The notes below the pieces were generated by a model that had not been told where the DNA came from, did no database searches, and saw only the letters and a list, made by a program, of their open reading frames with translations. The position numbers and the translations under genes are program-made. Positions 1 through 61,167 of a stretch of DNA of 61,167 nucleotides are shown in pieces. The DNA comes from Cyclobacteriaceae bacterium (GTDB taxonomy: Bacteria; Bacteroidota; Bacteroidia; Cytophagales; Cyclobacteriaceae), in contig JAGQYM010000023.1 in assembly GCA_020436085.1 (NCBI GenBank), positions 1-61,167 of the forward strand. Reading direction: 5' to 3'. Positions within the stretch are counted from its first letter, which is position 1. Every line of letters starts with the position of its first letter.

Positions 1-2528
1 AAGCAGGTGTAGTTGACTTGACTTTTGATCCTAACAACGCTCGTGTGTTGTATGCGAGCACTTGGAACATTAGTCGCAACGGATACAGAATGGATAGTGG
101 TGGGCCCGATTCAAAGTTGTGGAAAAGCACTGATGGTGGTGACACCTGGGATGAGCTGACCGATAACCCAGGCATGCCAAAAGGCACCAATGGAATTATC
201 GGTGTAACCGTATCGCCAAAGAACTCGAACAGGGTGTGGGCGATTATCGAAAATCTGGATGGCGGAGTATTTCGCTCAGACGATGCCGGAGCAACCTGGA
301 AGAAAGTAAATCAAGATCGTGCATTGCGCCAACGAGCTTGGTACTACACTCGCATATACGCAGACACTCAAAATGAGGATAAGGTTTGGGTGATGAACGT
401 GAGCTATGGTGTGTCAAAAGACGGGGGCAATACTTTTGAATTAAAGAACGCACCTCATGGAGATCATCATGATTTGTGGATTGATCCCGATAACAATCAA
501 CGAATGATCATTGCTGATGATGGTGGAGCTCAAGTGTCAAATGATGGGGGCGAAAACTGGACAACATACTATAATCAGCCCACAGCTCAGATTTATCGCG
601 TTACCACCGACAATCATTTTCCATATCGAATATATGGGGCACAACAGGACAACACGAGCCTAAGAATCAACCATCGTAGTACCGGAGGCTCAATTACTCA
701 AAGTGATTGGGTGGCTTTATCCATAGGGGAAAGTGCACACCTCGCACCTGATCCCTTGAACAACAACCAGATTTATGGCAGCGACTATAAGGGCTACATG
801 ACCATGCAAGATCTCGAAACGGGGCAGGAGAGATCAACTAATGTTTGGCCTGTGTTGCCAGCTGGATCGGGAGCTGAGGTCATGAAGTATCGTTTCAACT
901 GGAACTATCCAATTGGATTCAGTCCGCATGATCCAAAAAAACTGTATGCCGGCTCCAATCACCTTCATGTCACTTACAATGGAGGGTTCAGTTGGGAGAC
1001 CATAAGCCCTGACCTGACTCGCAATGATCCGGAGACCATCATGTCTTCAGGCGGACCGATAACGCAGGACAATACCGGTGCTGAATATTACGCAAACATT
1101 TTTGTCATTACGGAATCACCGTACACCAAAGATGAAATCTGGACCGGATCGGATGACGGACTTATTCACGTGACGGTGGATGGAGGGAAGACTTGGAGCA
1201 ATGTGACTCCGCCAATGGCTCCAAAGAACAACATGATGAACAGTATTGATGTGAATCCTTTTGCTAAAGGAGGCGCTTATGTGGTAGGCACGTCTTACAA
1301 GTTTGGCGACAATGCACCTTATATTTATAAAACCAGCGACTATGGTAAAACCTGGACTCAGATCACAAAAGGTATTCCTTCCGAGGAGTATGTTCGTGTG
1401 GTCAGAGCCGACCCGAAGAAAAGGGGACTCCTTTATGCCGGAACAGAGAAGGGAATGTGGGTTTCTTTTGATGATGGCGCGAGTTGGTCTAAGTTTCAAC
1501 TGAATCTTCCGCCAGTACCGATTCATGATCTTACTATCAAAAATGATAACCTCGTTGCGGCAACACACGGGAGAGGTTTCTGGCTGATCGATGATCTGAC
1601 TCCACTTCATCAACTTTCGCAGGAAATTGAAGCTAAGCAATCACACTTGTTTCAGCCTATGCCAAGTTATCGTATGGCAGGTGGTCCGAGTTTTTGGGGT
1701 ATCGATCGGAGACTGGAGGGTGAAAACCATCCGGGCGGTGTAATGATGCATTACTACTTGTCTGAGTTTAAAGATGGTGATGATGTGAAAATTGAAGTGA
1801 TGGAAAACAACGGAGCTGTTATCCAAACCTTTTCTGCCAGTCAACTTAAGCCTGCCAAGGGGGGCAATCGATTTGTTTGGGATATGCGTTATCCCGGATA
1901 CAAGACGTTTCCCGGGTTGGTATTTTATTCAGCCAGAAATGTTGGTCCAAAAGCGGTGCCGGGAAAATACAAGGCGAGACTGACAGCAAATGGATTGACT
2001 ACTGAACAAGAGTTTGAAATCCTAAAGGATCCAAGATTAAAAACCACCGACCAGGAATTTCAGGAGCAGTTTGATTTTTTGACGAAGGTGCGCGACAAAG
2101 TGAGTGAAGCACATCAGGGGATCTTAGATATTCGCAAAATCAAAAATGACCTCGGATATGTGCGAACCAAAGTTGAAGATAAGCCAGAGAACAATAATCT
2201 TCTGGAGCAAATCAAAAAATTCGAAAGCGACCTGACGGTGATTGAAAACAACATTCATCAAACGAAGAACCAGTCTGTTCAAGATCCCTTGAACTATGGA
2301 ATCAAATTAAATAACCGGTTGGCATTTTTGATTTATGAACAAGGCCAGGGAGACTTTCCACCTACCAAACAAGCGGAAGAAGTACGTGTTGAGCTTTCAA
2401 GAGAAATAGACAATGAACTTTCGAAACTTGGTTCTCTTATTGAAAACAACGTGAACGCGATCAATGAAATGATCAAAGAAAAAGGAATTGAAATGATCGC
2501 AATCAAGAAGGAACCAACTAAAATGTGA
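1..2528 (+). CDS. Secreted BNR/sortilin-like (VPS10-type) beta-propeller protein, 5' end missing
   Basis: The reading frame is open from base 3 and continues off the left edge, so the true start and any signal peptide lie outside the window. The visible ~840 residues carry about eight Asp-box (BNR) motifs of the S/T-x-D-x-G-x-T-W type, for example STDGGDTW, RSDDAGATW, VSNDGGENW, VTVDGGKTW and TSDYGKTW, as in VPS10/sortilin-like propellers. After them comes a beta-rich module around residues 570-670 (GDDVKIEVMENNG, FVWDMRYPGY) resembling FlgD/Ig-like domains, then a charged, probably coiled-coil C-terminus. Proteins of this family are exported and often annotated as glycosyl hydrolases without proof of activity. 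A secreted S10 carboxypeptidase follows 28 bp downstream on the same strand, so co-transcription is likely. The substrate is unknown. Confidence 0.85.
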   Translation, partial: AGVVDLTFDPNNARVLYASTWNISRNGYRMDSGGPDSKLWKSTDGGDTWDELTDNPGMPKGTNGIIGVTVSPKNSNRVWAIIENLDGGVFRSDDAGATWKKVNQDRALRQRAWYYTRIYADTQNEDKVWVMNVSYGVSKDGGNTFELKNAPHGDHHDLWIDPDNNQRMIIADDGGAQVSNDGGENWTTYYNQPTAQIYRVTTDNHFPYRIYGAQQDNTSLRINHRSTGGSITQSDWVALSIGESAHLAPDPLNNNQIYGSDYKGYMTMQDLETGQERSTNVWPVLPAGSGAEVMKYRFNWNYPIGFSPHDPKKLYAGSNHLHVTYNGGFSWETISPDLTRNDPETIMSSGGPITQDNTGAEYYANIFVITESPYTKDEIWTGSDDGLIHVTVDGGKTWSNVTPPMAPKNNMMNSIDVNPFAKGGAYVVGTSYKFGDNAPYIYKTSDYGKTWTQITKGIPSEEYVRVVRADPKKRGLLYAGTEKGMWVSFDDGASWSKFQLNLPPVPIHDLTIKNDNLVAATHGRGFWLIDDLTPLHQLSQEIEAKQSHLFQPMPSYRMAGGPSFWGIDRRLEGENHPGGVMMHYYLSEFKDGDDVKIEVMENNGAVIQTFSASQLKPAKGGNRFVWDMRYPGYKTFPGLVFYSARNVGPKAVPGKYKARLTANGLTTEQEFEILKDPRLKTTDQEFQEQFDFLTKVRDKVSEAHQGILDIRKIKNDLGYVRTKVEDKPENNNLLEQIKKFESDLTVIENNIHQTKNQSVQDPLNYGIKLNNRLAFLIYEQGQGDFPPTKQAEEVRVELSREIDNELSKLGSLIENNVNAINEMIKEKGIEMIAIKKEPTKM

Positions 2529-2556
2529 TATCATCTTTAACTATAAATAATGAAAA

Positions 2557-4035
2557 ATGAAGTATAAATTTTTAATTATTGCTTTCCTGGGATTGACCTC
2601 CATTGGGTTTGCACAGAGTACTGACAGTAAAGGCAAGGAGTCGCTCTCAGTGACGCCACATAAAATTGTCATCGCGGGTAAGCCCATCAATTATACCACT
2701 CATACCGGCTATATGATATTGCCCGATGAGAAGGGCAAACCCAAAGGTGAGATGTTCTTTATGTATTACAAAAAGGACGGTGTGACCGACCCTTCAACGC
2801 GGCCTCTCACTTTTGTCTTTAATGGCGGACCAGGTTCTCCATCCATGTGGCTACATATGGGAATGCTGGGACCTAGGAGAATAGCGATGACAGATTTTGG
2901 TGGTCCAACAATTCCTCCGTACAAAGTTGTTGACAATGACTATTCATGGCTCGATATCACCGACATGATTTTCATTGACCCGATCATGACAGGGTATAGC
3001 AGACCTTCTGATGGAGTTGATAAGAAGGAGTTTTTAGGCTATGAAGAAGACATCGAATCAGTTGGCGCATTTATTCATATGGCTACTACACGTTTCGAGC
3101 GTTGGAACTCTCCAAAGTTCATCGCTGGAGAAAGCTATGGAACCATTCGCGCGTCCGGACTTTCTAGCTATCTACAAAATACATACGGCATGTATTTGAA
3201 TGGAATCGTACTTATCTCGGCAGTTTTGAATTGGGAAACCGAAGTGTTGCTGCCCGGAAACGACTTGCCTGCGATTACTTACCTGCCAACATTCTGCGCA
3301 ATTGCTTGGTATCACAAAAAGGCAGGTACGCAGTATTCTGATCTGAAGCCATTTCTCGCGGAAGTTGAAAAATTTGCCATGGGAGAATATGCTTCTGCAC
3401 TACTGAAGGGAGACAAGATGACCGATGCTGAGAAAAAATCAATCGCAGAAAAGCTAAGCGCTTTCACCGGCCTTAGTCAGGAATACATTGCCCAAACAAA
3501 CTATCGAATCAATATCAGGCGATTTGTAAAGGAACTCCTTAGAGAGGAGCACAAAACAGTAGGTCGTCTCGATGGAAGATTTACAGGCTCAGACTATGAC
3601 GCAGCCGGAGAGAGCTATGAATTTGATCCGGCTAACAATGCAATTATGGGTCCTTTTGCTATGGCAATCAACGACTACATTCGTAGAGAGTTAAAATACA
3701 ACGAAGACAATCCATACTACACCGGTGGTCGCGCACGGCCATGGAATTATAGCAACGTGCAAAACAGATTCCTCAACGTTGCAGAGAGCCTCCGTTCAGC
3801 CATGCACCAGAATCCGTATTTGAAAGTGCATATCACCAACGGCTATTATGATCTCGCCACACCATACTTTGGCACAGACTATACTGTTAATCATATGTTT
3901 TTGGATAAAGATCTTCGCGGACATGTGACGCAGAGCTTTTATGAGGCAGGTCACATGATGTACATTCATAAGCCTTCGATCATCAAGATGAAGAAAGACA
4001 TCGAAGATTTTTATAAGAGAGCAACCACCGAGTAA
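2557..4035 (+). CDS. S10 family serine carboxypeptidase, secreted
   Basis: 492 residues starting with a signal peptide (hydrophobic residues 4-18, FAQ cleavage region). S10 peptidases remove C-terminal residues from peptides. The oxyanion-hole motif NGGPGSPS is present near residue 90. The catalytic triad can be placed by family pattern: Ser193 in GESYG, Asp432 in NGYYDLATP and His466 in AGHMMYIH. Length fits the bacterial branch of the family. It lies 28 bp after the BNR protein on the same strand and faces an M28 peptidase gene across a strong hairpin terminator, so the neighbourhood looks devoted to extracytoplasmic peptide breakdown. The fold assignment is firm; the natural substrate is not known. 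Confidence 0.92.
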   Translation: MKYKFLIIAFLGLTSIGFAQSTDSKGKESLSVTPHKIVIAGKPINYTTHTGYMILPDEKGKPKGEMFFMYYKKDGVTDPSTRPLTFVFNGGPGSPSMWLHMGMLGPRRIAMTDFGGPTIPPYKVVDNDYSWLDITDMIFIDPIMTGYSRPSDGVDKKEFLGYEEDIESVGAFIHMATTRFERWNSPKFIAGESYGTIRASGLSSYLQNTYGMYLNGIVLISAVLNWETEVLLPGNDLPAITYLPTFCAIAWYHKKAGTQYSDLKPFLAEVEKFAMGEYASALLKGDKMTDAEKKSIAEKLSAFTGLSQEYIAQTNYRINIRRFVKELLREEHKTVGRLDGRFTGSDYDAAGESYEFDPANNAIMGPFAMAINDYIRRELKYNEDNPYYTGGRARPWNYSNVQNRFLNVAESLRSAMHQNPYLKVHITNGYYDLATPYFGTDYTVNHMFLDKDLRGHVTQSFYEAGHMMYIHKPSIIKMKKDIEDFYKRATTE

Positions 4036-4040
4036 AAAGA

Positions 4041-4076
4041 AACGGCCACAGGTATCAATACCTGTGGCCGTTATAC
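4041..4076. terminator. Bidirectional intrinsic terminator
   Basis: Perfect 15-bp inverted repeat, AACGGCCACAGGTAT at 4041-4055 pairing with 4058-4072 across a CA centre. It sits between the convergent S10 and M28 peptidase genes. The T-tract on the plus side is short (TTATACTTT), so efficiency is inferred from the stem. Confidence 0.8.
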
Positions 4077-4092
4077 TTTAGCTAAAAGTTCC

Positions 4093-5541
4093 TTAGTCTT
4101 CCCACTTCCAGTCTCCCCCGATCTTCAAAGCCTCCTTAAGATCGTTTTCAATCATAAACTGTCGCGTTGTTTCGCTGTCCATCTTCTTTGCAGGAAGCTG
4201 ATCAGCGTTCGCCAGCCCGTACAAGATCATGGTTCCGAATCTCGCAGTGTTGATCATGTGCTGTTCATTTACCAGATTGAAATCATCACAGTCAGAGTGG
4301 TAACATCCATATATTGAGCGATCAAGGTTACTGATCACGCCAACGATGGGCACACCTTCCAACATGAAAGGTTGATGATCGCTGTGCAGGCCAGAACGAT
4401 TAGTAAACTTGTTTTGAAACGTTGTATCAATTTTTTGAATTTCAGCGCCTAAAGAGGTGAAGAAGTCAGGCAGATCAAGCTTTCCACCAGCGTTAATTCC
4501 AATAGGGTTACCACTCATGTCGAGGTTCATCATGTATTTGATGTTTTCGATTGTGCCGTTTTTAATCTCTTGCTCAACCATGTAGCGCGAGCCAAGAAGA
4601 CCCTGTTCTTCGCCCATAAACATCACAAACTGAACAGTTCTCTTAGGTGTTAAATTATTTGCTTTGAAAGCCCTTGCAATATCAAGAACCGAAAACGAAC
4701 CAATGCCGTTGTCGATAGCACCTGTTGCTAAATCCCATGAGTCCAGGTGCCCGCCAAGGACAATTCGTTCGTTAGGAAATTCAGTACCCTTAATGGTTGC
4801 GACAACATCTCTAGCGCGAATAAGGTCACTGTTGTTTGTCATTTGAATGTGAGCATTGACACCTTTTGTCTTAAGCTTTTCCTTCAACGCCATACCGTTC
4901 TCTTTGCCGATACACACGGCAGGGATTGGAATCAACTCACCAGTAACCGAGGCCGTACCCGTAAGTAGAACGCCATTGGCTACTTGATTGATAATTACGA
5001 TTCCTTTTGCACCATTCTTAATCGCAATGGCCGTTTTCTCACTGCGGTGTAGATTGTTCAAACCTTCCGGGCTCCCATCAAGAATTCCGATGTAAACCAA
5101 TGCAATCTTATCTTTTACAGCGCCAGGCTTCGCAGCGTAATCAGCTTCAAGTCCGTTGCCCATATCTACAAGACCACCGGTAATGTCCGCCTCCAACGGA
5201 GAATGTCCTAGCGTAACAGCAGGAACAGGCTCGCCATCAATTTCAACTTCGATATTTCCCCTTGACCATGCTTTAACTTCAAACTCAAGATATTGTACAT
5301 CGTCAAATCCGTACTCTTTGAATTTGTTATAAGTGTATTCTTCAGCCTTGAAGCCATTCTCTGAACCCGTCAGCCTGTGGCCGATCGTACTAGTTGCCTC
5401 ACCAAGAGTGGCATAGGCTTTTGAGTTCTGAAGAACCTCAGTATTTATTCTTTGAAACGTTTCTGGCAATGTCTCGGCTTTTTTTGTCGAGCAAGAGAAC
5501 ATCAGCAATGCCGCTGCCGCGTAGTAAATTTTTCTCATCAT
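4093..5541 (-). CDS. M28 family metallopeptidase with PA domain, lipoprotein
   Basis: 482 residues. The N-terminus has a lipobox ending at Cys17 (LLMFSC), so it should be a lipid-anchored envelope peptidase. Residues ~110-240 look like an inserted protease-associated (PA) domain. The M28 di-zinc site is recognisable: His265 (GGHLDSWD), Asp277 (AIDNG), Glu311-Glu312 (GEEQG), Asp341 (NLDMSG) and His389 (SDHQPF). M28 enzymes of this type are aminopeptidases or glutamate carboxypeptidase-like enzymes; which applies here cannot be read from sequence. It converges on the S10 peptidase gene through a shared terminator. All ligands are present, so I expect an active enzyme. Confidence 0.93.
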   Translation of the reverse strand: MMRKIYYAAAALLMFSCSTKKAETLPETFQRINTEVLQNSKAYATLGEATSTIGHRLTGSENGFKAEEYTYNKFKEYGFDDVQYLEFEVKAWSRGNIEVEIDGEPVPAVTLGHSPLEADITGGLVDMGNGLEADYAAKPGAVKDKIALVYIGILDGSPEGLNNLHRSEKTAIAIKNGAKGIVIINQVANGVLLTGTASVTGELIPIPAVCIGKENGMALKEKLKTKGVNAHIQMTNNSDLIRARDVVATIKGTEFPNERIVLGGHLDSWDLATGAIDNGIGSFSVLDIARAFKANNLTPKRTVQFVMFMGEEQGLLGSRYMVEQEIKNGTIENIKYMMNLDMSGNPIGINAGGKLDLPDFFTSLGAEIQKIDTTFQNKFTNRSGLHSDHQPFMLEGVPIVGVISNLDRSIYGCYHSDCDDFNLVNEQHMINTARFGTMILYGLANADQLPAKKMDSETTRQFMIENDLKEALKIGGDWKWED

Positions 5542-5624
5542 TTATGTGGGTAATTGTAAAATTGCCGGCAAGATAAAATAATCAGCGGAGCCGGACATGG
5601 TATTTTAGATGAATGAATTACGCC

Positions 5625-6536
5625 TCAGGCAGATTGTGACGCAGTTGCCATTTTGCGAGACCAGTAGCTCGCCAACAGCAACCCGGAAATAATATGCCAT
5701 ATGCCCCACCAGGCTGCTACAATCGCCATGCCCCCAAGCCCGTTGAAAAAGCCAAAAATCAAGATGAGGCCTAAGCCAGAGTTTTGTATTCCAGTTTCAA
5801 TTGCAAGCGTCTTCCTGGTTTCAAGTGGTAGCGAAGCAATTTTCCCCGCATGGTAACCTGTCAGTAAAGCAATGAGATTGTGGAAGAAGACAATCAACAC
5901 AACATGATGAATGTGTTCCATAAACGCATCAATGTTGTTTGTAAACGCAATTACAACGAAAGCAACAAAAATCAGGATAGATAAAGGTTTTACTTTTTTA
6001 GAAATCTTTTGAGATATCACTGGATAATGTTGACTGAGTGTCATACCCAGCATCAGAGGAATCCCAATTAGAATCGCGATGGTTTTAAAAACATCCCACG
6101 GGTCAAGACTCACATCCGTTAGAATAGCTGCCGTTGGCGGGTAAAGGTTTGCCCAAAGCTGCAGATTGAGCGGAGTGCTAACAATCGCCAACATAGTGCC
6201 GATCGATGTCAAGCTGACTGAGAGAGCAGTGTTGCCACGTGCCAGGTGAGTCATGAAATTTGAGATATTTCCTCCAGGACACGCAGCTACCAGAATCATT
6301 CCGAGTGCAATGCTTGGTGCAGGCTTAATCAGCCACACAAGACAAAACGTGAGAAAAGGAAGTAGAAGAAATTGAGAGATAATTCCTACAATAGCTGCTC
6401 GTGGAGCAGCAAATACTTTTCGAAAGTCATCCCATTTGATGTCAAGCGCAATGCCAAACATGATCACCGCAAGGCAAAAGTTTAATACCTGCAGAGATGA
6501 TTCGCTGAAGTTTAGCCTGACAGAATCTATCGACAA
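5625..6536 (-). CDS. Bile acid:sodium symporter (BASS) family transporter
   Basis: 303 residues, almost entirely membrane segments (about nine), with the BASS-like stretch CPGGNISNFMTHLARGN (residues ~85-105) and a second conserved ETGIQNSGLG stretch near residue 250. Family members take up organic anions or small metabolites with sodium; the cargo here is not predictable. The only start giving the full first helix is TTG at 6536; the first ATG lies well inside the first membrane helix, so TTG is preferred. The gene begins 15 bp after the TPR lipoprotein gene on the same strand and is probably co-transcribed with it. Confidence 0.85.
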   Translation of the reverse strand: MSIDSVRLNFSESSLQVLNFCLAVIMFGIALDIKWDDFRKVFAAPRAAIVGIISQFLLLPFLTFCLVWLIKPAPSIALGMILVAACPGGNISNFMTHLARGNTALSVSLTSIGTMLAIVSTPLNLQLWANLYPPTAAILTDVSLDPWDVFKTIAILIGIPLMLGMTLSQHYPVISQKISKKVKPLSILIFVAFVVIAFTNNIDAFMEHIHHVVLIVFFHNLIALLTGYHAGKIASLPLETRKTLAIETGIQNSGLGLILIFGFFNGLGGMAIVAAWWGIWHIISGLLLASYWSRKMATASQSA

Positions 6537-6551
6537 TGTGCGTGAAGTAGT

Positions 6552-8186
6552 TTAAATCTCAGAAAGAGCAGGTTTATCGTCCGCAAGATGAAGAATCTTT
6601 TCTAATTCAAGCATCAGCTCACCTTCCATATTGATATCACCTAGATGTCGGGCCGCAGATAATTTTCCTTTGAGACTGAGTACACGGTTCGGAGCCCTGT
6701 TCAGACTGTAGTCAAATTGCGCCAGTGCTTCTTCTGGACGCTCATTTTTTAGCAGCCACTCGCCATACATTTCATGTGAGGGTTTTACAACGGGAGGAGG
6801 TCCGTAGGAATAACTGATATTGGATTCCAGTTCTACTGCTTTCTTAAGCCACGATTCCGCTTCATCTTCTTTCCCATTCATGTCCGCCAGCACGCTTCTC
6901 AGCTCCATCTCCATGATGTTGGCCTGGTCTACATCCAATTGGTTGGCTTTCTGAGACTCCCAACCCACGCCACTGCACATGGCAATTCCCTTGTTCTCAA
7001 GTTGAATGAAAACTTTCTGGCGTTCTTGTTCAAGCGTTGCTATTTGTTCGGCAAGTTTTGCTTTGTCGTTTTCCGCAAAGGACTTCATCCCGTCCAAAAA
7101 TGAATTAATGCCAATGACACTAATGTTAAGCCCCTTTTGATCAATAGCGATATTGGAAATCTCTCCATCCCAATCTCCCGTTTCCGCCAGGTATGCACCC
7201 TTAATCAAACTCATATGAACACGCGCACGAGATGAAGGAAGTTCGTCCGTGTACTGCTTCATCTCATTCACAATCTGCTTGGCATTTTCTAGTCTTCCCT
7301 GTTGAAGATAGCCATACAGCAGCCACTGGAAGGCATGGTATCCTCTGGCATCGTTGTTAAGTTTCTTACGTTGCATCCTATCTACACTCGCTTGATACGA
7401 GAGTTCGTTCGACCTCACTACATCATCCCACATACCAGTCGCTACATAAATGTGTGACGGCATATGCAAAGCATGTCCTGCGGCAGAGGCCACTTCCATA
7501 TAACGGTTTGCAGCCTCTACAGCATTACTTGCATGATCAGGGTCATCATAAGAATGAATGAGATAGTGCAATGCACCAGGATGATTAGGATTCTCAGCAA
7601 GAATACCTTTCGCGATCACAGCACCCTTTTCATAGACTTCTTGGTCTCTCCCCACAGGCACTGATCCTAATAAGGACAATGCATAGAATGCTGCAGCTTC
7701 CTCACTTTTTGGATAGGTATTGTACATTCCTTCCATAAATTCAGCATAGGCAACATCACGTTCGTACTTTGAACCTTCCCCGTAAAGTATGTTTACTGCC
7801 TTCATAAAATCCTTTTCAATCTGAGTGTGCGATTTTTCAACACGATCGTCTTCGCTCGCGCTAAGTTTATTGAGCGCAGCCACACCTTTATCATAATCTT
7901 GCTCCGCCCACAGCGGATGGTTGTAGGTCATCGCCTCTCCCCAATAAGCCATTGCCATAGTTGGATCTGTCTCTTGTGCGCTTAGAAATGCAATAGCAGC
8001 ATCATCAAATTCAAAACTATGAAGCAGCAAGAGCCCTTCCTCAAAATGTTTAACCGCCTCATCACTGCCTGTAGGCTCAAAATAAATCGTGCCTAGCCTA
8101 TCATCTGTTTTAGTAGGCGAGCAGGCAACGGCAAGAGCCGATAGAAAGAAGATGATCCTCGCAAAAGGGATTGATGACGTATGCAT
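6552..8186 (-). CDS. Tetratricopeptide-repeat lipoprotein
   Basis: 544 residues with a signal sequence ending in a lipobox, Cys22 (LAVACSP). The rest is helical, with several TPR-like units, for example around residues 48-100 (HFEEGLLLLHSFEFDDAAIAF, shortened here by families as A-x8-A patterns), 195-215 and 455-510. TPR solenoids bind partner proteins or peptides; no catalytic motif is visible. The ATG at 8184-8186 directly abuts a perfect 16-bp inverted repeat, an unusual setting for a translation start. It lies 64 bp downstream of the FtsX-type permease gene and 15 bp upstream of the BASS transporter gene on the same strand. A specific function cannot be assigned. Confidence 0.82.
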   Translation of the reverse strand: MHTSSIPFARIIFFLSALAVACSPTKTDDRLGTIYFEPTGSDEAVKHFEEGLLLLHSFEFDDAAIAFLSAQETDPTMAMAYWGEAMTYNHPLWAEQDYDKGVAALNKLSASEDDRVEKSHTQIEKDFMKAVNILYGEGSKYERDVAYAEFMEGMYNTYPKSEEAAAFYALSLLGSVPVGRDQEVYEKGAVIAKGILAENPNHPGALHYLIHSYDDPDHASNAVEAANRYMEVASAAGHALHMPSHIYVATGMWDDVVRSNELSYQASVDRMQRKKLNNDARGYHAFQWLLYGYLQQGRLENAKQIVNEMKQYTDELPSSRARVHMSLIKGAYLAETGDWDGEISNIAIDQKGLNISVIGINSFLDGMKSFAENDKAKLAEQIATLEQERQKVFIQLENKGIAMCSGVGWESQKANQLDVDQANIMEMELRSVLADMNGKEDEAESWLKKAVELESNISYSYGPPPVVKPSHEMYGEWLLKNERPEEALAQFDYSLNRAPNRVLSLKGKLSAARHLGDINMEGELMLELEKILHLADDKPALSEI

Positions 8187-8233
8187 GGTGATTTTGTTTT
8201 AGCTAATACTAAAGATACTAAAACAAAATCACC
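8187..8233. promoter_or_regulatory. Perfect 16-bp inverted repeat abutting the TPR lipoprotein start codon
   Basis: GGTGATTTTGTTTTAG at 8187-8202 is the exact reverse complement of 8218-8233; the centre is 15 nt. On the minus-strand transcript the 3' arm ends immediately before the ATG of the TPR gene. It could be an intercistronic attenuator or terminator after the permease gene, an operator, or a structure controlling translation. Which of these applies is not shown by the sequence. Confidence 0.6.
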
Positions 8234-8250
8234 GTGCTAAACGACCGATT

Positions 8251-10653
8251 TTACTCGCTTCTAAGCGTTTGTGTAGGGTTGGAGCGAGCAGCAGCAAAAG
8301 ACTGATAACCCACAGTGAGGAATGCAATAATGGTTAGAAGAAATAGAGCAATTACAAACACGATCGGATTGATTTCGATACGGTATGCAAACTCATCAAG
8401 CCAGCCATTAAATAAATAGTATGAAAGCGGGCTGGCAAGAACAGCCGCAATAACCACGAGCACGAGAAATTCGCGATAGAGCAACAGAATCAGACCAGGC
8501 TCAGTTGCTCCAAGCACCTTTCGGATGCCGATTTCTTTTAGTCTCCTTTGCGCGCTGAATGAAGCCAGGGCAAACAGACCAAGACACGCTACGAAAATGG
8601 CCAGACCGCAGAAGTAAGTGAAAATGCTTGAAAGCCGTTCCTCAGCTTCATAAGTCTGGTTGAGAGCCTCGTCAAGAAAGTAGAAGGTGAACGGACTGTT
8701 TTGGATGACCTCGTTCCAGGTACTTTCAATATTGGCAATGGTCGAACTAAAATCACCAGGTTTGATCTTGATGGCGATATTGCTGAAAGCCGGAGCAAAA
8801 CTAAATACAGCAGGCGTCACCTTATTTCTAAGTGGATCAAAATTGAAGTCCTGGATGACTCCGATCACATTGATATCCGGATTACCACCTTCTCCAAAAG
8901 TGATTCTTCTCCCGATAGGATCTTTCCAACCGAAGGATTTTGCTGCAGCTTCATTGATGACGATAGCCAACGAGCTATCTGATGGGTGCTCAATGTCAAA
9001 AAATCTGCCTTCGGCCATTTCCAAACCGAAAGTCTCAAGGAAATCGTATCCAACAGTCATGATCGGAAGCATCTGTTCATCCTCAATGCCCTCAACGACC
9101 ATGGGAAAGTAGGGAAGATTTTTTTGCCCCATATCATGTGAAAGATTGGTCATCGAGACTACACTCGACTCACGAAGAACGCGCTCTTTAAATGTTGGAT
9201 AGCTTGGAGGCATACCCGAGCCCACGGCCCGCACGATGATCACCTGCTCTTTATCAAACCCCATGTCCTTGTTGCGCATGAAGTCCAGCTGATCAGAAAT
9301 AATCAACGTTCCGATCAGAAGTATAAGAGACACAGTAAACTGGCCAACAACCAAAGCTTTACGCAAGTCAATTTTCTTATTCACAGCCTTATGGAGGCCT
9401 TTCAATACTTTAACCGGTTGAAAGGAAGCCATTACAAATGAAGGATAAATACCAGCAATAAAACCTGCAGCCAGCGTGACCAGCAATGCCGAGATTAGAT
9501 TTGAAGGATAGAAGAGTTGCGTGCCATCGAGTTGCGTAGAGGCGAGATCATTGAACACAGGAATGATGATCCAAATGAGCGAGAAGGCCACAAGTCCGGA
9601 GATAAAAGCGATGACCAATGATTCACCAAGGAATTGAAACACAAGATTTTTCTTTTCCGCTCCCATTACCTTTCTCACGCCTACTTCCTTTCCCCGATTG
9701 GAGTATCTGGCGATAGACAAGTTCATGAAGTTGATACAAGCAATGACCAATACTAAAATGCCTATAGACGACAGCGTATATACATATTGAATGTTTCCAT
9801 TCACCGACATGTCGGCATTGCTGAACTCAGACTTCAAATGAATGTCAGTGATAGGCTGAAGTTTCAGATTGGCATTGTTCTCCACATAGCGCGGCAGATA
9901 ATGACTTTTTACAAATGCCGGAAGTTTGGCATTGGTGTCTTCGGGATTAGATCCAGGCGTGAGAGTGACATAACTATAATACCACAGACCGCGATAGTCA
10001 TGATCTATCCTAAAGCCAACCAATTGACTGATCAGTAATTTTGAATGAGCCAAAAAATCAAAGTCGAGATGCGTTTTACCATGTAGCGGTGCCAGCACCC
10101 CCGTTACCCGCAAGGCCACTGTATCCTGAAAAGTGATGATTTTGCCCAATGGATTGGCCTCTCCAAAATACTTCTTCGCAATCTCGTGCGTGATCACCAC
10201 AGAATTGGTCGTTTCAAAAACCTTGTCCCGGTTTCCAAATTCAAAATCATAGTCGAAGAGCGTGAAGAAACTGGAATCCGCCATGTAAAACTTCCGCTCC
10301 TGATACTCATTGTCCTCGTGTTTGATCGTAGGCAAAAGATTGGAAAACAGGAAAGGCTTGAATATAGTGGCAGCATTAGTTACCTCCGGAAAATCTTCAA
10401 CCATATCAAATGACGCAGGATAGTGCGAAAGTGAATAGCTGTTTCGAACACCATTCACATCCACATACGTGTTTAGCCGGTAGATATTTTCGGAATTGCT
10501 AAAGAAGCGATCATATCCCGTTTCGTTTTTTACATAAATGCCAATAAGGATAAAACATGCCAGCCCGATGGCTAGCCCCACAATATTGATAAGGCTATAA
10601 AGTTTGTTTTTGAAAAGATTGCGCAGGGTGATCTTGAGATAGTTCTGTAACAT
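8251..10653 (-). CDS. MacB/FtsX-type ABC transporter permease
   Basis: 800 residues in the duplicated Bacteroidota layout: an N-terminal helix (~residues 20-41), a MacB periplasmic domain, three helices around 285-400, a further helix near 430 followed by a second periplasmic domain, and three C-terminal helices (~675-790). The cytoplasmic motif RGKEVGVRKVMGA (~residue 318) recurs as RLKEIGIRKVLGA (~residue 710), marking two FtsX domains. Such permeases work with a separate ATPase, usually in efflux or envelope stress; no ATPase gene is adjacent here. A 14-bp perfect palindrome lies 43 bp upstream of the start. The TPR lipoprotein gene follows on the same strand. Confidence 0.9.
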   Translation of the reverse strand: MLQNYLKITLRNLFKNKLYSLINIVGLAIGLACFILIGIYVKNETGYDRFFSNSENIYRLNTYVDVNGVRNSYSLSHYPASFDMVEDFPEVTNAATIFKPFLFSNLLPTIKHEDNEYQERKFYMADSSFFTLFDYDFEFGNRDKVFETTNSVVITHEIAKKYFGEANPLGKIITFQDTVALRVTGVLAPLHGKTHLDFDFLAHSKLLISQLVGFRIDHDYRGLWYYSYVTLTPGSNPEDTNAKLPAFVKSHYLPRYVENNANLKLQPITDIHLKSEFSNADMSVNGNIQYVYTLSSIGILVLVIACINFMNLSIARYSNRGKEVGVRKVMGAEKKNLVFQFLGESLVIAFISGLVAFSLIWIIIPVFNDLASTQLDGTQLFYPSNLISALLVTLAAGFIAGIYPSFVMASFQPVKVLKGLHKAVNKKIDLRKALVVGQFTVSLILLIGTLIISDQLDFMRNKDMGFDKEQVIIVRAVGSGMPPSYPTFKERVLRESSVVSMTNLSHDMGQKNLPYFPMVVEGIEDEQMLPIMTVGYDFLETFGLEMAEGRFFDIEHPSDSSLAIVINEAAAKSFGWKDPIGRRITFGEGGNPDINVIGVIQDFNFDPLRNKVTPAVFSFAPAFSNIAIKIKPGDFSSTIANIESTWNEVIQNSPFTFYFLDEALNQTYEAEERLSSIFTYFCGLAIFVACLGLFALASFSAQRRLKEIGIRKVLGATEPGLILLLYREFLVLVVIAAVLASPLSYYLFNGWLDEFAYRIEINPIVFVIALFLLTIIAFLTVGYQSFAAARSNPTQTLRSE

Positions 10654-10695
10654 GAAAAGAAGGTTATTACCCCATTTGGTTTATAAAAGGGGTAT

Positions 10696-10709
10696 TTGTA
10701 CTAGTACAA
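10696..10709. promoter_or_regulatory. 14-bp perfect palindrome upstream of the FtsX permease gene
   Basis: TTGTACTAGTACAA is a perfect palindrome lying 43 bp upstream of the permease start and downstream of the holin-like gene stop. A second, looser dyad (ACCCC near 10670, GGGGT near 10690) is beside it. The size and symmetry suit a dimeric repressor operator; a PadR-type regulator is one possibility because such regulators often accompany permeases of this class. No regulator gene is in the window. Confidence 0.45.
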
Positions 10710-10780
10710 TTAACGCCAGAAAAGCAGGGCCTGGTCTGCGATTTTTGATGAGTGGATGAAGGGGGATGCCCGTGGAGAGC

Positions 10781-11125
10781 CTACCTTCCGGATTTAGACA
10801 TTTCGGAGAACATGCTGTTGAAAACAGACAAGATGAGGCTAAATGCCAACGCCCACCAAAAACCGTCAACATCAAAATGTGGAACGAAATAGTCGACCAG
10901 CAAAATGATCAACGCGTTGATCACCAACAGGAAGAGCCCTAGGGTGAGAACAGTTATTGGGATCGTGAAAACTACAAGGATAGGTTTCACAATCGCGTTC
11001 GCAAGGCCAAGTACTGCCGCAACGAGCAAGGCATACCCATAGTGCTCCACGTGTACACCCGGAAGAAGATAGGCTGTCAACAATACAGCCAATCCGCTTA
11101 ATAGAAACCTCATTATTCCGTTCAT
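10781..11125 (-). CDS. Holin-superfamily-IV-like small membrane protein (phage_holin_4 type)
   Basis: 114 residues from ATG at 11123-11125, with four membrane segments (~residues 5-20, 27-45, 52-75, 85-105) and the pattern LANAIVKPILVVFTIP after the second, typical of chromosomal 'phage holin family' proteins of unknown role. An upstream in-frame start at 11176 would add 17 polar residues before the first helix; I prefer 11125 because that ATG and the following codons recur in the duplicated fragment at 11304-11384, and because a -7 box (TATTTTTG on the minus strand, 11152-11159) lies between the two starts. No phage genes surround it, so it is probably a resident protein. Confidence 0.78.
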   Translation of the reverse strand: MNGIMRFLLSGLAVLLTAYLLPGVHVEHYGYALLVAAVLGLANAIVKPILVVFTIPITVLTLGLFLLVINALIILLVDYFVPHFDVDGFWWALAFSLILSVFNSMFSEMSKSGR

Positions 11126-11148
11126 AAGGGCCTGAAAATTTGATTTAA
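11072..11148 (-). repeat. 77-bp direct repeat, copy 1 (5' part of holin-like gene)
   Basis: This block covers the first 18 codons of the holin-like gene and 23 bp upstream. It matches 11331-11407 in the same orientation over its full 77 bp with three substitutions. One difference is upstream of the start; the two in the coding part (CTA/TTA Leu and GCT/GCG Ala) are both silent. Confidence 0.92.
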
Positions 11149-11190
11149 TCCCAAAAATATCATTGCCGTATGACATTTTTGCCCTTTGGG

Positions 11191-11241
11191 TGACGAATGC
11201 TGTCGGTCACCGTCAGCAATGTCAGGATTAACCCTGACATT
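11191..11241 (+). repeat. Dispersed regulatory-like repeat, copy 1
   Basis: Starts with TGACGAAT, continues to CGTCAGCAATG and ends in the imperfect palindrome TGTCAGGATTAACCCTGACA (11220-11239). The reverse complement of 29396-29445 carries the same blocks in the same order and spacing: TGACGAAT, then 11-12 bp, CGTCAGCA, then the palindrome. It lies upstream of the minus-strand -7 box at 11152-11159 of the holin-like gene, with the TGACGAAT end 31 bp from that box. Confidence 0.7.
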
Positions 11242-11303
11242 GAAAATAAAAGAAAAACTTACCAAACACCGAAGCCTAACCGTCTCATTTTCAATCGTCA
11301 GCG

Positions 11304-11384
11304 TCAGCAAAAAAGTCGTAAGACTCTTTTGGCTGTCAACAATACCGCCAATCCGCTTAATAAAAACCTCATTATTCCGTTCAT
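11304..11384 (-). pseudogene. 5' fragment of a second holin-like gene
   Basis: An ATG at 11382-11384 opens 18 codons encoding the same residues as the intact neighbour (MNGIMRFLLSGLAVLLTA), then diverges and stops after eight unrelated codons. It lies in repeat copy 2. The remaining three membrane helices are absent and the -7 box found outside copy 1 is not repeated here, so it is a remnant of a partial duplication. The two coding differences from copy 1 are silent. Confidence 0.7.
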
Positions 11385-11407
11385 AAGCGCCTGAAAATTT
11401 GATTTAA
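11331..11407 (-). repeat. 77-bp direct repeat, copy 2
   Basis: 96 percent identical to 11072-11148. It occupies the region 20-96 bp upstream of the exonuclease/GIY-YIG gene start, so it may now contribute to that gene's upstream region. Together with the intervening copy of the dispersed repeat it fills the ~300 bp between the holin-like gene and the nuclease gene. Confidence 0.92.
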
Positions 11408-11426
11408 GTTCTTCTTTTAAGTGAAA

Positions 11427-12827
11427 ATGTCAAACTCTAATTTTGATTTTGGCCTTATGTATGCGATCGTAGATATTGAGACAACGGGGGGATATGCCAA
11501 CGGTCATCGGGTAACGGAAATCGCCATCTACCATCATGATGGCATGCAGATTACCAACCACTATCAAACCCTTATTAATCCGGGCCGAACGATTCCCTAT
11601 TTTATCACCGGCCTCACCGGGATTAATTACGAGATGGTAAAAGAGTCACCCTCGTTCGAAGAAGTAGCTCAGGAGATTTACGACCAGCTCAAAGACCGCA
11701 TCTTTGTCGCTCACAACGCTCACTTTGACTATAGTTTCCTTAAAAAAGAATTCGAAGGAGCAGGAATAAACTGGACCAGCAAAAAACTTTGCACCGTAAG
11801 ACTGAGCAGAAAAATCATTCCAGGCCTGGCGTCATACAGTCTGGGGCGACTTGCAGAAAGCCTTGGCATTAAAATCAAAAACCGCCATCGTGCAGGAGGC
11901 GATGCGGAGGCTACATCTCAAGTCTTTGATCTCTTACTGAAAAGAGACAACACAGGCGTTATCGCCAAAGCACTGAAACGAAATTCAGGTGAAACGATTC
12001 TTCCGCCCAATCTTGACAAAAGTGAGTTTGACAAATTGCCCGCCAAAGCCGGAGTTTATTATTTCCTTGACGGAAGAAGTAATGTGATTTATGTAGGAAA
12101 AGCCGTCAATATCAAGAAGCGGATTGCAGGACACTTCACAGGCGAGGCTCGTGAATGGAACAGGTCAAACATCAGAAATGAAATTCATCACATCACTTAC
12201 GAACTCACCGGCAACGAATTGATTGCCTTGATTTTTGAGTCACAAGAAATCAGAAGGCTATGGCCAAAGTATAATCTCGCGCAGAAAGTAAGAACAGAAG
12301 AGTGGGGAGTATTTGATTATGAAGATAGAGCAGGTTTTTTGCGTTTCAGTGTGAATACAGTTTCGCGCGGTGCAAGACCGTTGATTAGTTTTAGTTCGAA
12401 AGGTGACGCGTGGAACTTCATGTGGGAAAAAGTCAGAGAATATGATCTCTGCCCTAAACTTTCAGGATTGCAACTGGCGAAAGGGTTGTGCTTCAGCTAC
12501 CAAACTGGCGAATGCAAAGGAGCATGCATGGGCGTGGAGTCGTTGAAGAAATACAACAAGCGGGCGCAGGCTGCGCTGGAGTCATTTACAGATCAGGGAG
12601 AAAGTTTGGCGATCCTCGGGCGCGGTCGAAAGAACAATGAGCGCTCGCTGGTGCTCATTGAAAACGGAGTTTACCTCGGATTCGGCTTTGTTGACAAGAG
12701 CGAAACCGTGGCTTCGCTGGATGACGCCAAGAACTATATCAAAGTATCCCGGGAGAACCGGATCGTTCAGAATCTGGTGAACTCGTACTTGGTGAACCCA
12801 CGAGGTGCCGAAGTAATTTCGTTTTAG
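11427..12827 (+). CDS. DnaQ-like 3'-5' exonuclease fused to a GIY-YIG (UvrC/Cho-type) nuclease
   Basis: 466 residues from ATG 11427 (a GTG two codons earlier and an ATG at 11457 are alternatives). Residues ~10-165 form a DEDDh exonuclease: Asp16/Glu18 in VDIETTG, the NAHFDYSFL motif, and HRAGGDAEAT. Residues ~195-275 form a GIY-YIG domain (GVYYFL, YVGKAVNIKKRI, and a downstream Glu-bearing segment ALIFESQEIRRLWP). The C-terminal ~190 residues contain conserved cysteines (CFSYQTGECKGAC) of the UvrC-like/Cho type. The fusion is known in bacteria, including as polymerase III epsilon-like proteins, and suggests incision followed by trimming in DNA repair. It overlaps the convergent phosphatase gene by four bases. 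Confidence 0.9.
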   Translation: MSNSNFDFGLMYAIVDIETTGGYANGHRVTEIAIYHHDGMQITNHYQTLINPGRTIPYFITGLTGINYEMVKESPSFEEVAQEIYDQLKDRIFVAHNAHFDYSFLKKEFEGAGINWTSKKLCTVRLSRKIIPGLASYSLGRLAESLGIKIKNRHRAGGDAEATSQVFDLLLKRDNTGVIAKALKRNSGETILPPNLDKSEFDKLPAKAGVYYFLDGRSNVIYVGKAVNIKKRIAGHFTGEAREWNRSNIRNEIHHITYELTGNELIALIFESQEIRRLWPKYNLAQKVRTEEWGVFDYEDRAGFLRFSVNTVSRGARPLISFSSKGDAWNFMWEKVREYDLCPKLSGLQLAKGLCFSYQTGECKGACMGVESLKKYNKRAQAALESFTDQGESLAILGRGRKNNERSLVLIENGVYLGFGFVDKSETVASLDDAKNYIKVSRENRIVQNLVNSYLVNPRGAEVISF

Positions 12828-13510
12828 AATTTTTTGCGCCCCGTCACGCCAGGGTAAAGTGAGGGAACAGGATCACTTACGAAAACCTCACCCGAGTCAA
12901 CATTCATCATCGACAATCTGCCCGACCAGCCAGCTCCGGTGTCCATCATCCAGACCTCGCAAAATTGCTTTGGTTTATCCTCCTTAATGGGAGTGTGCCC
13001 AACAAAAACCGCGTCAAATTCTGTCAGTTGTTTTGAATCACCTTGGGCTTCTTGGTATTGTGCTTTCTCGGCAAGAGATCTGTCCCACAGAAACGTACTT
13101 AACCCTTGATCTTCTAAGGCCCTTACAGGATTAATTCCAGCATGGACAAATAGCAGATCATTCAAAAGATGAAAAGGCTTTGCTGTTTTTAATAAGTGAT
13201 GATGATCGGGAGGAATAGTACCTCCATAAGATTTTACCGTAGCTTCACCACCTTGAGCCAGCCAAACGGATTCTGCATGGCCTGTCTCCATCCACTCCAG
13301 TGTCCAGAAGTCGTGGTTTCCCAAAAGGAACGTTAGATTTCTAATCTTGAGTATTTCATCAATTGACTCTTTCGTTTCGGGCCACCCATCGGAAATATCC
13401 CCCAAACAGATCAGGTGATCTCGGCTATAATCAAAAGACGAAAGTTTGAGACATTGCAACAATGCGCGATAAGAACCGTGAATATCACCGATAACAAAGG
13501 TTTTGCTCAT
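12824..13510 (-). CDS. Calcineurin-like metallophosphatase (Ser/Thr phosphatase type)
   Basis: 228 residues carrying the metallophosphoesterase signature set in order: GDIHGS (Asp9, His11), LGDISDG (~37), GNHDFW (~90), HAGINP (~125) and GHTPIKEDKP (~180). It resembles bacterial PPP-type phosphatases such as PrpA/ApaH-like enzymes; substrate could be a phosphoprotein or a dinucleoside polyphosphate. A -7-like box (TATCTTTG on the minus strand, 13521-13528) is just upstream. The 3' end overlaps the exonuclease gene's stop by four bases, so the two convergent genes share their ends with no terminator between them. Confidence 0.9.
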   Translation of the reverse strand: MSKTFVIGDIHGSYRALLQCLKLSSFDYSRDHLICLGDISDGWPETKESIDEILKIRNLTFLLGNHDFWTLEWMETGHAESVWLAQGGEATVKSYGGTIPPDHHHLLKTAKPFHLLNDLLFVHAGINPVRALEDQGLSTFLWDRSLAEKAQYQEAQGDSKQLTEFDAVFVGHTPIKEDKPKQFCEVWMMDTGAGWSGRLSMMNVDSGEVFVSDPVPSLYPGVTGRKKF

Positions 13511-13648
13511 TTGCTACTGCCAAAGATAGCCTTGGCTGTCCGGAGAGGCGGCCTTTTTCGCACTAATTGACGAATATGGCCGGTCAAAGAGCGAGAAGCG
13601 GCCTTTATGACCTAATTTTTTATTATTGCGGATTAAATAAAGAGGAAC

Positions 13649-14638
13649 ATGGCTTTCGAAGCGGCAACAGAGGTTCAGTACGAGCACCATCAAAAAGTAA
13701 AACAGGTTTATTCTGAGGTAGCCAAGGTAGTAGTGGGGCAGGAATATATGGTCAACAGGTTGTTGATCGGACTATTTACCAATGGACATATTTTGTTGGA
13801 GGGTGTGCCAGGTTTGGCAAAAACACTTACGATAAGTACGCTGGCAAGAGTGTTGCATCTTGACTTTGCGAGAATCCAGTTCACACCAGATCTTTTGCCT
13901 GCAGATTTAGTGGGTACAATGATTTACAATCAGAAAGACGGAAACTTCGAAGTAAAGAAAGGACCAATTTTCGCCAACATCATATTGGCAGATGAGATCA
14001 ACCGCTCTCCTGCAAAAGTGCAATCCGCACTTTTGGAAGCCATGCAGGAGAAACAAGTAACCATTGGTGAGACTTCTTTCAAACTTGACAAGCCGTTTCT
14101 CGTGATGGCAACTCAGAATCCCGTAGAGAACGAAGGTACCTATCCGTTACCTGAAGCTCAGATTGACCGCTTTATGATGAAGGTGTTTGTCAATTACCCA
14201 ACCAAGGAACATGAGTTGGAGATCATGCGAAGGATTTCAAACATGCAGTTCAGCTATGACGTAAATCCAGTGCTCACAAAAGAAGACATCTTCACTATCC
14301 GTGAAGAAGTGAACAAAGTGAAAATATCAGAATCTCTGGAGCGATACATCATCGAACTCGTAACGGCTACCCGCAATCCAAGGGATTACAAACTTGATCA
14401 CGAAGCACAGTACATTCAATTTGGAGCATCACCAAGGGCAAGTATCAATCTTAACCTGGCATCCCGCGCGATGGCTTATCTGGAAGGCCGCGACTATGTT
14501 CTTCCGGAAGATATCAAGGAGGTTGCGTTGGATGTAATGAACCACCGAATAATACTCAACTACGAAGCTGAGGCAGACAACGTAAAGACCGCTGATATCA
14601 TCAAAGTGCTGCTCACCAAGGTGCCAATCAACAAGTAA
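13649..14638 (+). CDS. MoxR family AAA+ ATPase
   Basis: 329 residues. Walker A is GVPGLAKT (residues ~52-59), Walker B is ILADEIN (Asp115-Glu116), the sensor region MATQNPVENEGTYPLPEAQIDRF is typical of MoxR (quoted here in two parts: MATQNPVENEG and YPLPEAQIDRF), and the lid domain follows from ~230. MoxR proteins act as chaperones or activators, usually with DUF58 and VWA-domain partners encoded directly downstream. Here a terminator-like hairpin follows the stop and the next gene is unrelated, so its partners are encoded elsewhere or missing. Start at ATG 13649 is supported by the family's usual N-terminal length. Confidence 0.93.
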   Translation: MAFEAATEVQYEHHQKVKQVYSEVAKVVVGQEYMVNRLLIGLFTNGHILLEGVPGLAKTLTISTLARVLHLDFARIQFTPDLLPADLVGTMIYNQKDGNFEVKKGPIFANIILADEINRSPAKVQSALLEAMQEKQVTIGETSFKLDKPFLVMATQNPVENEGTYPLPEAQIDRFMMKVFVNYPTKEHELEIMRRISNMQFSYDVNPVLTKEDIFTIREEVNKVKISESLERYIIELVTATRNPRDYKLDHEAQYIQFGASPRASINLNLASRAMAYLEGRDYVLPEDIKEVALDVMNHRIILNYEAEADNVKTADIIKVLLTKVPINK

Positions 14639-14674
14639 AGAAAGCCACCACTTTTTCGTCCACTCATAACCAAA

Positions 14675-14711
14675 AATGATTCGTTGATCAAAACGAATCA
14701 TTCAATTTTTT
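14675..14711 (+). terminator. Intrinsic terminator after the MoxR gene
   Basis: AATGATTCGTT (14675-14685) pairs perfectly with 14692-14702 over a 6-nt loop, followed by CAATTTTTT. It closes the single-gene MoxR unit. The rest of the 313-bp spacer to 14951 is AT-rich without an ORF; it holds the motif TAACATTGGAGGCTCA (14889-14904), partly repeated upstream of the TonB receptor gene. Confidence 0.75.
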
Positions 14712-14951
14712 AGAAGTAAAACTCCGGTGTTTACAATTTTTTAACACACAAAAAATAGAATTGAATTTTTGTGATAGTCAATGATTTAGGGAGAGAGCCT
14801 TAAGTTTTGGTTGTCGCACTGCATAATATTCGGTTAAAGATTCCTTCACTGATATTAACAATTTGGTAAATCAACAGTGTGCTTCATGTAACATTGGAGG
14901 CTCACCTTTGGCGCTGAATCAAAAGAGAAATTAAATCCTAAAATTTATCTC

Positions 14952-16607
14952 ATGAAAAAGTTATTATCACTAAGCATCATCCTAGCGCTAGTGACCACGT
15001 TCTACGCGTGTAAAGATGATGAAAACACAGACTTGGCTGCTCCTGCGGTGACTGCACCGGCTGCAAAAGATGTACTGATCAGCGCGTCTGAAGAGTTTTC
15101 CTTTACTTATACCGCAGCGGCCGGATTCAAGTCGTCATCTGTAGCTGCGACTGGAGGTACGGCCGCAGTGTCAACTGATGCCACAGCTGGCGAAACATCT
15201 GGAACCATCGTTGTTACTTTTACAGCGGGAGGTACAGCGGGAGCAGGATCTATTACACTAACCGTGACTGACAACGAGAATGATGTTGATGACGCCACGG
15301 TTGTATTTAACGTGACGGCAACCCCTCCTCCGCCTGCAAACGAGGTGCTTAGTGGTGTACTGTCAGCAAATAAGAGTCTAACCAATGATAGAATATATGA
15401 ACTTGCTGGTCGTGTGATTGTTCCTGACGGCATTACACTTGATATTCAAGAAGGAACAATTATCAAAGGTCGTGAAGGAGCGGGCTCATTGGCATCTGCT
15501 TTGATCATCGCCCGTGGAGGTAAGATCATGGCCGAAGGCACCGCGACACAGCCCATTATCTTCACTTCAATTCTTGATGAAATAGAAGTTGGCGAGAAGG
15601 TAGGTCCAAATCTGGACGCAGAGGAAGACACTGGCCTTTGGGGAGGTGTTATAATCCTAGGGAAAGCAACAGTTGGATTTGGATCAGGAGAAGCTCAGAT
15701 TGAAGGTGTGCCTGCCGACATAGATGACGCGAAGTACGGTGGAGGAGCGACCCCAAATGATGCCGACAACTCTGGTGTTTTTAAATATGTTTCAATTCGC
15801 CACGGTGGAGCTTTGCTTGGCGCCAATAACGAGATCAATGGTCTTACTTTGGGCGGTGTAGGTTCAGGTACAGTTATCGAGTATGTAGAGATAGTCGGTA
15901 ATGAAGACGATGGAATTGAATTCTTCGGTGGAACTGTTAACGTGACCAACGCACTTGTGTGGGCTCAAAAAGATGACGGCTATGACGTAGATCAGGCTTA
16001 CGCGGGAACGATTAGTAATGTGATCTACATTGCTGGACCAGAAGGTGACCATGGAATGGAGATAGACGGAACAGAAGGTAACGGCATTAGCCGAGGCTTC
16101 ACGTTGCAAAATGGATCCTTCAAAGGAAAAGTGGGTGAGTATGGAGACTTCCGCGATAAAGCTAGAGGTACGGTTAAAGATTCCTACTTCTTCAACTATA
16201 GAAAGGGAGACGATTTCGAACTTGATGCTGATGGATCAGATGCTGGAGGTGACAGCAAGAATTCTGACAACCCAGGTGTGTCCGACAATTTCAAGGGTTC
16301 AGGCCATGCGTTTACCGGGGCTCTTGTTCTGACTGGTTTAGAATTCAACTCGACAGTGACTGATGATGCTGCTCTTAAGACAATTGATCAGGTGTTTTTT
16401 GACAAATGGAATACAGCACCTGTGTTGTTTGATGCAACAGATACACGCACAGATGGTGATGCAACCACGCAAGCTGCGGCCAATAAAGTAACTTTCACTG
16501 GTGCCAACACCATGGTAACAACAGCTACCAAAACAAAAGGAGCTGATAAAACCAAGTTTACTGGTTGGACAATGGCGGATGCCAAAGGTCAACTGGCAGA
16601 TTTCTAA
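14952..16607 (+). CDS. Outer-surface lipoprotein with parallel beta-helix-like repeats
   Basis: 551 residues with a lipobox at Cys20 (TTFYACKDD), so it is lipid-anchored; the acidic residues after Cys20 (KDDENTD) fit the lipoprotein surface-export type signal described for Bacteroidota. Residues ~30-120 look like an Ig/cadherin-like domain rich in Ala, Thr and Val. From ~135 on, turns rich in Gly, Asn and Asp recur about every 20-25 residues (IIKGREGAG, IILGKATVGFG, VIEYVEIVGNEDDGIEF), as in right-handed beta-helices. It directly precedes a TonB-dependent receptor gene. Such pairs are usually one uptake system in which the lipoprotein captures the ligand, but a terminator separates the genes and the ligand is unknown. 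Confidence 0.85.
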   Translation: MKKLLSLSIILALVTTFYACKDDENTDLAAPAVTAPAAKDVLISASEEFSFTYTAAAGFKSSSVAATGGTAAVSTDATAGETSGTIVVTFTAGGTAGAGSITLTVTDNENDVDDATVVFNVTATPPPPANEVLSGVLSANKSLTNDRIYELAGRVIVPDGITLDIQEGTIIKGREGAGSLASALIIARGGKIMAEGTATQPIIFTSILDEIEVGEKVGPNLDAEEDTGLWGGVIILGKATVGFGSGEAQIEGVPADIDDAKYGGGATPNDADNSGVFKYVSIRHGGALLGANNEINGLTLGGVGSGTVIEYVEIVGNEDDGIEFFGGTVNVTNALVWAQKDDGYDVDQAYAGTISNVIYIAGPEGDHGMEIDGTEGNGISRGFTLQNGSFKGKVGEYGDFRDKARGTVKDSYFFNYRKGDDFELDADGSDAGGDSKNSDNPGVSDNFKGSGHAFTGALVLTGLEFNSTVTDDAALKTIDQVFFDKWNTAPVLFDATDTRTDGDATTQAAANKVTFTGANTMVTTATKTKGADKTKFTGWTMADAKGQLADF

Positions 16608-16627
16608 GTGCTGATTAAGCCCTTCAA

Positions 16628-16660
16628 AAAAAGGCCACCCTCGAAGGGTGGCCTTTTTTA
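16628..16660 (+). terminator. Intrinsic terminator after the surface lipoprotein gene
   Basis: AAAGGCCACCC-TCGA-GGGTGGCC followed by a run of six T; near-perfect GC-rich stem. The remaining spacer to 16915 contains a tandem GATAACATT (16691-16710), the TAACATTGGCTCA motif (16704-16716) and the putative promoter of the TonB receptor. Confidence 0.9.
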
Positions 16661-16858
16661 TTTCCGCGCCAACCTCACTCAAGCCACCTTGATAACATTC
16701 AGATAACATTGGCTCATTTTTTTAACCTTAATGTGGCCCCCGAACCAAATATAATTCCGTTGAAAAGGTGGTTTCCTGTGTAATTCGAAATAATCCGCGA
16801 GTCTTCATTATGTAAAAATTACTTCAGTGTGAACTAATTAATGTTTTCGTAAAACAGG

Positions 16859-16894
16859 TTTGAGGCCCCAATCGGTATTCGCAGGATACCTTTG
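16859..16894 (+). promoter_or_regulatory. Putative promoter of the TonB receptor gene
   Basis: TACCTTTG at 16887-16894 matches the Bacteroidota -7 consensus TAnnTTTG. A TTTG at 16859-16862 could be the -33 element, but the 24-bp spacing is longer than the usual ~19-21 bp, so only the -7 box is well supported. It lies 21 bp before the ATG. Confidence 0.4.
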
Positions 16895-16915
16895 CAATCA
16901 AATTCAAGAAGAAAC

Positions 16916-19756
16916 ATGAAAACCTGTCTTAAATCTGCCTTATTGATTGTACTCACGATGGCATTTTCTTCGGTTTTGGCTCAGAAAGGAACCATTCGAG
17001 GTAAAATCATCGATAAGGAAACTGGCGAGGGGCTATTTGGAGCTACAGCTATTATCGCGGGAACCACGATAGGTAGTGCTGGTGACTTTGACGGGAACTA
17101 TAGTATTGAAAACGTTGAGCCCGGTACATATGAGGTTCAGTTTTCTTTCATTTCATATCAAACACAAAAAGTCACTGATGTAGTGGTAAAGCCCGGTGAG
17201 GTCACACTAATCGATATCACCCTTTCCACAGATGTTCAGCAGCTTGAGGAAATAGTCGTAACCGCCCAGGTGATCAAAGATTCTGAATCTGCGCTAATGA
17301 CGGTGAGGCGGAAATCTCCTAATGTTATGGACGGAATTTCAGCGCAATCATTTAGAAAAATCGGAGACTCTAATGCAGCCTCCGCTATTCAGCGTGTTCC
17401 TGGTGTCTCTGTTCAGGGAGGCAAGTATGTGTTCGTGCGAGGTTTGGGAGATCGCTACAGCAAGTCAACATTAAACAATATTGATATCCCTGGGCTCGAT
17501 CCGGACAGAAACTCTATCCAGATTGATATTTTTCCTACGAATATCATCGACAACATGGTGGTAACTAAGTCTTTCACCGCTGACAAGCTAGCCGACTTCA
17601 CTGGCGGAGTTGTTGATATTGAGACTAAAGATTTTCCTGAGCAAAAGCAATGGGTCTTCAGCTCCAATTTGGGCTACAATCCGTCCATGCATTTCAAAAG
17701 CGACTACATCACCTATGAAGGTGGTAGCACAGATTTTCTTGGCTTTGACGATGGCAGCAGAGACCTTCCCATTTCTCGAGAGACCGTCATTCCAAGTCCA
17801 GTTACCCGTGACCCTCAATTGGAGCAACTGACACGCAGCTTAAATCCTACACTATCTGCGATGAGAAAAAATAGTTTTATGGACTACTCACTGGGAATAT
17901 CAGGTGGCGATCAAAAGAGATTCTCATCTTTTACACTAGGATATAACCTGGCCTTGAACTATCAGAATACGACCACTTACTACGAGAATGCGCAGTTAGG
18001 CGCTTTTGCAAAGTCGACCAATCCTGATAATCTGGAACTCATCCCTGACCGCGTTCAATCAGGCCCATTGGGATCAAACCAGGTTCTCGCGAGCGCTTTG
18101 GCAGGCTTGGCTTTAAAAACAGACAAGTCCAAATTCAAGGTAAACTTCATCCGACTCCAAAACGGTGAATCTCGTGCGTCAACGTATACCAGGAATACAT
18201 TCATTTTTGGATCAAACACTATTCAGTCAACCAATCTTGACTACAACGAAAGTTCCATTACTAACCTGCTTCTTTCAGGAGACCACAGAATTGGGTCTCA
18301 AAGCAAGTTTGAGATCAACTGGAGATTGTCGCCAACATGGTCTAGAATTGATGACAAGGATGTTCGCCAAACTCCTTACCGTGTAGAAGGAGGTGTGTAC
18401 ACTATTGAGCCTAGCGAAGCCGGGGATCCAATTAGAATCTGGAGATTTTTGGATGAAACCAATTATGTTGGGAAGCTCGATTTAACTCAAGCTTATGAGT
18501 TCAGAGGAATTGAAGCCAAAGTTAAGTTTGGGGCAAGTGAAACCTATAAGCAACGTAACTTCAGTATTGATCAATTCAGATTGGGATTGCGTGGCGCAAG
18601 TAACTTTACTTTAACGGGTAGCCCAGATGAACTGATGAGTGATGACTTGCTTTGGAATCCTACCGAGGGAATTGGAACATTCATTAGAGGGAATTTTGAG
18701 GTATCAAACACTTTTGAGGCTTCGCAAAACATATTTGGAGCATATGTTTCAAACGAAATGAATGTTTCTGAGAAGGTGAAAACAATCTTAGGATTGCGTG
18801 CTGAGCAATTTGATCACAGATATACTGGTCAGAACCAGGCCTACGCATCTGGTGATGTCGTAAACGGGATTAAATATGACAATGATAATTTGTTGAGCTC
18901 GTTGAATTTTTTCCCTTCAGCTAACGTCATATACTCGCTTAACTCAAACATGAATCTTCGTCTTGGCTTTTCGAGAACAATTGCGAGACCTTCATTTAAA
19001 GAAAAGTCGATTGCTCAGATTTTTGACCCAATTACCGACCGCACCTTTATTGGTAATATCGACTTGGTAGAAACCAATATTTCAAACTTCGATTTGAGAT
19101 GGGAGTTGTTTCAGGAGCGTGGGCAAAATATTTCTGTGAGCTTATTCTACAAAGATTTTACAAATCCGATTGAACAAGTCTCATTCGCAGCGGATCCACG
19201 CTCTATTCAGCCACGAAACGTAAATGATGCAAACGTTTATGGCATTGAGCTGGAAGCGAGAAAGAGTCTGTCCTTCATTTCACTATCGCTCAAGAATTTC
19301 ACCGTGAGTACCAATGTCTCGTTCATTGAGTCAGAAGTGCAAATGAGTGATGAGGAATATGTTGGCCGCATGGCATTTGTAAGAACAGGTGAGACCATTG
19401 ATCGGAAACGCCAGCTTCAGGGTCAGTCGCCTTATCTAATTAATGCGGGCCTTCAGTTCGACAATCAAAATGGATGGGAAGCCGCACTGACCTACAATGT
19501 TCAGGGAGAGAGACTATCTGTTGTTGGTATTAATGCTAGCTCGGACGTATTTGACCAACCCTTCAATAGCCTTAACGTGAACGTAAACAGAACGCTAGGC
19601 GGTGCTGATGGAAAAATCAGATTGGGGATCGGAGCAGAAAATATTCTTAATGATAAAATAGAGAGCTTCTCGAAAAACTTTGGTAGCAGTGATAAAGTGT
19701 TTTCAAGTTTGAGCCCGGGAACTCGTTTGAGACTAAGGTTCAACTATACCTTCTAA
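16916..19756 (+). CDS. TonB-dependent outer-membrane receptor with carboxypeptidase-like regulatory domain
   Basis: 946 residues from ATG 16916 (signal peptide to VLAQ); an in-frame TTG at 16892 overlaps the -7 box and is not the start. Residues ~25-110 are the CarboxypepD_reg-like domain (GTIRGKIIDKETGEGLFGA). The plug follows at ~130-250 (SAASAIQRVPGVSV, RGLGDRYSKSTLNN), then a 22-strand-type barrel ending with an aromatic residue (RLRFNYTF). TonB and ExbBD would power import across the outer membrane. The plug with PNVMDGISAQS and VRGLGDRYS is of the non-SusC type that is often paired with a surface lipoprotein, as here. Closed by a terminator at 19778. The ligand is not evident. Confidence 0.94.
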   Translation: MKTCLKSALLIVLTMAFSSVLAQKGTIRGKIIDKETGEGLFGATAIIAGTTIGSAGDFDGNYSIENVEPGTYEVQFSFISYQTQKVTDVVVKPGEVTLIDITLSTDVQQLEEIVVTAQVIKDSESALMTVRRKSPNVMDGISAQSFRKIGDSNAASAIQRVPGVSVQGGKYVFVRGLGDRYSKSTLNNIDIPGLDPDRNSIQIDIFPTNIIDNMVVTKSFTADKLADFTGGVVDIETKDFPEQKQWVFSSNLGYNPSMHFKSDYITYEGGSTDFLGFDDGSRDLPISRETVIPSPVTRDPQLEQLTRSLNPTLSAMRKNSFMDYSLGISGGDQKRFSSFTLGYNLALNYQNTTTYYENAQLGAFAKSTNPDNLELIPDRVQSGPLGSNQVLASALAGLALKTDKSKFKVNFIRLQNGESRASTYTRNTFIFGSNTIQSTNLDYNESSITNLLLSGDHRIGSQSKFEINWRLSPTWSRIDDKDVRQTPYRVEGGVYTIEPSEAGDPIRIWRFLDETNYVGKLDLTQAYEFRGIEAKVKFGASETYKQRNFSIDQFRLGLRGASNFTLTGSPDELMSDDLLWNPTEGIGTFIRGNFEVSNTFEASQNIFGAYVSNEMNVSEKVKTILGLRAEQFDHRYTGQNQAYASGDVVNGIKYDNDNLLSSLNFFPSANVIYSLNSNMNLRLGFSRTIARPSFKEKSIAQIFDPITDRTFIGNIDLVETNISNFDLRWELFQERGQNISVSLFYKDFTNPIEQVSFAADPRSIQPRNVNDANVYGIELEARKSLSFISLSLKNFTVSTNVSFIESEVQMSDEEYVGRMAFVRTGETIDRKRQLQGQSPYLINAGLQFDNQNGWEAALTYNVQGERLSVVGINASSDVFDQPFNSLNVNVNRTLGGADGKIRLGIGAENILNDKIESFSKNFGSSDKVFSSLSPGTRLRLRFNYTF

Positions 19757-19777
19757 GAATCACATAATTCTAAATAA

Positions 19778-19806
19778 CTAAAAGCCACCCTTGGGTGGCT
19801 TTTTAG
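19778..19806. terminator. Bidirectional intrinsic terminator
   Basis: CTAAAAGCCACCC-TTG-GGGTGGCTTTTTAG: the stem AAAGCCACCC/GGGTGGCTTT is flanked by A and T tracts on both sides. It serves the TonB receptor gene and the convergent gene at 19808, whose stop is two bases away. Confidence 0.9.
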
Positions 19807-19807
19807 T

Positions 19808-20506
19808 TTAGTTTACTTTCCGTTGTCGGTCCTTGTGCAGCTCAATCACCTTCTTGATCTGCTCGCTGGCTTGTGAAACAGAGTCTTGCGCTAGTTTGTT
19901 GTTTTCCATTTTTTGTAGGAGAACAGCGTGTTCAAGCTTATTGCCCTCAAGGCGTTCTTCCAGCTTTACTTTCTCCTGCTCGTTATTACCGAGTTGAATG
20001 TTGAGATCTTTGTTTTGATTCAGCAACCGTTGTGACTGACGTGTGGTGGCATCTAATGCACGCTGTGCTTCGTCAATCTGTGCTTGTATTTTGTCTTTGT
20101 AGAATTTGATTCCGAACCGATAGACTTCTTTCTCCAAATCCTTCTTAACAATTCCGATATCGTTCACCGTCCATTCACCTTCTTTGATGCCCAGCCACAC
20201 TTCTGTTGACTCGCCTTTGGCTTTCAGGTCAGCATAGATTACCCCTTGCTGGTAAGCTGTGCCGCCCAGCGCTGGCTCGCTGATGGTAGTCACACCAGAT
20301 CCTATCTTTGGCTTGCCAAAGTCTTTTAGAAATTTATTCCATGCGATAGATACTTCTTCCTTCCTGGCTTCGAGTGTGGTGGCGTACCCTTCAGCGGTGT
20401 CGCCATTTACCTTTTGAGAATGACCTTCTGTTGTCACCTTTTGCGCTTGTATCCTGAGGGTTGCAGTAAAGCAGAAGATCAATACGATAAACTTATTTAG
20501 TTTCAT
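19808..20506 (-). CDS. Secreted coiled-coil protein of unknown function
   Basis: 232 residues. A signal peptide is visible (MKLNKFIVLIFCFTATLRIQAQ, shortened: hydrophobic residues 6-17, AQ cleavage). Residues ~25-130 form a mixed domain with a hint of a heavy-metal/ligand-binding-like fold (no clear motif), and residues ~140-225 are a long heptad-rich helix (QRALDATTRQSQRLLNQNK, ERLEGNKLEHAVLLQKMENN) expected to form a coiled coil. It shares a bidirectional terminator with the TonB receptor gene but is transcribed toward it, so it is probably a separate unit. I do not recognise a named family. Confidence 0.8.
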   Translation of the reverse strand: MKLNKFIVLIFCFTATLRIQAQKVTTEGHSQKVNGDTAEGYATTLEARKEEVSIAWNKFLKDFGKPKIGSGVTTISEPALGGTAYQQGVIYADLKAKGESTEVWLGIKEGEWTVNDIGIVKKDLEKEVYRFGIKFYKDKIQAQIDEAQRALDATTRQSQRLLNQNKDLNIQLGNNEQEKVKLEERLEGNKLEHAVLLQKMENNKLAQDSVSQASEQIKKVIELHKDRQRKVN

Positions 20507-20572
20507 CCTGTTAAATTAATGTACCTGTCCTGATACGCAATATTAGGTTCAGCGTGCATAAAGCTACATCAA

Positions 20573-21484
20573 ATGCATAAAAACATCCTTATCACTGGGG
20601 GCTCAGGACTTGTGGGCACCCGGCTTACGCAGATGCTGCTACAAAAAGGCTACCAGGTTTCTCACCTTTCCCGTGCTGCTGGCGATGAGGGGTTGGTAAA
20701 AGCCTTTCAATGGGATGTAGAGAATGGGATTGTAGACCCAAAGGCATTCGAGAACATTCATGCTATTATCCATCTGGCTGGTGCCGGTATTGCCGACAGG
20801 CCCTGGAGCGAAAAACGCAAACGAGAGATCCTTGAGAGCAGAACACACTCTACAGCATTGCTGGAGAAATCACTGAAAGATATTCCTAATAAAGTCGAGG
20901 TATTCATCTCAGCGTCAGCCATTGGCTATTATGGATACGCTGGTAGCGACCATGTATTTAAGGAGGAAGATGAGCCAGCAAATGATTTCCTCGCGTATGT
21001 GGTGAAACAATGGGAACACACGGTTGATCGAATATCGTCCCTAAATATTCGCGTTGCAAAACTGCGTATCGGTATTCTGTTGAGCGAGAAGGGAGGCGCA
21101 CTCGTGGAGTTGGCCCGACCAGTACGTTTGTTTGTAGGTAGTCCCCTGGGAAGTGGAGAGCAGTACGTAAGCTGGATACATATCGATGATGTGTGCGCAA
21201 TGTTTATTCACGCCTTGGAAAATGATCTCAATGGAGCTTACAATGCAGTTGCTCGTGAACCTGTGACGAACAAGGAGCTTACAAAAGCGATTGCCGAGAC
21301 ATTGGGTCGGCCTCTTTGGCTTCCACATGTACCTGCATTCATCTTGAAGATGGTATTAGGTGAAATGGCTGATCTGGTGATCAAGGGAAGTAAAGTCTCA
21401 CCCGCGAAAATCCAACTTAGCGGATTTCAGTACAGATTTCCTAATCTAAATGATGCGCTTAGAGATCTCTTTGAAAAAAAGTAA
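20573..21484 (+). CDS. TIGR01777-family NAD(P)-dependent epimerase (SDR superfamily)
   Basis: 303 residues. The Rossmann motif ITGGSGLVGTRL starts at residue 7, AIIHLAGAGIADRPW (~65-80) and the active-site region SASAIGYYG (~110-118, Tyr with the usual Ser) follow. The C-terminal ~50 residues fit DUF1731 (LPHVPAFILKMVLGEMADL), which together with the SDR core defines the TIGR01777/YfcH group. The reaction is not established for the group. The gene ends ten bases before the convergent Lys-rich protein gene. Assignment to the family is firm; substrate is unknown. Confidence 0.92.
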   Translation: MHKNILITGGSGLVGTRLTQMLLQKGYQVSHLSRAAGDEGLVKAFQWDVENGIVDPKAFENIHAIIHLAGAGIADRPWSEKRKREILESRTHSTALLEKSLKDIPNKVEVFISASAIGYYGYAGSDHVFKEEDEPANDFLAYVVKQWEHTVDRISSLNIRVAKLRIGILLSEKGGALVELARPVRLFVGSPLGSGEQYVSWIHIDDVCAMFIHALENDLNGAYNAVAREPVTNKELTKAIAETLGRPLWLPHVPAFILKMVLGEMADLVIKGSKVSPAKIQLSGFQYRFPNLNDALRDLFEKK

Positions 21485-21493
21485 AGTCCGAGC

Positions 21494-21781
21494 CTAGCTG
21501 GCAACCTTAGTCTCTTCAACCACTACGGGCTCAACAGCTTTCTTTGAACCTTTTGCCTTCTCTGCCTTCTTGGGCTTTACACTTTTAATGCTTTCCGCTT
21601 TCTTACTCTTCTTATAAATCTTCTTCAATTCTTTTTGCAACGCGCTGGTCAATCGCTTTGAAGTTTGCTTCACCACCTTCTGTGTTTTCTTTGAAGCCTT
21701 GGTGATGTCAAGTTTTTCTAATGCCTGGGAAACAGATTCCTGTACTTTCGAGCGGATTTCTTTTTTAGAGAGAGGTGCCAT
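21494..21781 (-). CDS. Small Lys/Ala-rich basic protein (histone H1-like composition)
   Basis: 95 residues from ATG 21781; an upstream in-frame start at 21805 would overlap a -7 box (TACATTTG on the minus strand, 21803-21810), so the shorter form is preferred. Residues 1-60 are predicted helical with many Lys (KKEIRSKVQESVSQALEKL, KSKKAESIKSVKPKK), and the tail is Val/Glu rich (VEPVVVEETKVAS). Composition resembles bacterial H1-like DNA-binding or ribosome-associated proteins, but there is no diagnostic motif. Two conclusions are possible: a nucleoid protein or a structural cytoplasmic protein. Confidence 0.7.
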   Translation of the reverse strand: MAPLSKKEIRSKVQESVSQALEKLDITKASKKTQKVVKQTSKRLTSALQKELKKIYKKSKKAESIKSVKPKKAEKAKGSKKAVEPVVVEETKVAS

Positions 21782-22133
21782 ATTTCTGCTAGGGTTATAA
21801 ATCAAATGTAAATGATGTTATGCAATAGTTACAGACACTTCAAAAAACTTAACATTAAACTAATATTCCAGCTCCTTAGTTGTTGAAAATGAGCTTCTTA
21901 CAAATTTCAGTCTCTCGTTATCAAAACACTTTCAAAGGCTGCGCGGAAATAACAGATACTTAACTGGTGCTACCCGCTTAGGAGATCACAGAAGGGTACT
22001 TTTGTGTCATCAATATCTTCTTCTTCTGGGTAAGGCAGGCGTTCCAGTCTGCCTTTTTTCATTGTTTGAGTTCGAGAAATCCGGGTTTGCCTGGGGCAGA
22101 CTATATTTGAGATTGGACTAAAGAGTGACCATT
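21782..22133. other. 352-bp spacer with a possible short transcript
   Basis: No ORF of note. On the plus strand there is a -7-like TACTTTTG (21997-22004) and, 28 bp further, a terminator hairpin. Before these, TACCC (21970-21974 region) and GGGTA (21994-21998 region) could pair around an 18-nt loop. It may encode a short RNA or an attenuated leader for the LOG gene; nothing here matches the conserved SRP RNA apical loop or a tRNA. Confidence 0.4.
22032..22059 (+). terminator. Intrinsic terminator in the spacer before the LOG gene
   Basis: AAGGCAG (22032-22038) pairs with CTGCCTT (22049-22055), loop of ten, and the T-run extends to 22059. No plus-strand gene ends nearby, so it would terminate an RNA starting within the spacer or read-through from the epimerase gene 540 bp upstream. 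Confidence 0.65.
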
Positions 22134-22868
22134 ATGGGTAAGAAGAAAGCACAGTCGTCCACCGCAGACGAAGAGAGTAAAATCAGAAAAGCCTTCAAAG
22201 ACAAAGATTGGGCTGAGATCAAGAGCTCTGATTCCTGGGTGATTTTTAAAGTGATGTCAGAGTTTGTGGAGGGATTTGAAAAATTGGCGAAGATCGGACC
22301 ATGTGTTACGATTTTTGGTTCGGCTCGCACAAAGCCAGATCATGACTACTACAAAATGGCTGAAGAGATTGCATTCCAATTGGTAGAGCATGGCTACGGA
22401 GTGATTACCGGTGGTGGCCCGGGCATCATGGAAGCCGGGAACAAAGGAGCACATCGTGCTGGGGGAAAAAGCGTGGGGCTAAATATTTTTCTTCCTCACG
22501 AACAAAAGGGAAACCAATACATCGATCCTGAAAAGTTGATCTCATTTGATTACTTCTTTGTACGTAAAGTGATGTTTGTAAAATATTCGCAAGGCTTCAT
22601 CGTAATGCCTGGTGGATTTGGCACTTTGGATGAACTCACGGAGGCGCTCACGTTGATCCAGACTAAAAAGATTGGAAGATTCCCAATTGTGCTCGTGGGC
22701 AAACAATTTTGGAAGGGAGTGATGGAGTGGTTCACACAAACGCTCGTAGATGATAAGATGATCGATCTATCTGATCTTGAATTGATCAATCTTGTCGATA
22801 CGCCCGAAGAAGCAGTCAAAGTAATCGATGAGTTTTATTCCAGGTACTTGTTATCACCCAACTTCTAG
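22134..22868 (+). CDS. LOG family protein (TIGR00730-type nucleotide 5'-monophosphate phosphoribohydrolase)
   Basis: 244 residues from ATG 22134 (an in-frame GTG three codons upstream is an alternative). The LOG signature is complete: ITGGGPGIMEAGNKGA (~residues 92-108) and PGGFGTLDEL (~160-170). These enzymes release ribose 5-phosphate from nucleoside monophosphates; in plants and some bacteria they activate cytokinins, in other bacteria the role is nucleotide housekeeping. A polar ~45-residue N-terminal extension with KIRKAFKDKDW precedes the core. The lytic transglycosylase gene follows on the same strand after 118 bp. Confidence 0.92.
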   Translation: MGKKKAQSSTADEESKIRKAFKDKDWAEIKSSDSWVIFKVMSEFVEGFEKLAKIGPCVTIFGSARTKPDHDYYKMAEEIAFQLVEHGYGVITGGGPGIMEAGNKGAHRAGGKSVGLNIFLPHEQKGNQYIDPEKLISFDYFFVRKVMFVKYSQGFIVMPGGFGTLDELTEALTLIQTKKIGRFPIVLVGKQFWKGVMEWFTQTLVDDKMIDLSDLELINLVDTPEEAVKVIDEFYSRYLLSPNF

Positions 22869-22986
22869 TGCCACTCCAACAATTCTTTTTACAAACAATG
22901 TGGCACAGTGCTCGTTCCGGGTTATTTTATCCATTTGGTCGAATAACTATTTTGTAGGAACGGCACTAGCCCTAATTTTGAAAGGG

Positions 22987-23943
22987 ATGAAGGAATTTTT
23001 TAAGAACTATCGAATTGAGGTGCTGGTAGTGATCGGCCTCGCGATACTTTTATTTCTGGTTGTATTTATTAACAACAGGATCGATCGTCTCGAAAACTAC
23101 CTTACCAAGAATCGACAAGTAGGAGTTGATAATATCGTTGTGCAGGATGGCCCGTTAACTGCTATCTCTTACGACATCCCACGCGAGTTATCTTTTGCAG
23201 GAGAATCTGTTCCGATGGATCGCCCGGATCTTCAGGAACAGCTAGATAAAGAGCTTCAAATCAATATTTATTTTCATAGCAACACCATCTTCCTCATCAA
23301 AAGAGCCAATCAGTGGTTTCCGCAGATTGAACCCATTTTGAAGAAGAACAATATTCCGGGCGACTTCAAGTACCTGCCGCTGATTGAGAGTGGTTTGTTG
23401 AACGTGATTTCGCCAGCTAATGCAGTAGGCTTCTGGCAGATTATTAAAAGTGCAGGCAAAGAAAACGGACTTGAGATTACAAGGGAAGTTGATCAGCGCT
23501 ATGATCCGATTCGTTCCACTGAGGCAGCCTGTAGGTATTTGAACAAAGCGTATGAAAAATTTGGTAACTGGACACTGGTTGCGGCCTCCTATAACAGAGG
23601 TATGAATGGTCTGGACCGCGCACTGGAAAAACAAAAAGTGAATTCATATTATGATTTGTTTCTCAATGAAGAGACGTCCCGTTATGTGTTTCGAATTCTC
23701 GCTATTAAGCAAATCATTGAGAACCCAGAACAGTATGGTTTCAAAATTGACCCAAAACACCTTTATAAAAAGGATTCATTGAAATACGTGAAGGTGGATG
23801 ATACGGTATCAGATCTTGTGGAGTTTGCTCTTGAACAAGGCACTACCTACAAGTTGCTGAAAAGATACAATCCGTGGCTGCGCGATGACCGGTTAACGGT
23901 GAGGAGAAATGAAAGCTATCAAATTGCCCTACCCGCACCATGA
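22987..23943 (+). CDS. Membrane-anchored lytic transglycosylase (SLT domain) with C-terminal LysM-like segment
   Basis: 318 residues from ATG 22987; the longer open frame from 22828 adds a stretch overlapping the LOG gene and would place the anchor internally, so it is rejected. One N-terminal membrane helix (residues ~12-30), a linker, then a Slt domain with the catalytic Glu134 in LPLIESGL, the GFWQI motif (~150) and the AAASYNRG-type motif (VAASYNRGM, ~208-217). The last ~45 residues (DTVSDLVEFALEQGTTYKLL) fit a LysM-like peptidoglycan-binding unit. It cleaves murein glycan strands in the periplasm. Its stop overlaps the next start in ATGA, so translational coupling with the creatininase gene is likely. 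Confidence 0.9.
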   Translation: MKEFFKNYRIEVLVVIGLAILLFLVVFINNRIDRLENYLTKNRQVGVDNIVVQDGPLTAISYDIPRELSFAGESVPMDRPDLQEQLDKELQINIYFHSNTIFLIKRANQWFPQIEPILKKNNIPGDFKYLPLIESGLLNVISPANAVGFWQIIKSAGKENGLEITREVDQRYDPIRSTEAACRYLNKAYEKFGNWTLVAASYNRGMNGLDRALEKQKVNSYYDLFLNEETSRYVFRILAIKQIIENPEQYGFKIDPKHLYKKDSLKYVKVDDTVSDLVEFALEQGTTYKLLKRYNPWLRDDRLTVRRNESYQIALPAP

Positions 23944-24704
23944 AACCACGGCCGTATATCCTCGCTGAAAACAATTGGAAAACAATTAAGAGTTCGTCCT
24001 TCGATGTCGCAGTGCTGCCCTGGGGAGCCACCGAAGCGCACAACTATCACCTTCCTTATGGAACCGACATTGTTGAAGCAGAGGAGATTGCTGCTGAAAG
24101 CGCAAGACTCGCCTGGGAGAAAGGGGCTAAGGTAATAGTGTTGCCTGCAATTCCTTTTGGGGTCAACACAGGTCAACACGATATTCTGTTGGATATGAAT
24201 ATGAATCCGAGTACGCAACTCACTGTGTTGCGCGATGTGGTTCAAGTGCTCAGTCGGCAAGGCATTCACAAGCTGGTTATCCTAAATAGTCATGGTGGAA
24301 ATGATTTCAAACCAATGATCAGGGAGCTGGGTTTACAGTTTCAATCTATGTTTATATGCAGTTGCGACTGGTTTAGGTCAATCGATCAAAAGCTTTTTTT
24401 TGAAAACAGGGATGATCACGCAGGAGAAATGGAATCAAGTATCATGTTGTATCTGCGTCCGGATTGGGTTGACATTAAAGAGGCGGGTGATGGCGCTGCT
24501 AAAAAATTCAGGTTCGAGGCGATAAGGGAAGGCTGGGCTTGGGCCGAGCGACAATGGTCAAAGGTCACCAAGGATACTGGTGTAGGTGATCCAACAAAGG
24601 CAACGGTAGAAAAGGGAGAGAAATATTTTAAAGCAGTCACCGAAAAGGTCGGCAACTTCTTTTTTGATTTGGCGACAACGCCACCCAAAGATTTTTACGA
24701 ATAG
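23940..24704 (+). CDS. Creatininase family amidohydrolase
   Basis: 254 residues. Family metal-site motifs are present: Glu32 and His34 in GATEAHNYH, Asp43 in YGTDIVEAE, and the NSHGGND motif (~residues 119-125) plus a downstream Glu in DHAGEMESS. Members hydrolyse cyclic amides such as creatinine, or in cofactor biosynthesis act on formamide groups; which is done here is open. The start overlaps the lytic transglycosylase stop (ATGA) and the gene is followed after 4 bp by purine nucleoside phosphorylase, giving a tight three-gene unit. Start codon placement is supported by the overlap. Confidence 0.9.
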   Translation: MKPRPYILAENNWKTIKSSSFDVAVLPWGATEAHNYHLPYGTDIVEAEEIAAESARLAWEKGAKVIVLPAIPFGVNTGQHDILLDMNMNPSTQLTVLRDVVQVLSRQGIHKLVILNSHGGNDFKPMIRELGLQFQSMFICSCDWFRSIDQKLFFENRDDHAGEMESSIMLYLRPDWVDIKEAGDGAAKKFRFEAIREGWAWAERQWSKVTKDTGVGDPTKATVEKGEKYFKAVTEKVGNFFFDLATTPPKDFYE

Positions 24705-24708
24705 ACTC

Positions 24709-25530
24709 ATGAGTGTTGTTGAAAAATATCAGGAGGCTGCGACCTTCATTAAAAAGCAAGGTGTGAACGAGCCCTCGGTTGGGATTATTCTTGGAACCGG
24801 GCTTGGTGGTCAGTTCATCAATCAGATAAAAAATCCGATTGAAATTGACTATAAAGACATTCCTCACTTTCCAGTGTCAACGGTTGAGTTTCACAAAGGG
24901 AAGCTTGTCTGCGGTGAAGTGGAGGGTAAGCTTGTGCTGGCGATGAATGGACGTTTTCATTATTACGAAGGCTACACGATGGAGCAGATCACTTTACCGG
25001 TTCGGGTGATGAAGGAGTTGGGCGTAAAAAACCTATTGATCTCGAATGCTGCCGGAAGCATGAACCTTAATTGGAAAAAAGGTGAGCTGATGTTGATTGA
25101 TGATCATATCAATTTACAACCTGACAACCCTCTGCGCGGTGCCAACGTGGATGAACAAGGGCCTCGTTTTCCGGACATGAGTGCCCCCTATTCAAAAGAA
25201 CTTAATGCCAAATTGAAGGAGATTGCTCAGCGCACCGGTATTAAGTTGAATGAAGGAGTGTATGTATGCGTAATGGGCCCTAATCTGGAAACACGAGCTG
25301 AGTATAGATTTCTCAATAGAATTGGTGCGGATGCTGTTGGGATGTCTACGGTTCCTGAGGTAATTGTGGCAAATCATGCCGGTATCCCGTGCTGCGCAGT
25401 GTCAGTTCTTACCGATGATTGTGACCCGGATAATCTTCAACCTGTCAATATCCAGGAGATTATTGCTATTGCCGGAAAGGCCGAAAAGACCCTAACGAGC
25501 CTGTATTGTGAATTAATTCGGGAACTTTAG
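24709..25530 (+). CDS. Purine nucleoside phosphorylase, trimeric class (PNP family)
   Basis: 273 residues from ATG 24709; the longer frame from 24664 lies in the creatininase gene. It cleaves purine nucleosides with phosphate to base and ribose 1-phosphate in salvage. Visible motifs: GTGLGG (~30), GRFHYYEGY (~80-88), SNAAGSMN (~112-119), GPNLETRAE (phosphate/base region with the conserved Glu) and GMSTVPEV. The base-binding position that is Asn243 in the human enzyme (SLITNKV) is Asp236 here (SVLTDDC), a change known from mutants to favour 6-aminopurines. So adenosine or methylthioadenosine use is possible, although the other pocket residues are PNP-like. It follows the creatininase gene by four bases. 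Confidence 0.92.
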   Translation: MSVVEKYQEAATFIKKQGVNEPSVGIILGTGLGGQFINQIKNPIEIDYKDIPHFPVSTVEFHKGKLVCGEVEGKLVLAMNGRFHYYEGYTMEQITLPVRVMKELGVKNLLISNAAGSMNLNWKKGELMLIDDHINLQPDNPLRGANVDEQGPRFPDMSAPYSKELNAKLKEIAQRTGIKLNEGVYVCVMGPNLETRAEYRFLNRIGADAVGMSTVPEVIVANHAGIPCCAVSVLTDDCDPDNLQPVNIQEIIAIAGKAEKTLTSLYCELIREL

Positions 25531-25587
25531 GCCAGGTTGCAACCCCTGCAAATATTTCCCCGTCTTACGTTACAAATCATCAAAACT

Positions 25588-26454
25588 ATGAAGTCAATAT
25601 TTACTGCAATTGCCTTGTTTTCAGCGGTGAGTCTTTTTGCTCAGAAGGATGGCGAATATCATCTCGACAAGGATTTTAATCTTAAACCTGATGGAACAAT
25701 CGAACTCAGTACCTCCGATGCAAAGGTGTTTATTACCGGTTCGAAGAGAAACAATGTGCATTTGAAGGTGGATAGAAAGGTGGTAACGAAAGGACTTTAT
25801 TTCGGCCACGAAGAATTTGCGATGGAAATCAATGATGCAGGAGGTGACTTGCGCATTCGCGAAAAATCGTCATCATACGCGTCAGGTATCGTAGGGTACT
25901 ATAGAGAAGAATATGAAATCAAAATAGAGACGCCAGAGGGGGCAAGCTTAATTATCAAAGGTGATGATGGCGACTATGTGATCACCAATGTTAATGGATC
26001 AATTTCCATGAACGTTGACGATGCAGACATTGATTTGTTTTCTTGTAGTGGAGATAAGTTTCGTTTCCGTTTGGATGATGGTGATTTAAGGATGGATAGA
26101 GGTAAAGGTTCGCTTGATATTGAAATAGATGACGGAGACATAGAAATCAAGAATGGACAATTCACTTCTGTCGTAGCTGATATTGATGATGGTGATTTTG
26201 TGGTCGAAACATCTCTTGACGATAAAGGGGAGTATAACATCCGCGCGCAAGATGGGTTGATTGCCATATCGATTCTTGGTGGAGGTGGAGAATTTAATAT
26301 CCGACACGATGATGCCAGAGTATTTGCCGAGGAAGGATTTGATATTCGTGAGAAGACAGAAACATTTACCACGGTTTCCTTGCCAAAAGGCTCTGCAAAA
26401 GTTGACATCAGGGCAGATGATGCCAAGGTGAGGTTAAGCAGGTCTACCAATTGA
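25588..26454 (+). CDS. Secreted acidic beta-rich protein (DUF4097-like)
   Basis: 288 residues from ATG 25588 (MKSIF, signal peptide ending LFAQ); the longer open frame upstream is rejected because it would bury the signal peptide. The mature part is beta-solenoid-like, with Asp-rich turns recurring every ~18-22 residues: KGDDGDYVI, NVDDADIDL, RLDDGDLRM, EIDDGDIEI, DIDDGDFVV, RHDDARVF and RADDAKVRL. This matches the adhesin-like DUF4097 type. The repeated DDGD turns look like potential calcium or metal sites, which is inference. It is 57 bp after the PNP gene and three bases from the convergent DUF1287 gene. Confidence 0.8.
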   Translation: MKSIFTAIALFSAVSLFAQKDGEYHLDKDFNLKPDGTIELSTSDAKVFITGSKRNNVHLKVDRKVVTKGLYFGHEEFAMEINDAGGDLRIREKSSSYASGIVGYYREEYEIKIETPEGASLIIKGDDGDYVITNVNGSISMNVDDADIDLFSCSGDKFRFRLDDGDLRMDRGKGSLDIEIDDGDIEIKNGQFTSVVADIDDGDFVVETSLDDKGEYNIRAQDGLIAISILGGGGEFNIRHDDARVFAEEGFDIREKTETFTTVSLPKGSAKVDIRADDAKVRLSRSTN

Positions 26455-26456
26455 TT

Positions 26457-27056
26457 TTACTTTGAGTAGCAATAATGTCCGATGATTTTGAAATCAAAAA
26501 GGCAGTCTGAGATTTCCTGACCCCTTCCAATATTGTGTACCACCAGCGGTCGTTCCCCATCGGGCGACCGTTGTGTTATCAGGATGCCAATATGAGTTGT
26601 GCCACCTCCAAGATCCCAGGCAACAATATCACCTGATGAATAAGATGTAGGATCTGTTGATTTGGATTTCACCGTTCCATACCGACCGAAGAAGGTCATC
26701 AGGTTGGGTACTCTGCGGTGATCAATGTTTTTATCGGTCTTAGATAAGCCCCAAATTTTTGGATACAAAGAGAAGTTCTTTGTCATGTCTTCATGAACTT
26801 CTTTTTGCAAATCGATTCCCAGTTTTCGATAGGCTCTGATTACCACATCGGTGCACACGCCTTTGTTTGAAGGCACGTCTCCGTTTGGGTAATCTATTCT
26901 ATAATAAGAAGGATCGTAAGTAACACTTTGCAGAGTAAGCTCAACTGCTGCTTTTGAAAGCCGCTCTGAAAATGTTTGTGAATAGGTAACTAATGACTGA
27001 AGGGAGAAAACCAGCAGCCAGTATCGACAACTATTTTTGTTTATAAATGACGCCAT
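26457..27056 (-). CDS. DUF1287 domain protein, exported
   Basis: 199 residues. An N-terminal hydrophobic stretch (YWLLVFSLQSLVTYSQ, residues 12-27) looks like a signal peptide. The rest matches DUF1287: KGVCTDVVIRAYRKLGID (~66-84, with a conserved Cys-Thr-Asp) and a later HIGILI (~166) with GHYCYS at the C-terminus. The family has the Cys/His spacing of NlpC/P60-type cysteine peptidases, so a murein or peptide hydrolase role is plausible but unproven. Its start lies 26 bp inside the amidohydrolase gene, so the two are translationally linked. Confidence 0.85.
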   Translation of the reverse strand: MASFINKNSCRYWLLVFSLQSLVTYSQTFSERLSKAAVELTLQSVTYDPSYYRIDYPNGDVPSNKGVCTDVVIRAYRKLGIDLQKEVHEDMTKNFSLYPKIWGLSKTDKNIDHRRVPNLMTFFGRYGTVKSKSTDPTSYSSGDIVAWDLGGGTTHIGILITQRSPDGERPLVVHNIGRGQEISDCLFDFKIIGHYCYSK

Positions 27057-28290
27057 CTTTCATTACGAACGACACTTTTTTCAAAGTGCTGATCGATTTT
27101 GAGGGATCACCAGATACTGCCACCAGGTCAGCCAGAAATCCGGCTCTCACTTCGCCCAAATTGTCAAGATGGAATGCTTTAGCATTGATAGAAGTCACAG
27201 ATTGAAGAATGGAAATTTCGCCCATTCCATATTCTTTCATCAGCTCAAGCTCTCTCGCATTATCTCCGTGTGAAAAAACACCTACATCGCCACCCGCGAT
27301 CATATTAACCCCAGACTTTAACGCAGCAGAAACGCTAGCTCGCTTTTGTGCAATTCTTTCTGGCTCTGGATCAACACCTTTTTTCCATCCGTTGTATTGC
27401 TGAATGGCATCACCTGCAGCAATGGTAGGGCAAAATGAAACACCTTTGTCTTTCATCAAGGTAAATACCTCGAGGTCACCCTGATCTCCATGCTCGATAG
27501 TCTCCACGCCCGCGAGTGTTGCCCTCCGCATCCCTTCTTTTGTGGATGCGTGTGCAACCACAGGTCTGCCGCTGCTTTTTGCAGTTTCCACGATGAGCTT
27601 TAATTCATCAATTGAAAATGTAGGCGCTGCCTCACCGTGCGCCCCCCAACGATAATCAGCATAGACTTTGATAATATCCGCACCTTTTCCGATTTGATCT
27701 CTGGTGACTCTTATCAAATCATTGCCATCTGCTGGTTCTGCGCCCAGCATCACTTCAAAATCAGTGTCGAAACCTTTCGGGCCGTAACTTCCCGTGGCTA
27801 CAATCGCGCGTCCCGCTACCAACATTCGTGGTCCGGGTATCACCCCATCTTCGATTGCTTTCTTCAAGCTGACATCGGCATAACCTGCACCTTCTGATCC
27901 AAGATCTCTCACTGTTGTGAACCCAGCCATCAGCGTCTTTTGTGCATGCACAGTTGCTCGCGCCAAACGGTAGGCGTCAGACTCCTTCATTACCTGGTCA
28001 TTCCAACTTGTTTCATTGTAAGGATGTAGCAACAAATGAGAGTGCGCTTCAATCATGCCGGGAAGAAGCGTGGTGCCCGCCAGATCGATGGTAGTCGAGC
28101 CACGCGGCTTGGTAATTTTAGAAACCGGACCTACATCTGTGATTTTGTTTCCAGTCACCACCACTGCCCAGTTGTCGTGCATTTCTTTTCCATCAAACAC
28201 TCTGTCGGGTTGGAGGAAATAGGTTTGCGCTTGCGAGATCAAGCACAGGCAAGACAAAAGAAAAATGATGGACGCCCGGACAATTTTCAT
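27031..28290 (-). CDS. Exported imidazolonepropionase-like amidohydrolase
   Basis: 419 residues with a signal peptide (IIFLLSCLCLISQAQ; cysteines here could also fit a lipoprotein but no clean lipobox is seen). Metal ligands of the amidohydrolase barrel are recognisable: His-x-His in IEAHSHLLL (~83-85), Lys in GADIIKVYAD (~210), His in VVAHASTKEG (~245), His in IEHGDQGD (~267) and Asp in MIAGGDVG (~338). Related secreted enzymes act as Xaa-Pro dipeptidases or unknown amidases; substrate cannot be chosen. It overlaps the DUF1287 gene by 26 bp and lies 24 bp after the thiol peroxidase gene. Confidence 0.9.
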   Translation of the reverse strand: MKIVRASIIFLLSCLCLISQAQTYFLQPDRVFDGKEMHDNWAVVVTGNKITDVGPVSKITKPRGSTTIDLAGTTLLPGMIEAHSHLLLHPYNETSWNDQVMKESDAYRLARATVHAQKTLMAGFTTVRDLGSEGAGYADVSLKKAIEDGVIPGPRMLVAGRAIVATGSYGPKGFDTDFEVMLGAEPADGNDLIRVTRDQIGKGADIIKVYADYRWGAHGEAAPTFSIDELKLIVETAKSSGRPVVAHASTKEGMRRATLAGVETIEHGDQGDLEVFTLMKDKGVSFCPTIAAGDAIQQYNGWKKGVDPEPERIAQKRASVSAALKSGVNMIAGGDVGVFSHGDNARELELMKEYGMGEISILQSVTSINAKAFHLDNLGEVRAGFLADLVAVSGDPSKSISTLKKVSFVMKDGVIYKQK

Positions 28291-28314
28291 AAAAGAAGCA
28301 TTAAGTGAGCAAAA

Positions 28315-28812
28315 TTATAATGCAGTCAATGCAGCATCATAATTAGGCTCTTGTCCTACGGCAGGGACCACTTCCGTGTGTTTTACTTTTCCTGTTTCAT
28401 CAAGCACCACGATGGAGCGCGCAAAGAAACCGTTCATACCCCCATCAACCATTTCCATGCCGTACGATTTGGAGAAGCCCTTGTTCTTAAAATCAGAAAG
28501 GGTAACGACTTTGTCAATTCCTTCTGCACCACAAAAACGTTTGAACGCAAAAGGCAAATCTTTCGAAATACAAAGAACTATAGTATTATCGAGACCAGAG
28601 GCGCGTTTGTTAAACTCACGCACAGAAGTGGCACACACACCGGTGTCAATACTTGGAAAAATATTCAGAACGACTTTTTTACCTTTGAAAGAGGACAGAT
28701 TTACTTCCTTCAGATCGTTGCCTACCATCGTAAAGTCAGGAGCCGAAGATCCGACAGCTGGAAGATCGCCAATTGTGTTTACTGTATTTTCACCGAGTTT
28801 AGTTTGTGCCAT
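28315..28812 (-). CDS. tpx: Thiol peroxidase (atypical 2-Cys peroxiredoxin)
   Basis: 165 residues, the usual length of Tpx. The peroxidatic Cys60 is in the motif DTGVCATS and the resolving Cys94 in KRFCGAEG, exactly the Tpx spacing. It reduces hydroperoxides in the cytoplasm or periplasm with thioredoxin as donor; no signal peptide is present here, so cytoplasmic. It lies between the DUF4293 gene and the amidohydrolase gene on the same strand with short gaps, so oxidative-stress control of a common transcript is possible but not shown. Confidence 0.96.
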   Translation of the reverse strand: MAQTKLGENTVNTIGDLPAVGSSAPDFTMVGNDLKEVNLSSFKGKKVVLNIFPSIDTGVCATSVREFNKRASGLDNTIVLCISKDLPFAFKRFCGAEGIDKVVTLSDFKNKGFSKSYGMEMVDGGMNGFFARSIVVLDETGKVKHTEVVPAVGQEPNYDAALTAL

Positions 28813-28862
28813 AATATTTATTGGTTGGATTATTATTGATGAACAATTAGTTTTTGTTTTGG

Positions 28863-29327
28863 TTATCGGATTCGGTCTGAATCGCGAACTATTTTCTCGT
28901 CCTTTCTGATGAAGCGGTTGGCAATCATATTGCTGATCATCGCAGCGACAGGAAGGAATAGAGCAAGTCCATATTCTCCCGCTTGCTGATTTGCCTTTAT
29001 CAAATCAGTGGCAAAGTACACGGCCGAGCCAATGCTTCCTGCCATAAACAAGGAGTTAAGAGCACCAAGTTTAATCTGTAACATTCGGTTTTGAAACTTA
29101 CCAATTTCAAAAAATGCGAGTGTTGCTGCCGCGATAGCGCAAATGGCAGTGAGGCTATAGGGAAAGTAAAGTGTTGTCTTTGCTTCTCCTTCCACCACCG
29201 TATAGTGAAGAGGAAACAATGACTTCTCGACCCCGTCAACATACGAACGCCAAATCGGAAAGAAAATGCTCAACAGCATACACACACCAACGATCACCAG
29301 AAATACAGTTTGTTTCCTTTGCCACAT
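28863..29327 (-). CDS. DUF4293 family membrane protein
   Basis: 154 residues with four membrane segments (~5-24, 52-72, 78-98 partly, 108-130) and a basic cytoplasmic tail (RKDEKIVRDSDRIR). The start MWQRKQTVFL and the pattern of four helices with a periplasmic loop after the first match DUF4293, a family largely confined to Bacteroidota. Function unknown. It is the first gene of the minus-strand run that includes thiol peroxidase. Confidence 0.85.
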   Translation of the reverse strand: MWQRKQTVFLVIVGVCMLLSIFFPIWRSYVDGVEKSLFPLHYTVVEGEAKTTLYFPYSLTAICAIAAATLAFFEIGKFQNRMLQIKLGALNSLFMAGSIGSAVYFATDLIKANQQAGEYGLALFLPVAAMISNMIANRFIRKDEKIVRDSDRIR

Positions 29328-29395
29328 AGAAGGGTTGATTTAACCTTGACGATTTTCATTAAACAATTCCAACGAAAAGAGTAGAGCCGGCATTC

Positions 29396-29445
29396 ATGTC
29401 AAGGTTAAACCCTGACAATGCTGACGCTCGCTTCACGATTCGTCA
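29396..29445 (-). repeat. Dispersed regulatory-like repeat, copy 2
   Basis: Reverse complement of the element at 11191-11241: an imperfect palindrome ATGTCAAGGTT-AAACCCTGACA followed by TGCTGACG and ATTCGTCA. It sits in the 221-bp spacer before the thiolase gene, with its ATTCGTCA end 11 bp from the TATTTTTG -7 box at 29457-29464. Confidence 0.7.
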
Positions 29446-29456
29446 GATTTAGAGAA

Positions 29457-29464
29457 TATTTTTG
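29457..29464 (+). promoter_or_regulatory. -7 box of the thiolase gene
   Basis: TATTTTTG matches TAnnTTTG and lies 85 bp before the thiolase ATG. No TTG is found at the -33 position; instead the dispersed repeat ends 11 bp upstream, which would suit an activator-dependent promoter. Confidence 0.45.
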
Positions 29465-29548
29465 TACTAATGCGTTTAAGTCGGTTTAACTTGCAGCAAA
29501 AATAGCGAATTCGCGCGTTTTTGAGCTCAAATCTTTACTCCTATCAAT

Positions 29549-30751
29549 ATGAGAAGTGCCCTAATCATTGACATCTTGCGTACACCTGTGGGCAAGTACG
29601 GAGGAACACTTTCCTCGGTGCGCCCTGACGACCTTCTGGCTCATGCGATCAGTAAGTTGATTGAAAGAAACCCTACAGTCGATCCATCTTTGGTTGAAGA
29701 TGTAGTGGCAGGTGCTGCAAATCAGGCTGGTGAGGACAATCGAAATGTGGCGCGAATGGCACTCTTACTGGCAGGCCTTCCGCTGGAGACAGGTGGTACT
29801 ACTGTCAATCGTTTGTGTGCTTCCGGATTGCAGGCGATCATGGATGCGTCACGTGCTTTGATAGCTGGTGATGGAGAAGTTTTTATCGCTGGAGGGGTGG
29901 AGAGTATGAGTCGTGCTCCGTTTGTAATGCCAAAGGCAGCGGGTGCATTTTCAAGACAAGCTGAAGTTTATGACACCACTATTGGTTGGAGATTCACCAA
30001 TCCGAAGTTGGCAAAATTACATTACCCATTCAGCATGGGCGAGACTGCTGAAAACGTAGCAGAGAGATGGAAGATATCACGTGAAGAACAAGACGCTTTT
30101 GGATTGCAATCTCAACAACGCTACTTCGCGGCTCGCGACAAGAATAAATTCAAAAACGAAATCGTGCCCGTTATAATTCCTCAAAAAAAAGGAAACGCGA
30201 TTGAGTTTAGTGTTGACGAAAATCCTCGAGAAACTTCACTGGAGAAGTTGGCTGCATTAAAGCCAGCATTTAAAGAAAAGGGTACAGTGACTGCAGGCAA
30301 CTCATCAGGAATAAATGATGGAGCGGCAGCAGCTTTGATCGTAAGCGAAGAGGTAAACAAAAAATTGAAGTTGAACCCAATGGCAAGGATAGTTTCAATG
30401 GCAGTGGCCGGTGTTGATCCTGCCGTCATGGGTGTTGGGCCAATCCCGGCAACACAAAAAGCGCTTAAGCGGGCAGGACTAAAAGTTGAGGATATTGATT
30501 TGGTAGAGTTGAATGAAGCCTTTGCCTCGCAGTCCATAGCATGCACCCGCGATCTTGGTTTTGATCCAGAGATTGTGAACGTCAACGGTGGTGCGATTGC
30601 AATTGGTCACCCTCTAGGTTGCAGTGGTGTTCGCATCAGCGCGACATTACTTCATGAAATGGAAAAACGGAAAGCGAAGTACGGTCTTGCAACTATGTGT
30701 ATCGGAGTTGGTCAGGGCGCGGCAATTGTCTATGAGAATCTTAGAATTTGA
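29549..30751 (+). CDS. Acetyl-CoA C-acyltransferase (thiolase), PcaF/PaaJ-like
   Basis: 400 residues. The nucleophilic Cys90 is in NRLCASGLQA; the other active-site residues are His354 (AIGHPLGCSG) and Cys384 (MCIGVGQGAA). The N-terminus (RTPVGKYGGTLSSVRPDDL) resembles beta-ketoadipyl-CoA thiolases rather than FadA, so it may end an aromatic or dicarboxylate degradation route or act in fatty-acid oxidation. No pathway partner is adjacent, so specificity stays open. A -7 box and a copy of the dispersed repeat precede it. Confidence 0.95.
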   Translation: MRSALIIDILRTPVGKYGGTLSSVRPDDLLAHAISKLIERNPTVDPSLVEDVVAGAANQAGEDNRNVARMALLLAGLPLETGGTTVNRLCASGLQAIMDASRALIAGDGEVFIAGGVESMSRAPFVMPKAAGAFSRQAEVYDTTIGWRFTNPKLAKLHYPFSMGETAENVAERWKISREEQDAFGLQSQQRYFAARDKNKFKNEIVPVIIPQKKGNAIEFSVDENPRETSLEKLAALKPAFKEKGTVTAGNSSGINDGAAAALIVSEEVNKKLKLNPMARIVSMAVAGVDPAVMGVGPIPATQKALKRAGLKVEDIDLVELNEAFASQSIACTRDLGFDPEIVNVNGGAIAIGHPLGCSGVRISATLLHEMEKRKAKYGLATMCIGVGQGAAIVYENLRI

Positions 30752-30852
30752 GAGTTTAGAATTCAAGAGTAGTTAAAAACTCAATGGCATCATGACAAGG
30801 ATTTTGAACCCTCCCAACTTCTTCCATTCCGTCTTCTCAACTTCTGCGAACA

Positions 30853-31599
30853 ATGCGCTATTTTTTTGAGATAAGCTACAATGGCACAAAATTTCATGGT
30901 TGGCAATCACAGGCCAATGCGGTAGGCGTGCAGGATGTCGTAGAGGAAGTATTTCAAAAACTGTTTAGAAAGGAGATTGGGATAGTGGGCAGTGGACGAA
31001 CAGACACTGGTGTACATTGTGTGAAACAATACTTTCACGCGGACTTCGATCATAAATTGGACTACCCTTCTACATTGGTTCGCCTCAACTCATTTCTTCC
31101 TCAGCAGATCTCGATCAACTCCATTCACCTTGTTGAGCCAACAGCGCATGCCCGGTACGATGCGAGAGAAAGAACTTACGAATACCGTATCACGCAAAGA
31201 AAGAGTCCATTTCAGCACAATTATGCGTTTTACTATTTCAAACCTGTAGACGTGGAAAGAATGAACAAGGCCGCGGAGTTGTTGATCGGGAACCATGACT
31301 TTCAAGCGTTTAGTAAGGTAAAAACGGACGTAAATCACTTTATTTGCGACCTGAAAAAAGCGAGATGGAATCAAAAAAATGATTTGCTCGTTTTTACGAT
31401 CGCGGCCAATCGCTTCCTGCGTGGGATGGTGAGGGCCATAGTTGGTAGCCTGCTGGATGTGGGCACCGGAAAAACGACCTTGAAAGACTTTCATCAAATA
31501 GTGAAAAGCAAAGACCGGAGAAAAGCTGGCATGAACGTGCCTCCTGAAGGTTTGTATTTAATGAATGTAAAATATCCTAAGCGAATTTTTTTAGACTAG
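30853..31599 (+). CDS. truA: tRNA pseudouridine(38-40) synthase
   Basis: 248 residues, normal TruA length. Catalytic Asp51 is in GSGRTDTGVH; other family motifs are YDARERTYEYRI (~97-108) and the C-terminal FLRGMVRAIVGSLLDVGTGK (~188-205). It modifies uridines 38-40 in the anticodon arm of tRNAs. The ABC exporter gene begins four bases after its stop, indicating co-transcription. Confidence 0.96.
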   Translation: MRYFFEISYNGTKFHGWQSQANAVGVQDVVEEVFQKLFRKEIGIVGSGRTDTGVHCVKQYFHADFDHKLDYPSTLVRLNSFLPQQISINSIHLVEPTAHARYDARERTYEYRITQRKSPFQHNYAFYYFKPVDVERMNKAAELLIGNHDFQAFSKVKTDVNHFICDLKKARWNQKNDLLVFTIAANRFLRGMVRAIVGSLLDVGTGKTTLKDFHQIVKSKDRRKAGMNVPPEGLYLMNVKYPKRIFLD

Positions 31600-31603
31600 C
31601 CTG

Positions 31604-33373
31604 GTGGAGAAAGAACAGATAAGTAGTGGTAACATTATTGACTTTAAGGTTCTAAATAGAATCCTCGAGTTTGTAAAACCTTACCGCGGCCGCTTTTACT
31701 TTTTAATTGTACTTACCCTTTTGCTAGGGGTGCTTACCCCTATCCGGCCACTGTTGATTCAATATACTTTGGATCGCGATGTAGCCAATGGCGACTATAC
31801 TGGGATGGTGCAAGTCATGCTGATCATTTTCGGTTTGTTAATCATTCAATCAGTATTTCAGTACATCCATACTTATATATCCGGAAGGATAGGCCAGTAT
31901 GTTATTCGTGACATAAGGATCAAGCTTTACAAACACCTTGTCGGATTTCGCTTGAAGTTTTTTGATCGTACTCCAATCGGGAGATTGGTAACAAGAACCA
32001 TTTCGGATGTAGAAGCGCTTGCCGATGTTTTTAGCGAAGGTCTTGCAGCACTCGCGGGGGATTTACTTCAGATCATTTTCATCCTGGCATTTATGTTCTA
32101 TACCGATTGGCGACTTGCATTAGTAAGCTTATCTACCATTCCTTTGATGTTGTTGTCCACCTACATTTTTAAGGAGAAGATCAAGGTGACATTTAATGAT
32201 GTGCGGAATGCAGTCGCGAACCTGAATTCATTTGTGCAGGAACACCTTACGGGGATGTACATCGTCCAGATTTTCGGAAGTGAAAAAAGAGAGTTGGAGA
32301 AGTTTAAAGAGATCAACAAAGAACATCGTGCTGCACACCTTAAGTCGGTACTTTATTATTCAATCTATTTCCCGGTGGCCGAGATTATTGCTGCGATGGG
32401 AATTGGCTTGCTGGTGTGGTATGGCGCCAAGGGTGTGATTAGCGCAGATACAGGAATCACAATTGGTACACTCACTGCTTTCATCATGTATATCCAGATG
32501 TTCTTTCGACCGATACGCATGATTGCCGATCGATATAACACCTTGCAAATGGGTATCGTGAGCTCGTCAAGAATAATGAACCTGCTCGACAGTGCGGAAC
32601 ATATCGCGAATAACGGTACCCGTTCACTAGATGAGTTGAAGGGTAAAGTGGAATTTGAGCATGTGTGGTTCGCATACAATGACCCCGAGTATGTGTTGAA
32701 AGACATCAATCTCAAAATTCAACCTGGAGAAACAGTGGCATTGGTTGGTGCAACGGGCGCTGGTAAGTCATCAATCATCAATTTGCTGAATCGTTTTTAC
32801 GAAATAAAAAGAGGTACTATAAAAGTCGATGATGTTGATATTGCAGAAATAGAATTGTCATCACTTAGAAGTCACATCGGAGTAGTGCTTCAGGATGTAT
32901 TCCTCTTCAGCAGCACAATCAGATACAACATTACGCTAGGTAATCCCGATGTTACGGACGAGATGATTATGAATGCAGCTGATCTGGTAGGTGCCAGAAA
33001 ATTCATCGACAGACTACCGGGTGGCTTGAATTACAACGTAATGGAAAGAGGCGCGACACTGTCCGTTGGTCAACGCCAGCTTCTGTCATTTATCAGGGCC
33101 ATGGTTTACGATCCAAAAATTCTTGTGCTTGATGAGGCAACCAGTTCTGTAGATCATGAAACTGAGGAGATGATACAGGTTGCGATTGAAAAGATGATGA
33201 GTAACAGAACATCAATTGTAATTGCACATAGGCTGAGTACAATACAGAAAGCAAATACAATAATCGTGTTGGACAAAGGGGAAATTAAGGAGCAAGGAAA
33301 ACACGAGGACTTGCTTTCGCAGGACGGCTATTACGCTCATCTCCATAAAATGCAATACAAAGAGGTAGTCTAG
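31604..33373 (+). CDS. ABC exporter half-transporter with complete catalytic Glu but variant signature (TM288-like)
   Basis: 589 residues: six membrane helices in ~25-320, then an ATPase domain. Walker A is GATGAGKSS, Walker B is ILVLDEATS with catalytic Glu511, and the H-loop is IAHRLST. The signature is LSVGQ rather than LSGGQ. That mix is what is seen in the half of heterodimeric exporters (TM288, BmrD type) that carries the good catalytic Glu. The likely partner is the convergent gene at 34156. Starts at a GTG four bases after truA; no in-frame ATG gives the full N-terminus. Substrate may be a drug or lipid. Confidence 0.9.
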   Translation: MEKEQISSGNIIDFKVLNRILEFVKPYRGRFYFLIVLTLLLGVLTPIRPLLIQYTLDRDVANGDYTGMVQVMLIIFGLLIIQSVFQYIHTYISGRIGQYVIRDIRIKLYKHLVGFRLKFFDRTPIGRLVTRTISDVEALADVFSEGLAALAGDLLQIIFILAFMFYTDWRLALVSLSTIPLMLLSTYIFKEKIKVTFNDVRNAVANLNSFVQEHLTGMYIVQIFGSEKRELEKFKEINKEHRAAHLKSVLYYSIYFPVAEIIAAMGIGLLVWYGAKGVISADTGITIGTLTAFIMYIQMFFRPIRMIADRYNTLQMGIVSSSRIMNLLDSAEHIANNGTRSLDELKGKVEFEHVWFAYNDPEYVLKDINLKIQPGETVALVGATGAGKSSIINLLNRFYEIKRGTIKVDDVDIAEIELSSLRSHIGVVLQDVFLFSSTIRYNITLGNPDVTDEMIMNAADLVGARKFIDRLPGGLNYNVMERGATLSVGQRQLLSFIRAMVYDPKILVLDEATSSVDHETEEMIQVAIEKMMSNRTSIVIAHRLSTIQKANTIIVLDKGEIKEQGKHEDLLSQDGYYAHLHKMQYKEVV

Positions 33374-33437
33374 CGTTTAGTCTCTACCGAACACCCCACC
33401 CTCAGCCTATAACCCCAAAACAGTTATATTTGCCTTA

Positions 33438-34154
33438 ATGCCTGCCAAAAAGACATGGTTAATTCTATTGGTGTTTGCTCTTGGAGCGGGTTATGCTCAT
33501 GCGCAAGTGCGCAAGAGTGTAAAGAGTGCCAAGTTCCGCGTGCCTCAGGTATCAAGGAGCAAAGCCAGAATCATGTGCCCCATTTTTGAAACCAGCGAGT
33601 ACCCCTACCAGGGCATTGGTGTGAAAATGGGTGACCCGTTTGCTCTTACTTATAAATTTTATCCAAACAAGAATTGGGCTTTTGCAGCTGACGCGGGTAA
33701 GGCAGCAAGTGGCTTGTACAATAAGTATTACCGGAATCTTTACAATACGTATTTACCCGATACACTTGGTGACAGCAAGACGCTAACCTATCTGGCTCAC
33801 AAGGCTAAAACTGATTGGTTCTTTCAGGCCAAATTTCTTTATCAATGGGACATCTCAAAGGTTTCCAAAGGACTTCAGCTTTACACTGGTCTGGGTTGGC
33901 AATGGCGAAGCACCACACTTACCTACGATTATCTCTATAGGGAGGAAGTGAACGGTGTGGAGTTGGAAAGCCGCTTTGGGAAGTTTGACAGAAACAGATT
34001 CACGCACGGGCCGGTGGCAGTACTAGGCTTTGAATACTCGTATTTCACCATTCCAATTTCTGCTTTTATCGAAGTGGAATGGTTTACCGACACACTATTG
34101 GATCCTGGCTACCAGCGTTTTCAGGGAGGCGTAGGATTGAGATACGTTTTTTAA
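33438..34154 (+). CDS. Predicted outer-membrane beta-barrel protein
   Basis: 238 residues with a signal peptide (WLILLVFALGAGYAHAQ, residues 6-22). The rest shows alternating aromatic/polar strands and ends in GGVGLRYVF, an outer-membrane barrel C-terminus. A -7-like TATATTTG at 33425-33432 ends only five bases before the ATG, so the transcript would be leaderless or nearly so if that box is used. It separates two ABC half-transporter genes and ends one base before the convergent one. The role is unknown. Confidence 0.8.
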   Translation: MPAKKTWLILLVFALGAGYAHAQVRKSVKSAKFRVPQVSRSKARIMCPIFETSEYPYQGIGVKMGDPFALTYKFYPNKNWAFAADAGKAASGLYNKYYRNLYNTYLPDTLGDSKTLTYLAHKAKTDWFFQAKFLYQWDISKVSKGLQLYTGLGWQWRSTTLTYDYLYREEVNGVELESRFGKFDRNRFTHGPVAVLGFEYSYFTIPISAFIEVEWFTDTLLDPGYQRFQGGVGLRYVF

Positions 34155-34155
34155 G

Positions 34156-35943
34156 TTAGTTTTCGACCTCTGCCGATTGTGTTTGCTTCTCGTACAGTTC
34201 TCTGTACACGCCACCCTTAGCAAAAAGACTTTCGTGCGTTCCCTCCTCTATGATTACACCATCATCCAAAACAATGATTTTGTTGGCAAGCTTCGCAGAA
34301 GACACGCGGTGAGAGATAATGATACTCGTCCTTCCTTTCATGATTTTTTTCATGCTGTTGAGGATTGTGTTCTCTGTTTTTGTGTCGACAGCAGATAAGG
34401 CGTCATCGAGGATAAGAATTTTGGGTTCACGCGCCACAGCGCGGGCGATAGACACGCGTTGCTTCTGCCCTCCAGAAAGCGTAATGCCTCTTTCACCGAC
34501 CCTGGTCATGAACTGCTGAGGAAACTCCATGATGTTGTCGTACACGTCAGCATCCTTAGCTGCCTGCTTCACCTTTTCGTCATCGGCATTGGCTATACCA
34601 AATGCGATGTTGTTGTGAATGGTGTCGCTGAACAAAAACACATCTTGAGGAACAAAGCCCATCTGACTCCGCAGTGAGAACAAATGATACTTTTTGATCG
34701 AAACGTCATCAATCAATATCCGACCTTCGGTGGTGTCGTAGAGCCTGCCAATCAGGTTCGCTATTGTACTTTTCCCAGATCCGGTAGTTCCAATAATAGC
34801 AAGTGATTCTCCTGGTTTGATTTCAAAGGAGATGTCTTTGAGTGCAACGATTCCAGTATCAGGATATTTAAAAGTAACGTTGTTAAACTCAATCTTCCCA
34901 TTGATTTCGCGCTCAAGGTTTTCTTCCGAAATGATATCAGTCTTTGTCCTGAGAAATTCGTTGATTCTTTTTTGTGAAGCTTCGGCCCGTTGAACCAAAC
35001 TGCTAGTCCAACCCAGAGATGCTACTGGCCACGTGAGAAGATTGACATAGATGATGAACTCAGCAATGTTACCAAATGTGAGAGCTCCGTCAATTACCTC
35101 AACACCACCAGCATAGACAGCAAGTATGGTACTTAATCCGATCAACCCGGTGATCAAAGGGAAAAACAAAGCCTGAACTCTTGTCAGTTTCAATGACTGC
35201 CTTTTGTATTCATCACTTTCAATTGAAAAATTATTGACCGACTCTTTTTCACGAGTGAATGATTTCAAAACTCTTATTCCTGAAAAGGCTTCTTGAACAA
35301 ACGTGCTCAGCCGCGACTGGCTCTTTTGTATCTCCTCTGATCTGCGCTCGATGATGTTATTAACATAATAAATCGAGAACGACAGGATAGGGAGAGGTAT
35401 TAATGAATACCATGTCAACATCGGGCTGATGCTAAACATGATAGGTATGAGCATCCCAAATAGTGTTACCAACTGCAAGCCATACATGATAGAAGGCCCC
35501 AGATACATTCGCACTCGACCCACGTCTTCAGAAATCCGGTTCATCAGGTCGCCAGTATTGTTTCTTCTGTAGAAGCTCAACGGCAATGACTGATAGTGTT
35601 CAAAGATTTCGTTTTTCAAGTCGTACTCAACCAACCGACTCATAACAATCAGCGTCTGCCTCACGAAGTACAAAAAAATACCCCTAAGCAGGGCCATTAC
35701 CAAAATCAGAACTGCGTAAACGAGAATACCGTAAGCGAACACATCAAAAAAATCACTTTGTACGTTTACTTGTTCGAAAGATTGATACAGTCTGATGTTA
35801 TCGATTACCAAATCGATGGCATGGCGTACCATCTGGGCTGGTAGAATTTGAAAGATGTTGGAAATGACTACAAAAACAGAACCCCAGATAATATGCCACT
35901 TATATTTTAGCAGATATTTATTGAGGTATCGAAGTTCCTTCAT
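34156..35943 (-). CDS. ABC exporter half-transporter with degenerate catalytic site (TM287-like)
   Basis: 595 residues: six membrane helices in ~15-315 and a C-terminal ATPase domain. Walker A is GTTGSGKST, the signature LSGGQ is canonical, the H-loop is ISHRVSS, but the catalytic Glu after Walker B is Asp514 (ILILDDALS). That combination marks the degenerate half (TM287, BmrC type) of heterodimeric exporters. The gene at 31604 has the complementary features, so the two probably form one asymmetric pump although they are transcribed convergently. Confidence 0.9.
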   Translation of the reverse strand: MKELRYLNKYLLKYKWHIIWGSVFVVISNIFQILPAQMVRHAIDLVIDNIRLYQSFEQVNVQSDFFDVFAYGILVYAVLILVMALLRGIFLYFVRQTLIVMSRLVEYDLKNEIFEHYQSLPLSFYRRNNTGDLMNRISEDVGRVRMYLGPSIMYGLQLVTLFGMLIPIMFSISPMLTWYSLIPLPILSFSIYYVNNIIERRSEEIQKSQSRLSTFVQEAFSGIRVLKSFTREKESVNNFSIESDEYKRQSLKLTRVQALFFPLITGLIGLSTILAVYAGGVEVIDGALTFGNIAEFIIYVNLLTWPVASLGWTSSLVQRAEASQKRINEFLRTKTDIISEENLEREINGKIEFNNVTFKYPDTGIVALKDISFEIKPGESLAIIGTTGSGKSTIANLIGRLYDTTEGRILIDDVSIKKYHLFSLRSQMGFVPQDVFLFSDTIHNNIAFGIANADDEKVKQAAKDADVYDNIMEFPQQFMTRVGERGITLSGGQKQRVSIARAVAREPKILILDDALSAVDTKTENTILNSMKKIMKGRTSIIISHRVSSAKLANKIIVLDDGVIIEEGTHESLFAKGGVYRELYEKQTQSAEVEN

Positions 35944-36012
35944 GAAATAAAATTAGCTCGATCTTCTAAAAACGAAAGAATATTACAATGGTTCATTTCA
36001 AACGATTTCGGC

Positions 36013-36044
36013 TTGGAAATAACAGGATAAAAGGGATAGTTTTG
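36013..36044 (+). promoter_or_regulatory. Predicted promoter of leucine dehydrogenase
   Basis: TTG (36013-36015), 21-bp spacer and TAGTTTTG (36037-36044) fit the Bacteroidota sigma-ABfr-type promoter. The ATG is 73 bp downstream, leaving an untranslated leader of roughly 65 nt. Confidence 0.55.
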
Positions 36045-36117
36045 CCCGCCTACTTTCTGTTTCAGGAACCGTTAAAAGCAGGGCAAAAGTAGCCATTCAA
36101 ATCTTAAATCGTACGTC

Positions 36118-37218
36118 ATGGAAATTAAAGAACTGGAGACCACGCTGCTTGAGGGAGTGTTTGCGAAGGCGGCACAATTCGGACACGAACAGATTGTGCA
36201 CTGCTATGATGAGGCCACTGGCCTTCGAGCATTAATTGCTATTCACAATACATCTCTGGGCCCCGCTCTTGGAGGTACGCGCATGTGGAATTATTCTTCG
36301 GAGCAAGAAGCCCTTACAGATGTGCTTCGTCTTTCCAGAGGCATGACCTTCAAGGCAGCGATCAGCGGACTTAACCTCGGTGGCGGTAAGGCGGTGCTTA
36401 TCGGTGATGCAAAGACGATGAAGACTGAGGCGTACCTGAGAAGATTTGGGAAATTTATTCAAAGCCTTGGTGGAAAATACTGGACAGCGGAGGACGTGAA
36501 CATGAAGACTGCCGATATGGAGTACATCGGCATGGAAACAAAATATGTAACAGGTTTGCCTGAGAGCATGGGAGGCGGAGGAGATCCGTCACCAGTGACG
36601 GCTTACGGAACCTATCTCGGCATTAAAGCAACAGCAAAAAAAGTTTTTGGAACAGATAGCCTTAGTGGTAAGACAGTAGGAGTTCAGGGTGTGGGCCAGG
36701 TCGGAAGCTATTTGGTGGAAAGATTGGTGAAAGAGAATGCCAAAGTGGTGATCACTGATTTATTTGAAGACAAAGTAAAAGAGGTAGCCAAGAAATACGG
36801 AGTAGAAACAGTAGCGCAGGATAAGATTTACGATATGGATATGGATATCTATGCACCATGCGCACTTGGTGCAACGCTAAATGATGATACTATTCCAAGA
36901 TTGAAATGTTCAATCGTTGCAGGAGGAGCTAATAATCAATTGAAAGACGAGATCAAGCACGGTTATATGTTGGTGGATAGGAGCATCACCTACGCCCCCG
37001 ACTTTTTGATCAATGCCGGTGGTTTGATAAATGTTTACAACGAATACCTCGGAGGATACAACCGCGAGCGCACATATCAACAGGCGGAAAAAATTTACGA
37101 TACCTGTTTGAACATCCTGAACCTGGCCGAACGTGAAAAGATTACAAGTCAGGAGGCAGCAATACAACTTGCTGAGAAGAGAATGACCGAAGTTGGAAGG
37201 GTGAGAATTCCACGCTAG
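36118..37218 (+). CDS. ldh: Leucine dehydrogenase (Glu/Leu/Phe/Val dehydrogenase family)
   Basis: 366 residues, matching the ~365 of leucine dehydrogenases rather than ~445 of glutamate dehydrogenases. Substrate motif LGGTRMWNY (~47-56), the catalytic Lys in LNLGGGKAVL (~83) and the NAD-binding VGVQGVGQVGSYL (~183-195) are visible. It oxidatively deaminates branched-chain amino acids to 2-oxo acids, or works in reverse for branched-chain fatty-acid precursors. It has its own predicted promoter and is followed by nusB after 71 bp. Confidence 0.93.
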   Translation: MEIKELETTLLEGVFAKAAQFGHEQIVHCYDEATGLRALIAIHNTSLGPALGGTRMWNYSSEQEALTDVLRLSRGMTFKAAISGLNLGGGKAVLIGDAKTMKTEAYLRRFGKFIQSLGGKYWTAEDVNMKTADMEYIGMETKYVTGLPESMGGGGDPSPVTAYGTYLGIKATAKKVFGTDSLSGKTVGVQGVGQVGSYLVERLVKENAKVVITDLFEDKVKEVAKKYGVETVAQDKIYDMDMDIYAPCALGATLNDDTIPRLKCSIVAGGANNQLKDEIKHGYMLVDRSITYAPDFLINAGGLINVYNEYLGGYNRERTYQQAEKIYDTCLNILNLAEREKITSQEAAIQLAEKRMTEVGRVRIPR

Positions 37219-37289
37219 ACAATCTTATCCTGTTTTAAATTCTGCGGCAATACTAGTAGTTTTGCACGCATCACAACGTTCATTGAATA

Positions 37290-38420
37290 ATGCTGAATAG
37301 ACGTACGCTTCGTGTAAAGATTATGCAAAGTCTTTTTGCATTTGAGCAATGCAAGGAAGCGAATCATGAGCTGGCATTAGACTTAATAGATGAACGATTT
37401 GCCCCCGATCTGAACTCAATGGAGTTGCAAGACAAGCCCTTATTAAAAAAAAGAAACAAAGAGGCAAGATCACTTTTTCAAAAAACATTCAAGTCTGAAA
37501 AGGAGAAAGAAAGTGAAGATGCATCGGTCAATGATGCAGTAAAAGAGGCTGTCGCGTTTTACCAGAAGCAGACGAAAAAAGATTTCAGCTATTTTCAAAA
37601 AAACCTGCCCATTGAGGTAGAAAAGATCAATCATTGGTACTACACAGTATTAGGTTTGATTATCGCATTGGCTGAAGCCGGCAAAGTGGACAAGAAATCG
37701 AACCAAACAAATTTTTGGGAAAACAGATTTATAAAAGCACTTCAGCAGGACACCGCTGTTTCGGCAATGTTGTTAAAGCTCAATGCTGGATGGGACAACG
37801 ATAAGAATACCGCGCAAGGTTGGTTCAGAGATGTCGTCAAAGATGACGACACAGTAGCATCCTATGCGAAGGTATCATCACCCACTGTAGAAGAGGACAA
37901 GAGTTTTGTGAAACACCTGCTTAGGAAACTGATTTTTGGTGATACGGTGATCAATGATTTTTTTGTCGAAAGAAATATCAGATGGACTGAAGACAAGGAC
38001 ATTGTGAAGAGTCTGGTGGAGAAAACCATCAAGTCTTTGGATGAATCAGGAGGGATACAACTTCAAAAACTCTCACTGGACTGGGAAGATGATCTGACAT
38101 TCATGAACATATTGTTTGAAGAGACGACCCGGATCGACAAGAATGATAAAGACCTTATTGCAAAAAATACGCGCAACTGGGAGGTTGACAGACTACCTCT
38201 CACCGATCGAATAATAATAGAGATGGCTATTACTGAGCTGATCCATTTTCCTTCGATTCCCGTGAAAGTGAGTATCAATGAATACATAGAGTTGACCAAA
38301 CACTATAGTACGCCCAAGAGTGCAAAGTTTATCAATGGCATACTCGATGTAATCTCAAAGGAGCTCGTGGCGTCGGGCAGAGTAAAAAAGAGCGGCCGCG
38401 GCCTGATTGACAATAAATAG
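37290..38420 (+). CDS. nusB: Transcription antitermination factor NusB, long form
   Basis: 376 residues, against ~140 for the Escherichia coli protein. The first ~20 residues (NRRTLRVKIMQSLFAFEQ) keep the NusB start and the last ~130 (DRIIIEMAITELIHFP, VKVSINEYIELTKHYSTPKSAKFING shortened here as VSINEYIEL and SAKFING) hold the conserved C-terminal core. In between is a ~200-residue charged helical insertion. The long form is common in Bacteroidota. NusB with NusE binds boxA in rRNA leaders. A -7-like TAGTTTTG lies at 37257-37264. First gene of the nusB-coaE run. Confidence 0.93.
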   Translation: MLNRRTLRVKIMQSLFAFEQCKEANHELALDLIDERFAPDLNSMELQDKPLLKKRNKEARSLFQKTFKSEKEKESEDASVNDAVKEAVAFYQKQTKKDFSYFQKNLPIEVEKINHWYYTVLGLIIALAEAGKVDKKSNQTNFWENRFIKALQQDTAVSAMLLKLNAGWDNDKNTAQGWFRDVVKDDDTVASYAKVSSPTVEEDKSFVKHLLRKLIFGDTVINDFFVERNIRWTEDKDIVKSLVEKTIKSLDESGGIQLQKLSLDWEDDLTFMNILFEETTRIDKNDKDLIAKNTRNWEVDRLPLTDRIIIEMAITELIHFPSIPVKVSINEYIELTKHYSTPKSAKFINGILDVISKELVASGRVKKSGRGLIDNK

Positions 38421-38496
38421 TCTTTTTTGGCGAAATGGCCTCAAAATGGACTTTTCGCTATTTCATTGTATCTTTACCGTCCCAAAATTGATGTGT

Positions 38497-38805
38497 ATGA
38501 GTAAAAAGAGCGGTGCATTGATGGCATTTTTATCGGGAGCGGCCCTGGGCGCTATCCTGGGCATTCTGTATGCGCCAGATAAAGGCACCAACACGCGTGA
38601 GAAACTTTCTTATAAGCTGGATAAGTACAAGGATATGCTTGAGCAATTCCTTGATGATCTGATGAAAGGAAAGGAAACACCACTGACCACCGAGGCAAAG
38701 TCGCAAGGAGCCAAGGTGGTGTCTGAGGCGAAGAATAAGGCGGAAAGATTGCTGGAAGATGTAGATGAGTTGTTGTCGCAAATACGCGGAACTGAAAAGA
38801 GTTAA
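38497..38805 (+). CDS. YtxH-domain small membrane protein
   Basis: 102 residues from ATG 38497; an ATG two codons upstream and a longer open frame into nusB exist but the short start gives the normal YtxH layout. An N-terminal glycine/alanine-rich membrane helix (ALMAFLSGAALGAILGILY, residues 6-24) is followed by the YtxH motif APDKGTNTREKL and a coiled, Lys/Glu-rich tail. YtxH-like proteins are stress-related in Bacillus; role here unknown. It lies between nusB and the DUF1573 lipoprotein gene. Confidence 0.85.
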   Translation: MSKKSGALMAFLSGAALGAILGILYAPDKGTNTREKLSYKLDKYKDMLEQFLDDLMKGKETPLTTEAKSQGAKVVSEAKNKAERLLEDVDELLSQIRGTEKS

Positions 38806-38875
38806 TGAATTGTTAATTAGTCCAGCCGGTTGGCTTGACGAGTAGAGAGAACCTATTTTTGTTTTAATAAAATCA

Positions 38876-38882
38876 AAGGAGG
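38876..38882 (+). promoter_or_regulatory. Strong Shine-Dalgarno sequence of the DUF1573 gene
   Basis: AAGGAGG ends four bases before the ATG at 38887. A full Shine-Dalgarno is unusual in this phylum, and the neighbouring genes here lack one, so this gene may be translated at a higher or independently controlled rate. Confidence 0.7.
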
Positions 38883-38886
38883 AATT

Positions 38887-39429
38887 ATGAAAATTGTTAA
38901 TCGTGTCGTTATAGTTGTGCTGGCAGTAGCCGCTTTGGCAAGTTGCAAGGATCGTGCTGCAGAAAAGAGAATTGCTGAATTAGAAGCAAGACTTATGCAA
39001 TTGGAGGGCAATAGCGGAGGAGCCACAGCTACACCAGCAGCAACTCCTGCTGCAACTCCCGCAGCTGAAGAAAAACCTGAAGGCCCACTTCCAGTGATAG
39101 CATTTGAGAAAATGGATCACGATTTCGGGACTATCAAGGAAGGCGAGAAAGTAAGTTATACTTACTCTTTCAAGAACAATGGTGAGGCACCACTGATTAT
39201 TCAAAATGCACAACCTTCATGTGGTTGCACAGTGCCTGAGTGGTCTAAGGAACCTATTCCAGTTGGAGGAACTGGCTTTGTAAAAGCTGAATTCGACAGC
39301 AACGGAAAGCCTAACATTCAAAACAAGACGATTACGGTAACTGCGAACACTTGGCCTAAGGTGACAACATTGCGATTCAAAGCGATGGTAACGCCAAAGG
39401 CAACGGGGGATAACGGTCCGACCAGATAA
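38887..39429 (+). CDS. DUF1573 lipoprotein
   Basis: 180 residues with a lipobox at Cys20 (AALASCKD). A helical segment (residues 25-40), then a Thr-Pro-Ala-Ala repeat linker (~46-60), and a DUF1573 domain with the conserved HDFGTIKEGEKV (~78-90) and the Cys-Gly-Cys of QPSCGCTVPEWS (~112-123). The DUF1573 fold is immunoglobulin-like; the family is common in Bacteroidota envelopes and has no fixed function. A strong Shine-Dalgarno precedes it and a hairpin terminator follows. Confidence 0.9.
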   Translation: MKIVNRVVIVVLAVAALASCKDRAAEKRIAELEARLMQLEGNSGGATATPAATPAATPAAEEKPEGPLPVIAFEKMDHDFGTIKEGEKVSYTYSFKNNGEAPLIIQNAQPSCGCTVPEWSKEPIPVGGTGFVKAEFDSNGKPNIQNKTITVTANTWPKVTTLRFKAMVTPKATGDNGPTR

Positions 39430-39450
39430 CATCTGGTTAATAGAAAGATC

Positions 39451-39489
39451 AAACATCCCAGGCTTTAGCGAGTTTGGGATGTTTGCTTT
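39451..39489 (+). terminator. Terminator after the DUF1573 gene, overlapping the yajC promoter
   Basis: AAACATCCCA (39451-39460) pairs exactly with TGGGATGTTT (39475-39484), followed by a weak T-rich stretch (GCTTTAT). The 3' arm contains the TTTG used as -33 of the predicted yajC promoter, so termination and initiation signals are interleaved. Confidence 0.7.
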
Positions 39490-39505
39490 ATAAGGGATAA
39501 CTTTG
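39473..39505 (+). promoter_or_regulatory. Predicted yajC promoter
   Basis: TTTG (39473-39476), 21-bp spacer, TAACTTTG (39498-39505), 21 bp before the yajC ATG. It gives the yajC-ybbR-coaE part its own start point downstream of the preceding terminator. Confidence 0.55.
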
Positions 39506-39526
39506 CGGCCTAAATTTTAAATCAAA

Positions 39527-39838
39527 ATGACTTATTCAATACTGTTACAAGCGCAGCAAGGTAGTGGCTGGACGTCCATGGTGTTCATGCTTGCTATTGT
39601 GGTTGTGTTTTATTTTTTCATGATCAGGCCGCAGCAAAAGAAAGCCAAAGACCAAAAGAAATTTGTGGACGAGGTAAAGCGTGGTGATTACATCGTGACA
39701 ATTGGTGGTATGCACGGCCGCATTGCTGAACTTGAGGGAGATACTTTTATTCTTGAAGTGGAAAAAGGCGGTAGAATAAAATTCAATAAGTCTGCGATTT
39801 CAATGGAATCGACCAAAGGAATGGCGAACAAAAAATAA
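39527..39838 (+). CDS. yajC: Preprotein translocase subunit YajC
   Basis: 103 residues, normal for YajC. One membrane helix (VFMLAIVVVFYFFMI, ~20-34) followed by the family motif RPQQKKAKDQKKF and the EVKRGDYIVTIGGMHGRI block. It joins SecDF at the SecYEG translocon. It is followed by the YbbR gene 10 bp downstream; the yajC-ybbR-coaE order is common in Bacteroidota. Confidence 0.96.
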   Translation: MTYSILLQAQQGSGWTSMVFMLAIVVVFYFFMIRPQQKKAKDQKKFVDEVKRGDYIVTIGGMHGRIAELEGDTFILEVEKGGRIKFNKSAISMESTKGMANKK

Positions 39839-39848
39839 CCAACCTGAT

Positions 39849-40802
39849 GTGAATCTGTTTCGCGTCATTGTCAACCTGTTTCATTTCAATAGAACCAATT
39901 GGAAAGCAGTCTCTCTTTGTTTTTTGGCAGCAGTTGTCTTTTGGTTCTTCAATGCGCTGAATAAGAGCTACTCAACTAATCTTCGGTTCGCAGTCAATTT
40001 TGATTTTGATGAGCAACGGTATGTGCCCGTTGAGCCATTGCCAAGATCGGTATTTATGAACGTGAGTGGCAACGGCTGGGACTTGCTAAGAAAAAGTCTT
40101 GGATTCAATGTGCCAGACATGAACATTCCGCTTGAGCGACCTACCGAGGTAAAGAAAATTGTTGGTAGCACGTTACCTGCGCTGCTTGCTGGTCAGTTGG
40201 GAAACCTGCAGATCAATCACGTGGTGACAGACACGCTTTACTTGTCTCTTGACCCGAAAGAAAAAAAGAAAGTGAAGGTGACAGTTGATCCACAACAGTT
40301 TGCCTTCGCTGAAGGTTTTGGCAGGCTCAGCCCAGTGGTAGTGTTGCCTGACTCGATAAGCTTAGAGGGACCGAAGAGTGTTCTCGCAAAAGTTCCGGAC
40401 TCTGTTACACTCTCGTTTGAGCCGCGCGCAATAGATAGAAACTATCGAGAAGAGGTGGAGGTAATTGTTCCGAATGGTGAACTATTGAGAAGAGATCCAG
40501 CTGTGGTTGAAGTGATGTTCGAAGTAGTTGAGTGGGTAGAGGTCATCAAGCCGGTGAGACTAGATGTAATTAATGTGCCAGCAGGCGTCAGGGCCAATCT
40601 GGTGAAGGACAGTGTAAGCTGTGTGATCAAAGTTCCGCGGTCGCAGGCTCAAGATTTTGCAAATGCCAATGAGGGTGAGTTGGCCATACTAAACCTAAAG
40701 GGTGTTAGGCGCGGAGATAATAAGATGCTTCCAGAGGTCATCGGACTGCCAGGTCATGTGCAGTTGGTACGCGTGGATTCGGTCAACCTGCGGCTCTACT
40801 AA
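39849..40802 (+). CDS. YbbR/CdaR-like domain protein, membrane-anchored
   Basis: 317 residues starting at GTG 39849; the ATG at 39847 is out of frame and meets TGA at once. One N-terminal membrane helix (ISLCFLAAVVFWFFNAL region, residues ~20-36), then tandem YbbR-type beta domains (residues ~45-120, 130-210, 225-310) exposed outside the cytoplasm. In Firmicutes CdaR regulates the cyclic-di-AMP synthase; no CdaA-type gene is adjacent here, so I name only the fold. It sits between yajC and coaE. Confidence 0.85.
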   Translation: MNLFRVIVNLFHFNRTNWKAVSLCFLAAVVFWFFNALNKSYSTNLRFAVNFDFDEQRYVPVEPLPRSVFMNVSGNGWDLLRKSLGFNVPDMNIPLERPTEVKKIVGSTLPALLAGQLGNLQINHVVTDTLYLSLDPKEKKKVKVTVDPQQFAFAEGFGRLSPVVVLPDSISLEGPKSVLAKVPDSVTLSFEPRAIDRNYREEVEVIVPNGELLRRDPAVVEVMFEVVEWVEVIKPVRLDVINVPAGVRANLVKDSVSCVIKVPRSQAQDFANANEGELAILNLKGVRRGDNKMLPEVIGLPGHVQLVRVDSVNLRLY

Positions 40803-40820
40803 ACCGCCTAAACTGCACCT

Positions 40821-41420
40821 ATGAGCAAGCCTCTTGAAATTGGAATCACTGGTGGCATTGGCTCAGGCAAGAGCTTGATTTGCAGGATTTTTGGTTGCCT
40901 CGGAATTCCCTTATACGATGCTGACAGCCGAGCGAAAAATCTAATGACCACTGATAGAATACTGGTCGATCAAATCCGGCAAGAATTCGGAAACTTGTCG
41001 TATGATAGCATGGGAAGGCTTAACAGAGAACACCTAAGAAAGGCCTTTAGCGACCCAGGCGAGATAAAGAAACTGAACAAACTAGTGCATCCACGAGTGG
41101 CTGAAGACTATGCCAAGTGGGTGAATAAACACAACGAGGCTAAATATGTTATAAAGGAGGCAGCACTGCTCATAGAGTCCGGGTCTGCCCAAAACCTTAA
41201 TCAGTTAATAGTCGTATCTGCACCCAAATCACTTCGCCTACAACGAGTACTAAAAAGAGACCCTCAGCGAACCCCACAGGAAGTAGAGAACATCATGATG
41301 AACCAAATGAGCGAAGAAGAGAAAATGGCTAGAGCTGACTTTATTATTGTTAATGATGAGACACGTCTTGTAATACCTCAGGTGTTGGAATTACATGGAC
41401 GGTTCAATGTGATGAACTAA
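40821..41420 (+). CDS. coaE: Dephospho-CoA kinase
   Basis: 199 residues, the family's usual length. P-loop GITGGIGSGKS at residues 8-18, then DADSRAKNLM (~33-42) and the lid/adenine motif HPRVAEDYAKW (~90). It phosphorylates dephospho-CoA to give CoA, the last step of CoA synthesis. It begins 18 bp after the YbbR gene and is followed 28 bp later by the RND efflux operon. Confidence 0.95.
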   Translation: MSKPLEIGITGGIGSGKSLICRIFGCLGIPLYDADSRAKNLMTTDRILVDQIRQEFGNLSYDSMGRLNREHLRKAFSDPGEIKKLNKLVHPRVAEDYAKWVNKHNEAKYVIKEAALLIESGSAQNLNQLIVVSAPKSLRLQRVLKRDPQRTPQEVENIMMNQMSEEEKMARADFIIVNDETRLVIPQVLELHGRFNVMN

Positions 41421-41448
41421 TTTTTTGTTTCCCTTATTCTAGTTGCTG

Positions 41449-42525
41449 ATGAGAAAGAAGATTATTTCGGCTGTTGTTGTTTTGGCAGTTATCGTGTTGT
41501 TAGCCTTGCCAAAACTTAACCTATGGAGCAACGGAAGCGAGGGTCCTAAAAATCCAGCGGCCGCGGCTGCACGAAGAGGCCCAAGCGTTGTGCCTGTCGA
41601 AGCACTTGTGCTTAACCCAACCCGCCTTGATAATGTGGTTGTAGTTACCGGATCAGTTCAACCCAATGAATCCCTTGAGCTAAAAAGTGAAACGGCCGGC
41701 AAGATTACTAATATCTATTTCAAAGAAGGTAAGGCCGTTAAGAAAGGTGAACTTCTGGTGAGAGTAAATGACGAGGAGATTAGAGCTACGCTGGAAAAAC
41801 AGAAATATAATCGAAAGCTAAATCAGGATATCGAATTCAGACAGCGCAAGCTACTGGAGAAGGAAGCAATCAGCCAGGAAGAGTATGACAACGCGTTGAA
41901 TAAATTAAATACAACGAAAGCCGACATAGCAGTACTGGAAGCACAACTTGACAAGACGATGATTCGTGCTCCTTTTGACGGGGTTATCGGTTTACGTTAT
42001 GTAAGTGAAGGTGCATTGATATCTACGTCTACTGCCATCGCAAACCTTTATAACGTTAGTCCGGCTAAGATCGAGTTTGCTATACCTGGTCGCTATAGTA
42101 CGCAGGTGAAATCTGGTCAGAAAATAAAATTCACAGTGGAGAGTGATACAATCAATTACGAAGGAGAAGTATATGCACTCGAGCCTCAAATCGATGCGAA
42201 TACAAGAACACTTACTATTCGTGCGTTGGCAGAGAATACGAAAGGAATGTTATTGCCAGGACAGTTTGTGAAAGTAGAACTGGTTTTGGGAACAACAAAC
42301 AACGCCATATTGGTGCCAACAGAAGCTGTGGTTCCTGAGCTAAATGGTCACAAAGTTTTTGTTGCTAAAAACGGAAAGGCAATGGAAGTGCCGGTTCAAA
42401 CCGGAATTCGTAACAACACAAATCTTGAGATTATTTCCGGTCTTCATCCGCAAGATACACTCATCACCACAGGCATTTTACAATTGAGGAACGGGTTAGA
42501 TATTCAGATTACCAAAATGAATTAA
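41449..42525 (+). CDS. RND efflux periplasmic adaptor subunit (membrane fusion protein)
   Basis: 358 residues from ATG 41449; upstream in-frame TTG and CTG codons are less likely. An N-terminal membrane anchor (IISAVVVLAVIVLLAL), a split lipoyl domain (VVVTGSVQPNESLELKSET and MIRAPFDGVIGLRYV, quoted in part), a short coiled-coil hairpin (~105-150), and beta-barrel plus membrane-proximal domains. With the pump at 42534 and TolC protein at 45604 it completes a tripartite efflux system in its usual gene order. The 41449 start leaves a 28-bp gap after coaE. Confidence 0.93.
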   Translation: MRKKIISAVVVLAVIVLLALPKLNLWSNGSEGPKNPAAAAARRGPSVVPVEALVLNPTRLDNVVVVTGSVQPNESLELKSETAGKITNIYFKEGKAVKKGELLVRVNDEEIRATLEKQKYNRKLNQDIEFRQRKLLEKEAISQEEYDNALNKLNTTKADIAVLEAQLDKTMIRAPFDGVIGLRYVSEGALISTSTAIANLYNVSPAKIEFAIPGRYSTQVKSGQKIKFTVESDTINYEGEVYALEPQIDANTRTLTIRALAENTKGMLLPGQFVKVELVLGTTNNAILVPTEAVVPELNGHKVFVAKNGKAMEVPVQTGIRNNTNLEIISGLHPQDTLITTGILQLRNGLDIQITKMN

Positions 42526-42533
42526 GGGGAGTT

Positions 42534-45500
42534 ATGGCAAGTTTATCAAACATTAGCATTAACAGGCCCGTACTGGCGATGGTATTTTCGCTGGTCATCG
42601 TGCTGTTTGGCGTCATTGGCTTCAGTTACCTGGGTGTGAGGGAATTCCCCAGCGTGGATCCACCCGTTATCTCTGTATCCACATCTTATATCGGAGCCAA
42701 CTCCGATGTAGTAGAATCTCAAATAACGGAGCCATTGGAAGATGCCATCAACGGAATCGCTGGTATCCGCACTATTAGTTCATCCAGTCGCGAGGGCCGT
42801 AGCAACATTTCCATCGAGTTTGAACTTGGTGTCGATCTGGAAGCTGCGGCCAACGATGTAAGAGATAAGGTGTCCGGTGCCATTCGCAACCTTCCTCCCG
42901 ATGTTGATCCGCCCGTAGTATCAAAAGCTGATGCAGACTCTCAGCCTATTATTTACCTGACGGTAATGAGCGGCAAAAGAAATCTTCTTGAACTCTCAAG
43001 AGTGGCTAATATCTATTTCAAGGAACGCCTTCAAACAATCCCAGGGGTGAGTACCATTAATGTGTGGGGAGAACAAAAGTATTCCATGCGCCTGTGGATG
43101 GATCCGATAAGACTGGCAGGTCTGAAGTTGACGCCAACTGACGTATACCAGGCTGTGAATCGCGAGAACGTTGAACTGCCAAGTGGCAGGATTGAAGGCC
43201 AGAACACAGAGCTTACTGTGCGTACGATGGGTCGCCTCAATACGGTAGACGATTTTAACAATTTGATCGTAAAGGAAAATGGTGATCAGGTGGTGAGGTT
43301 CCAGGATATTGGATATGCACAATTGTATGCTGAGAATGACAGAACGCTGATGAGGCGCGATGGAGTGCCAGGCGTTGCCATTGCCGTTGTGGCTCAACCT
43401 GGTGCTAACAATATTGAAATCGCAGACAACCTTTACCGCAAGCTGGCCCAAATCGAAAAAGACCTCCCTGAAGATGTAAGCTGGGTGGTCAGCCACGATT
43501 CAACAGAATACATCAAAGCATCGATTAGCGAAGTGCAGGAGACTATCATTATTGCATTCAGCCTCGTGCTTATCATCATTTTCATTTTCTTGCGCGACTG
43601 GCGAACAACCCTGATTCCGGTGGTGACGATTCCAATTTCATTGATTGGAACGTTTTTCATCATGTATTTGCTTGGCTTCACGATCAACGTACTCACCATG
43701 TTGGGTATCGTGTTGGCAATTGGTCTGGTGGTAGATGACGCCATCGTGGTGCTGGAAAATATTTATACCAAAGTAGAAGAAGGAAACGATCCTAAAGAGG
43801 CGGCTCGCAAGGGGTCTCTGGAAATTTACTTCGCAGTAATTTCAACTACGATTGCTGTGGTGGCAGTGTTCCTCCCGGTGATTTTCCTTGAAGGACTAAC
43901 AGGTCGATTGTTTCGAGAATTTGGTCTGGTCGTGGCCAGTGCCGTAGCCATTTCTTCGTTTGTTTCGCTTACGCTTACTCCAATGATGAGCTCTAAGCTG
44001 CTGAAGCAACGTGAAGTGCAGCCTTGGTTGTACAGAAAGACAGAGCCCTTCTTCAACAGCCTTTCCTCTGGGTATGCTGATGCTCTGCATGGCTTTATGA
44101 AGAGAAGATGGTTGGCATTTGTCATTATAGCTGTGTCAGCTTTGGCCATTTATGGTTTGATGGTGAGCCTGCCCAGTGAGCTTGCACCAATGGAAGATAG
44201 AAGTGAGTTCAGGTTCCAGGCTCAAGCTCCTGAAGGCGCCACTTTTGAGTACATGGATGATTACGTCATTGAGATGAATGAATTCATTGATGAAGAAGTG
44301 CCAGAGATAGAGGGGGTTCTTAGCATTACGTCTCCTAGTTTCGGAGGAAGTGGAGGTGCTGCCAACAACGGATTTTTGAAAGTGATGTTGAAAGACCCGT
44401 CTGAAAGAAGCCGGTCCCAGCAACAAATTGTTGACGAAATAACACCAAAGGCAAAAAAATTTACTGGGGTAAGAACTTTTGTTTCGCAAAACCCGACTAT
44501 CGGGGATAGACGAGGTGGCTTCCCTGTCCAGATTGTGGTTCAGGCTGCAGACATCGATAAACTCAAAGCCGTACTCCCTGACTTCCTGGAAAAGGCAAAT
44601 GCCAGTCCAAAATTCGTTTTTGTTGACCTTGACTTAAAATTCAACAAGCCTGAAATCAACATTATCATCAACCGCGACAAGGCGAGAAACCTTGGAGTCA
44701 ATGTAATTGATATTTCACAGACGCTTCAGTTGGGATTGAGCGGATCACGATTTGGCAACTTCATCATGGATGGAAAGCAATACCAGATCATCGGTCAGGT
44801 AGAGCGCAAGAACAGAAACGAACCTTTAGATCTGAAGACATTGTATGTTAGAAATAAGAGAGGAGAGATCATTCAGCTCGACAACCTTGTAACTGTTGAA
44901 GAACAAAGTAGCCCTCCACAGCTCTACAGATTCAATCGTTATTCATCTGCCAAGATCAGTGCGCAACCCGCGCCTGGTGTAGCGCTGGCCGAAGGTATTC
45001 AAGAGATGGAGAAAATTGCTTCTGAGGTACTGGATGATTCATACAGCACTGAACTATCAGGAGCTAGTCGTGAATTTGCCGAGAGTTCGTCTTCCATTTA
45101 TATCGCCTTCTTGTTGGCGCTCGCCATTATCTACCTTGTATTGGCCGGACAGTTTGAGAGCTTCAAAGATCCATTTATCATCATGTTTACGGTGCCACTA
45201 GCACTTGCTGGAGCGTTAATATCACTATGGTATTTCAATCAGACGATGAACATTTTCAGCCAGATCGGAATTATCATGCTCATCGGACTGGTAACGAAAA
45301 ATGGAATTCTAATTGTGGAATTTGCTAATCAGCGCAAGTCTCAAGGATTGCAGCTAATGGATGCGGTAGTTGGCGCAGCAGAATCTCGTTTCCGTCCAAT
45401 TATCATGACCAGTTTATCAACTGTCCTCGGTATTCTTCCGATCGCCCTTGCATTGGGTGCCGGTTCAGAAAGCCGTGTATCCATGGGTATCGCGGTAATT

Positions 45501-45596
45501 GGAGGCATGTTGTTTGCGACAGTATTAACTCTTTTTGTTATCCCGGCCATTTACACCTATTTCAGTGGCAAAGAAGCCAGAGTATCGATCGACTGA
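42534..45596 (+). CDS. RND family efflux pump, inner-membrane permease (AcrB/MexB-like)
   Basis: 1020 residues with the duplicated RND layout: helix 1 (~10-30), large periplasmic loop, six helices (~335-540), a second loop (~550-850) and five helices at the end. The proton-relay motif GLVVDDAIVVLEN (paired Asp, ~400-412) is present in TM4, and the conserved TM10 Lys is visible in GLVTKNGILIVEF (~925). Most like the AcrB/hydrophobe-amphiphile group. It begins eight bases after the adaptor gene and ends seven bases before the TolC gene. Substrates not predictable. Confidence 0.95.
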   Translation: MASLSNISINRPVLAMVFSLVIVLFGVIGFSYLGVREFPSVDPPVISVSTSYIGANSDVVESQITEPLEDAINGIAGIRTISSSSREGRSNISIEFELGVDLEAAANDVRDKVSGAIRNLPPDVDPPVVSKADADSQPIIYLTVMSGKRNLLELSRVANIYFKERLQTIPGVSTINVWGEQKYSMRLWMDPIRLAGLKLTPTDVYQAVNRENVELPSGRIEGQNTELTVRTMGRLNTVDDFNNLIVKENGDQVVRFQDIGYAQLYAENDRTLMRRDGVPGVAIAVVAQPGANNIEIADNLYRKLAQIEKDLPEDVSWVVSHDSTEYIKASISEVQETIIIAFSLVLIIIFIFLRDWRTTLIPVVTIPISLIGTFFIMYLLGFTINVLTMLGIVLAIGLVVDDAIVVLENIYTKVEEGNDPKEAARKGSLEIYFAVISTTIAVVAVFLPVIFLEGLTGRLFREFGLVVASAVAISSFVSLTLTPMMSSKLLKQREVQPWLYRKTEPFFNSLSSGYADALHGFMKRRWLAFVIIAVSALAIYGLMVSLPSELAPMEDRSEFRFQAQAPEGATFEYMDDYVIEMNEFIDEEVPEIEGVLSITSPSFGGSGGAANNGFLKVMLKDPSERSRSQQQIVDEITPKAKKFTGVRTFVSQNPTIGDRRGGFPVQIVVQAADIDKLKAVLPDFLEKANASPKFVFVDLDLKFNKPEINIIINRDKARNLGVNVIDISQTLQLGLSGSRFGNFIMDGKQYQIIGQVERKNRNEPLDLKTLYVRNKRGEIIQLDNLVTVEEQSSPPQLYRFNRYSSAKISAQPAPGVALAEGIQEMEKIASEVLDDSYSTELSGASREFAESSSSIYIAFLLALAIIYLVLAGQFESFKDPFIIMFTVPLALAGALISLWYFNQTMNIFSQIGIIMLIGLVTKNGILIVEFANQRKSQGLQLMDAVVGAAESRFRPIIMTSLSTVLGILPIALALGAGSESRVSMGIAVIGGMLFATVLTLFVIPAIYTYFSGKEARVSID

Positions 45597-45603
45597 TTTT
45601 TTT

Positions 45604-47019
45604 ATGAACCGACTTCTTGGGATGTTCGCCATCCTGCTTTTTACTTTTTGCGCACACGGTCAGGACACGCTTAGTTTAGCGAGGGCGATTTCTATTGGAC
45701 TTAGGAATAACTTCGATGTTCGCATAGAACAGATGCGAGTTGACATTGCCCGAAACAATAACACCTGGGGTCAGGCTGGACGCACGCCAACGATCTCCCT
45801 TTCGGGAAACCAAAATAACAGCGTAGTTCAGAGGAAGCCAGCCAACCCTTTTGCCGTGGCCGGGCGCAACATTGCGGATAACGTCAACGGACAACTCGAT
45901 GTGCAGTTTCTCCTTTTTGGAGGGTTTGGAGTGAGAATGAATAAAGGTAGGCTGGAGGAACTGGAGAGATTGAGCGATGGGAATGCAGCATTTGTGATGG
46001 AAACAACCTTACAGGCCATTATTCTCGGTTATTATCAGGCCCTTTTGGAAAAGGAACGACTCCACATTCTTCAGAACAATATGGAGTTTTCGAAAGAAAG
46101 ATATGATTGGGTCAAGCTGCGCAAAGAACTCGGTGGCGCAATTGCATTTGATGTGCTTCAGGAGCAAAACAACTACCTGACGGACTCGGCTAATGTGCTC
46201 CGTCAAGAACTCGCTTATAAAAATTCACTTAGGCAACTCAATTTACTGCTCAATGAAAATCTCATAAAGTCCTACACATTGGTTGACTCGTTAGAGTATC
46301 AGCATGAGAACTACATCTATGAAGATCTTCGTGCCAAAATGGTGAGCTCCAACACTAACCTCCGCAATCAATACACCAATCAGGAGATTCTTCGATACAC
46401 TACAAAAGTCGCTCAGGCGGCTTCTTATCCCACGTTGTCATTAAACTTCGGTGGGACTGGAAGTTTGGATCAACTCAATGCGAACTTTCGAACCAATACA
46501 GGGAACACAATTCAAACGCTCACCGGATATGTAAATGGTGATCAAAATTTCCCGGTATTTAACGATGTTAATGAAACGGTATTATTGCCGCAAACGCAAC
46601 AAGGAAATTCCTACGGAGGTTACGCTAATCTGTCATTGAGGTTTAATATTTTCAATGGAGGTCAGGTAAAACGCTCGATTCAAAATGCGAGGGTGCAGGA
46701 GAAGATAGCGGAGCTGGGTACAGACAAACTCAAGCAGTCATTGGAGAATGATCTTTTGGCAAACTTTGATCTCTACAACCTAAGAAATCAATTAGTTAGT
46801 ATTGAACTGACAAAACTTGAAGCCGCAGATCTCAACCTTGAGCTTGCCAATGAGCGATATCGCAATGGAGCGCTAAGCGCAATCGACTTACGAATCGTGC
46901 AGGAAAACGCCAGAAATGCGGCCCTGGAAGCCTACTTGGCTATTTTCAATAGCATTTCCACCAAGGTTGGGTTGATCCGTCTTACTGGCGGATTGATCGA
47001 CAACGCCCCGAAAGACTAA
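45604..47019 (+). CDS. TolC family outer-membrane channel of the RND operon
   Basis: 471 residues from ATG 45604, which gives a clean signal peptide (FAILLFTFCAHGQ region); the open frame from 45535 overlaps the pump gene and is rejected. Two repeated halves with long helical hairpins (residues ~140-210 and ~370-440) and short membrane strands match the OEP domain. TolC proteins form trimeric ducts joined to the adaptor. Its stop directly abuts the convergent scpA stop with no gap and no obvious terminator. Confidence 0.92.
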   Translation: MNRLLGMFAILLFTFCAHGQDTLSLARAISIGLRNNFDVRIEQMRVDIARNNNTWGQAGRTPTISLSGNQNNSVVQRKPANPFAVAGRNIADNVNGQLDVQFLLFGGFGVRMNKGRLEELERLSDGNAAFVMETTLQAIILGYYQALLEKERLHILQNNMEFSKERYDWVKLRKELGGAIAFDVLQEQNNYLTDSANVLRQELAYKNSLRQLNLLLNENLIKSYTLVDSLEYQHENYIYEDLRAKMVSSNTNLRNQYTNQEILRYTTKVAQAASYPTLSLNFGGTGSLDQLNANFRTNTGNTIQTLTGYVNGDQNFPVFNDVNETVLLPQTQQGNSYGGYANLSLRFNIFNGGQVKRSIQNARVQEKIAELGTDKLKQSLENDLLANFDLYNLRNQLVSIELTKLEAADLNLELANERYRNGALSAIDLRIVQENARNAALEAYLAIFNSISTKVGLIRLTGGLIDNAPKD

Positions 47020-47781
47020 CTACTCAGAAACCTTTTCCTCCTCAGGCTTTTTAACCCAGAAGTTGTTGTAGCCTTCACCTATTTGAATGTCGAGCATTCC
47101 ATTTGCCAGCATTTCCAAAATGGCAAGAAAATTAAAGATCAGAGTGATACGTGTTGGAGATTCTTGTAACAACTCAGTGAATGCAACGCGCGGCTTCGTT
47201 TGAAGAACAGAAGTAATAAATTGTTTTTGACCTTCAATGGTATACGGATATTGAATAACCTGGTGAACAGGTTTGTTTTTCTCCTCCTCCTGACGCTTTA
47301 GTACTTTTTCGAATACGGTTAGAAGCTTGAATAGATCTACATCCTGAAGTTCAGCTTCCACGTTTGTGCTTTCTGCCAGGGAGCGCAACTCCTTCATGAT
47401 GTTGCCACGCTTCTCTTTGGTGAGTTCAGCATCTTCCATTTTGTGGAAGTCATCAATTACTGACTTGTACTTCTTGTACTCAAGTAAGTGTTTCACCAAC
47501 TCTTCACGCGGATCAATTTCATTACCCTCCTCATCAATTTGCGGACGCGGAAGAAGCATCTTCGATTTGATACGCATCAATGTGGCTGCCACCAAAATGA
47601 ACTCACTGGCTACCTCAATATTCAGGTCCTCCAGGTGATGCATGTATTCCAAAAAGTCATTGGTGATCTTAGCGATCGGAATATCATAAATGTCCAGTTC
47701 GTCCCTTTCAATGAAGAATAAAAGGAGGTCAAAAGGCCCTTCAAACAGGGGCAGGCGTACTTCGAAATTTTCTTTAGTCAT
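47020..47781 (-). CDS. scpA: Segregation and condensation protein A
   Basis: 253 residues from ATG 47781; an in-frame TTG at 47796 is less likely and overlaps a -7-like box (TAATTTTG on the minus strand, 47794-47801). The ScpA start VRLPLFEGPFDLLLFFIERDELDIYDIPI (quoted in part: FEGPFDLLLFFIE) is conserved and the C-terminal winged helix (ITLIFNFLAILEMLANGM) binds Smc. The kleisin-like protein closes the Smc ring in chromosome segregation. No scpB is in the window. Confidence 0.93.
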   Translation of the reverse strand: MTKENFEVRLPLFEGPFDLLLFFIERDELDIYDIPIAKITNDFLEYMHHLEDLNIEVASEFILVAATLMRIKSKMLLPRPQIDEEGNEIDPREELVKHLLEYKKYKSVIDDFHKMEDAELTKEKRGNIMKELRSLAESTNVEAELQDVDLFKLLTVFEKVLKRQEEEKNKPVHQVIQYPYTIEGQKQFITSVLQTKPRVAFTELLQESPTRITLIFNFLAILEMLANGMLDIQIGEGYNNFWVKKPEEEKVSE

Positions 47782-47927
47782 AATGCGAGGCGGCAAAATT
47801 ATTCAAAAGAGTGTAGAAAACCTTTCGCTGGGTGAAATGCTTAAATTTGTACCCCAAATTGTCCAAAACCGTTCAAAACACTTACCTTAACTCATTGTTA
47901 AAGCATTAACCACCGTCACCACAAATA

Positions 47928-49853
47928 ATGCTGATAAAGCCCGGAAAATTGCTGAGTAAGATCGAAGGACCCCAGGATCTAAAGAAACTGGATCAGGCCC
48001 AATTGGTAAGGCTTTGTGAAGAGCTACGGCAGTTTATCGTGGATAACGTGTCTGTTTATGGCGGGCATTTTGGAGCAAGTCTTGGCGTAGTAGAGCTCAC
48101 TGTGGCCCTTCACTATGTATTCAACACACCAGAAGACCAACTTGTGTGGGATGTGGGGCATCAGGCCTATGGTCATAAGATTCTGACAGGCAGAAGAGAT
48201 TCATTTCATACCAACCGGATGTACAGGGGCATTTCCGGATTTCCGAAAAGGAAGGAAAGCAACTATGACACTTTCGGAGTAGGTCACTCGTCTACTTCTA
48301 TTTCCGCAGCGCTCGGTATGGCGATGGCATCCAAGTACAAGGGTGATGAAAATAAACAACACATCGCGGTAATTGGTGATGGCGCGCTCACTGGTGGAAT
48401 TGCATTCGAGGGTTTGAATCACGCAGGTGTTTCTGATTCTAATATTCTCATTGTGCTCAATGACAATTGCATGTCCATTGATCCTAACGTAGGAGCATTG
48501 AAAGATTATTTGACGGACATCACCACGTCCAAGACCTATAATAAACTAAAGGACGAAGTTTGGAATTTGCTAGGCAAGCTCTCGCACTTTGGTAAGAATG
48601 CGCAAGAGATCGTTTCAAAGATTGAAAATGGTATCAAGTCGACTCTACTGAGTCAAAGTAACTTTTTCGAATCTCTCAACTTAAGATATTTCGGCCCGGT
48701 AGACGGCCACGATGTTGATCATCTGGTGGCGGTGCTTTCTGATCTGAAGCAAATCAAAGGGCCTAAGATACTTCACTGCGTAACAGTGAAGGGAAAGGGC
48801 TACGGTCCTGCGGAGACAGGCAATAAAACTACATGGCACGCTCCTGGTACATTTGACAAGATTACCGGGGAGATTCACAAAAAAGTCCATGAGAAGCCAC
48901 AGGCTCCCAAGTATCAGGATGTCTTTGGCCACACACTGGTCGAGTTGGCAAAAGAGAATGATAAGATCATGGGCATCACCCCGGCTATGCCGTCTGGATC
49001 TTCCATGAACATCATGATGAAGGAGATGCCAGATCGTGCCTTCGATGTAGGAATCGCGGAGCAACACGCTGTCACGTTTTCAGCCGGACTTGCTACTCAA
49101 GGCCTAATTCCATTCTGCAATATCTACAGCTCGTTTATGCAAAGGGCTTATGATCAGGTGGTGCATGATGTATGTATTCAAAATCTACCAGTAAATTTTT
49201 GTCTGGATAGGGCAGGATTTGCCGGGGCTGACGGACCGACTCATCATGGAGCGTATGACATAGCCTATTTCAGGTGTTTGCCAAACATGATTGTCTCTGC
49301 CCCCATGAACGAGAAGGAGCTCAGAAACCTGATGTATACAGCTTCACTCCCAAGAAAGGAGCAGGCGTTTTCAATTCGTTACCCAAGAGGACAAGGCGTA
49401 ATGCCCGACTGGAGAACTCCATTTGAAGAAGTAGAAATAGGAAAGGGACGTAAGATTAAGGACGGAGAGGAGTTAGCCATTTTGACAATTGGGCATATTG
49501 GCAACTATGCCGTGGAGGTGTGCGAAAAGCTGTCTTCACAAGGAATAGAAGTTGCGCATTATGATCTCAGGTTCGTAAAACCTATTGATGAGGAGTTGCT
49601 TCATGAAGTCTTCGGAAGTTATGCTAAAGTGATCACCGTTGAGGACGGTTGCGTACAGGGAGGCTTTGGAAGTGCTGTTTTGGAATTTATGGCAGACAAC
49701 CAATATCAGGCTCAGGTAAGGCGATTAGGAATTCCTGATCAAATCGTTGAGCATGGTGAGCAGATCGAGCTACACAACGAGTGTTCCTTCGGCCCCGAAG
49801 GCATTGAGAAAGCTGTAATTGAACTTCTCGAACTGGTTGGCAGGCCCGCCTGA
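47928..49853 (+). CDS. dxs: 1-deoxy-D-xylulose-5-phosphate synthase
   Basis: 641 residues, the family's usual length. Thiamine-diphosphate motif GDGALTGG (Gly150 onward), followed by NDN at ~178; GHQAYGHKILTGRRD (~85); the catalytic-site Glu378 in IAEQHAV; and the transketolase-like DRAGFAGADGPTHHG (~432-446). It makes the first intermediate of the MEP isoprenoid route from pyruvate and glyceraldehyde 3-phosphate. A -7-like TAAATTTG lies at 47842-47849, in the spacer shared with scpA. An alpha/beta hydrolase gene follows after three bases. Confidence 0.96.
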   Translation: MLIKPGKLLSKIEGPQDLKKLDQAQLVRLCEELRQFIVDNVSVYGGHFGASLGVVELTVALHYVFNTPEDQLVWDVGHQAYGHKILTGRRDSFHTNRMYRGISGFPKRKESNYDTFGVGHSSTSISAALGMAMASKYKGDENKQHIAVIGDGALTGGIAFEGLNHAGVSDSNILIVLNDNCMSIDPNVGALKDYLTDITTSKTYNKLKDEVWNLLGKLSHFGKNAQEIVSKIENGIKSTLLSQSNFFESLNLRYFGPVDGHDVDHLVAVLSDLKQIKGPKILHCVTVKGKGYGPAETGNKTTWHAPGTFDKITGEIHKKVHEKPQAPKYQDVFGHTLVELAKENDKIMGITPAMPSGSSMNIMMKEMPDRAFDVGIAEQHAVTFSAGLATQGLIPFCNIYSSFMQRAYDQVVHDVCIQNLPVNFCLDRAGFAGADGPTHHGAYDIAYFRCLPNMIVSAPMNEKELRNLMYTASLPRKEQAFSIRYPRGQGVMPDWRTPFEEVEIGKGRKIKDGEELAILTIGHIGNYAVEVCEKLSSQGIEVAHYDLRFVKPIDEELLHEVFGSYAKVITVEDGCVQGGFGSAVLEFMADNQYQAQVRRLGIPDQIVEHGEQIELHNECSFGPEGIEKAVIELLELVGRPA

Positions 49854-49856
49854 TCA

Positions 49857-50627
49857 ATGAACACTCTACACGCTGAGAGACGCGGCAAGGGTTATCCCCT
49901 GATATTACTTCATGGCTTTTGCGAAACCGGTGCCATCTGGGGACCAATGGTCAAGCTACTGCCCGAAGGCATTGAGGTGATCGCTGTTGATCTACCCGGT
50001 TTTGGCAAGTCAGAATTGCCAAAAGAAAAATTTTCAATTGCAGATATCGGGTCGCTGGTTATCGACTGGATTAGGTCCATGAAAATCCCAAAGGCTGTTT
50101 TAGTAGGGCATTCATTGGGTGGGTATGTTGGACTGTCAATGTTGGCTCAGGCTCCCGATCTTTTTTCTGAGTTTGTTTTGTTTCAGTCCACTGCCTTGGC
50201 GGACTCGGCTGAGAAAAGGGAAAATCGTAACAAGGTCATCGAATTCGTCAATGCGAATGGAGTCGATGCCTATGTCAGGAATTTCATTCCATCTTTATTC
50301 AAAATCAGGTGCGATGACGACATTGACTTCGCCTTGAAAATTGCCTTTCAGACCCAAAAAGAGACTTTTATAGGCTATACGGAGGCCATGAGAGATAGGC
50401 CCTCTAGTGAGCCGCTACTTGCCGGGAAGAGCGTCCCGATTTCGATAATTGCTGGTGGTGAGGATACCGTTGTTCCGATTGCTAGTTTACGTGCCCAGGC
50501 GGTAGCCAATCCCTCTATTGATCTGAAAGTGCTCGAGGGTGTGGGTCACATGGGGATGCTGGAGGCTATGCAACCGTCTGCGTCACTGCTTTCAGGCATT
50601 ATTTCAGCCATCAAAACAAAGGGCTGA
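49857..50627 (+). CDS. Alpha/beta hydrolase
   Basis: 256 residues. Oxyanion-type motif LLHGFCETG (~17-25), nucleophile elbow GHSLGGY (~88-94), and the His in GVGHMGML (~232). The acid is likely Asp in GGEDTVV (~203). The fold is firm, the substrate unknown: esterases, lipases and haloperoxidase-like enzymes share this layout. It starts three bases after dxs, so it is probably part of the same transcript; no link to isoprenoids is implied. Confidence 0.9.
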   Translation: MNTLHAERRGKGYPLILLHGFCETGAIWGPMVKLLPEGIEVIAVDLPGFGKSELPKEKFSIADIGSLVIDWIRSMKIPKAVLVGHSLGGYVGLSMLAQAPDLFSEFVLFQSTALADSAEKRENRNKVIEFVNANGVDAYVRNFIPSLFKIRCDDDIDFALKIAFQTQKETFIGYTEAMRDRPSSEPLLAGKSVPISIIAGGEDTVVPIASLRAQAVANPSIDLKVLEGVGHMGMLEAMQPSASLLSGIISAIKTKG

Positions 50628-50703
50628 GCGGCAATGGTGTTCTTGGATTTTACCCCAAAACTGTGCTAAATTGTATTGTTTTCTCATATATTTGAGTTAC
50701 CAG

Positions 50704-50736
50704 TTGACAGTAGAGCGGTATAGATTATTATATTTG
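50704..50736 (+). promoter_or_regulatory. Predicted promoter of the zinc-ribbon membrane protein gene
   Basis: TTG (50704-50706), 22-bp spacer, TATATTTG (50729-50736) before the ATG at 50774; a 38-bp gap leaves a short leader. Confidence 0.5.
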
Positions 50737-50773
50737 TTATCCTGAAAGAAAATAACGATAAATAAATAGCATC

Positions 50774-51520
50774 ATGGATGAAGTTTTACCCTCATATGAT
50801 TCGTGGAATAATCTAGCTGCGAATATTGCAATGGCGTGCTGGGCAGCTGGTTTGCTCGTAATTTTGGGCTATTTCCTGAAGTTAGCGATCACTTCGGACA
50901 GCAAGACCAAGTACGATTTTATCAACAAATATGAGATTAAGGTGCTTTGGGTGGCTTCTCTGATCATCGTGGTCGGAGCCTGCTTCTTTGCCAATGCCAA
51001 TATCATCGAGCTTAATGCGCTGTGGATTTTCGTTCGCGTGTTCACCACAGTGTCAATGGGTATGATCGTTGCCTTGATCATCCAGAACCTTTTGAAATTT
51101 TACTATCCTTTCTTTATTGAAAAGAGATTGAAAGTTCTTCGTTATAAGCCACGGATTTCTCCAAAAACTGGTAAGCCGATGAAGCTGCTGAGTGAAGAAG
51201 AAGAAGATGCTTATCTGGATGAGGGTATGCAGGCTGAAGAGAACCTTTTCTCTATGGATTACGATGTATGGAAAGATGACGAGACTGGCTATATCAAGAT
51301 CGAAAAGTATGCCGGTCACCTTCACGCTATTCAATGTCCTGAGTGTAACTACCAGACCTTCAAGGTTGTCCGTGAAGAGATCATAAAGGAGCCTACTGCT
51401 ACTGAAGAAGGAGAACTGGTGAAACATTATCAGTGCGGTTATTGCGGCAACAAAGCTCGTAAGACAGTTCACCTTAAGACTTCTTCTAAGCTTCAGGAGT
51501 CTCAGGCGGCTACCGCTTAA
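50774..51520 (+). CDS. Membrane protein with cytoplasmic zinc-ribbon-like C-terminus, unknown function
   Basis: 248 residues. Three membrane helices (~15-37, 55-73, 79-103) are followed by an acidic linker (LLSEEEEDAYLDEGMQ) and a C-terminal domain with two CxxC pairs: CPEC (~180) and CGYC (~219), spaced ~38 residues apart, as in zinc ribbons. I do not recognise a named family. It has its own predicted promoter and a terminator follows. A regulatory or assembly role is conceivable but unsupported. Confidence 0.82.
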   Translation: MDEVLPSYDSWNNLAANIAMACWAAGLLVILGYFLKLAITSDSKTKYDFINKYEIKVLWVASLIIVVGACFFANANIIELNALWIFVRVFTTVSMGMIVALIIQNLLKFYYPFFIEKRLKVLRYKPRISPKTGKPMKLLSEEEEDAYLDEGMQAEENLFSMDYDVWKDDETGYIKIEKYAGHLHAIQCPECNYQTFKVVREEIIKEPTATEEGELVKHYQCGYCGNKARKTVHLKTSSKLQESQAATA

Positions 51521-51544
51521 GCAGACAATTCAACAAAAAATATT

Positions 51545-51577
51545 GGCCACCTATCCTCTGGATGGGTGGTTTTTTTA
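51545..51577 (+). terminator. Terminator after the zinc-ribbon membrane protein gene
   Basis: GGCCACCTATCC paired with GGATGGGTGG (one mismatch region) and seven T. Confidence 0.85.
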
Positions 51578-51815
51578 TTCTGGTAAACAGCTCCTGGTCT
51601 GCTTCTCACTGGTAGACCATTCTGGTTTGGGTTGTCATCATGTACTTCCAGGTGTTTTAGTCAAGCTAGCAGGACAACTTATGGGATATAGAAGTCTCGT
51701 CTAAGTCTCGCCTGACAACGGACTTGGGTTGAACAGGAAGACTCTAGTTCAATCCAAACTTACCCCTTGTACCTTGATCTCAGTAAATGCAGGCGGGCAC
51801 GAGAAACGGGTGCAT

Positions 51816-51848
51816 AAAAAAGGGACAGCAATTTGCTGTCCCTTTTAT
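51816..51848. terminator. Bidirectional intrinsic terminator
   Basis: AAAAAAGGGACAGCAAATTTGCTGTCCCTTTT-like hairpin (stem AAAGGGACAGCA/TGCTGTCCCTTTT) with A and T tracts on the two sides, serving the DUF6588 gene and any transcript from the left. Confidence 0.9.
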
Positions 51849-51865
51849 TTCCAGTTCAGTTGGTC

Positions 51866-52900
51866 TTATCTCACACTGATACCAAAGCCCACCGTAAGGG
51901 CATTGTATTTCTGAATGGTGTAATCACCATGGAAGGTAAATACAGCCAGCTTCAAGCGCATTCCCACTGTTGTACGGAAACCCGATGCAGCAAAATCAAG
52001 ATTCACAGGATCAACGATAGCTGGAGTATTTGAGTCATTGTCTATGTCATAAGAACCCAGCATCGCAAGTTTTGATTTGGCGATGTTGTACCCCAAGCCT
52101 CCATAAAAGGTAAGAACAGCAACCTTTTTGGAGATCACACCTTGAATAGTTGTCGAGGATGCTTCAAACACACCGCGTTGATCTCCATCAAAAGGTACAT
52201 CAAGCTTCATCTTGGTGTATCCTACAAATCCAGAAAGATCAAAAGGGAGATTTTTGATGCCTGGAATGTATTGCTTCACATCATGCATAACACCGATGCC
52301 AAACATATTAAACTTACCATCACCAACGTCAACCTTGGGAACTAAACGTAGTTTCACATCGGTGCCCTTCGGCAAGCCAAAGCCCAATTGGACCATCGCT
52401 GCTGGCATCTTATTTTTTAACAATTTGACATCGCTACCCAGTTCAAGCCCTCCAGGACCTTGGAAGTCGTCAGATTGATTGACGAACCCATCATTTACTG
52501 TTGCGCTAGGAGAAAACGTTGGTGGAGTGTCAGGACCCAGGATGGTCGGGATATTACCGTCTGTCTCTGGATTTCCACTTTCATTAACCAATGTCACGCT
52601 TGTCAATCCAAGGGCATTAACATCAAAGAGTTGCTCAGAGGAAGGCACTTTCATCAAGCTAACCGACATCGTCAAGTCAACACCAGCCACCTTATGCGGT
52701 TTTGCAGTATTGTACCAACCTTGATTTAAGCCAAGGCTAAAGGCTTTAATTGCGGGCGCAACGTAGCCACCAATAAGCTTCTCTCCATCTTCGACACTCT
52801 CTTGAAGGAACTGATCAAGATCGTCCTGGGCAGTAGAGGCGATAGGGTAAGAGAGAATAAATACTAAGGCGAGAAGCGCAATCGAGTATATTTTCTTCAT
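51866..52900 (-). CDS. DUF6588 family protein, predicted outer-membrane barrel
   Basis: 344 residues with a signal peptide (ALLALVFILSYPIASTAQ). The mature protein is beta-rich with alternating residues, ends in GFGISVR and includes the segment GGYVAPAIKAFSLGLNQGWYNTAKPHKVAG (quoted in part: APAIKAFSLGLNQGWYNTAK) after a short helix, which I associate with DUF6588 of Bacteroidota. Function unknown. It shares a bidirectional terminator with the hairpin-rich spacer. Confidence 0.75.
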   Translation of the reverse strand: MKKIYSIALLALVFILSYPIASTAQDDLDQFLQESVEDGEKLIGGYVAPAIKAFSLGLNQGWYNTAKPHKVAGVDLTMSVSLMKVPSSEQLFDVNALGLTSVTLVNESGNPETDGNIPTILGPDTPPTFSPSATVNDGFVNQSDDFQGPGGLELGSDVKLLKNKMPAAMVQLGFGLPKGTDVKLRLVPKVDVGDGKFNMFGIGVMHDVKQYIPGIKNLPFDLSGFVGYTKMKLDVPFDGDQRGVFEASSTTIQGVISKKVAVLTFYGGLGYNIAKSKLAMLGSYDIDNDSNTPAIVDPVNLDFAASGFRTTVGMRLKLAVFTFHGDYTIQKYNALTVGFGISVR

Positions 52901-53017
52901 AGTTGTTTTGTAATTCAGTTTGGTAATATTATGAATTCCAATTTAGCGATTTTAATAACCCCTGATCAGTGATTTTTTTGAAAATAATTCGAAAACAGCC
53001 CTAAACAGACACTATGG

Positions 53018-53057
53018 GCGTCTTATGACGCGGGGCTCGCTCCTGAAGCTACGCGAG
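53018..53057. repeat. Pair of GC-rich 5-bp hairpins at the 3' end of the gene at 53049
   Basis: GCGTC-TTAT-GACGC (53018-53031) is followed by CTCGC (53036-53040), a 12-nt loop and GCGAG (53053-53057). The TAG stop of the neighbouring minus-strand gene (53049-53051) falls in that second loop. The build recalls the cloverleaf element at 53805-53853. Confidence 0.5.
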
Positions 53058-53303
53058 GCTTTGAGGAAGCTTGATCTGATCGTAGTAAAATTTCATCCGA
53101 CTGTGATTGGTATCCAGCCGCTGGATTTTTTCAATCTTGGCCAACTTGTGATTTACAAACACCTCTACATAAAAACTTCCTAATAGGTACAGGTTGATTT
53201 TGAAGCCATAATATCTGATGGCCATTACAAAATTTCCATCAGTGTAGAGTGTGTTGATCTTTCGATCAAATGAATACTCGCTGAACTCTGTCCAACTGAT
53301 CAT
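53049..53303 (-). CDS. Small protein of unknown function
   Basis: 84 residues, no signal peptide, no membrane helix of usual length. Many aromatics and beta-prone stretches (GNFVMAIRYYGFKINLYLL, FYVEVFVNHKLAKIEKI) suggest a small beta-barrel or alpha/beta domain. The last residues (QSLA and stop) are encoded within a hairpin region. It is not covered by neighbouring genes and its codon use looks like theirs, so I take it to be real, but I recognise no family. Confidence 0.6.
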   Translation of the reverse strand: MISWTEFSEYSFDRKINTLYTDGNFVMAIRYYGFKINLYLLGSFYVEVFVNHKLAKIEKIQRLDTNHSRMKFYYDQIKLPQSLA

Positions 53304-53384
53304 GATTCAACTTAGAAAAATTTGGACTGAAGACCAACCTGAGTGAGCTGCTTAAAATGTGTATTCTGAACTGGGTTTTCAGAT

Positions 53385-53415
53385 TTTGCAAATTATCTCT
53401 TCGTACCTAAATTTG
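53385..53415 (+). promoter_or_regulatory. Predicted tRNA-His promoter
   Basis: TTTG (53385-53388), exactly 19-bp spacer, TAAATTTG (53408-53415), 33 bp before the tRNA 5' end. This is the best promoter match in the window. Confidence 0.65.
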
Positions 53416-53427
53416 CCGTCCTTCTGA

Positions 53428-53442
53428 TCCCGCCTGGCGGGA
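53428..53442. repeat. 15-bp GC palindrome in the tRNA-His leader
   Basis: TCCCGCC-T-GGCGGGA, perfect arms, lies between the predicted transcription start (~53421) and the tRNA 5' end. It could guide precursor folding or be a REP-like repeat. Confidence 0.55.
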
Positions 53443-53447
53443 ATTAT

Positions 53448-53522
53448 GGTGAATGTAGCTCAGTTGGTTAGAGCACCAGATTGTGATTCTGGGGGTCGCG
53501 GGTTCGAGCCCCGTCTTTCACC
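53448..53522 (+). tRNA. tRNA-His (GTG anticodon)
   Basis: The cloverleaf folds with acceptor GTGAATG (53449-53455) against CTTTCAC (53515-53521), D-arm starting TAGCTCAG, anticodon loop TTGTGAT (GTG), variable region GGGTC and T-arm GCGGG-TTCGAGC-CCCGT. The extra 5' G (53448) faces the discriminator C (53522), the identity pair of tRNA-His. The acceptor has one T-T mismatch at position 6-67. A partial CCA-like CA follows but a full encoded CCA is not in register. A terminator lies directly downstream. The same 3' end is found again at 53853. Confidence 0.95.
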
Positions 53523-53525
53523 CAT

Positions 53526-53548
53526 ATGCCCCTACCGGGGCATTTTTT
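53526..53548 (+). terminator. Terminator of tRNA-His
   Basis: TGCCCC-TACC-GGGGCA followed by six T (53543-53548). The ATG of the GIY-YIG gene begins at 53549, at the end of the T-run, so nuclease expression requires read-through or its own start in the tRNA region. Confidence 0.92.
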
Positions 53549-53818
53549 ATGAGTTATTGCGTGTACATTTTGGAGTCGCTTGTTGATGGATCATGGTATT
53601 ATGGACAGACCAATGATCTTGAAAAGCGTTTCGTTCGTCATAATGCAGGTTATGAAAAGTACACGAAAAACAAGCGGCCATTGAGAATCTATTGGTCGAC
53701 AAAGGTTTCAACACGGAGTGAGGCGATGAAACTTGAGCGAAAGCTGAAGAATATGAAATCGAGAAGGAGAGTTCAGGAATTTATTGATCAGTCGTCAGGT
53801 TCGAGTGCCGTGCGCTAA
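53549..53818 (+). CDS. Small GIY-YIG nuclease domain protein, tRNA-associated
   Basis: 89 residues from ATG 53549; a longer open frame from 53483 reads through the tRNA and terminator and is not credible. The domain is complete: VYI (residues 5-7), YYG (17-19), the catalytic Arg27 in EKRFVRHN, and Glu63 in EAMKLERKLK. It belongs to the short stand-alone GIY-YIG group (UPF0213/YhbQ-like). Residues 81-89 (QSSGSSAVR) are encoded by a fragment of the tRNA T-arm and the first arm of the cloverleaf element; the stop TAA is that element's first loop. The layout suggests a small mobile gene that targets the 3' end of tRNA-His. Confidence 0.88.
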   Translation: MSYCVYILESLVDGSWYYGQTNDLEKRFVRHNAGYEKYTKNKRPLRIYWSTKVSTRSEAMKLERKLKNMKSRRRVQEFIDQSSGSSAVR

Positions 53819-53853
53819 GCGCACGAGCATGCTCGTAAGCTTGCTTACGGCAC
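53805..53853. repeat. Perfect 49-bp cloverleaf palindromic element
   Basis: Outer stem GTGCCG (53805-53810) with CGGCAC (53848-53853). Inside are three hairpins without any spacer: TGCGC-TAA-GCGCA (53811-53823), CGAGC-AT-GCTCG (53824-53835) and TAAGC-TT-GCTTA (53836-53847). Every stem is perfect. It splits the tRNA fragment between T-loop and 3' T-stem strand. I find no other copy in the window. Confidence 0.9.
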
Positions 53854-53867
53854 CCGTCTTTCACCCC

Positions 53868-53892
53868 AATGCCCCACTCGGGGCATTTTTTT
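53868..53892 (+). terminator. Terminator copy behind the GIY-YIG gene
   Basis: TGCCCC (53870-53875), loop ACTC, GGGGCA (53880-53885), seven T. A duplicate of the tRNA-His terminator; it would end the nuclease transcript. Confidence 0.85.
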
Positions 53893-53897
53893 ATGAG

Positions 53898-55241
53898 TTA
53901 CTTTTCTCGATCAAAGCTCAAACGAAATCCCTTAACTGACTCATCAAATGTTCCCTGGTGATAGGCTCTGTGCCCAGACACCCAGGTAGAATCAATTTTC
54001 GAACTGAATGTTTGCCCTTGAAATGGAGACCAGCCACACTTTGCTAAAATGTTCTCCTTGCCTACTGTCCATGGGTCATTAAGATCCACAAGCACCAGAT
54101 CTGCGAAGTAGCCCTCTCTGATGTAACCTCGCTCTTTTATGTTGAATAGAATGGCAGGATTGTGACTCATCTTTTCTGCGATGCGCTCCAATGAGATTGT
54201 TCCCTTTTTATAAAACTCGAGCATGGCCACCAAGCTATGCTGGACAAGTGGTCCGCCTGATGGCGCGCTGAAATATTTGTTTTGTTTTTCCTCCCAGATG
54301 TGTGGTGCGTGGTCAGTTGCAATTACATCTATCCTGTCGTCCAAAACAGCGTTCATAATTGCTTCCTGATCGGACTTGGTTTTAATCGCGGGATTCCATT
54401 TGATCAGGGTTCCCATTTGCTCGTAGTCACCATCGTTGAACCAAAGATGATGAATGCAAGCTTCAGCCGTGACCTTTTTATCCTTTAGAGGAATACTATT
54501 GTCAAAAAGTGCTGTCTCTTTTGCCGTAGATATATGAAGAATATGAAGACGAGTGCCATGTTTTTTTGCCAAGTCCAACGCGAATGAAGAAGACAGATAG
54601 CAGGCTTCTTCGCTCCTTATCTGCGGGTGCATTCTTATTGGCATATCTTCTCCATACTTCTCGCGAAAGAGCTCGGTATTTTTTCTTATCGTGGGTTCGT
54701 GTTCACAATGACTAGCAATAACGGCTGGAAAACGACTGAAGAACCCTTCCAGGGTTTTTGGATCATCAACTAACAAGTTGCCGGTAGAAGAGCCCATGAA
54801 AATTTTCAAGCCACAAACACTTTGGATGTCTGTTCTCATCACCTCTTCCAGGTTGTCATTGGCGGCACCCATAAAGAATGAATAATTCGCCAGGGAATTA
54901 TGACGTGCGATCTCATACTTATCCTCCAGCAACTTTTGGGTGAACACAGGAGGCACGGTGTTTGGCATTTCCATAAAGGAGGTAACGCCACCTGCTACTG
55001 CTGCTCTGGCTTCGGTGTATATCGTAGCCTTGTGTGTCAGTCCTGGCTCGCGAAAGTGCACTTGATCATCGATCGCTCCGGGGAACAGGTACTTACCCGA
55101 TGCATCCACGACCTCATTGGCCGATTCTGATTGAAGGTCACTACCAATCTTTTGAATATGTTGTCCTTTAATAAGGAGGTCCTGTTCAGTAACTGCTCCT
55201 TCGTTTACTATCTTCGCATTTAAAATTAGTGTCGACTTCAT
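53898..55241 (-). CDS. pyrC: Dihydroorotase-type amidohydrolase with substituted first metal His
   Basis: 447 residues from ATG 55241 (MKSTLILNAK fits the family start; an ATG at 55259 is the alternative). It closes N-carbamoyl aspartate to dihydroorotate in pyrimidine synthesis if active. The amidohydrolase barrel is clear: Asp59-Gln60-Val-His62 in DDQVHFREPG, Lys146 in GLKIFMGSS, His in SHCEHEPT, His in LHILHIST and Asp in ATDHAPH. The usual His-x-His has become Gln-x-His, so the metal site differs from classic dihydroorotase. The 3' end meets the duplicated tRNA region. A divergent helicase gene begins 24 bp away. Confidence 0.88.
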   Translation of the reverse strand: MKSTLILNAKIVNEGAVTEQDLLIKGQHIQKIGSDLQSESANEVVDASGKYLFPGAIDDQVHFREPGLTHKATIYTEARAAVAGGVTSFMEMPNTVPPVFTQKLLEDKYEIARHNSLANYSFFMGAANDNLEEVMRTDIQSVCGLKIFMGSSTGNLLVDDPKTLEGFFSRFPAVIASHCEHEPTIRKNTELFREKYGEDMPIRMHPQIRSEEACYLSSSFALDLAKKHGTRLHILHISTAKETALFDNSIPLKDKKVTAEACIHHLWFNDGDYEQMGTLIKWNPAIKTKSDQEAIMNAVLDDRIDVIATDHAPHIWEEKQNKYFSAPSGGPLVQHSLVAMLEFYKKGTISLERIAEKMSHNPAILFNIKERGYIREGYFADLVLVDLNDPWTVGKENILAKCGWSPFQGQTFSSKIDSTWVSGHRAYHQGTFDESVKGFRLSFDREK

Positions 55242-55265
55242 TGATTCAAAGATAAGCATTGCGTT

Positions 55266-56534
55266 TTGGAAACAGAGGCAAAGTCAAAGTGGTTAGACTA
55301 TAAGCTCAATAAGCAGATGCTTCAGGCGATCGCTGGCGTGGGTTTTGAGTCTCCTACAGAAATACAGAGAAAATGCTTCACCCTGATCCAAGGTGGTCAG
55401 CAGGTAATTGGCATCGCTCAGACTGGAACTGGTAAGACGGCAGCTTATTTGATTCCATTATTGCAAAAAATAAACTATGCTCAGGATGCCGGCCCCCGAG
55501 CATTGATTCTTGTTCCCACCAAGGAACTCACCAAGCAAGTGACTGATACAGCCATGAAACTTGCGGCACATACCGACATGCGAATCATTTCACTCTTTGG
55601 CGGGGTGGGCATCAAGTCACAAGTAGAGCAACTACAGCAAGGCTCAGATATTATAGTCGCTACACCGGGCAGATTACTTGAGCTCTATCAGGAAAAAAAA
55701 CTCACTACTAAGCACGTCAAGACTCTGGTGATAGACGAGGCGGACAGGATGATGGATATGGGATTCATTCACCAGCTAAGAAAGATATTGGACATCCTTC
55801 CATCAAAGCGGCAGAACTTACTGTTCTCAGCTACCTTCCCTGATAAGGTCGAAAAGCTGTCTGAGGAGTTTTTAGAGTTTCCTCACAAAGTGGAGGTGAC
55901 ACCTCAGGCAACAGTTGCACGACAAGTTTCTCAGGTTTATTACGAAGTACCCAACTTCAAAACAAAGATTAATTTTCTTGAACAACTGCTTTCCGACAAA
56001 GGGCAATTTACACGGGTGATCATTTTTACCCGAACAAAAGAAACTGCCAACAATATTTTCAAGTTTATCGAAAGACGGAATTTTGGTCCGGTTAGGGTTA
56101 TTCATTCCAATAAAGGTCAGAATACCAGAATGAATGCCCTTAACGACTTTAGCAAGGGAGAAGTGCGTGTTCTTGTTGCTACTGATGTAAGTGCCAGGGG
56201 GATCGACATATCGAAAGTATCACACGTCATCAATTTTGATGTGCCTACGCGCCATGATGACTACGTGCATCGAATTGGTCGAACAGGTAGGGCGTCAGAG
56301 GTAGGGCAGGCAATAACTATGGCTTCGGAACCTGAACTTTTTCATATCGGAAAAATTGAGAAGCTAATACGGGAAAAGATACCGTTGAGGACGCTTCCGG
56401 CAGAAGTCAAAATTGAGGAAACTCCATTTGAAGAAGCTCAGCTGATGGCAAAGGCTATTGACAATCAGCGAAAGAGAGATGATCCCAATTTCAAAGGGGC
56501 ATTTCACGAAAAAAAACGAAACAAAAAACCCTGA
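55266..56534 (+). CDS. DEAD-box RNA helicase
   Basis: 422 residues starting at TTG 55266; the first in-frame ATG is residue 18. Motifs in order: Q-motif GFESPTEIQ (~30), motif I AQTGTGKTA (~56), Ib TPGR (~135), II DEAD (~157), III SAT (~190), V ARGID (~318) and VI HRIGRTGRA (~337). The basic tail (HEKKRNKKP) is typical of RNA-binding extensions. It unwinds RNA in ribosome assembly or decay. A hairpin shared with rho follows. It is divergent from the dihydroorotase gene with a short spacer. Confidence 0.94.
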   Translation: METEAKSKWLDYKLNKQMLQAIAGVGFESPTEIQRKCFTLIQGGQQVIGIAQTGTGKTAAYLIPLLQKINYAQDAGPRALILVPTKELTKQVTDTAMKLAAHTDMRIISLFGGVGIKSQVEQLQQGSDIIVATPGRLLELYQEKKLTTKHVKTLVIDEADRMMDMGFIHQLRKILDILPSKRQNLLFSATFPDKVEKLSEEFLEFPHKVEVTPQATVARQVSQVYYEVPNFKTKINFLEQLLSDKGQFTRVIIFTRTKETANNIFKFIERRNFGPVRVIHSNKGQNTRMNALNDFSKGEVRVLVATDVSARGIDISKVSHVINFDVPTRHDDYVHRIGRTGRASEVGQAITMASEPELFHIGKIEKLIREKIPLRTLPAEVKIEETPFEEAQLMAKAIDNQRKRDDPNFKGAFHEKKRNKKP

Positions 56535-56551
56535 TCATTCGACCAGGGTTT
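56526..56551. terminator. Hairpin between helicase and rho
   Basis: AAACCCTG (56526-56533) pairs with CAGGGTTT (56544-56551). The T-run is short on both sides, so termination may be modest; the genes converge here. Confidence 0.65.
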
Positions 56552-56573
56552 ATGTTGTTCATTGATTTAGATT

Positions 56574-58112
56574 TTATCCGTTCATTGAGATGAGGAACTC
56601 CTCGTTGTTGCGAGTGCCTTTCATCTTCTGGAGCAGGAACTCCATCGCTTCGTTGGAATTCATATCGCTCATGAACTTGCGAAGAATCCATACGCGCTGT
56701 AGTTCTTCCTCCTTCATCAACAGATCTTCTCTTCTCGTTCCAGATGCTGGAACGTCAATTGCAGGATAAACACGCTTGTTGGACAGTTTTCTATCCAGCA
56801 CAAGTTCCATGTTACCAGTTCCCTTAAATTCTTCAAAAATTACTTCATCCATCTTTGATCCGGTGTCAATCAGCGCTGTGGCAATGATCGTGAGTGATCC
56901 GCCATTTTCCACATTTCTTGCTGCACCAAAAAATCTCTTAGGCTTGTGCAACGCATTGGCATCCACACCACCAGAAAGAATCTTTCCTGATGAAGGGACA
57001 ACGGTGTTGTACGCACGAGCAAGGCGAGTAATTGAGTCAAGTAGAATCACTACATCGTGACCGCATTCCACCATACGTTTTGCCTTTTCCAAAACAATGC
57101 TGGAAACTTTCACGTGGCGTTCAGCCTGCTCATCAAAAGTTGAGGCAATTACTTCAGCTTTTACGCTACGCGCCATATCTGTTACTTCTTCCGGACGTTC
57201 ATCAATCAGCAACACGATCAGGTAAACTTCCGGATGATTTTCGGCAATGGCGTTTGCAATTTGCTGCAACAAAACCGTCTTACCTGTTTTGGGCTGAGCT
57301 ACGATCATACCACGTTGCCCTTTTCCAATTGGGGCAAACAAATCCAGAATACGTGTAGACATATTGTCCGGTTTCGTGCTTAGTCTCAGTTTTTCCTCTG
57401 GAAAAAGAGGAGTCAGGTATTCAAAGGCGACTCTGTCACGAATCTCTTCTGTTGTTTTTCCATTTACGCTTTCAACTTTAAGCAGCGCAAAATATTTTTC
57501 ACCTTCCTTGGGAGGGCGAATCAGTCCCTTAACAGTATCTCCTGTTTTCAAACCAAATAGTTTGATCTGTGAAGGAGAAACATAAATATCATCTGGGCTG
57601 GCCAGGTAGTTGTAGTCAGACGAGCGTAGGAAGCCGTAGCCATCCTGCATAATCTCAAGCACACCTTCATTCGCGATTACTCCGTCAAAATCCTTGATTG
57701 AATTCTGAGGTTTGTTCTGCTGTTGTTGATGCTGTTGATTTCTGCCGCTGTCGTTGGACTCCGATCTGTCTTGTTGCTGAGATTTGTTTTTTTCTTTGTT
57801 GTCGAAGCTGGGAGCGGTGGCTTCCAGTTCGGCATCAATTGATTCAAGTAACTCCTCAGATGAGAGTTCTTTTTCGGCTTTTGCAGCCGGAGCTACATTT
57901 TCCCTCTTTCTTGGTCTCATTCTTCTTTCTCCGCTTCCGTTAGGATTTGATTTTTTTTCATCAGGCGCAGGTCCTGAGATTGCTTGTTGGTCTAGTATTT
58001 TGTAGACGAGGTCTTGCTTGGCAAGTTTTTTGGCATTCTTCACACCGAGCTGTTCTGCAATTTCTTTCAGCTCTGAAAGTAATCTGACATTCAGGTCGTC
58101 AATAGTGTACAT
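56574..58112 (-). CDS. rho: Transcription termination factor Rho with disordered N-terminal insertion
   Basis: 512 residues, ~90 more than E. coli Rho. The N-terminal Rho domain (residues 1-48, [17 protein letters not shown]) is followed by a charged, Gln/Asn-rich low-complexity stretch (~50-145: [33 protein letters not shown]), then the RNA-binding domain ([19 protein letters not shown]) and ATPase with Walker A AQPKTGKT and the conserved [15 protein letters not shown]. The insertion is known from Bacteroidota. Rho stops untranslated transcripts. Promoter predicted at 58155-58185. Confidence 0.96.
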
Positions 58113-58154
58113 GGGGGGTTGTAAAATGAAATGGTTTAAAAATTAAAAAAGTGT

Positions 58155-58185
58155 CAAAAGTATTATCTGGTCGCAAACTCACAAA
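58155..58185 (-). promoter_or_regulatory. Predicted rho promoter
   Basis: On the minus strand TTTG (58182-58185), 19-bp spacer and TACTTTTG (58155-58162), 43 bp before the rho ATG. The divergent serS has its own -7-like TACTTTTG at 58348-58355 in the 262-bp spacer. Confidence 0.55.
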
Positions 58186-58374
58186 TCAGAACAAAAGTCT
58201 GAGTCATTCAGGTGTCAGGAATTGAAGCTTGTACGAATTGGGTTATCTATATCTCAAGTGGCCTGGGTAGGCCGTAATGACCTTGCAATTATAGCCGAAA
58301 ATTGAATATTATCAAATTTGGAGGGGAAAAATTATGGCTGGGTTGACTACTTTTGAGGTCTCAAAATCGGACTC

Positions 58375-59649
58375 ATGCTGCAAGTAAATTTCATTCGGGA
58401 AGAGAGAGAAAAAGTTATTGTCGGACTCGGAAAAAGAGGTTTCAAAGAAGCCGCTGTTTTAGTCGACAAGGCAATTTCGTTGGATAAGGAGCGCAGAGAA
58501 ATTCAGCAGAAGAATGACGAAATACTAGGCGAGATCAACAGGCTCTCAAAGGAGATTGGAGGGCTGATGAAATCCGGAAAGAAGGATGAGGCTGAGTCTA
58601 TCAAGGGAAAAACGGCAGAACTAAAAAAGAGCTCGTCTGAGCTAAGCACCAAGTTAGAGCAAACAGAATTGGCGCTGAGAGATACTCTATATCTGATCCC
58701 CAATGTTCCTCACGAAAGTGTGCCGGCCGGTGCAGGTGCTGATGATAATATTTCTGTGCATGAGCATGGTGCGTTGCCTAAGCTTCCGGAGGATGCCCTT
58801 CCGCATTGGGAGTTAATTAAGAAATATGACATCATAGATTTTGACTTGGGTAACAAAATCAGTGGAGCGGGATTCCCGGTGTACAAAGGAAAGGGCGCGC
58901 GACTTCAGCGCGCACTGATCAATTTCTTTTTAGAAAAGGCAACGGCCGAAGGATACCTTGAAATACAGCCTCCGATTGTGGTGAATGAGGCATCGGGATA
59001 TGGCACTGGTCAGCTTCCTGATAAGGAAGGTCAGATGTATCATATGCAGTTGGACAACTTATACATGATTCCAACAGCTGAGGTGCCAATCACCAACTTA
59101 TACCGAGATGTTATCCTCGGAGAAAGTGATTTGCCTGTGAAGAATGTAGGATACACTCCCTGCTTCAGACGGGAAGCTGGAAGCTGGGGAGCTCACGTAC
59201 GGGGATTGAACCGACTGCATCAATTTGACAAAGTGGAAATCGTGCAGGTAAGAAACCAAGATGAATCTTATCAAGCCCTTGATGAAATGTGTGCGTATGT
59301 GCAGGGTCTTCTAAAATTATTGGAACTGCCTTATCGTAAACTCTTGCTTTGTGGCGGTGACCTGGGATTTAATTCTGCGATGACATATGACATGGAGGTA
59401 TTCGCAGGAGCACAGAAGCGGTGGCTGGAGGTCAGTTCTATCAGTAACTTCGAAACGTTTCAGGCCAATCGTCTGAAGCTTCGCATAAAAAACAAGGAAG
59501 GGAAAATTCAATTGTTGCACACGTTGAATGGTAGCGCGCTTGCGTTGCCGCGAATTGTTGCCGCCATTCTTGAAAACAACCAAACATCGGAAGGAATTCA
59601 TATACCCGAAGTGTTATGGGATTATACTGGATTTAAAATCATCAACTAA
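58375..59649 (+). CDS. serS: Serine-tRNA ligase
   Basis: 424 residues, normal length. The N-terminal tRNA-binding coiled coil spans ~25-100 (KNDEILGEINRLSKEIGGL). The class II core has motif 2 FRREAGSWG (~265) and motif 3 GSALALPRIVAAILEN (~385-400). It charges tRNA-Ser in the cytoplasm. Divergent from rho; a GNAT gene follows three bases after the stop. A -7-like box lies 20 bp before the ATG. Confidence 0.96.
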   Translation: MLQVNFIREEREKVIVGLGKRGFKEAAVLVDKAISLDKERREIQQKNDEILGEINRLSKEIGGLMKSGKKDEAESIKGKTAELKKSSSELSTKLEQTELALRDTLYLIPNVPHESVPAGAGADDNISVHEHGALPKLPEDALPHWELIKKYDIIDFDLGNKISGAGFPVYKGKGARLQRALINFFLEKATAEGYLEIQPPIVVNEASGYGTGQLPDKEGQMYHMQLDNLYMIPTAEVPITNLYRDVILGESDLPVKNVGYTPCFRREAGSWGAHVRGLNRLHQFDKVEIVQVRNQDESYQALDEMCAYVQGLLKLLELPYRKLLLCGGDLGFNSAMTYDMEVFAGAQKRWLEVSSISNFETFQANRLKLRIKNKEGKIQLLHTLNGSALALPRIVAAILENNQTSEGIHIPEVLWDYTGFKIIN

Positions 59650-59651
59650 CA

Positions 59652-60134
59652 TTGGTTAACAATATAGCTGTACGCTCAGGCACTCAGGCAGACCTTCCGC
59701 AGGTGCTGGAACTAATAAAGGAACTGGCAGAATTTACCGGATACCTTGATCAGGTAAAGACCACGGTGGAACAAATGCAGATTGATGGATTTGGCGAAAA
59801 ACCTGTGTTTGGGTTTCTTGTAGCTACACGAGAAGGAGAAATTATTGGCATTTCCATTTACTACTATAGATACTCTACCTGGAAAGGTAGGCGACTTTAC
59901 CTTGAGGATTTAGTAGTAAGAGAAAGCGAGAGGGGTAAAGGCATCGGCAAGCTTTTATTTAACGCTACGATGAAGCAAGCCTTGTCTGATAATTGTACCG
60001 GAATGATGTGGCAGGTACTTCATTGGAACGAGAAGGCGATTGCCTTTTATGAAAAATATGGGAGTCACTTTGACAAGGAGTTTGTCAACTGTAATCTGGA
60101 AGCGGATCAGATGAAGAATTTCATCACTGATTAA
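59652..60134 (+). CDS. GNAT family N-acetyltransferase
   Basis: 160 residues starting at TTG 59652, three bases after serS. The acetyl-CoA motif is VRESERGKGIGKLL (~93-106, R/Q-x-x-G-x-G/A pattern) and motif B includes WNEKAIAFYEKYGSHF (~128-143). Family members acetylate amines such as polyamines or ribosomal protein termini; the closest general pattern is the diamine/spermidine type (SSAT2-like), a weak clue. Its 3' end overlaps the convergent DUF4286 gene by four bases. Confidence 0.92.
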   Translation: MVNNIAVRSGTQADLPQVLELIKELAEFTGYLDQVKTTVEQMQIDGFGEKPVFGFLVATREGEIIGISIYYYRYSTWKGRRLYLEDLVVRESERGKGIGKLLFNATMKQALSDNCTGMMWQVLHWNEKAIAFYEKYGSHFDKEFVNCNLEADQMKNFITD

Positions 60135-60433
60135 ATTTCCTCAAGCAGGGTCCGAAAGGCCACGTGCTTGTCTTTAAATCTCGCTTTGTGCTTCTCAACG
60201 AAACCTGGCGCAAAGTCTTTCAAATACACATTGAATTGTTCAATTGAAGGAGTGAAGTACTGCACGCAATAGGAAACGGTTTGTTCGTCATCGTGTGACA
60301 ACACTTTGTAAAACTTATGACTCTCGAAAATACCGGTGCCTAGTATTTCAGGAATATGTTCTGTTTTCATCCATGTAATCCACTCTTGTTCTATCTCCCG
60401 GTCTATTCCAATAGTGACGTTATACAAAATCAT
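60131..60433 (-). CDS. DUF4286 family protein
   Basis: 100 residues from ATG 60433; the open frame from 60466 has a poor N-terminal extension. MILYNVTIGIDREIEQEWITWM at the start (quoted in part: LYNVTIGID) and HIPEILGTGIFESHKFYKVL are the DUF4286 pattern, a ferredoxin-like fold related to antibiotic monooxygenases. No substrate is known. It overlaps the GNAT gene's end by four bases. Confidence 0.88.
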   Translation of the reverse strand: MILYNVTIGIDREIEQEWITWMKTEHIPEILGTGIFESHKFYKVLSHDDEQTVSYCVQYFTPSIEQFNVYLKDFAPGFVEKHKARFKDKHVAFRTLLEEI

Positions 60434-60574
60434 AGATAAAAATAAAGCTACGAGGTTTCTTAACAAAAGAATAACCAGTCGACATCTCTGTCGACATATT
60501 AAATTCTTTTCTTGACTGGACTACCAAAAAGATAAGAAACCAGGAGCTACTACACCACGATCGAAGGAAAGAAA

Positions 60575-60805
60575 TTGGACAAACGATTAATTGAACTAGC
60601 CGAAGCAGCGATCACAGGACAAGGAGATGGGCGGATTTCAACAGAGGATGCCATGAAAATTATCGAAGCCGTGAAAGATGGAGGTATTTACACCGAAGTG
60701 GAAAAGGATACGATGGAGTACATTCGCGACAACTTCAAGTGGACAGATGCAGCTGACGATTGGTTTCGCAATCAAATCGCAAGCTGGGCTGCCAGCAAAG
60801 CCTAG
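60575..60805 (+). CDS. Small acidic protein with EF-hand-like segment
   Basis: 76 residues from TTG 60575 (no ATG in frame before residue 27). The stretch GQGDGRISTEDAMKIIEAV (residues ~15-34) resembles one EF-hand loop-helix, with a Gly before the Asp; only one such loop is obvious, so calcium binding is a guess. C-terminal helix is aromatic (DDWFRNQIASWAASKA). It overlaps the convergent partial gene by four bases. I know no named family. Confidence 0.6.
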   Translation: MDKRLIELAEAAITGQGDGRISTEDAMKIIEAVKDGGIYTEVEKDTMEYIRDNFKWTDAADDWFRNQIASWAASKA

Positions 60806-61167
60806 TTGCCGCTGGCATAATCTGTAAGGTAAAGAAACGGATCAGTAAGTTTTCCAGCTTTTGTGATGCTGGCTCGCTTAATCACGCCATCCTTGTCGGA
60901 GATTACGAGCGCGGGAATGATTTTATCAATTAAGTCTCTTCCAAATTCTTCTGACGCACTTCTTGGCAGTTCGCACGGCAGATTATCGACTGCCATTACA
61001 GTTACGTAATCTGGATTGCTTAATGGTGCTTCAACAGAGTCTGTTTTTGGGTTATAATCGTAAATGGGATCAACGATAGTACTTGGCTTTTTTGTTGCAG
61101 GAATAGAGCCTTCTATGTCGCAGGTAACGTCAGCAATCACTCTGATTTTAAAGTCAGAATTTGTCAT
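60802..61167 (-). CDS. Saccharopine dehydrogenase/alanine dehydrogenase-like oxidoreductase, C-terminal part
   Basis: The gene runs off the right edge; only its last 121 residues are present, so its start and nucleotide-binding N-terminal part are outside. The ATG at 61165-61167 is probably an internal Met. ADVTCDIEGSIPATKKPST and DPIYDYNPKTDSVEAP follow the pattern of lysine-forming saccharopine dehydrogenases and their bacterial alanine-dehydrogenase-like relatives. The substrate cannot be decided from this part. It overlaps the small EF-hand-like gene by four bases. Confidence 0.8.
   Translation of the reverse strand: MTNSDFKIRVIADVTCDIEGSIPATKKPSTIVDPIYDYNPKTDSVEAPLSNPDYVTVMAVDNLPCELPRSASEEFGRDLIDKIIPALVISDKDGVIKRASITKAGKLTDPFLYLTDYASGN

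Follow-up and report, generated by a model that had tools for sequence, protein, structure and literature searches.

A GIY-YIG nuclease gene between tRNA-His and a duplicated tRNA-His end in a Cyclobacteriaceae contig: a candidate single-gene mobile element of structured-RNA genes

The tRNA-His unit

The window analysed here is a stretch of 61,167 nucleotides from a Cyclobacteriaceae bacterium (contig JAGQYM010000023.1 of assembly GCA_020436085.1). It carries a 343-bp unit composed of tRNA-His, an 89-codon GIY-YIG nuclease gene and a second tRNA-His 3' end. One tRNA-His (GTG) was detected at the locus with ARAGORN (53449-53523, forward strand); it is intact, and only the far copy is interrupted. 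Upstream lies TAAATTTG (53408-53415, forward strand), a -7 promoter box of the Bacteroidota type, the consensus of which is TANNTTTG. An intrinsic terminator follows the tRNA (53526-53548, forward strand) and is part of the duplicated stretch. The flanks are formed by two host genes on the reverse strand, recognised from their open reading frames and synteny: a conserved 84-aa ORF (orf84, 53049-53303) and, with Pfam support, a pyrC-like amidohydrolase gene (53898-55259) that marks the empty site.

The nuclease gene (53549-53818, forward strand; 89 aa) is the only gene of the unit, and its only Pfam family is GIY-YIG (PF01541, E = 1.1e-16), as claimed in the first-pass annotation of the locus; no site-specific recombinase is present. 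Its frame continues into the second tRNA copy (copy B). The same annotation had described a repeat of the tRNA-His end around this gene (53510-53556 and 53853-53900) with five mismatches and one gap, and recomputation by alignment gave the same values. The repeat comprises a direct repeat of 39 nt at 87% identity (53510-53548 and 53853-53891, spacing 343), continued by TTTTTTATGAGTTA at 53543-53556 and 53887-53900 (100%, spacing 344).

Copy B is split in the T-loop. Its 5' piece is the T-arm stretch GGTTCGAG (53798-53805, forward strand), which equals 53501-53508, so that the T-arm match noted earlier at the left edge of the copy is real. A 47-nt insert follows (53806-53852, forward strand), with the core GAGCATGCTC, and folds as two hairpins with RNA parameters; the stop codon of the nuclease (53816-53818) lies inside it. 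This hairpin had been overlooked, the anatomy being otherwise as first described. Beyond it, repeat alignment placed the 3' piece of tRNA-His (53853-53866), the second terminator (53869-53892) and a second ATGAGTTA (53893-53900), all on the forward strand, the last overlapping the stop codon (53898-53900) of the pyrC-like gene on the opposite strand. The part of the functional tRNA-His before the T-loop break is presumably host-derived, and the part after it element-supplied.

Linkage to tRNA genes, partial copies and empty sites

A set of 300 small GIY-YIG genes was assembled from genus, phylum and named loci. The genus and phylum loci were the top-scoring among the matches listed, not a random sample (80 places each, plus those from searches). 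Duplicates (L010, L025, L028, L032, L040, L071, L178, L179, L181 and L203) and ORFs of at least 400 aa were left out of the counts; L185 and L186, one contig in two bins, were both counted. Among these matches, 146 of the 300 genes had a tRNA gene within 200 bp, on the same strand in 146/146. The earlier expectation that other GIY-YIG genes would adjoin tRNAs was borne out in the genus loci, with 83/145 units within 200 bp and 83/83 on the same strand, again among the matches listed. For the phylum loci listed, 83/130 genes lay more than 200 bp from any tRNA, mainly in clade B. The family was found in many Bacteroidota and in some other bacteria; on a contig labelled Chlorobiota (L182), a related nuclease again lies beside tRNA-His.

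The leftover copy lies downstream of the nuclease gene in 105 units (upstream type) and upstream of it in the other 41; in the mirror-image type, the 5' part of the tRNA is duplicated and the intact tRNA is downstream. With the tRNA and 25-nt flanks as query and a shuffled/reversed null, a partial tRNA copy was detected across the nuclease gene in 128/143 testable units, as against 36/144 on the tRNA's outer flank; none was detected by this test at the remaining 15/143 tRNA-adjacent nuclease genes. Omission of the flanks gave 80/145 versus 19/142, with a null contaminated by other tRNA copies. A direct repeat of the tRNA end bounds the element in the window unit, and partial copies accompany the 128 units counted above. 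Breaks fall in the D, anticodon or T loops, the T-loop being the commonest place (31/85 insertions). Among the upstream-type loci, TANNTTTG was present in the 60 nt preceding the intact tRNA in 43/104 (106/3300 random windows), and a terminator in the 60 nt following it in 43/104 (22/2080 shuffles); a promoter supplied to the tRNA of downstream-type loci was a weak signal (5/41).

Several tRNA genes are occupied within a single genome. The arrangement of tRNA, nuclease gene and partial copy is not due to chance, since it is found again beside further tRNAs of the window's genome and in many genomes. Neighbouring copies in arrays lie 277-590 bp apart (a 12-bp artefact in L270 was left out), one array holds eight units, and array neighbours are near-identical (99-100%) in L051, L129, L147, L148, L302 and L309. 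Nuclease-less relics also exist, and truncated nucleases are found in L009 and L045.

Empty sites, anticipated from the window, were found in relatives: of 57 relatives matched, the best tRNA-His loci of 29 were read, and 16 of these 29 were syntenic sites with no GIY-YIG gene. In 13 of the 29 the pyrC-like gene begins 28-171 bp after tRNA-His, with no GIY-YIG detected by HMM, and in 3 orf84 lies 78-173 bp after it with no element. The corresponding distance to the pyrC-like gene in the window is 378 bp, with the element in between; an element or remnant is present at tRNA-His in 7 of the 29. A clean empty tRNA-Leu(CAA) site was also found in genome G017; a 185-bp stretch ending 2 nt beyond the tRNA is 95% identical to that of G023, which carries three units at this site. 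The tRNA-Met of G013 was considered as an empty site and left out of the count, a decayed GIY-YIG being present there (14.3 bits). The letters of tRNA-His are identical in occupied loci (L059 and L061) and nuclease-free loci (L053, L055, L056, L058, L060, L062 and L064), so insertion leaves the tRNA unchanged.

An Rfam scan of 48 loci with no tRNA near the nuclease identified other RNA genes in a few of them: tmRNA in L110, L302, L087 and L305, RNase P RNA in L251, and two further RNA families in L264 and L225. A 68-nt direct repeat of the tmRNA downstream flank is present in L110, L302 has repeated units and L251 has a 24-nt inverted match; no direct repeat was found in L087 or L305. With repeats so mixed at the five tmRNA and RNase P RNA loci, duplication is not established there.

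Covariation of nuclease lineage, RNA target and hairpin

A nuclease tree was built from 265 of the 300 units (score of at least 60 plus length filters); it rests on short domains, and its deep support is weak. The RNA target follows this tree, with 71 changes against a mean of 118.8 and a minimum of 110 in 500 shuffles (n = 142; 34 labels, including tmRNA and RNase P). The median dN/dS was 0.11 over the 9 usable pairs, none of which reached 1; these few testable pairs show purifying selection on the nuclease. With a profile of 18 members, the closest solved sequences were BH0048 (8.7e-17), EF2693 (1.8e-13) and SLX1 (8.9e-8), and I-TevI scored 0.0079. The nuclease has the domain of a homing family (PF01541), but UPF0213 and SLX1 are closer to it than I-TevI is. 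SLX1 is a structure-specific endonuclease by name.

A stem of at least 7 bp was found in 88/127 leftover copies and in 24/127 intact tRNAs of the same loci, the copy segments being up to 70 nt longer; 39/127 leftover copies have no stem of 7 bp. In some broken copies the hairpin replaces the anticodon arm. Inserts at tRNA-His fold into pairs of hairpins, and other tRNA-His elements share the core found in the window, with differing stems. Hairpin type also follows the nuclease tree (19 changes; shuffled mean 47.0, minimum 40) for six hand-made classes, assigned to 98 of the 136 tree units with tRNA, written after the sequences had been viewed and applied in a fixed order. Because these classes may sometimes catch a terminator, an unsupervised label was also run, giving 59 changes against a mean of 78.5 and a minimum of 74 (n = 110). 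Among pairs with different isotypes, the hairpin class matched in 43/70 at a tree distance below 1 and in 388/1433 at a distance above 2.5.

The hairpins were also considered as common genomic repeats. A search of the 4.4-Mb genome for CCTGCCTGNCGGCAGNCAGG, one mismatch being allowed, gave 3 places, all beside tRNAs; the pattern does not count 19-nt variants, among them those of tRNA-Arg(ACG) and tRNA-Met. The type TCCCGA-N(0-14)-TCGGGA was counted in four genomes, with 11-17 occurrences in each (1-2 for the control). Of 16 such loci, 7 have a tRNA within 300 bp, three of the 7 forming one array, so that hairpins of this type also occur away from tRNA genes.

Also overlooked in the first-pass annotation were the mirror-image type, the neighbouring tmRNA and RNase P RNA genes, the tandem arrays and the association of nuclease lineage with target.

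Interpretation and related systems

The best explanation, to which a probability of about 0.6 is assigned, is a single-gene mobile element of the homing type that occupies structured-RNA genes. Its observed constituents are a small nuclease gene, a duplicate of the RNA-gene part beyond the break and, in most units, a short hairpin in the leftover copy; the duplicate usually carries some flank, and many 3' types include the terminator. The earlier suggestion of a tRNA-targeting mobile element of about 340 bp is supported by the empty sites and by the other GIY-YIG genes found beside tRNAs. Anatomy, empty sites and lineage specificity are observed, and movement and cleavage target are inferred. 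Cleavage, repair route and hairpin role might be as follows. The nuclease would cut an unoccupied RNA gene in a loop, and repair templated by an occupied copy would insert the unit. As the unit would bring the displaced gene part, the tRNA would be intact and the host would survive, the old gene part being left beyond the nuclease gene and put out of action by the hairpin. Recombination between repeats could then amplify the elements into tandem arrays or let them decay to nuclease-less relics.

Several observations count against such an element. An occupied, intact tRNA can equal that of an empty locus, with no change in the target that would protect the element's own allele, so that renewed cutting would be expected from a homing enzyme of the classical kind. 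No vehicle was found in the viral-contig scans or in the phage and plasmid records from tblastn: an alignment search of viral contigs for the His type gave no relatives, a second scan gave 4, one of them with a tRNA, and tblastn gave 12 phage records below 40% identity and 1 plasmid record. In the one phage record inspected, no tRNA is annotated within 2 kb. Further points against are the 15/143 tRNA-adjacent genes with no partial copy detected, the 39/127 leftover copies with no 7-bp stem, the many phylum-level genes away from tRNAs, the SegB motif that is not strictly required, and the weak deep support of the tree.

A wider proposal is put forward tentatively. A GIY-YIG nuclease and its own lineage-specific DNA hairpin might form a new class of mobile element, for which the folds of tRNA, tmRNA and RNase P RNA genes serve as landing sites, the entered gene being rebuilt; the sister clade, often amid REP-like repeats, could be the form that roams freely, equivalent among GIY-YIG enzymes to RAYT/REP.

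Transposition driven by the hairpin is considered rather unlikely. The nuclease would then recognise the hairpin of its lineage and excise or copy the unit as a hairpin-bearing strand, the tRNA pieces providing only homology or a landing structure, with no cut in the empty gene. Inheritance of the hairpin class with the nuclease even across isotypes, the paired hairpins of the tRNA-His inserts, which recall REPINs, and the presence of SLX1 among the closest solved sequences are consistent with it. Against it, the data reveal neither an intermediate of transposition nor a rule for target sites nor a free element, and since nuclease lineage also tracks the target, recognition of the RNA gene would be needed as well.

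It is very improbable that the nuclease is a domesticated enzyme acting on RNA (as a toxin, in defence or in tRNA quality control), with the hairpin copy as decoy or antidote RNA and a functional linkage to the tRNA. Strong target specificity, purifying selection in the 9 pairs and the hairpins in place of anticodon arms would suit such a role, but a leftover copy on either side of the nuclease gene is awkward for a single RNA partner, the relics, truncated nucleases, array of eight and patchy presence look selfish, and SegB and SLX1 act on DNA.

An old, immobile tandem duplication next to a resident gene of the host has still less to commend it. Local duplication does occur, as in the near-identical array neighbours, and the two terminator stretches of the window resemble each other; patchy occupancy at the syntenic site, several occupied tRNA genes in one genome, the association of lineage and target over many genomes and the hairpins within second copies speak against it, and in its simple form it was rejected on account of the empty sites and the lineage specificity.

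Remnants of larger integrase-borne islands, reduced to the nuclease gene, are hardly credible: direct repeats of tRNA parts are typical of integrase islands, but the window unit carries no recombinase, and the units are short and closely spaced in arrays, break in loops with hairpins and, in the mirror type, duplicate the tRNA 5' part. A self-splicing intron in the tRNA gene was rejected, the functional tRNA being uninterrupted and Rfam giving only tRNA in 9 loci (8 with nuclease).

If mobile, the homing-type element would probably be one of the smallest self-contained mobile elements known from bacterial chromosomes, and would represent an unusual answer to living in essential genes, a replacement being supplied for the displaced part. 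It would also explain why Bacteroidota genomes contain a class of broken tRNA copies and GIY-YIG genes, and SegB of phage T4 would gain a counterpart in chromosomes. Covariation of nuclease lineage, RNA target and hairpin over many isotypes provides natural experiments on how a minimal nuclease of about 80 residues recognises a structured gene. A limited literature search returned nothing like the element in bacterial chromosomes.

The small UPF0213-type GIY-YIG proteins and the eukaryotic repair nuclease SLX1, closest in solved sequence, are not known to be mobile. Elements that target tRNAs by a tyrosine integrase supply an identical end and keep the tRNA intact, with a direct repeat at the far side. 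The present element shares the intact tRNA and the far-side repeat, but has no integrase, spans about 340 bp, breaks genes in loops with a hairpin and includes the mirror 5'-part type. RAYT enzymes, which are HUH/Y1 enzymes, recognise REP hairpins; REP/REPIN-RAYT systems resemble the element in their short bulged hairpins, single or paired, co-inherited with a nuclease gene, whereas the element has a GIY-YIG enzyme in place of an HUH/Y1 transposase and hairpins inside RNA-gene copies.

Nearest in behaviour is SegB of phages T4 and T6, a free-standing GIY-YIG homing endonuclease of the phage tRNA cluster. In the available part of the report on it, SegB cuts inside tRNA genes at a motif, RAWTSGAAC, that is present at 23/83 sites and is not strictly required, recombination yields tandem tRNA-nuclease units, and many isotypes lie near segB, none favoured (PMC13096335). 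The nuclease gene beside tRNA genes and the tandem units are common to both systems. SegB belongs to phage genomes, and neither a carried tRNA part nor a hairpin-disabled copy is described in that part of the report; the present elements, in contrast, lie in bacterial chromosomes and have an RNA target linked to the nuclease lineage, and some of them adjoin tmRNA or RNase P RNA. The reverse complement of the SegB motif as given there, GTTCSAWTY, would in our own reading of the letters fit the T-loop.

The tRNA-His unit and other copies in the genome

All features that the first-pass annotation had listed at the tRNA-His locus were found in the window sequence: the tRNA gene (53449-53523), an 89-aa GIY-YIG gene (53549-53818) and a second, split tRNA 3' end (53798-53900), with a period of 343 bp. 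A 47-nt insert (53806-53852) interrupts this second end in its T-loop, with GGTTCGAG on one side and CCCGTC on the other. Two back-to-back hairpins, each with a one-base bulge, were predicted in the insert using RNA parameters (first TGCCGTGCGC-TAA-GCGCACGAGCA, then TGCTCGTAAG-CTTG-CTTACGGCA). A small palindrome, CCCGCCTGGCGGG (53429-53441), lies in the leader between a promoter-like box and tRNA-His, and a further GIY-YIG domain (L008, 31.7 bits) was seen at 12048-12275, within a 468-codon frame.

The genome (4.42 Mb, 191 contigs) gave nine PF01541 matches, five of them adjacent to a tRNA (His, Arg(ACG), Leu(CAG), Arg(CCG) and Phe, the last truncated). The four loci read (His, Leu and both Arg) follow a single rule in two mirror forms. 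At His and Leu the nuclease lies downstream of the intact tRNA, a 3' part of which recurs further downstream; at both Arg loci it lies upstream, and a 5' part recurs further upstream. Each of the four leftover copies contains a hairpin, placed within the T-loop, within the anticodon or directly after the anticodon stem, and at three loci this hairpin is CCTGCCTGCCGGCAGGCAGG or a variant. At Phe, the terminator is the sole repeated part. Interrupted partial tRNA copies at tRNA-Met (L027), Cys (L033) and Gly (L018), with no nuclease gene nearby, are probably nuclease-less relics; a palindrome is visible at Met (CCTGCC, in the D-loop) and at Gly. The partial-copy threshold was reached by 8 of 25 further tRNAs, for some because of a neighbouring tRNA.

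Census of units and occupancy in relatives

Loci were collected with PF01541 from 40 genus and 61 phylum genomes (the own genome being within each set) and from 27 organism-named contigs of one profile scan of genome contigs; they are the top-scoring among the matches listed and a non-random sample. A tRNA was found within 200 bp of 146 of 300 small GIY-YIG units among the matches listed (named 16/25, phylum 47/130 and genus 83/145, the last bearing out the proposal that other small GIY-YIG genes lie near tRNAs). From the 33 tRNAs detected in the 4.4 Mb of the own genome, the chance expectation of such adjacency was roughly estimated at below 1%. Among the matches listed, nuclease and tRNA were on the same strand in 146/146, the tRNA being upstream in 105 and downstream in 41. 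In the units of the latter type, the nuclease stop codon fell within the tRNA in 21/41, and within it or at most 8 nt from it in 33/41.

A partial tRNA copy across the gene from the tRNA exceeded the 99% null in 128/143 loci among the matches listed (genus 73/81, named 14/16, phylum 41/46); on the tRNA's outer side, the same held for 36/144, tRNA clusters counted in (genus 14/81, named 3/16, phylum 19/47). Among these 128 leftover copies, 70 carried an insertion of at least 10 nt in the tRNA part, with 85 insertions in total (T-loop 31, D-loop 18, variable region or anticodon 3' stem 13, anticodon loop 8, other 15). In other leftover copies the anticodon arm is replaced by a palindrome. Perfect stems of at least 7 bp were present in 88/127 leftover copies versus 24/127 of the intact tRNAs at these loci; the leftover segments were longer. 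DNA identity between neighbours in tandem arrays was 44-100%.

The tRNA-His region gave matches in 58/58 genomes, the own genome counted, and the best locus was read in 29 of the 57 relatives. An element or remnant was present in seven (L045, L049, L051, L052, L059, L061 and L066), with three units at L051 and a unit at the contig end at L059. No nuclease was detected by HMM in the other 22. There, a pyrC-like gene follows tRNA-His after 28-171 bp in 13 and orf84 after 78-173 bp in three, so that the syntenic sites lacking the nuclease that had been sought were found (13 and 3 of 29); the locus ends at a contig edge in three, and neither gene occurs downstream within the stretch examined in L064, L068 and L069. 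An apparent nuclease start was judged by eye in L068. With an element in between, the same distance is 378 bp in the window and 1133 bp in L051. The letters of tRNA-His are the same in occupied L059 and L061 and in seven nuclease-free loci. Judged against other relatives among L041-L068, the orientation of tRNA-His relative to orf84 and the pyrC-like gene is flipped in L049, L053, L058, L060 and L066.

A cleaner empty/occupied pair than tRNA-His is provided by tRNA-Leu(CAA), at which relative G017 has no nuclease by HMM and relative G023 has three units; the two are 95% identical over 185 bp, ending 2 nt past the tRNA. The tRNA-Met of a third relative, G013, was rejected as an empty site, being decayed. 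Unit anatomy, strand rule, empty sites and an unchanged tRNA are established by these data.

Nuclease lineages, RNA targets and hairpins

A FastTree of 265 of the 300 GIY-YIG domains separated clades A (178) and B (87). In clade A, 130 domains had a tRNA at no more than 200 bp, 14 more belonged to arrays, four had a tRNA at 215-456 bp, three had tmRNA, one had RNase P RNA, 15 lay at contig edges and 11 had none, eight of these 11 forming one array (L279). Clade B comprised 68 with none, nine at contig edges and 10 RNA-linked.

Nuclease lineage goes with RNA target and hairpin. On the tree, the RNA target label changed 71 times versus a shuffled mean of 118.8 and minimum of 110 (n=142, 34 labels), RNA linkage 18 times (shuffled minimum 66) and side of the tRNA 25 times (shuffled minimum 27). 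Hairpins sorted into six regex classes, defined with sequences already seen and leaving 38/136 unclassified, changed class 19 times versus a shuffled minimum of 40 (n=98). An unsupervised label, the outermost 4 nt of the longest stem within the leftover copy, agrees in direction and is weaker (stems of at least 6: 59 changes versus a minimum of 74, n=110; at least 7: 45 versus 52, n=86). Hairpin classes matched at tree distances below 1 in 64/76 pairs of the same and 43/70 of different isotype, and above 2.5 in 10/33 and 388/1433, respectively. One lineage, with a GCTGAC hairpin, was found at Phe, Met, His and Ser(CGA).

The nuclease is under purifying selection in the small sample available: nine (seven independent) of the 57 clade A pairs that share 70% identity or more could be used for dN/dS, the others being saturated or too close, and the nine gave a median of 0.11 (range 0.049-0.532) and 0/9 at or above 1. 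Residues Y6, S10, Y17, G19, R27, H31, A59, E63 and K67 (window numbering) were invariant in 18 diverse members; several of these we take to be the GIY-YIG active site.

The tRNA is replaced by tmRNA at L087, L110, L302 and L305 and by RNase P RNA at L251; a partial copy of these RNAs was looked for at the five loci and not established. Judged by contig label (bins possibly mislabelled), nuclease-tRNA neighbours extend beyond Bacteroidota, into Chlorobiota (L182), Nitrospirae (L188, L197) and Patescibacteria (L192). L279 (1100-4110) is a tandem array of eight GIY-YIG genes spaced at 359-368 bp, with apparent tRNA 3' ends in the spacers read and a long CCTGCC-type hairpin in the final leftover copy; ARAGORN and Rfam called no tRNA in it. 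An Arg-type relative adjoins tRNA-Arg(ACG) at the end of L333 (28206-31233 of 31233), an IMG/VR contig filed as viral, and this end is perhaps the host flank of a prophage. Clade B (e.g. L124, L131, L137), together with L001 and L006, mostly lacks an RNA link and often lies amid REP-like inverted hairpin repeats; a REP-like motif was present in flanks of 27/87 clade B versus 5/178 clade A members, and GTCATTGCG, GAAGCAATC and CAGGATGAC were enriched. This clade and its repeats are possibly a GIY-YIG counterpart of RAYT/REP.

Proposed mechanism and known systems

The idea of a tRNA-targeting mobile element is supported and much extended, and the units are assigned to homing-type elements because these offer the best mechanism. 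The GIY-YIG nuclease would cut an unoccupied RNA gene in the loop that later holds the hairpin, and the unit would be installed by repair templated on an occupied copy. The hairpin would keep the leftover RNA copy from functioning and may itself be the element that the unit's nuclease recognises. The main gap is that such a scheme does not account for how an occupied locus avoids having its intact tRNA recut.

No such chromosomal elements were found in the titles and abstract openings listed from the literature searched, with preprints and most subscription journals outside its scope. We know of no counterpart of the nuclease-hairpin partnership or of the gene-restoring design. PMC1564403 mentions tRNA in other contexts. 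The strongest outside support for the proposed mechanism is SegB: PMC13096335 describes segB as lying near tRNAs in phage genomes, and its product as cutting inside tRNA genes with a motif, RAWTSGAAC, that is present at 23/83 sites and is not strictly needed.
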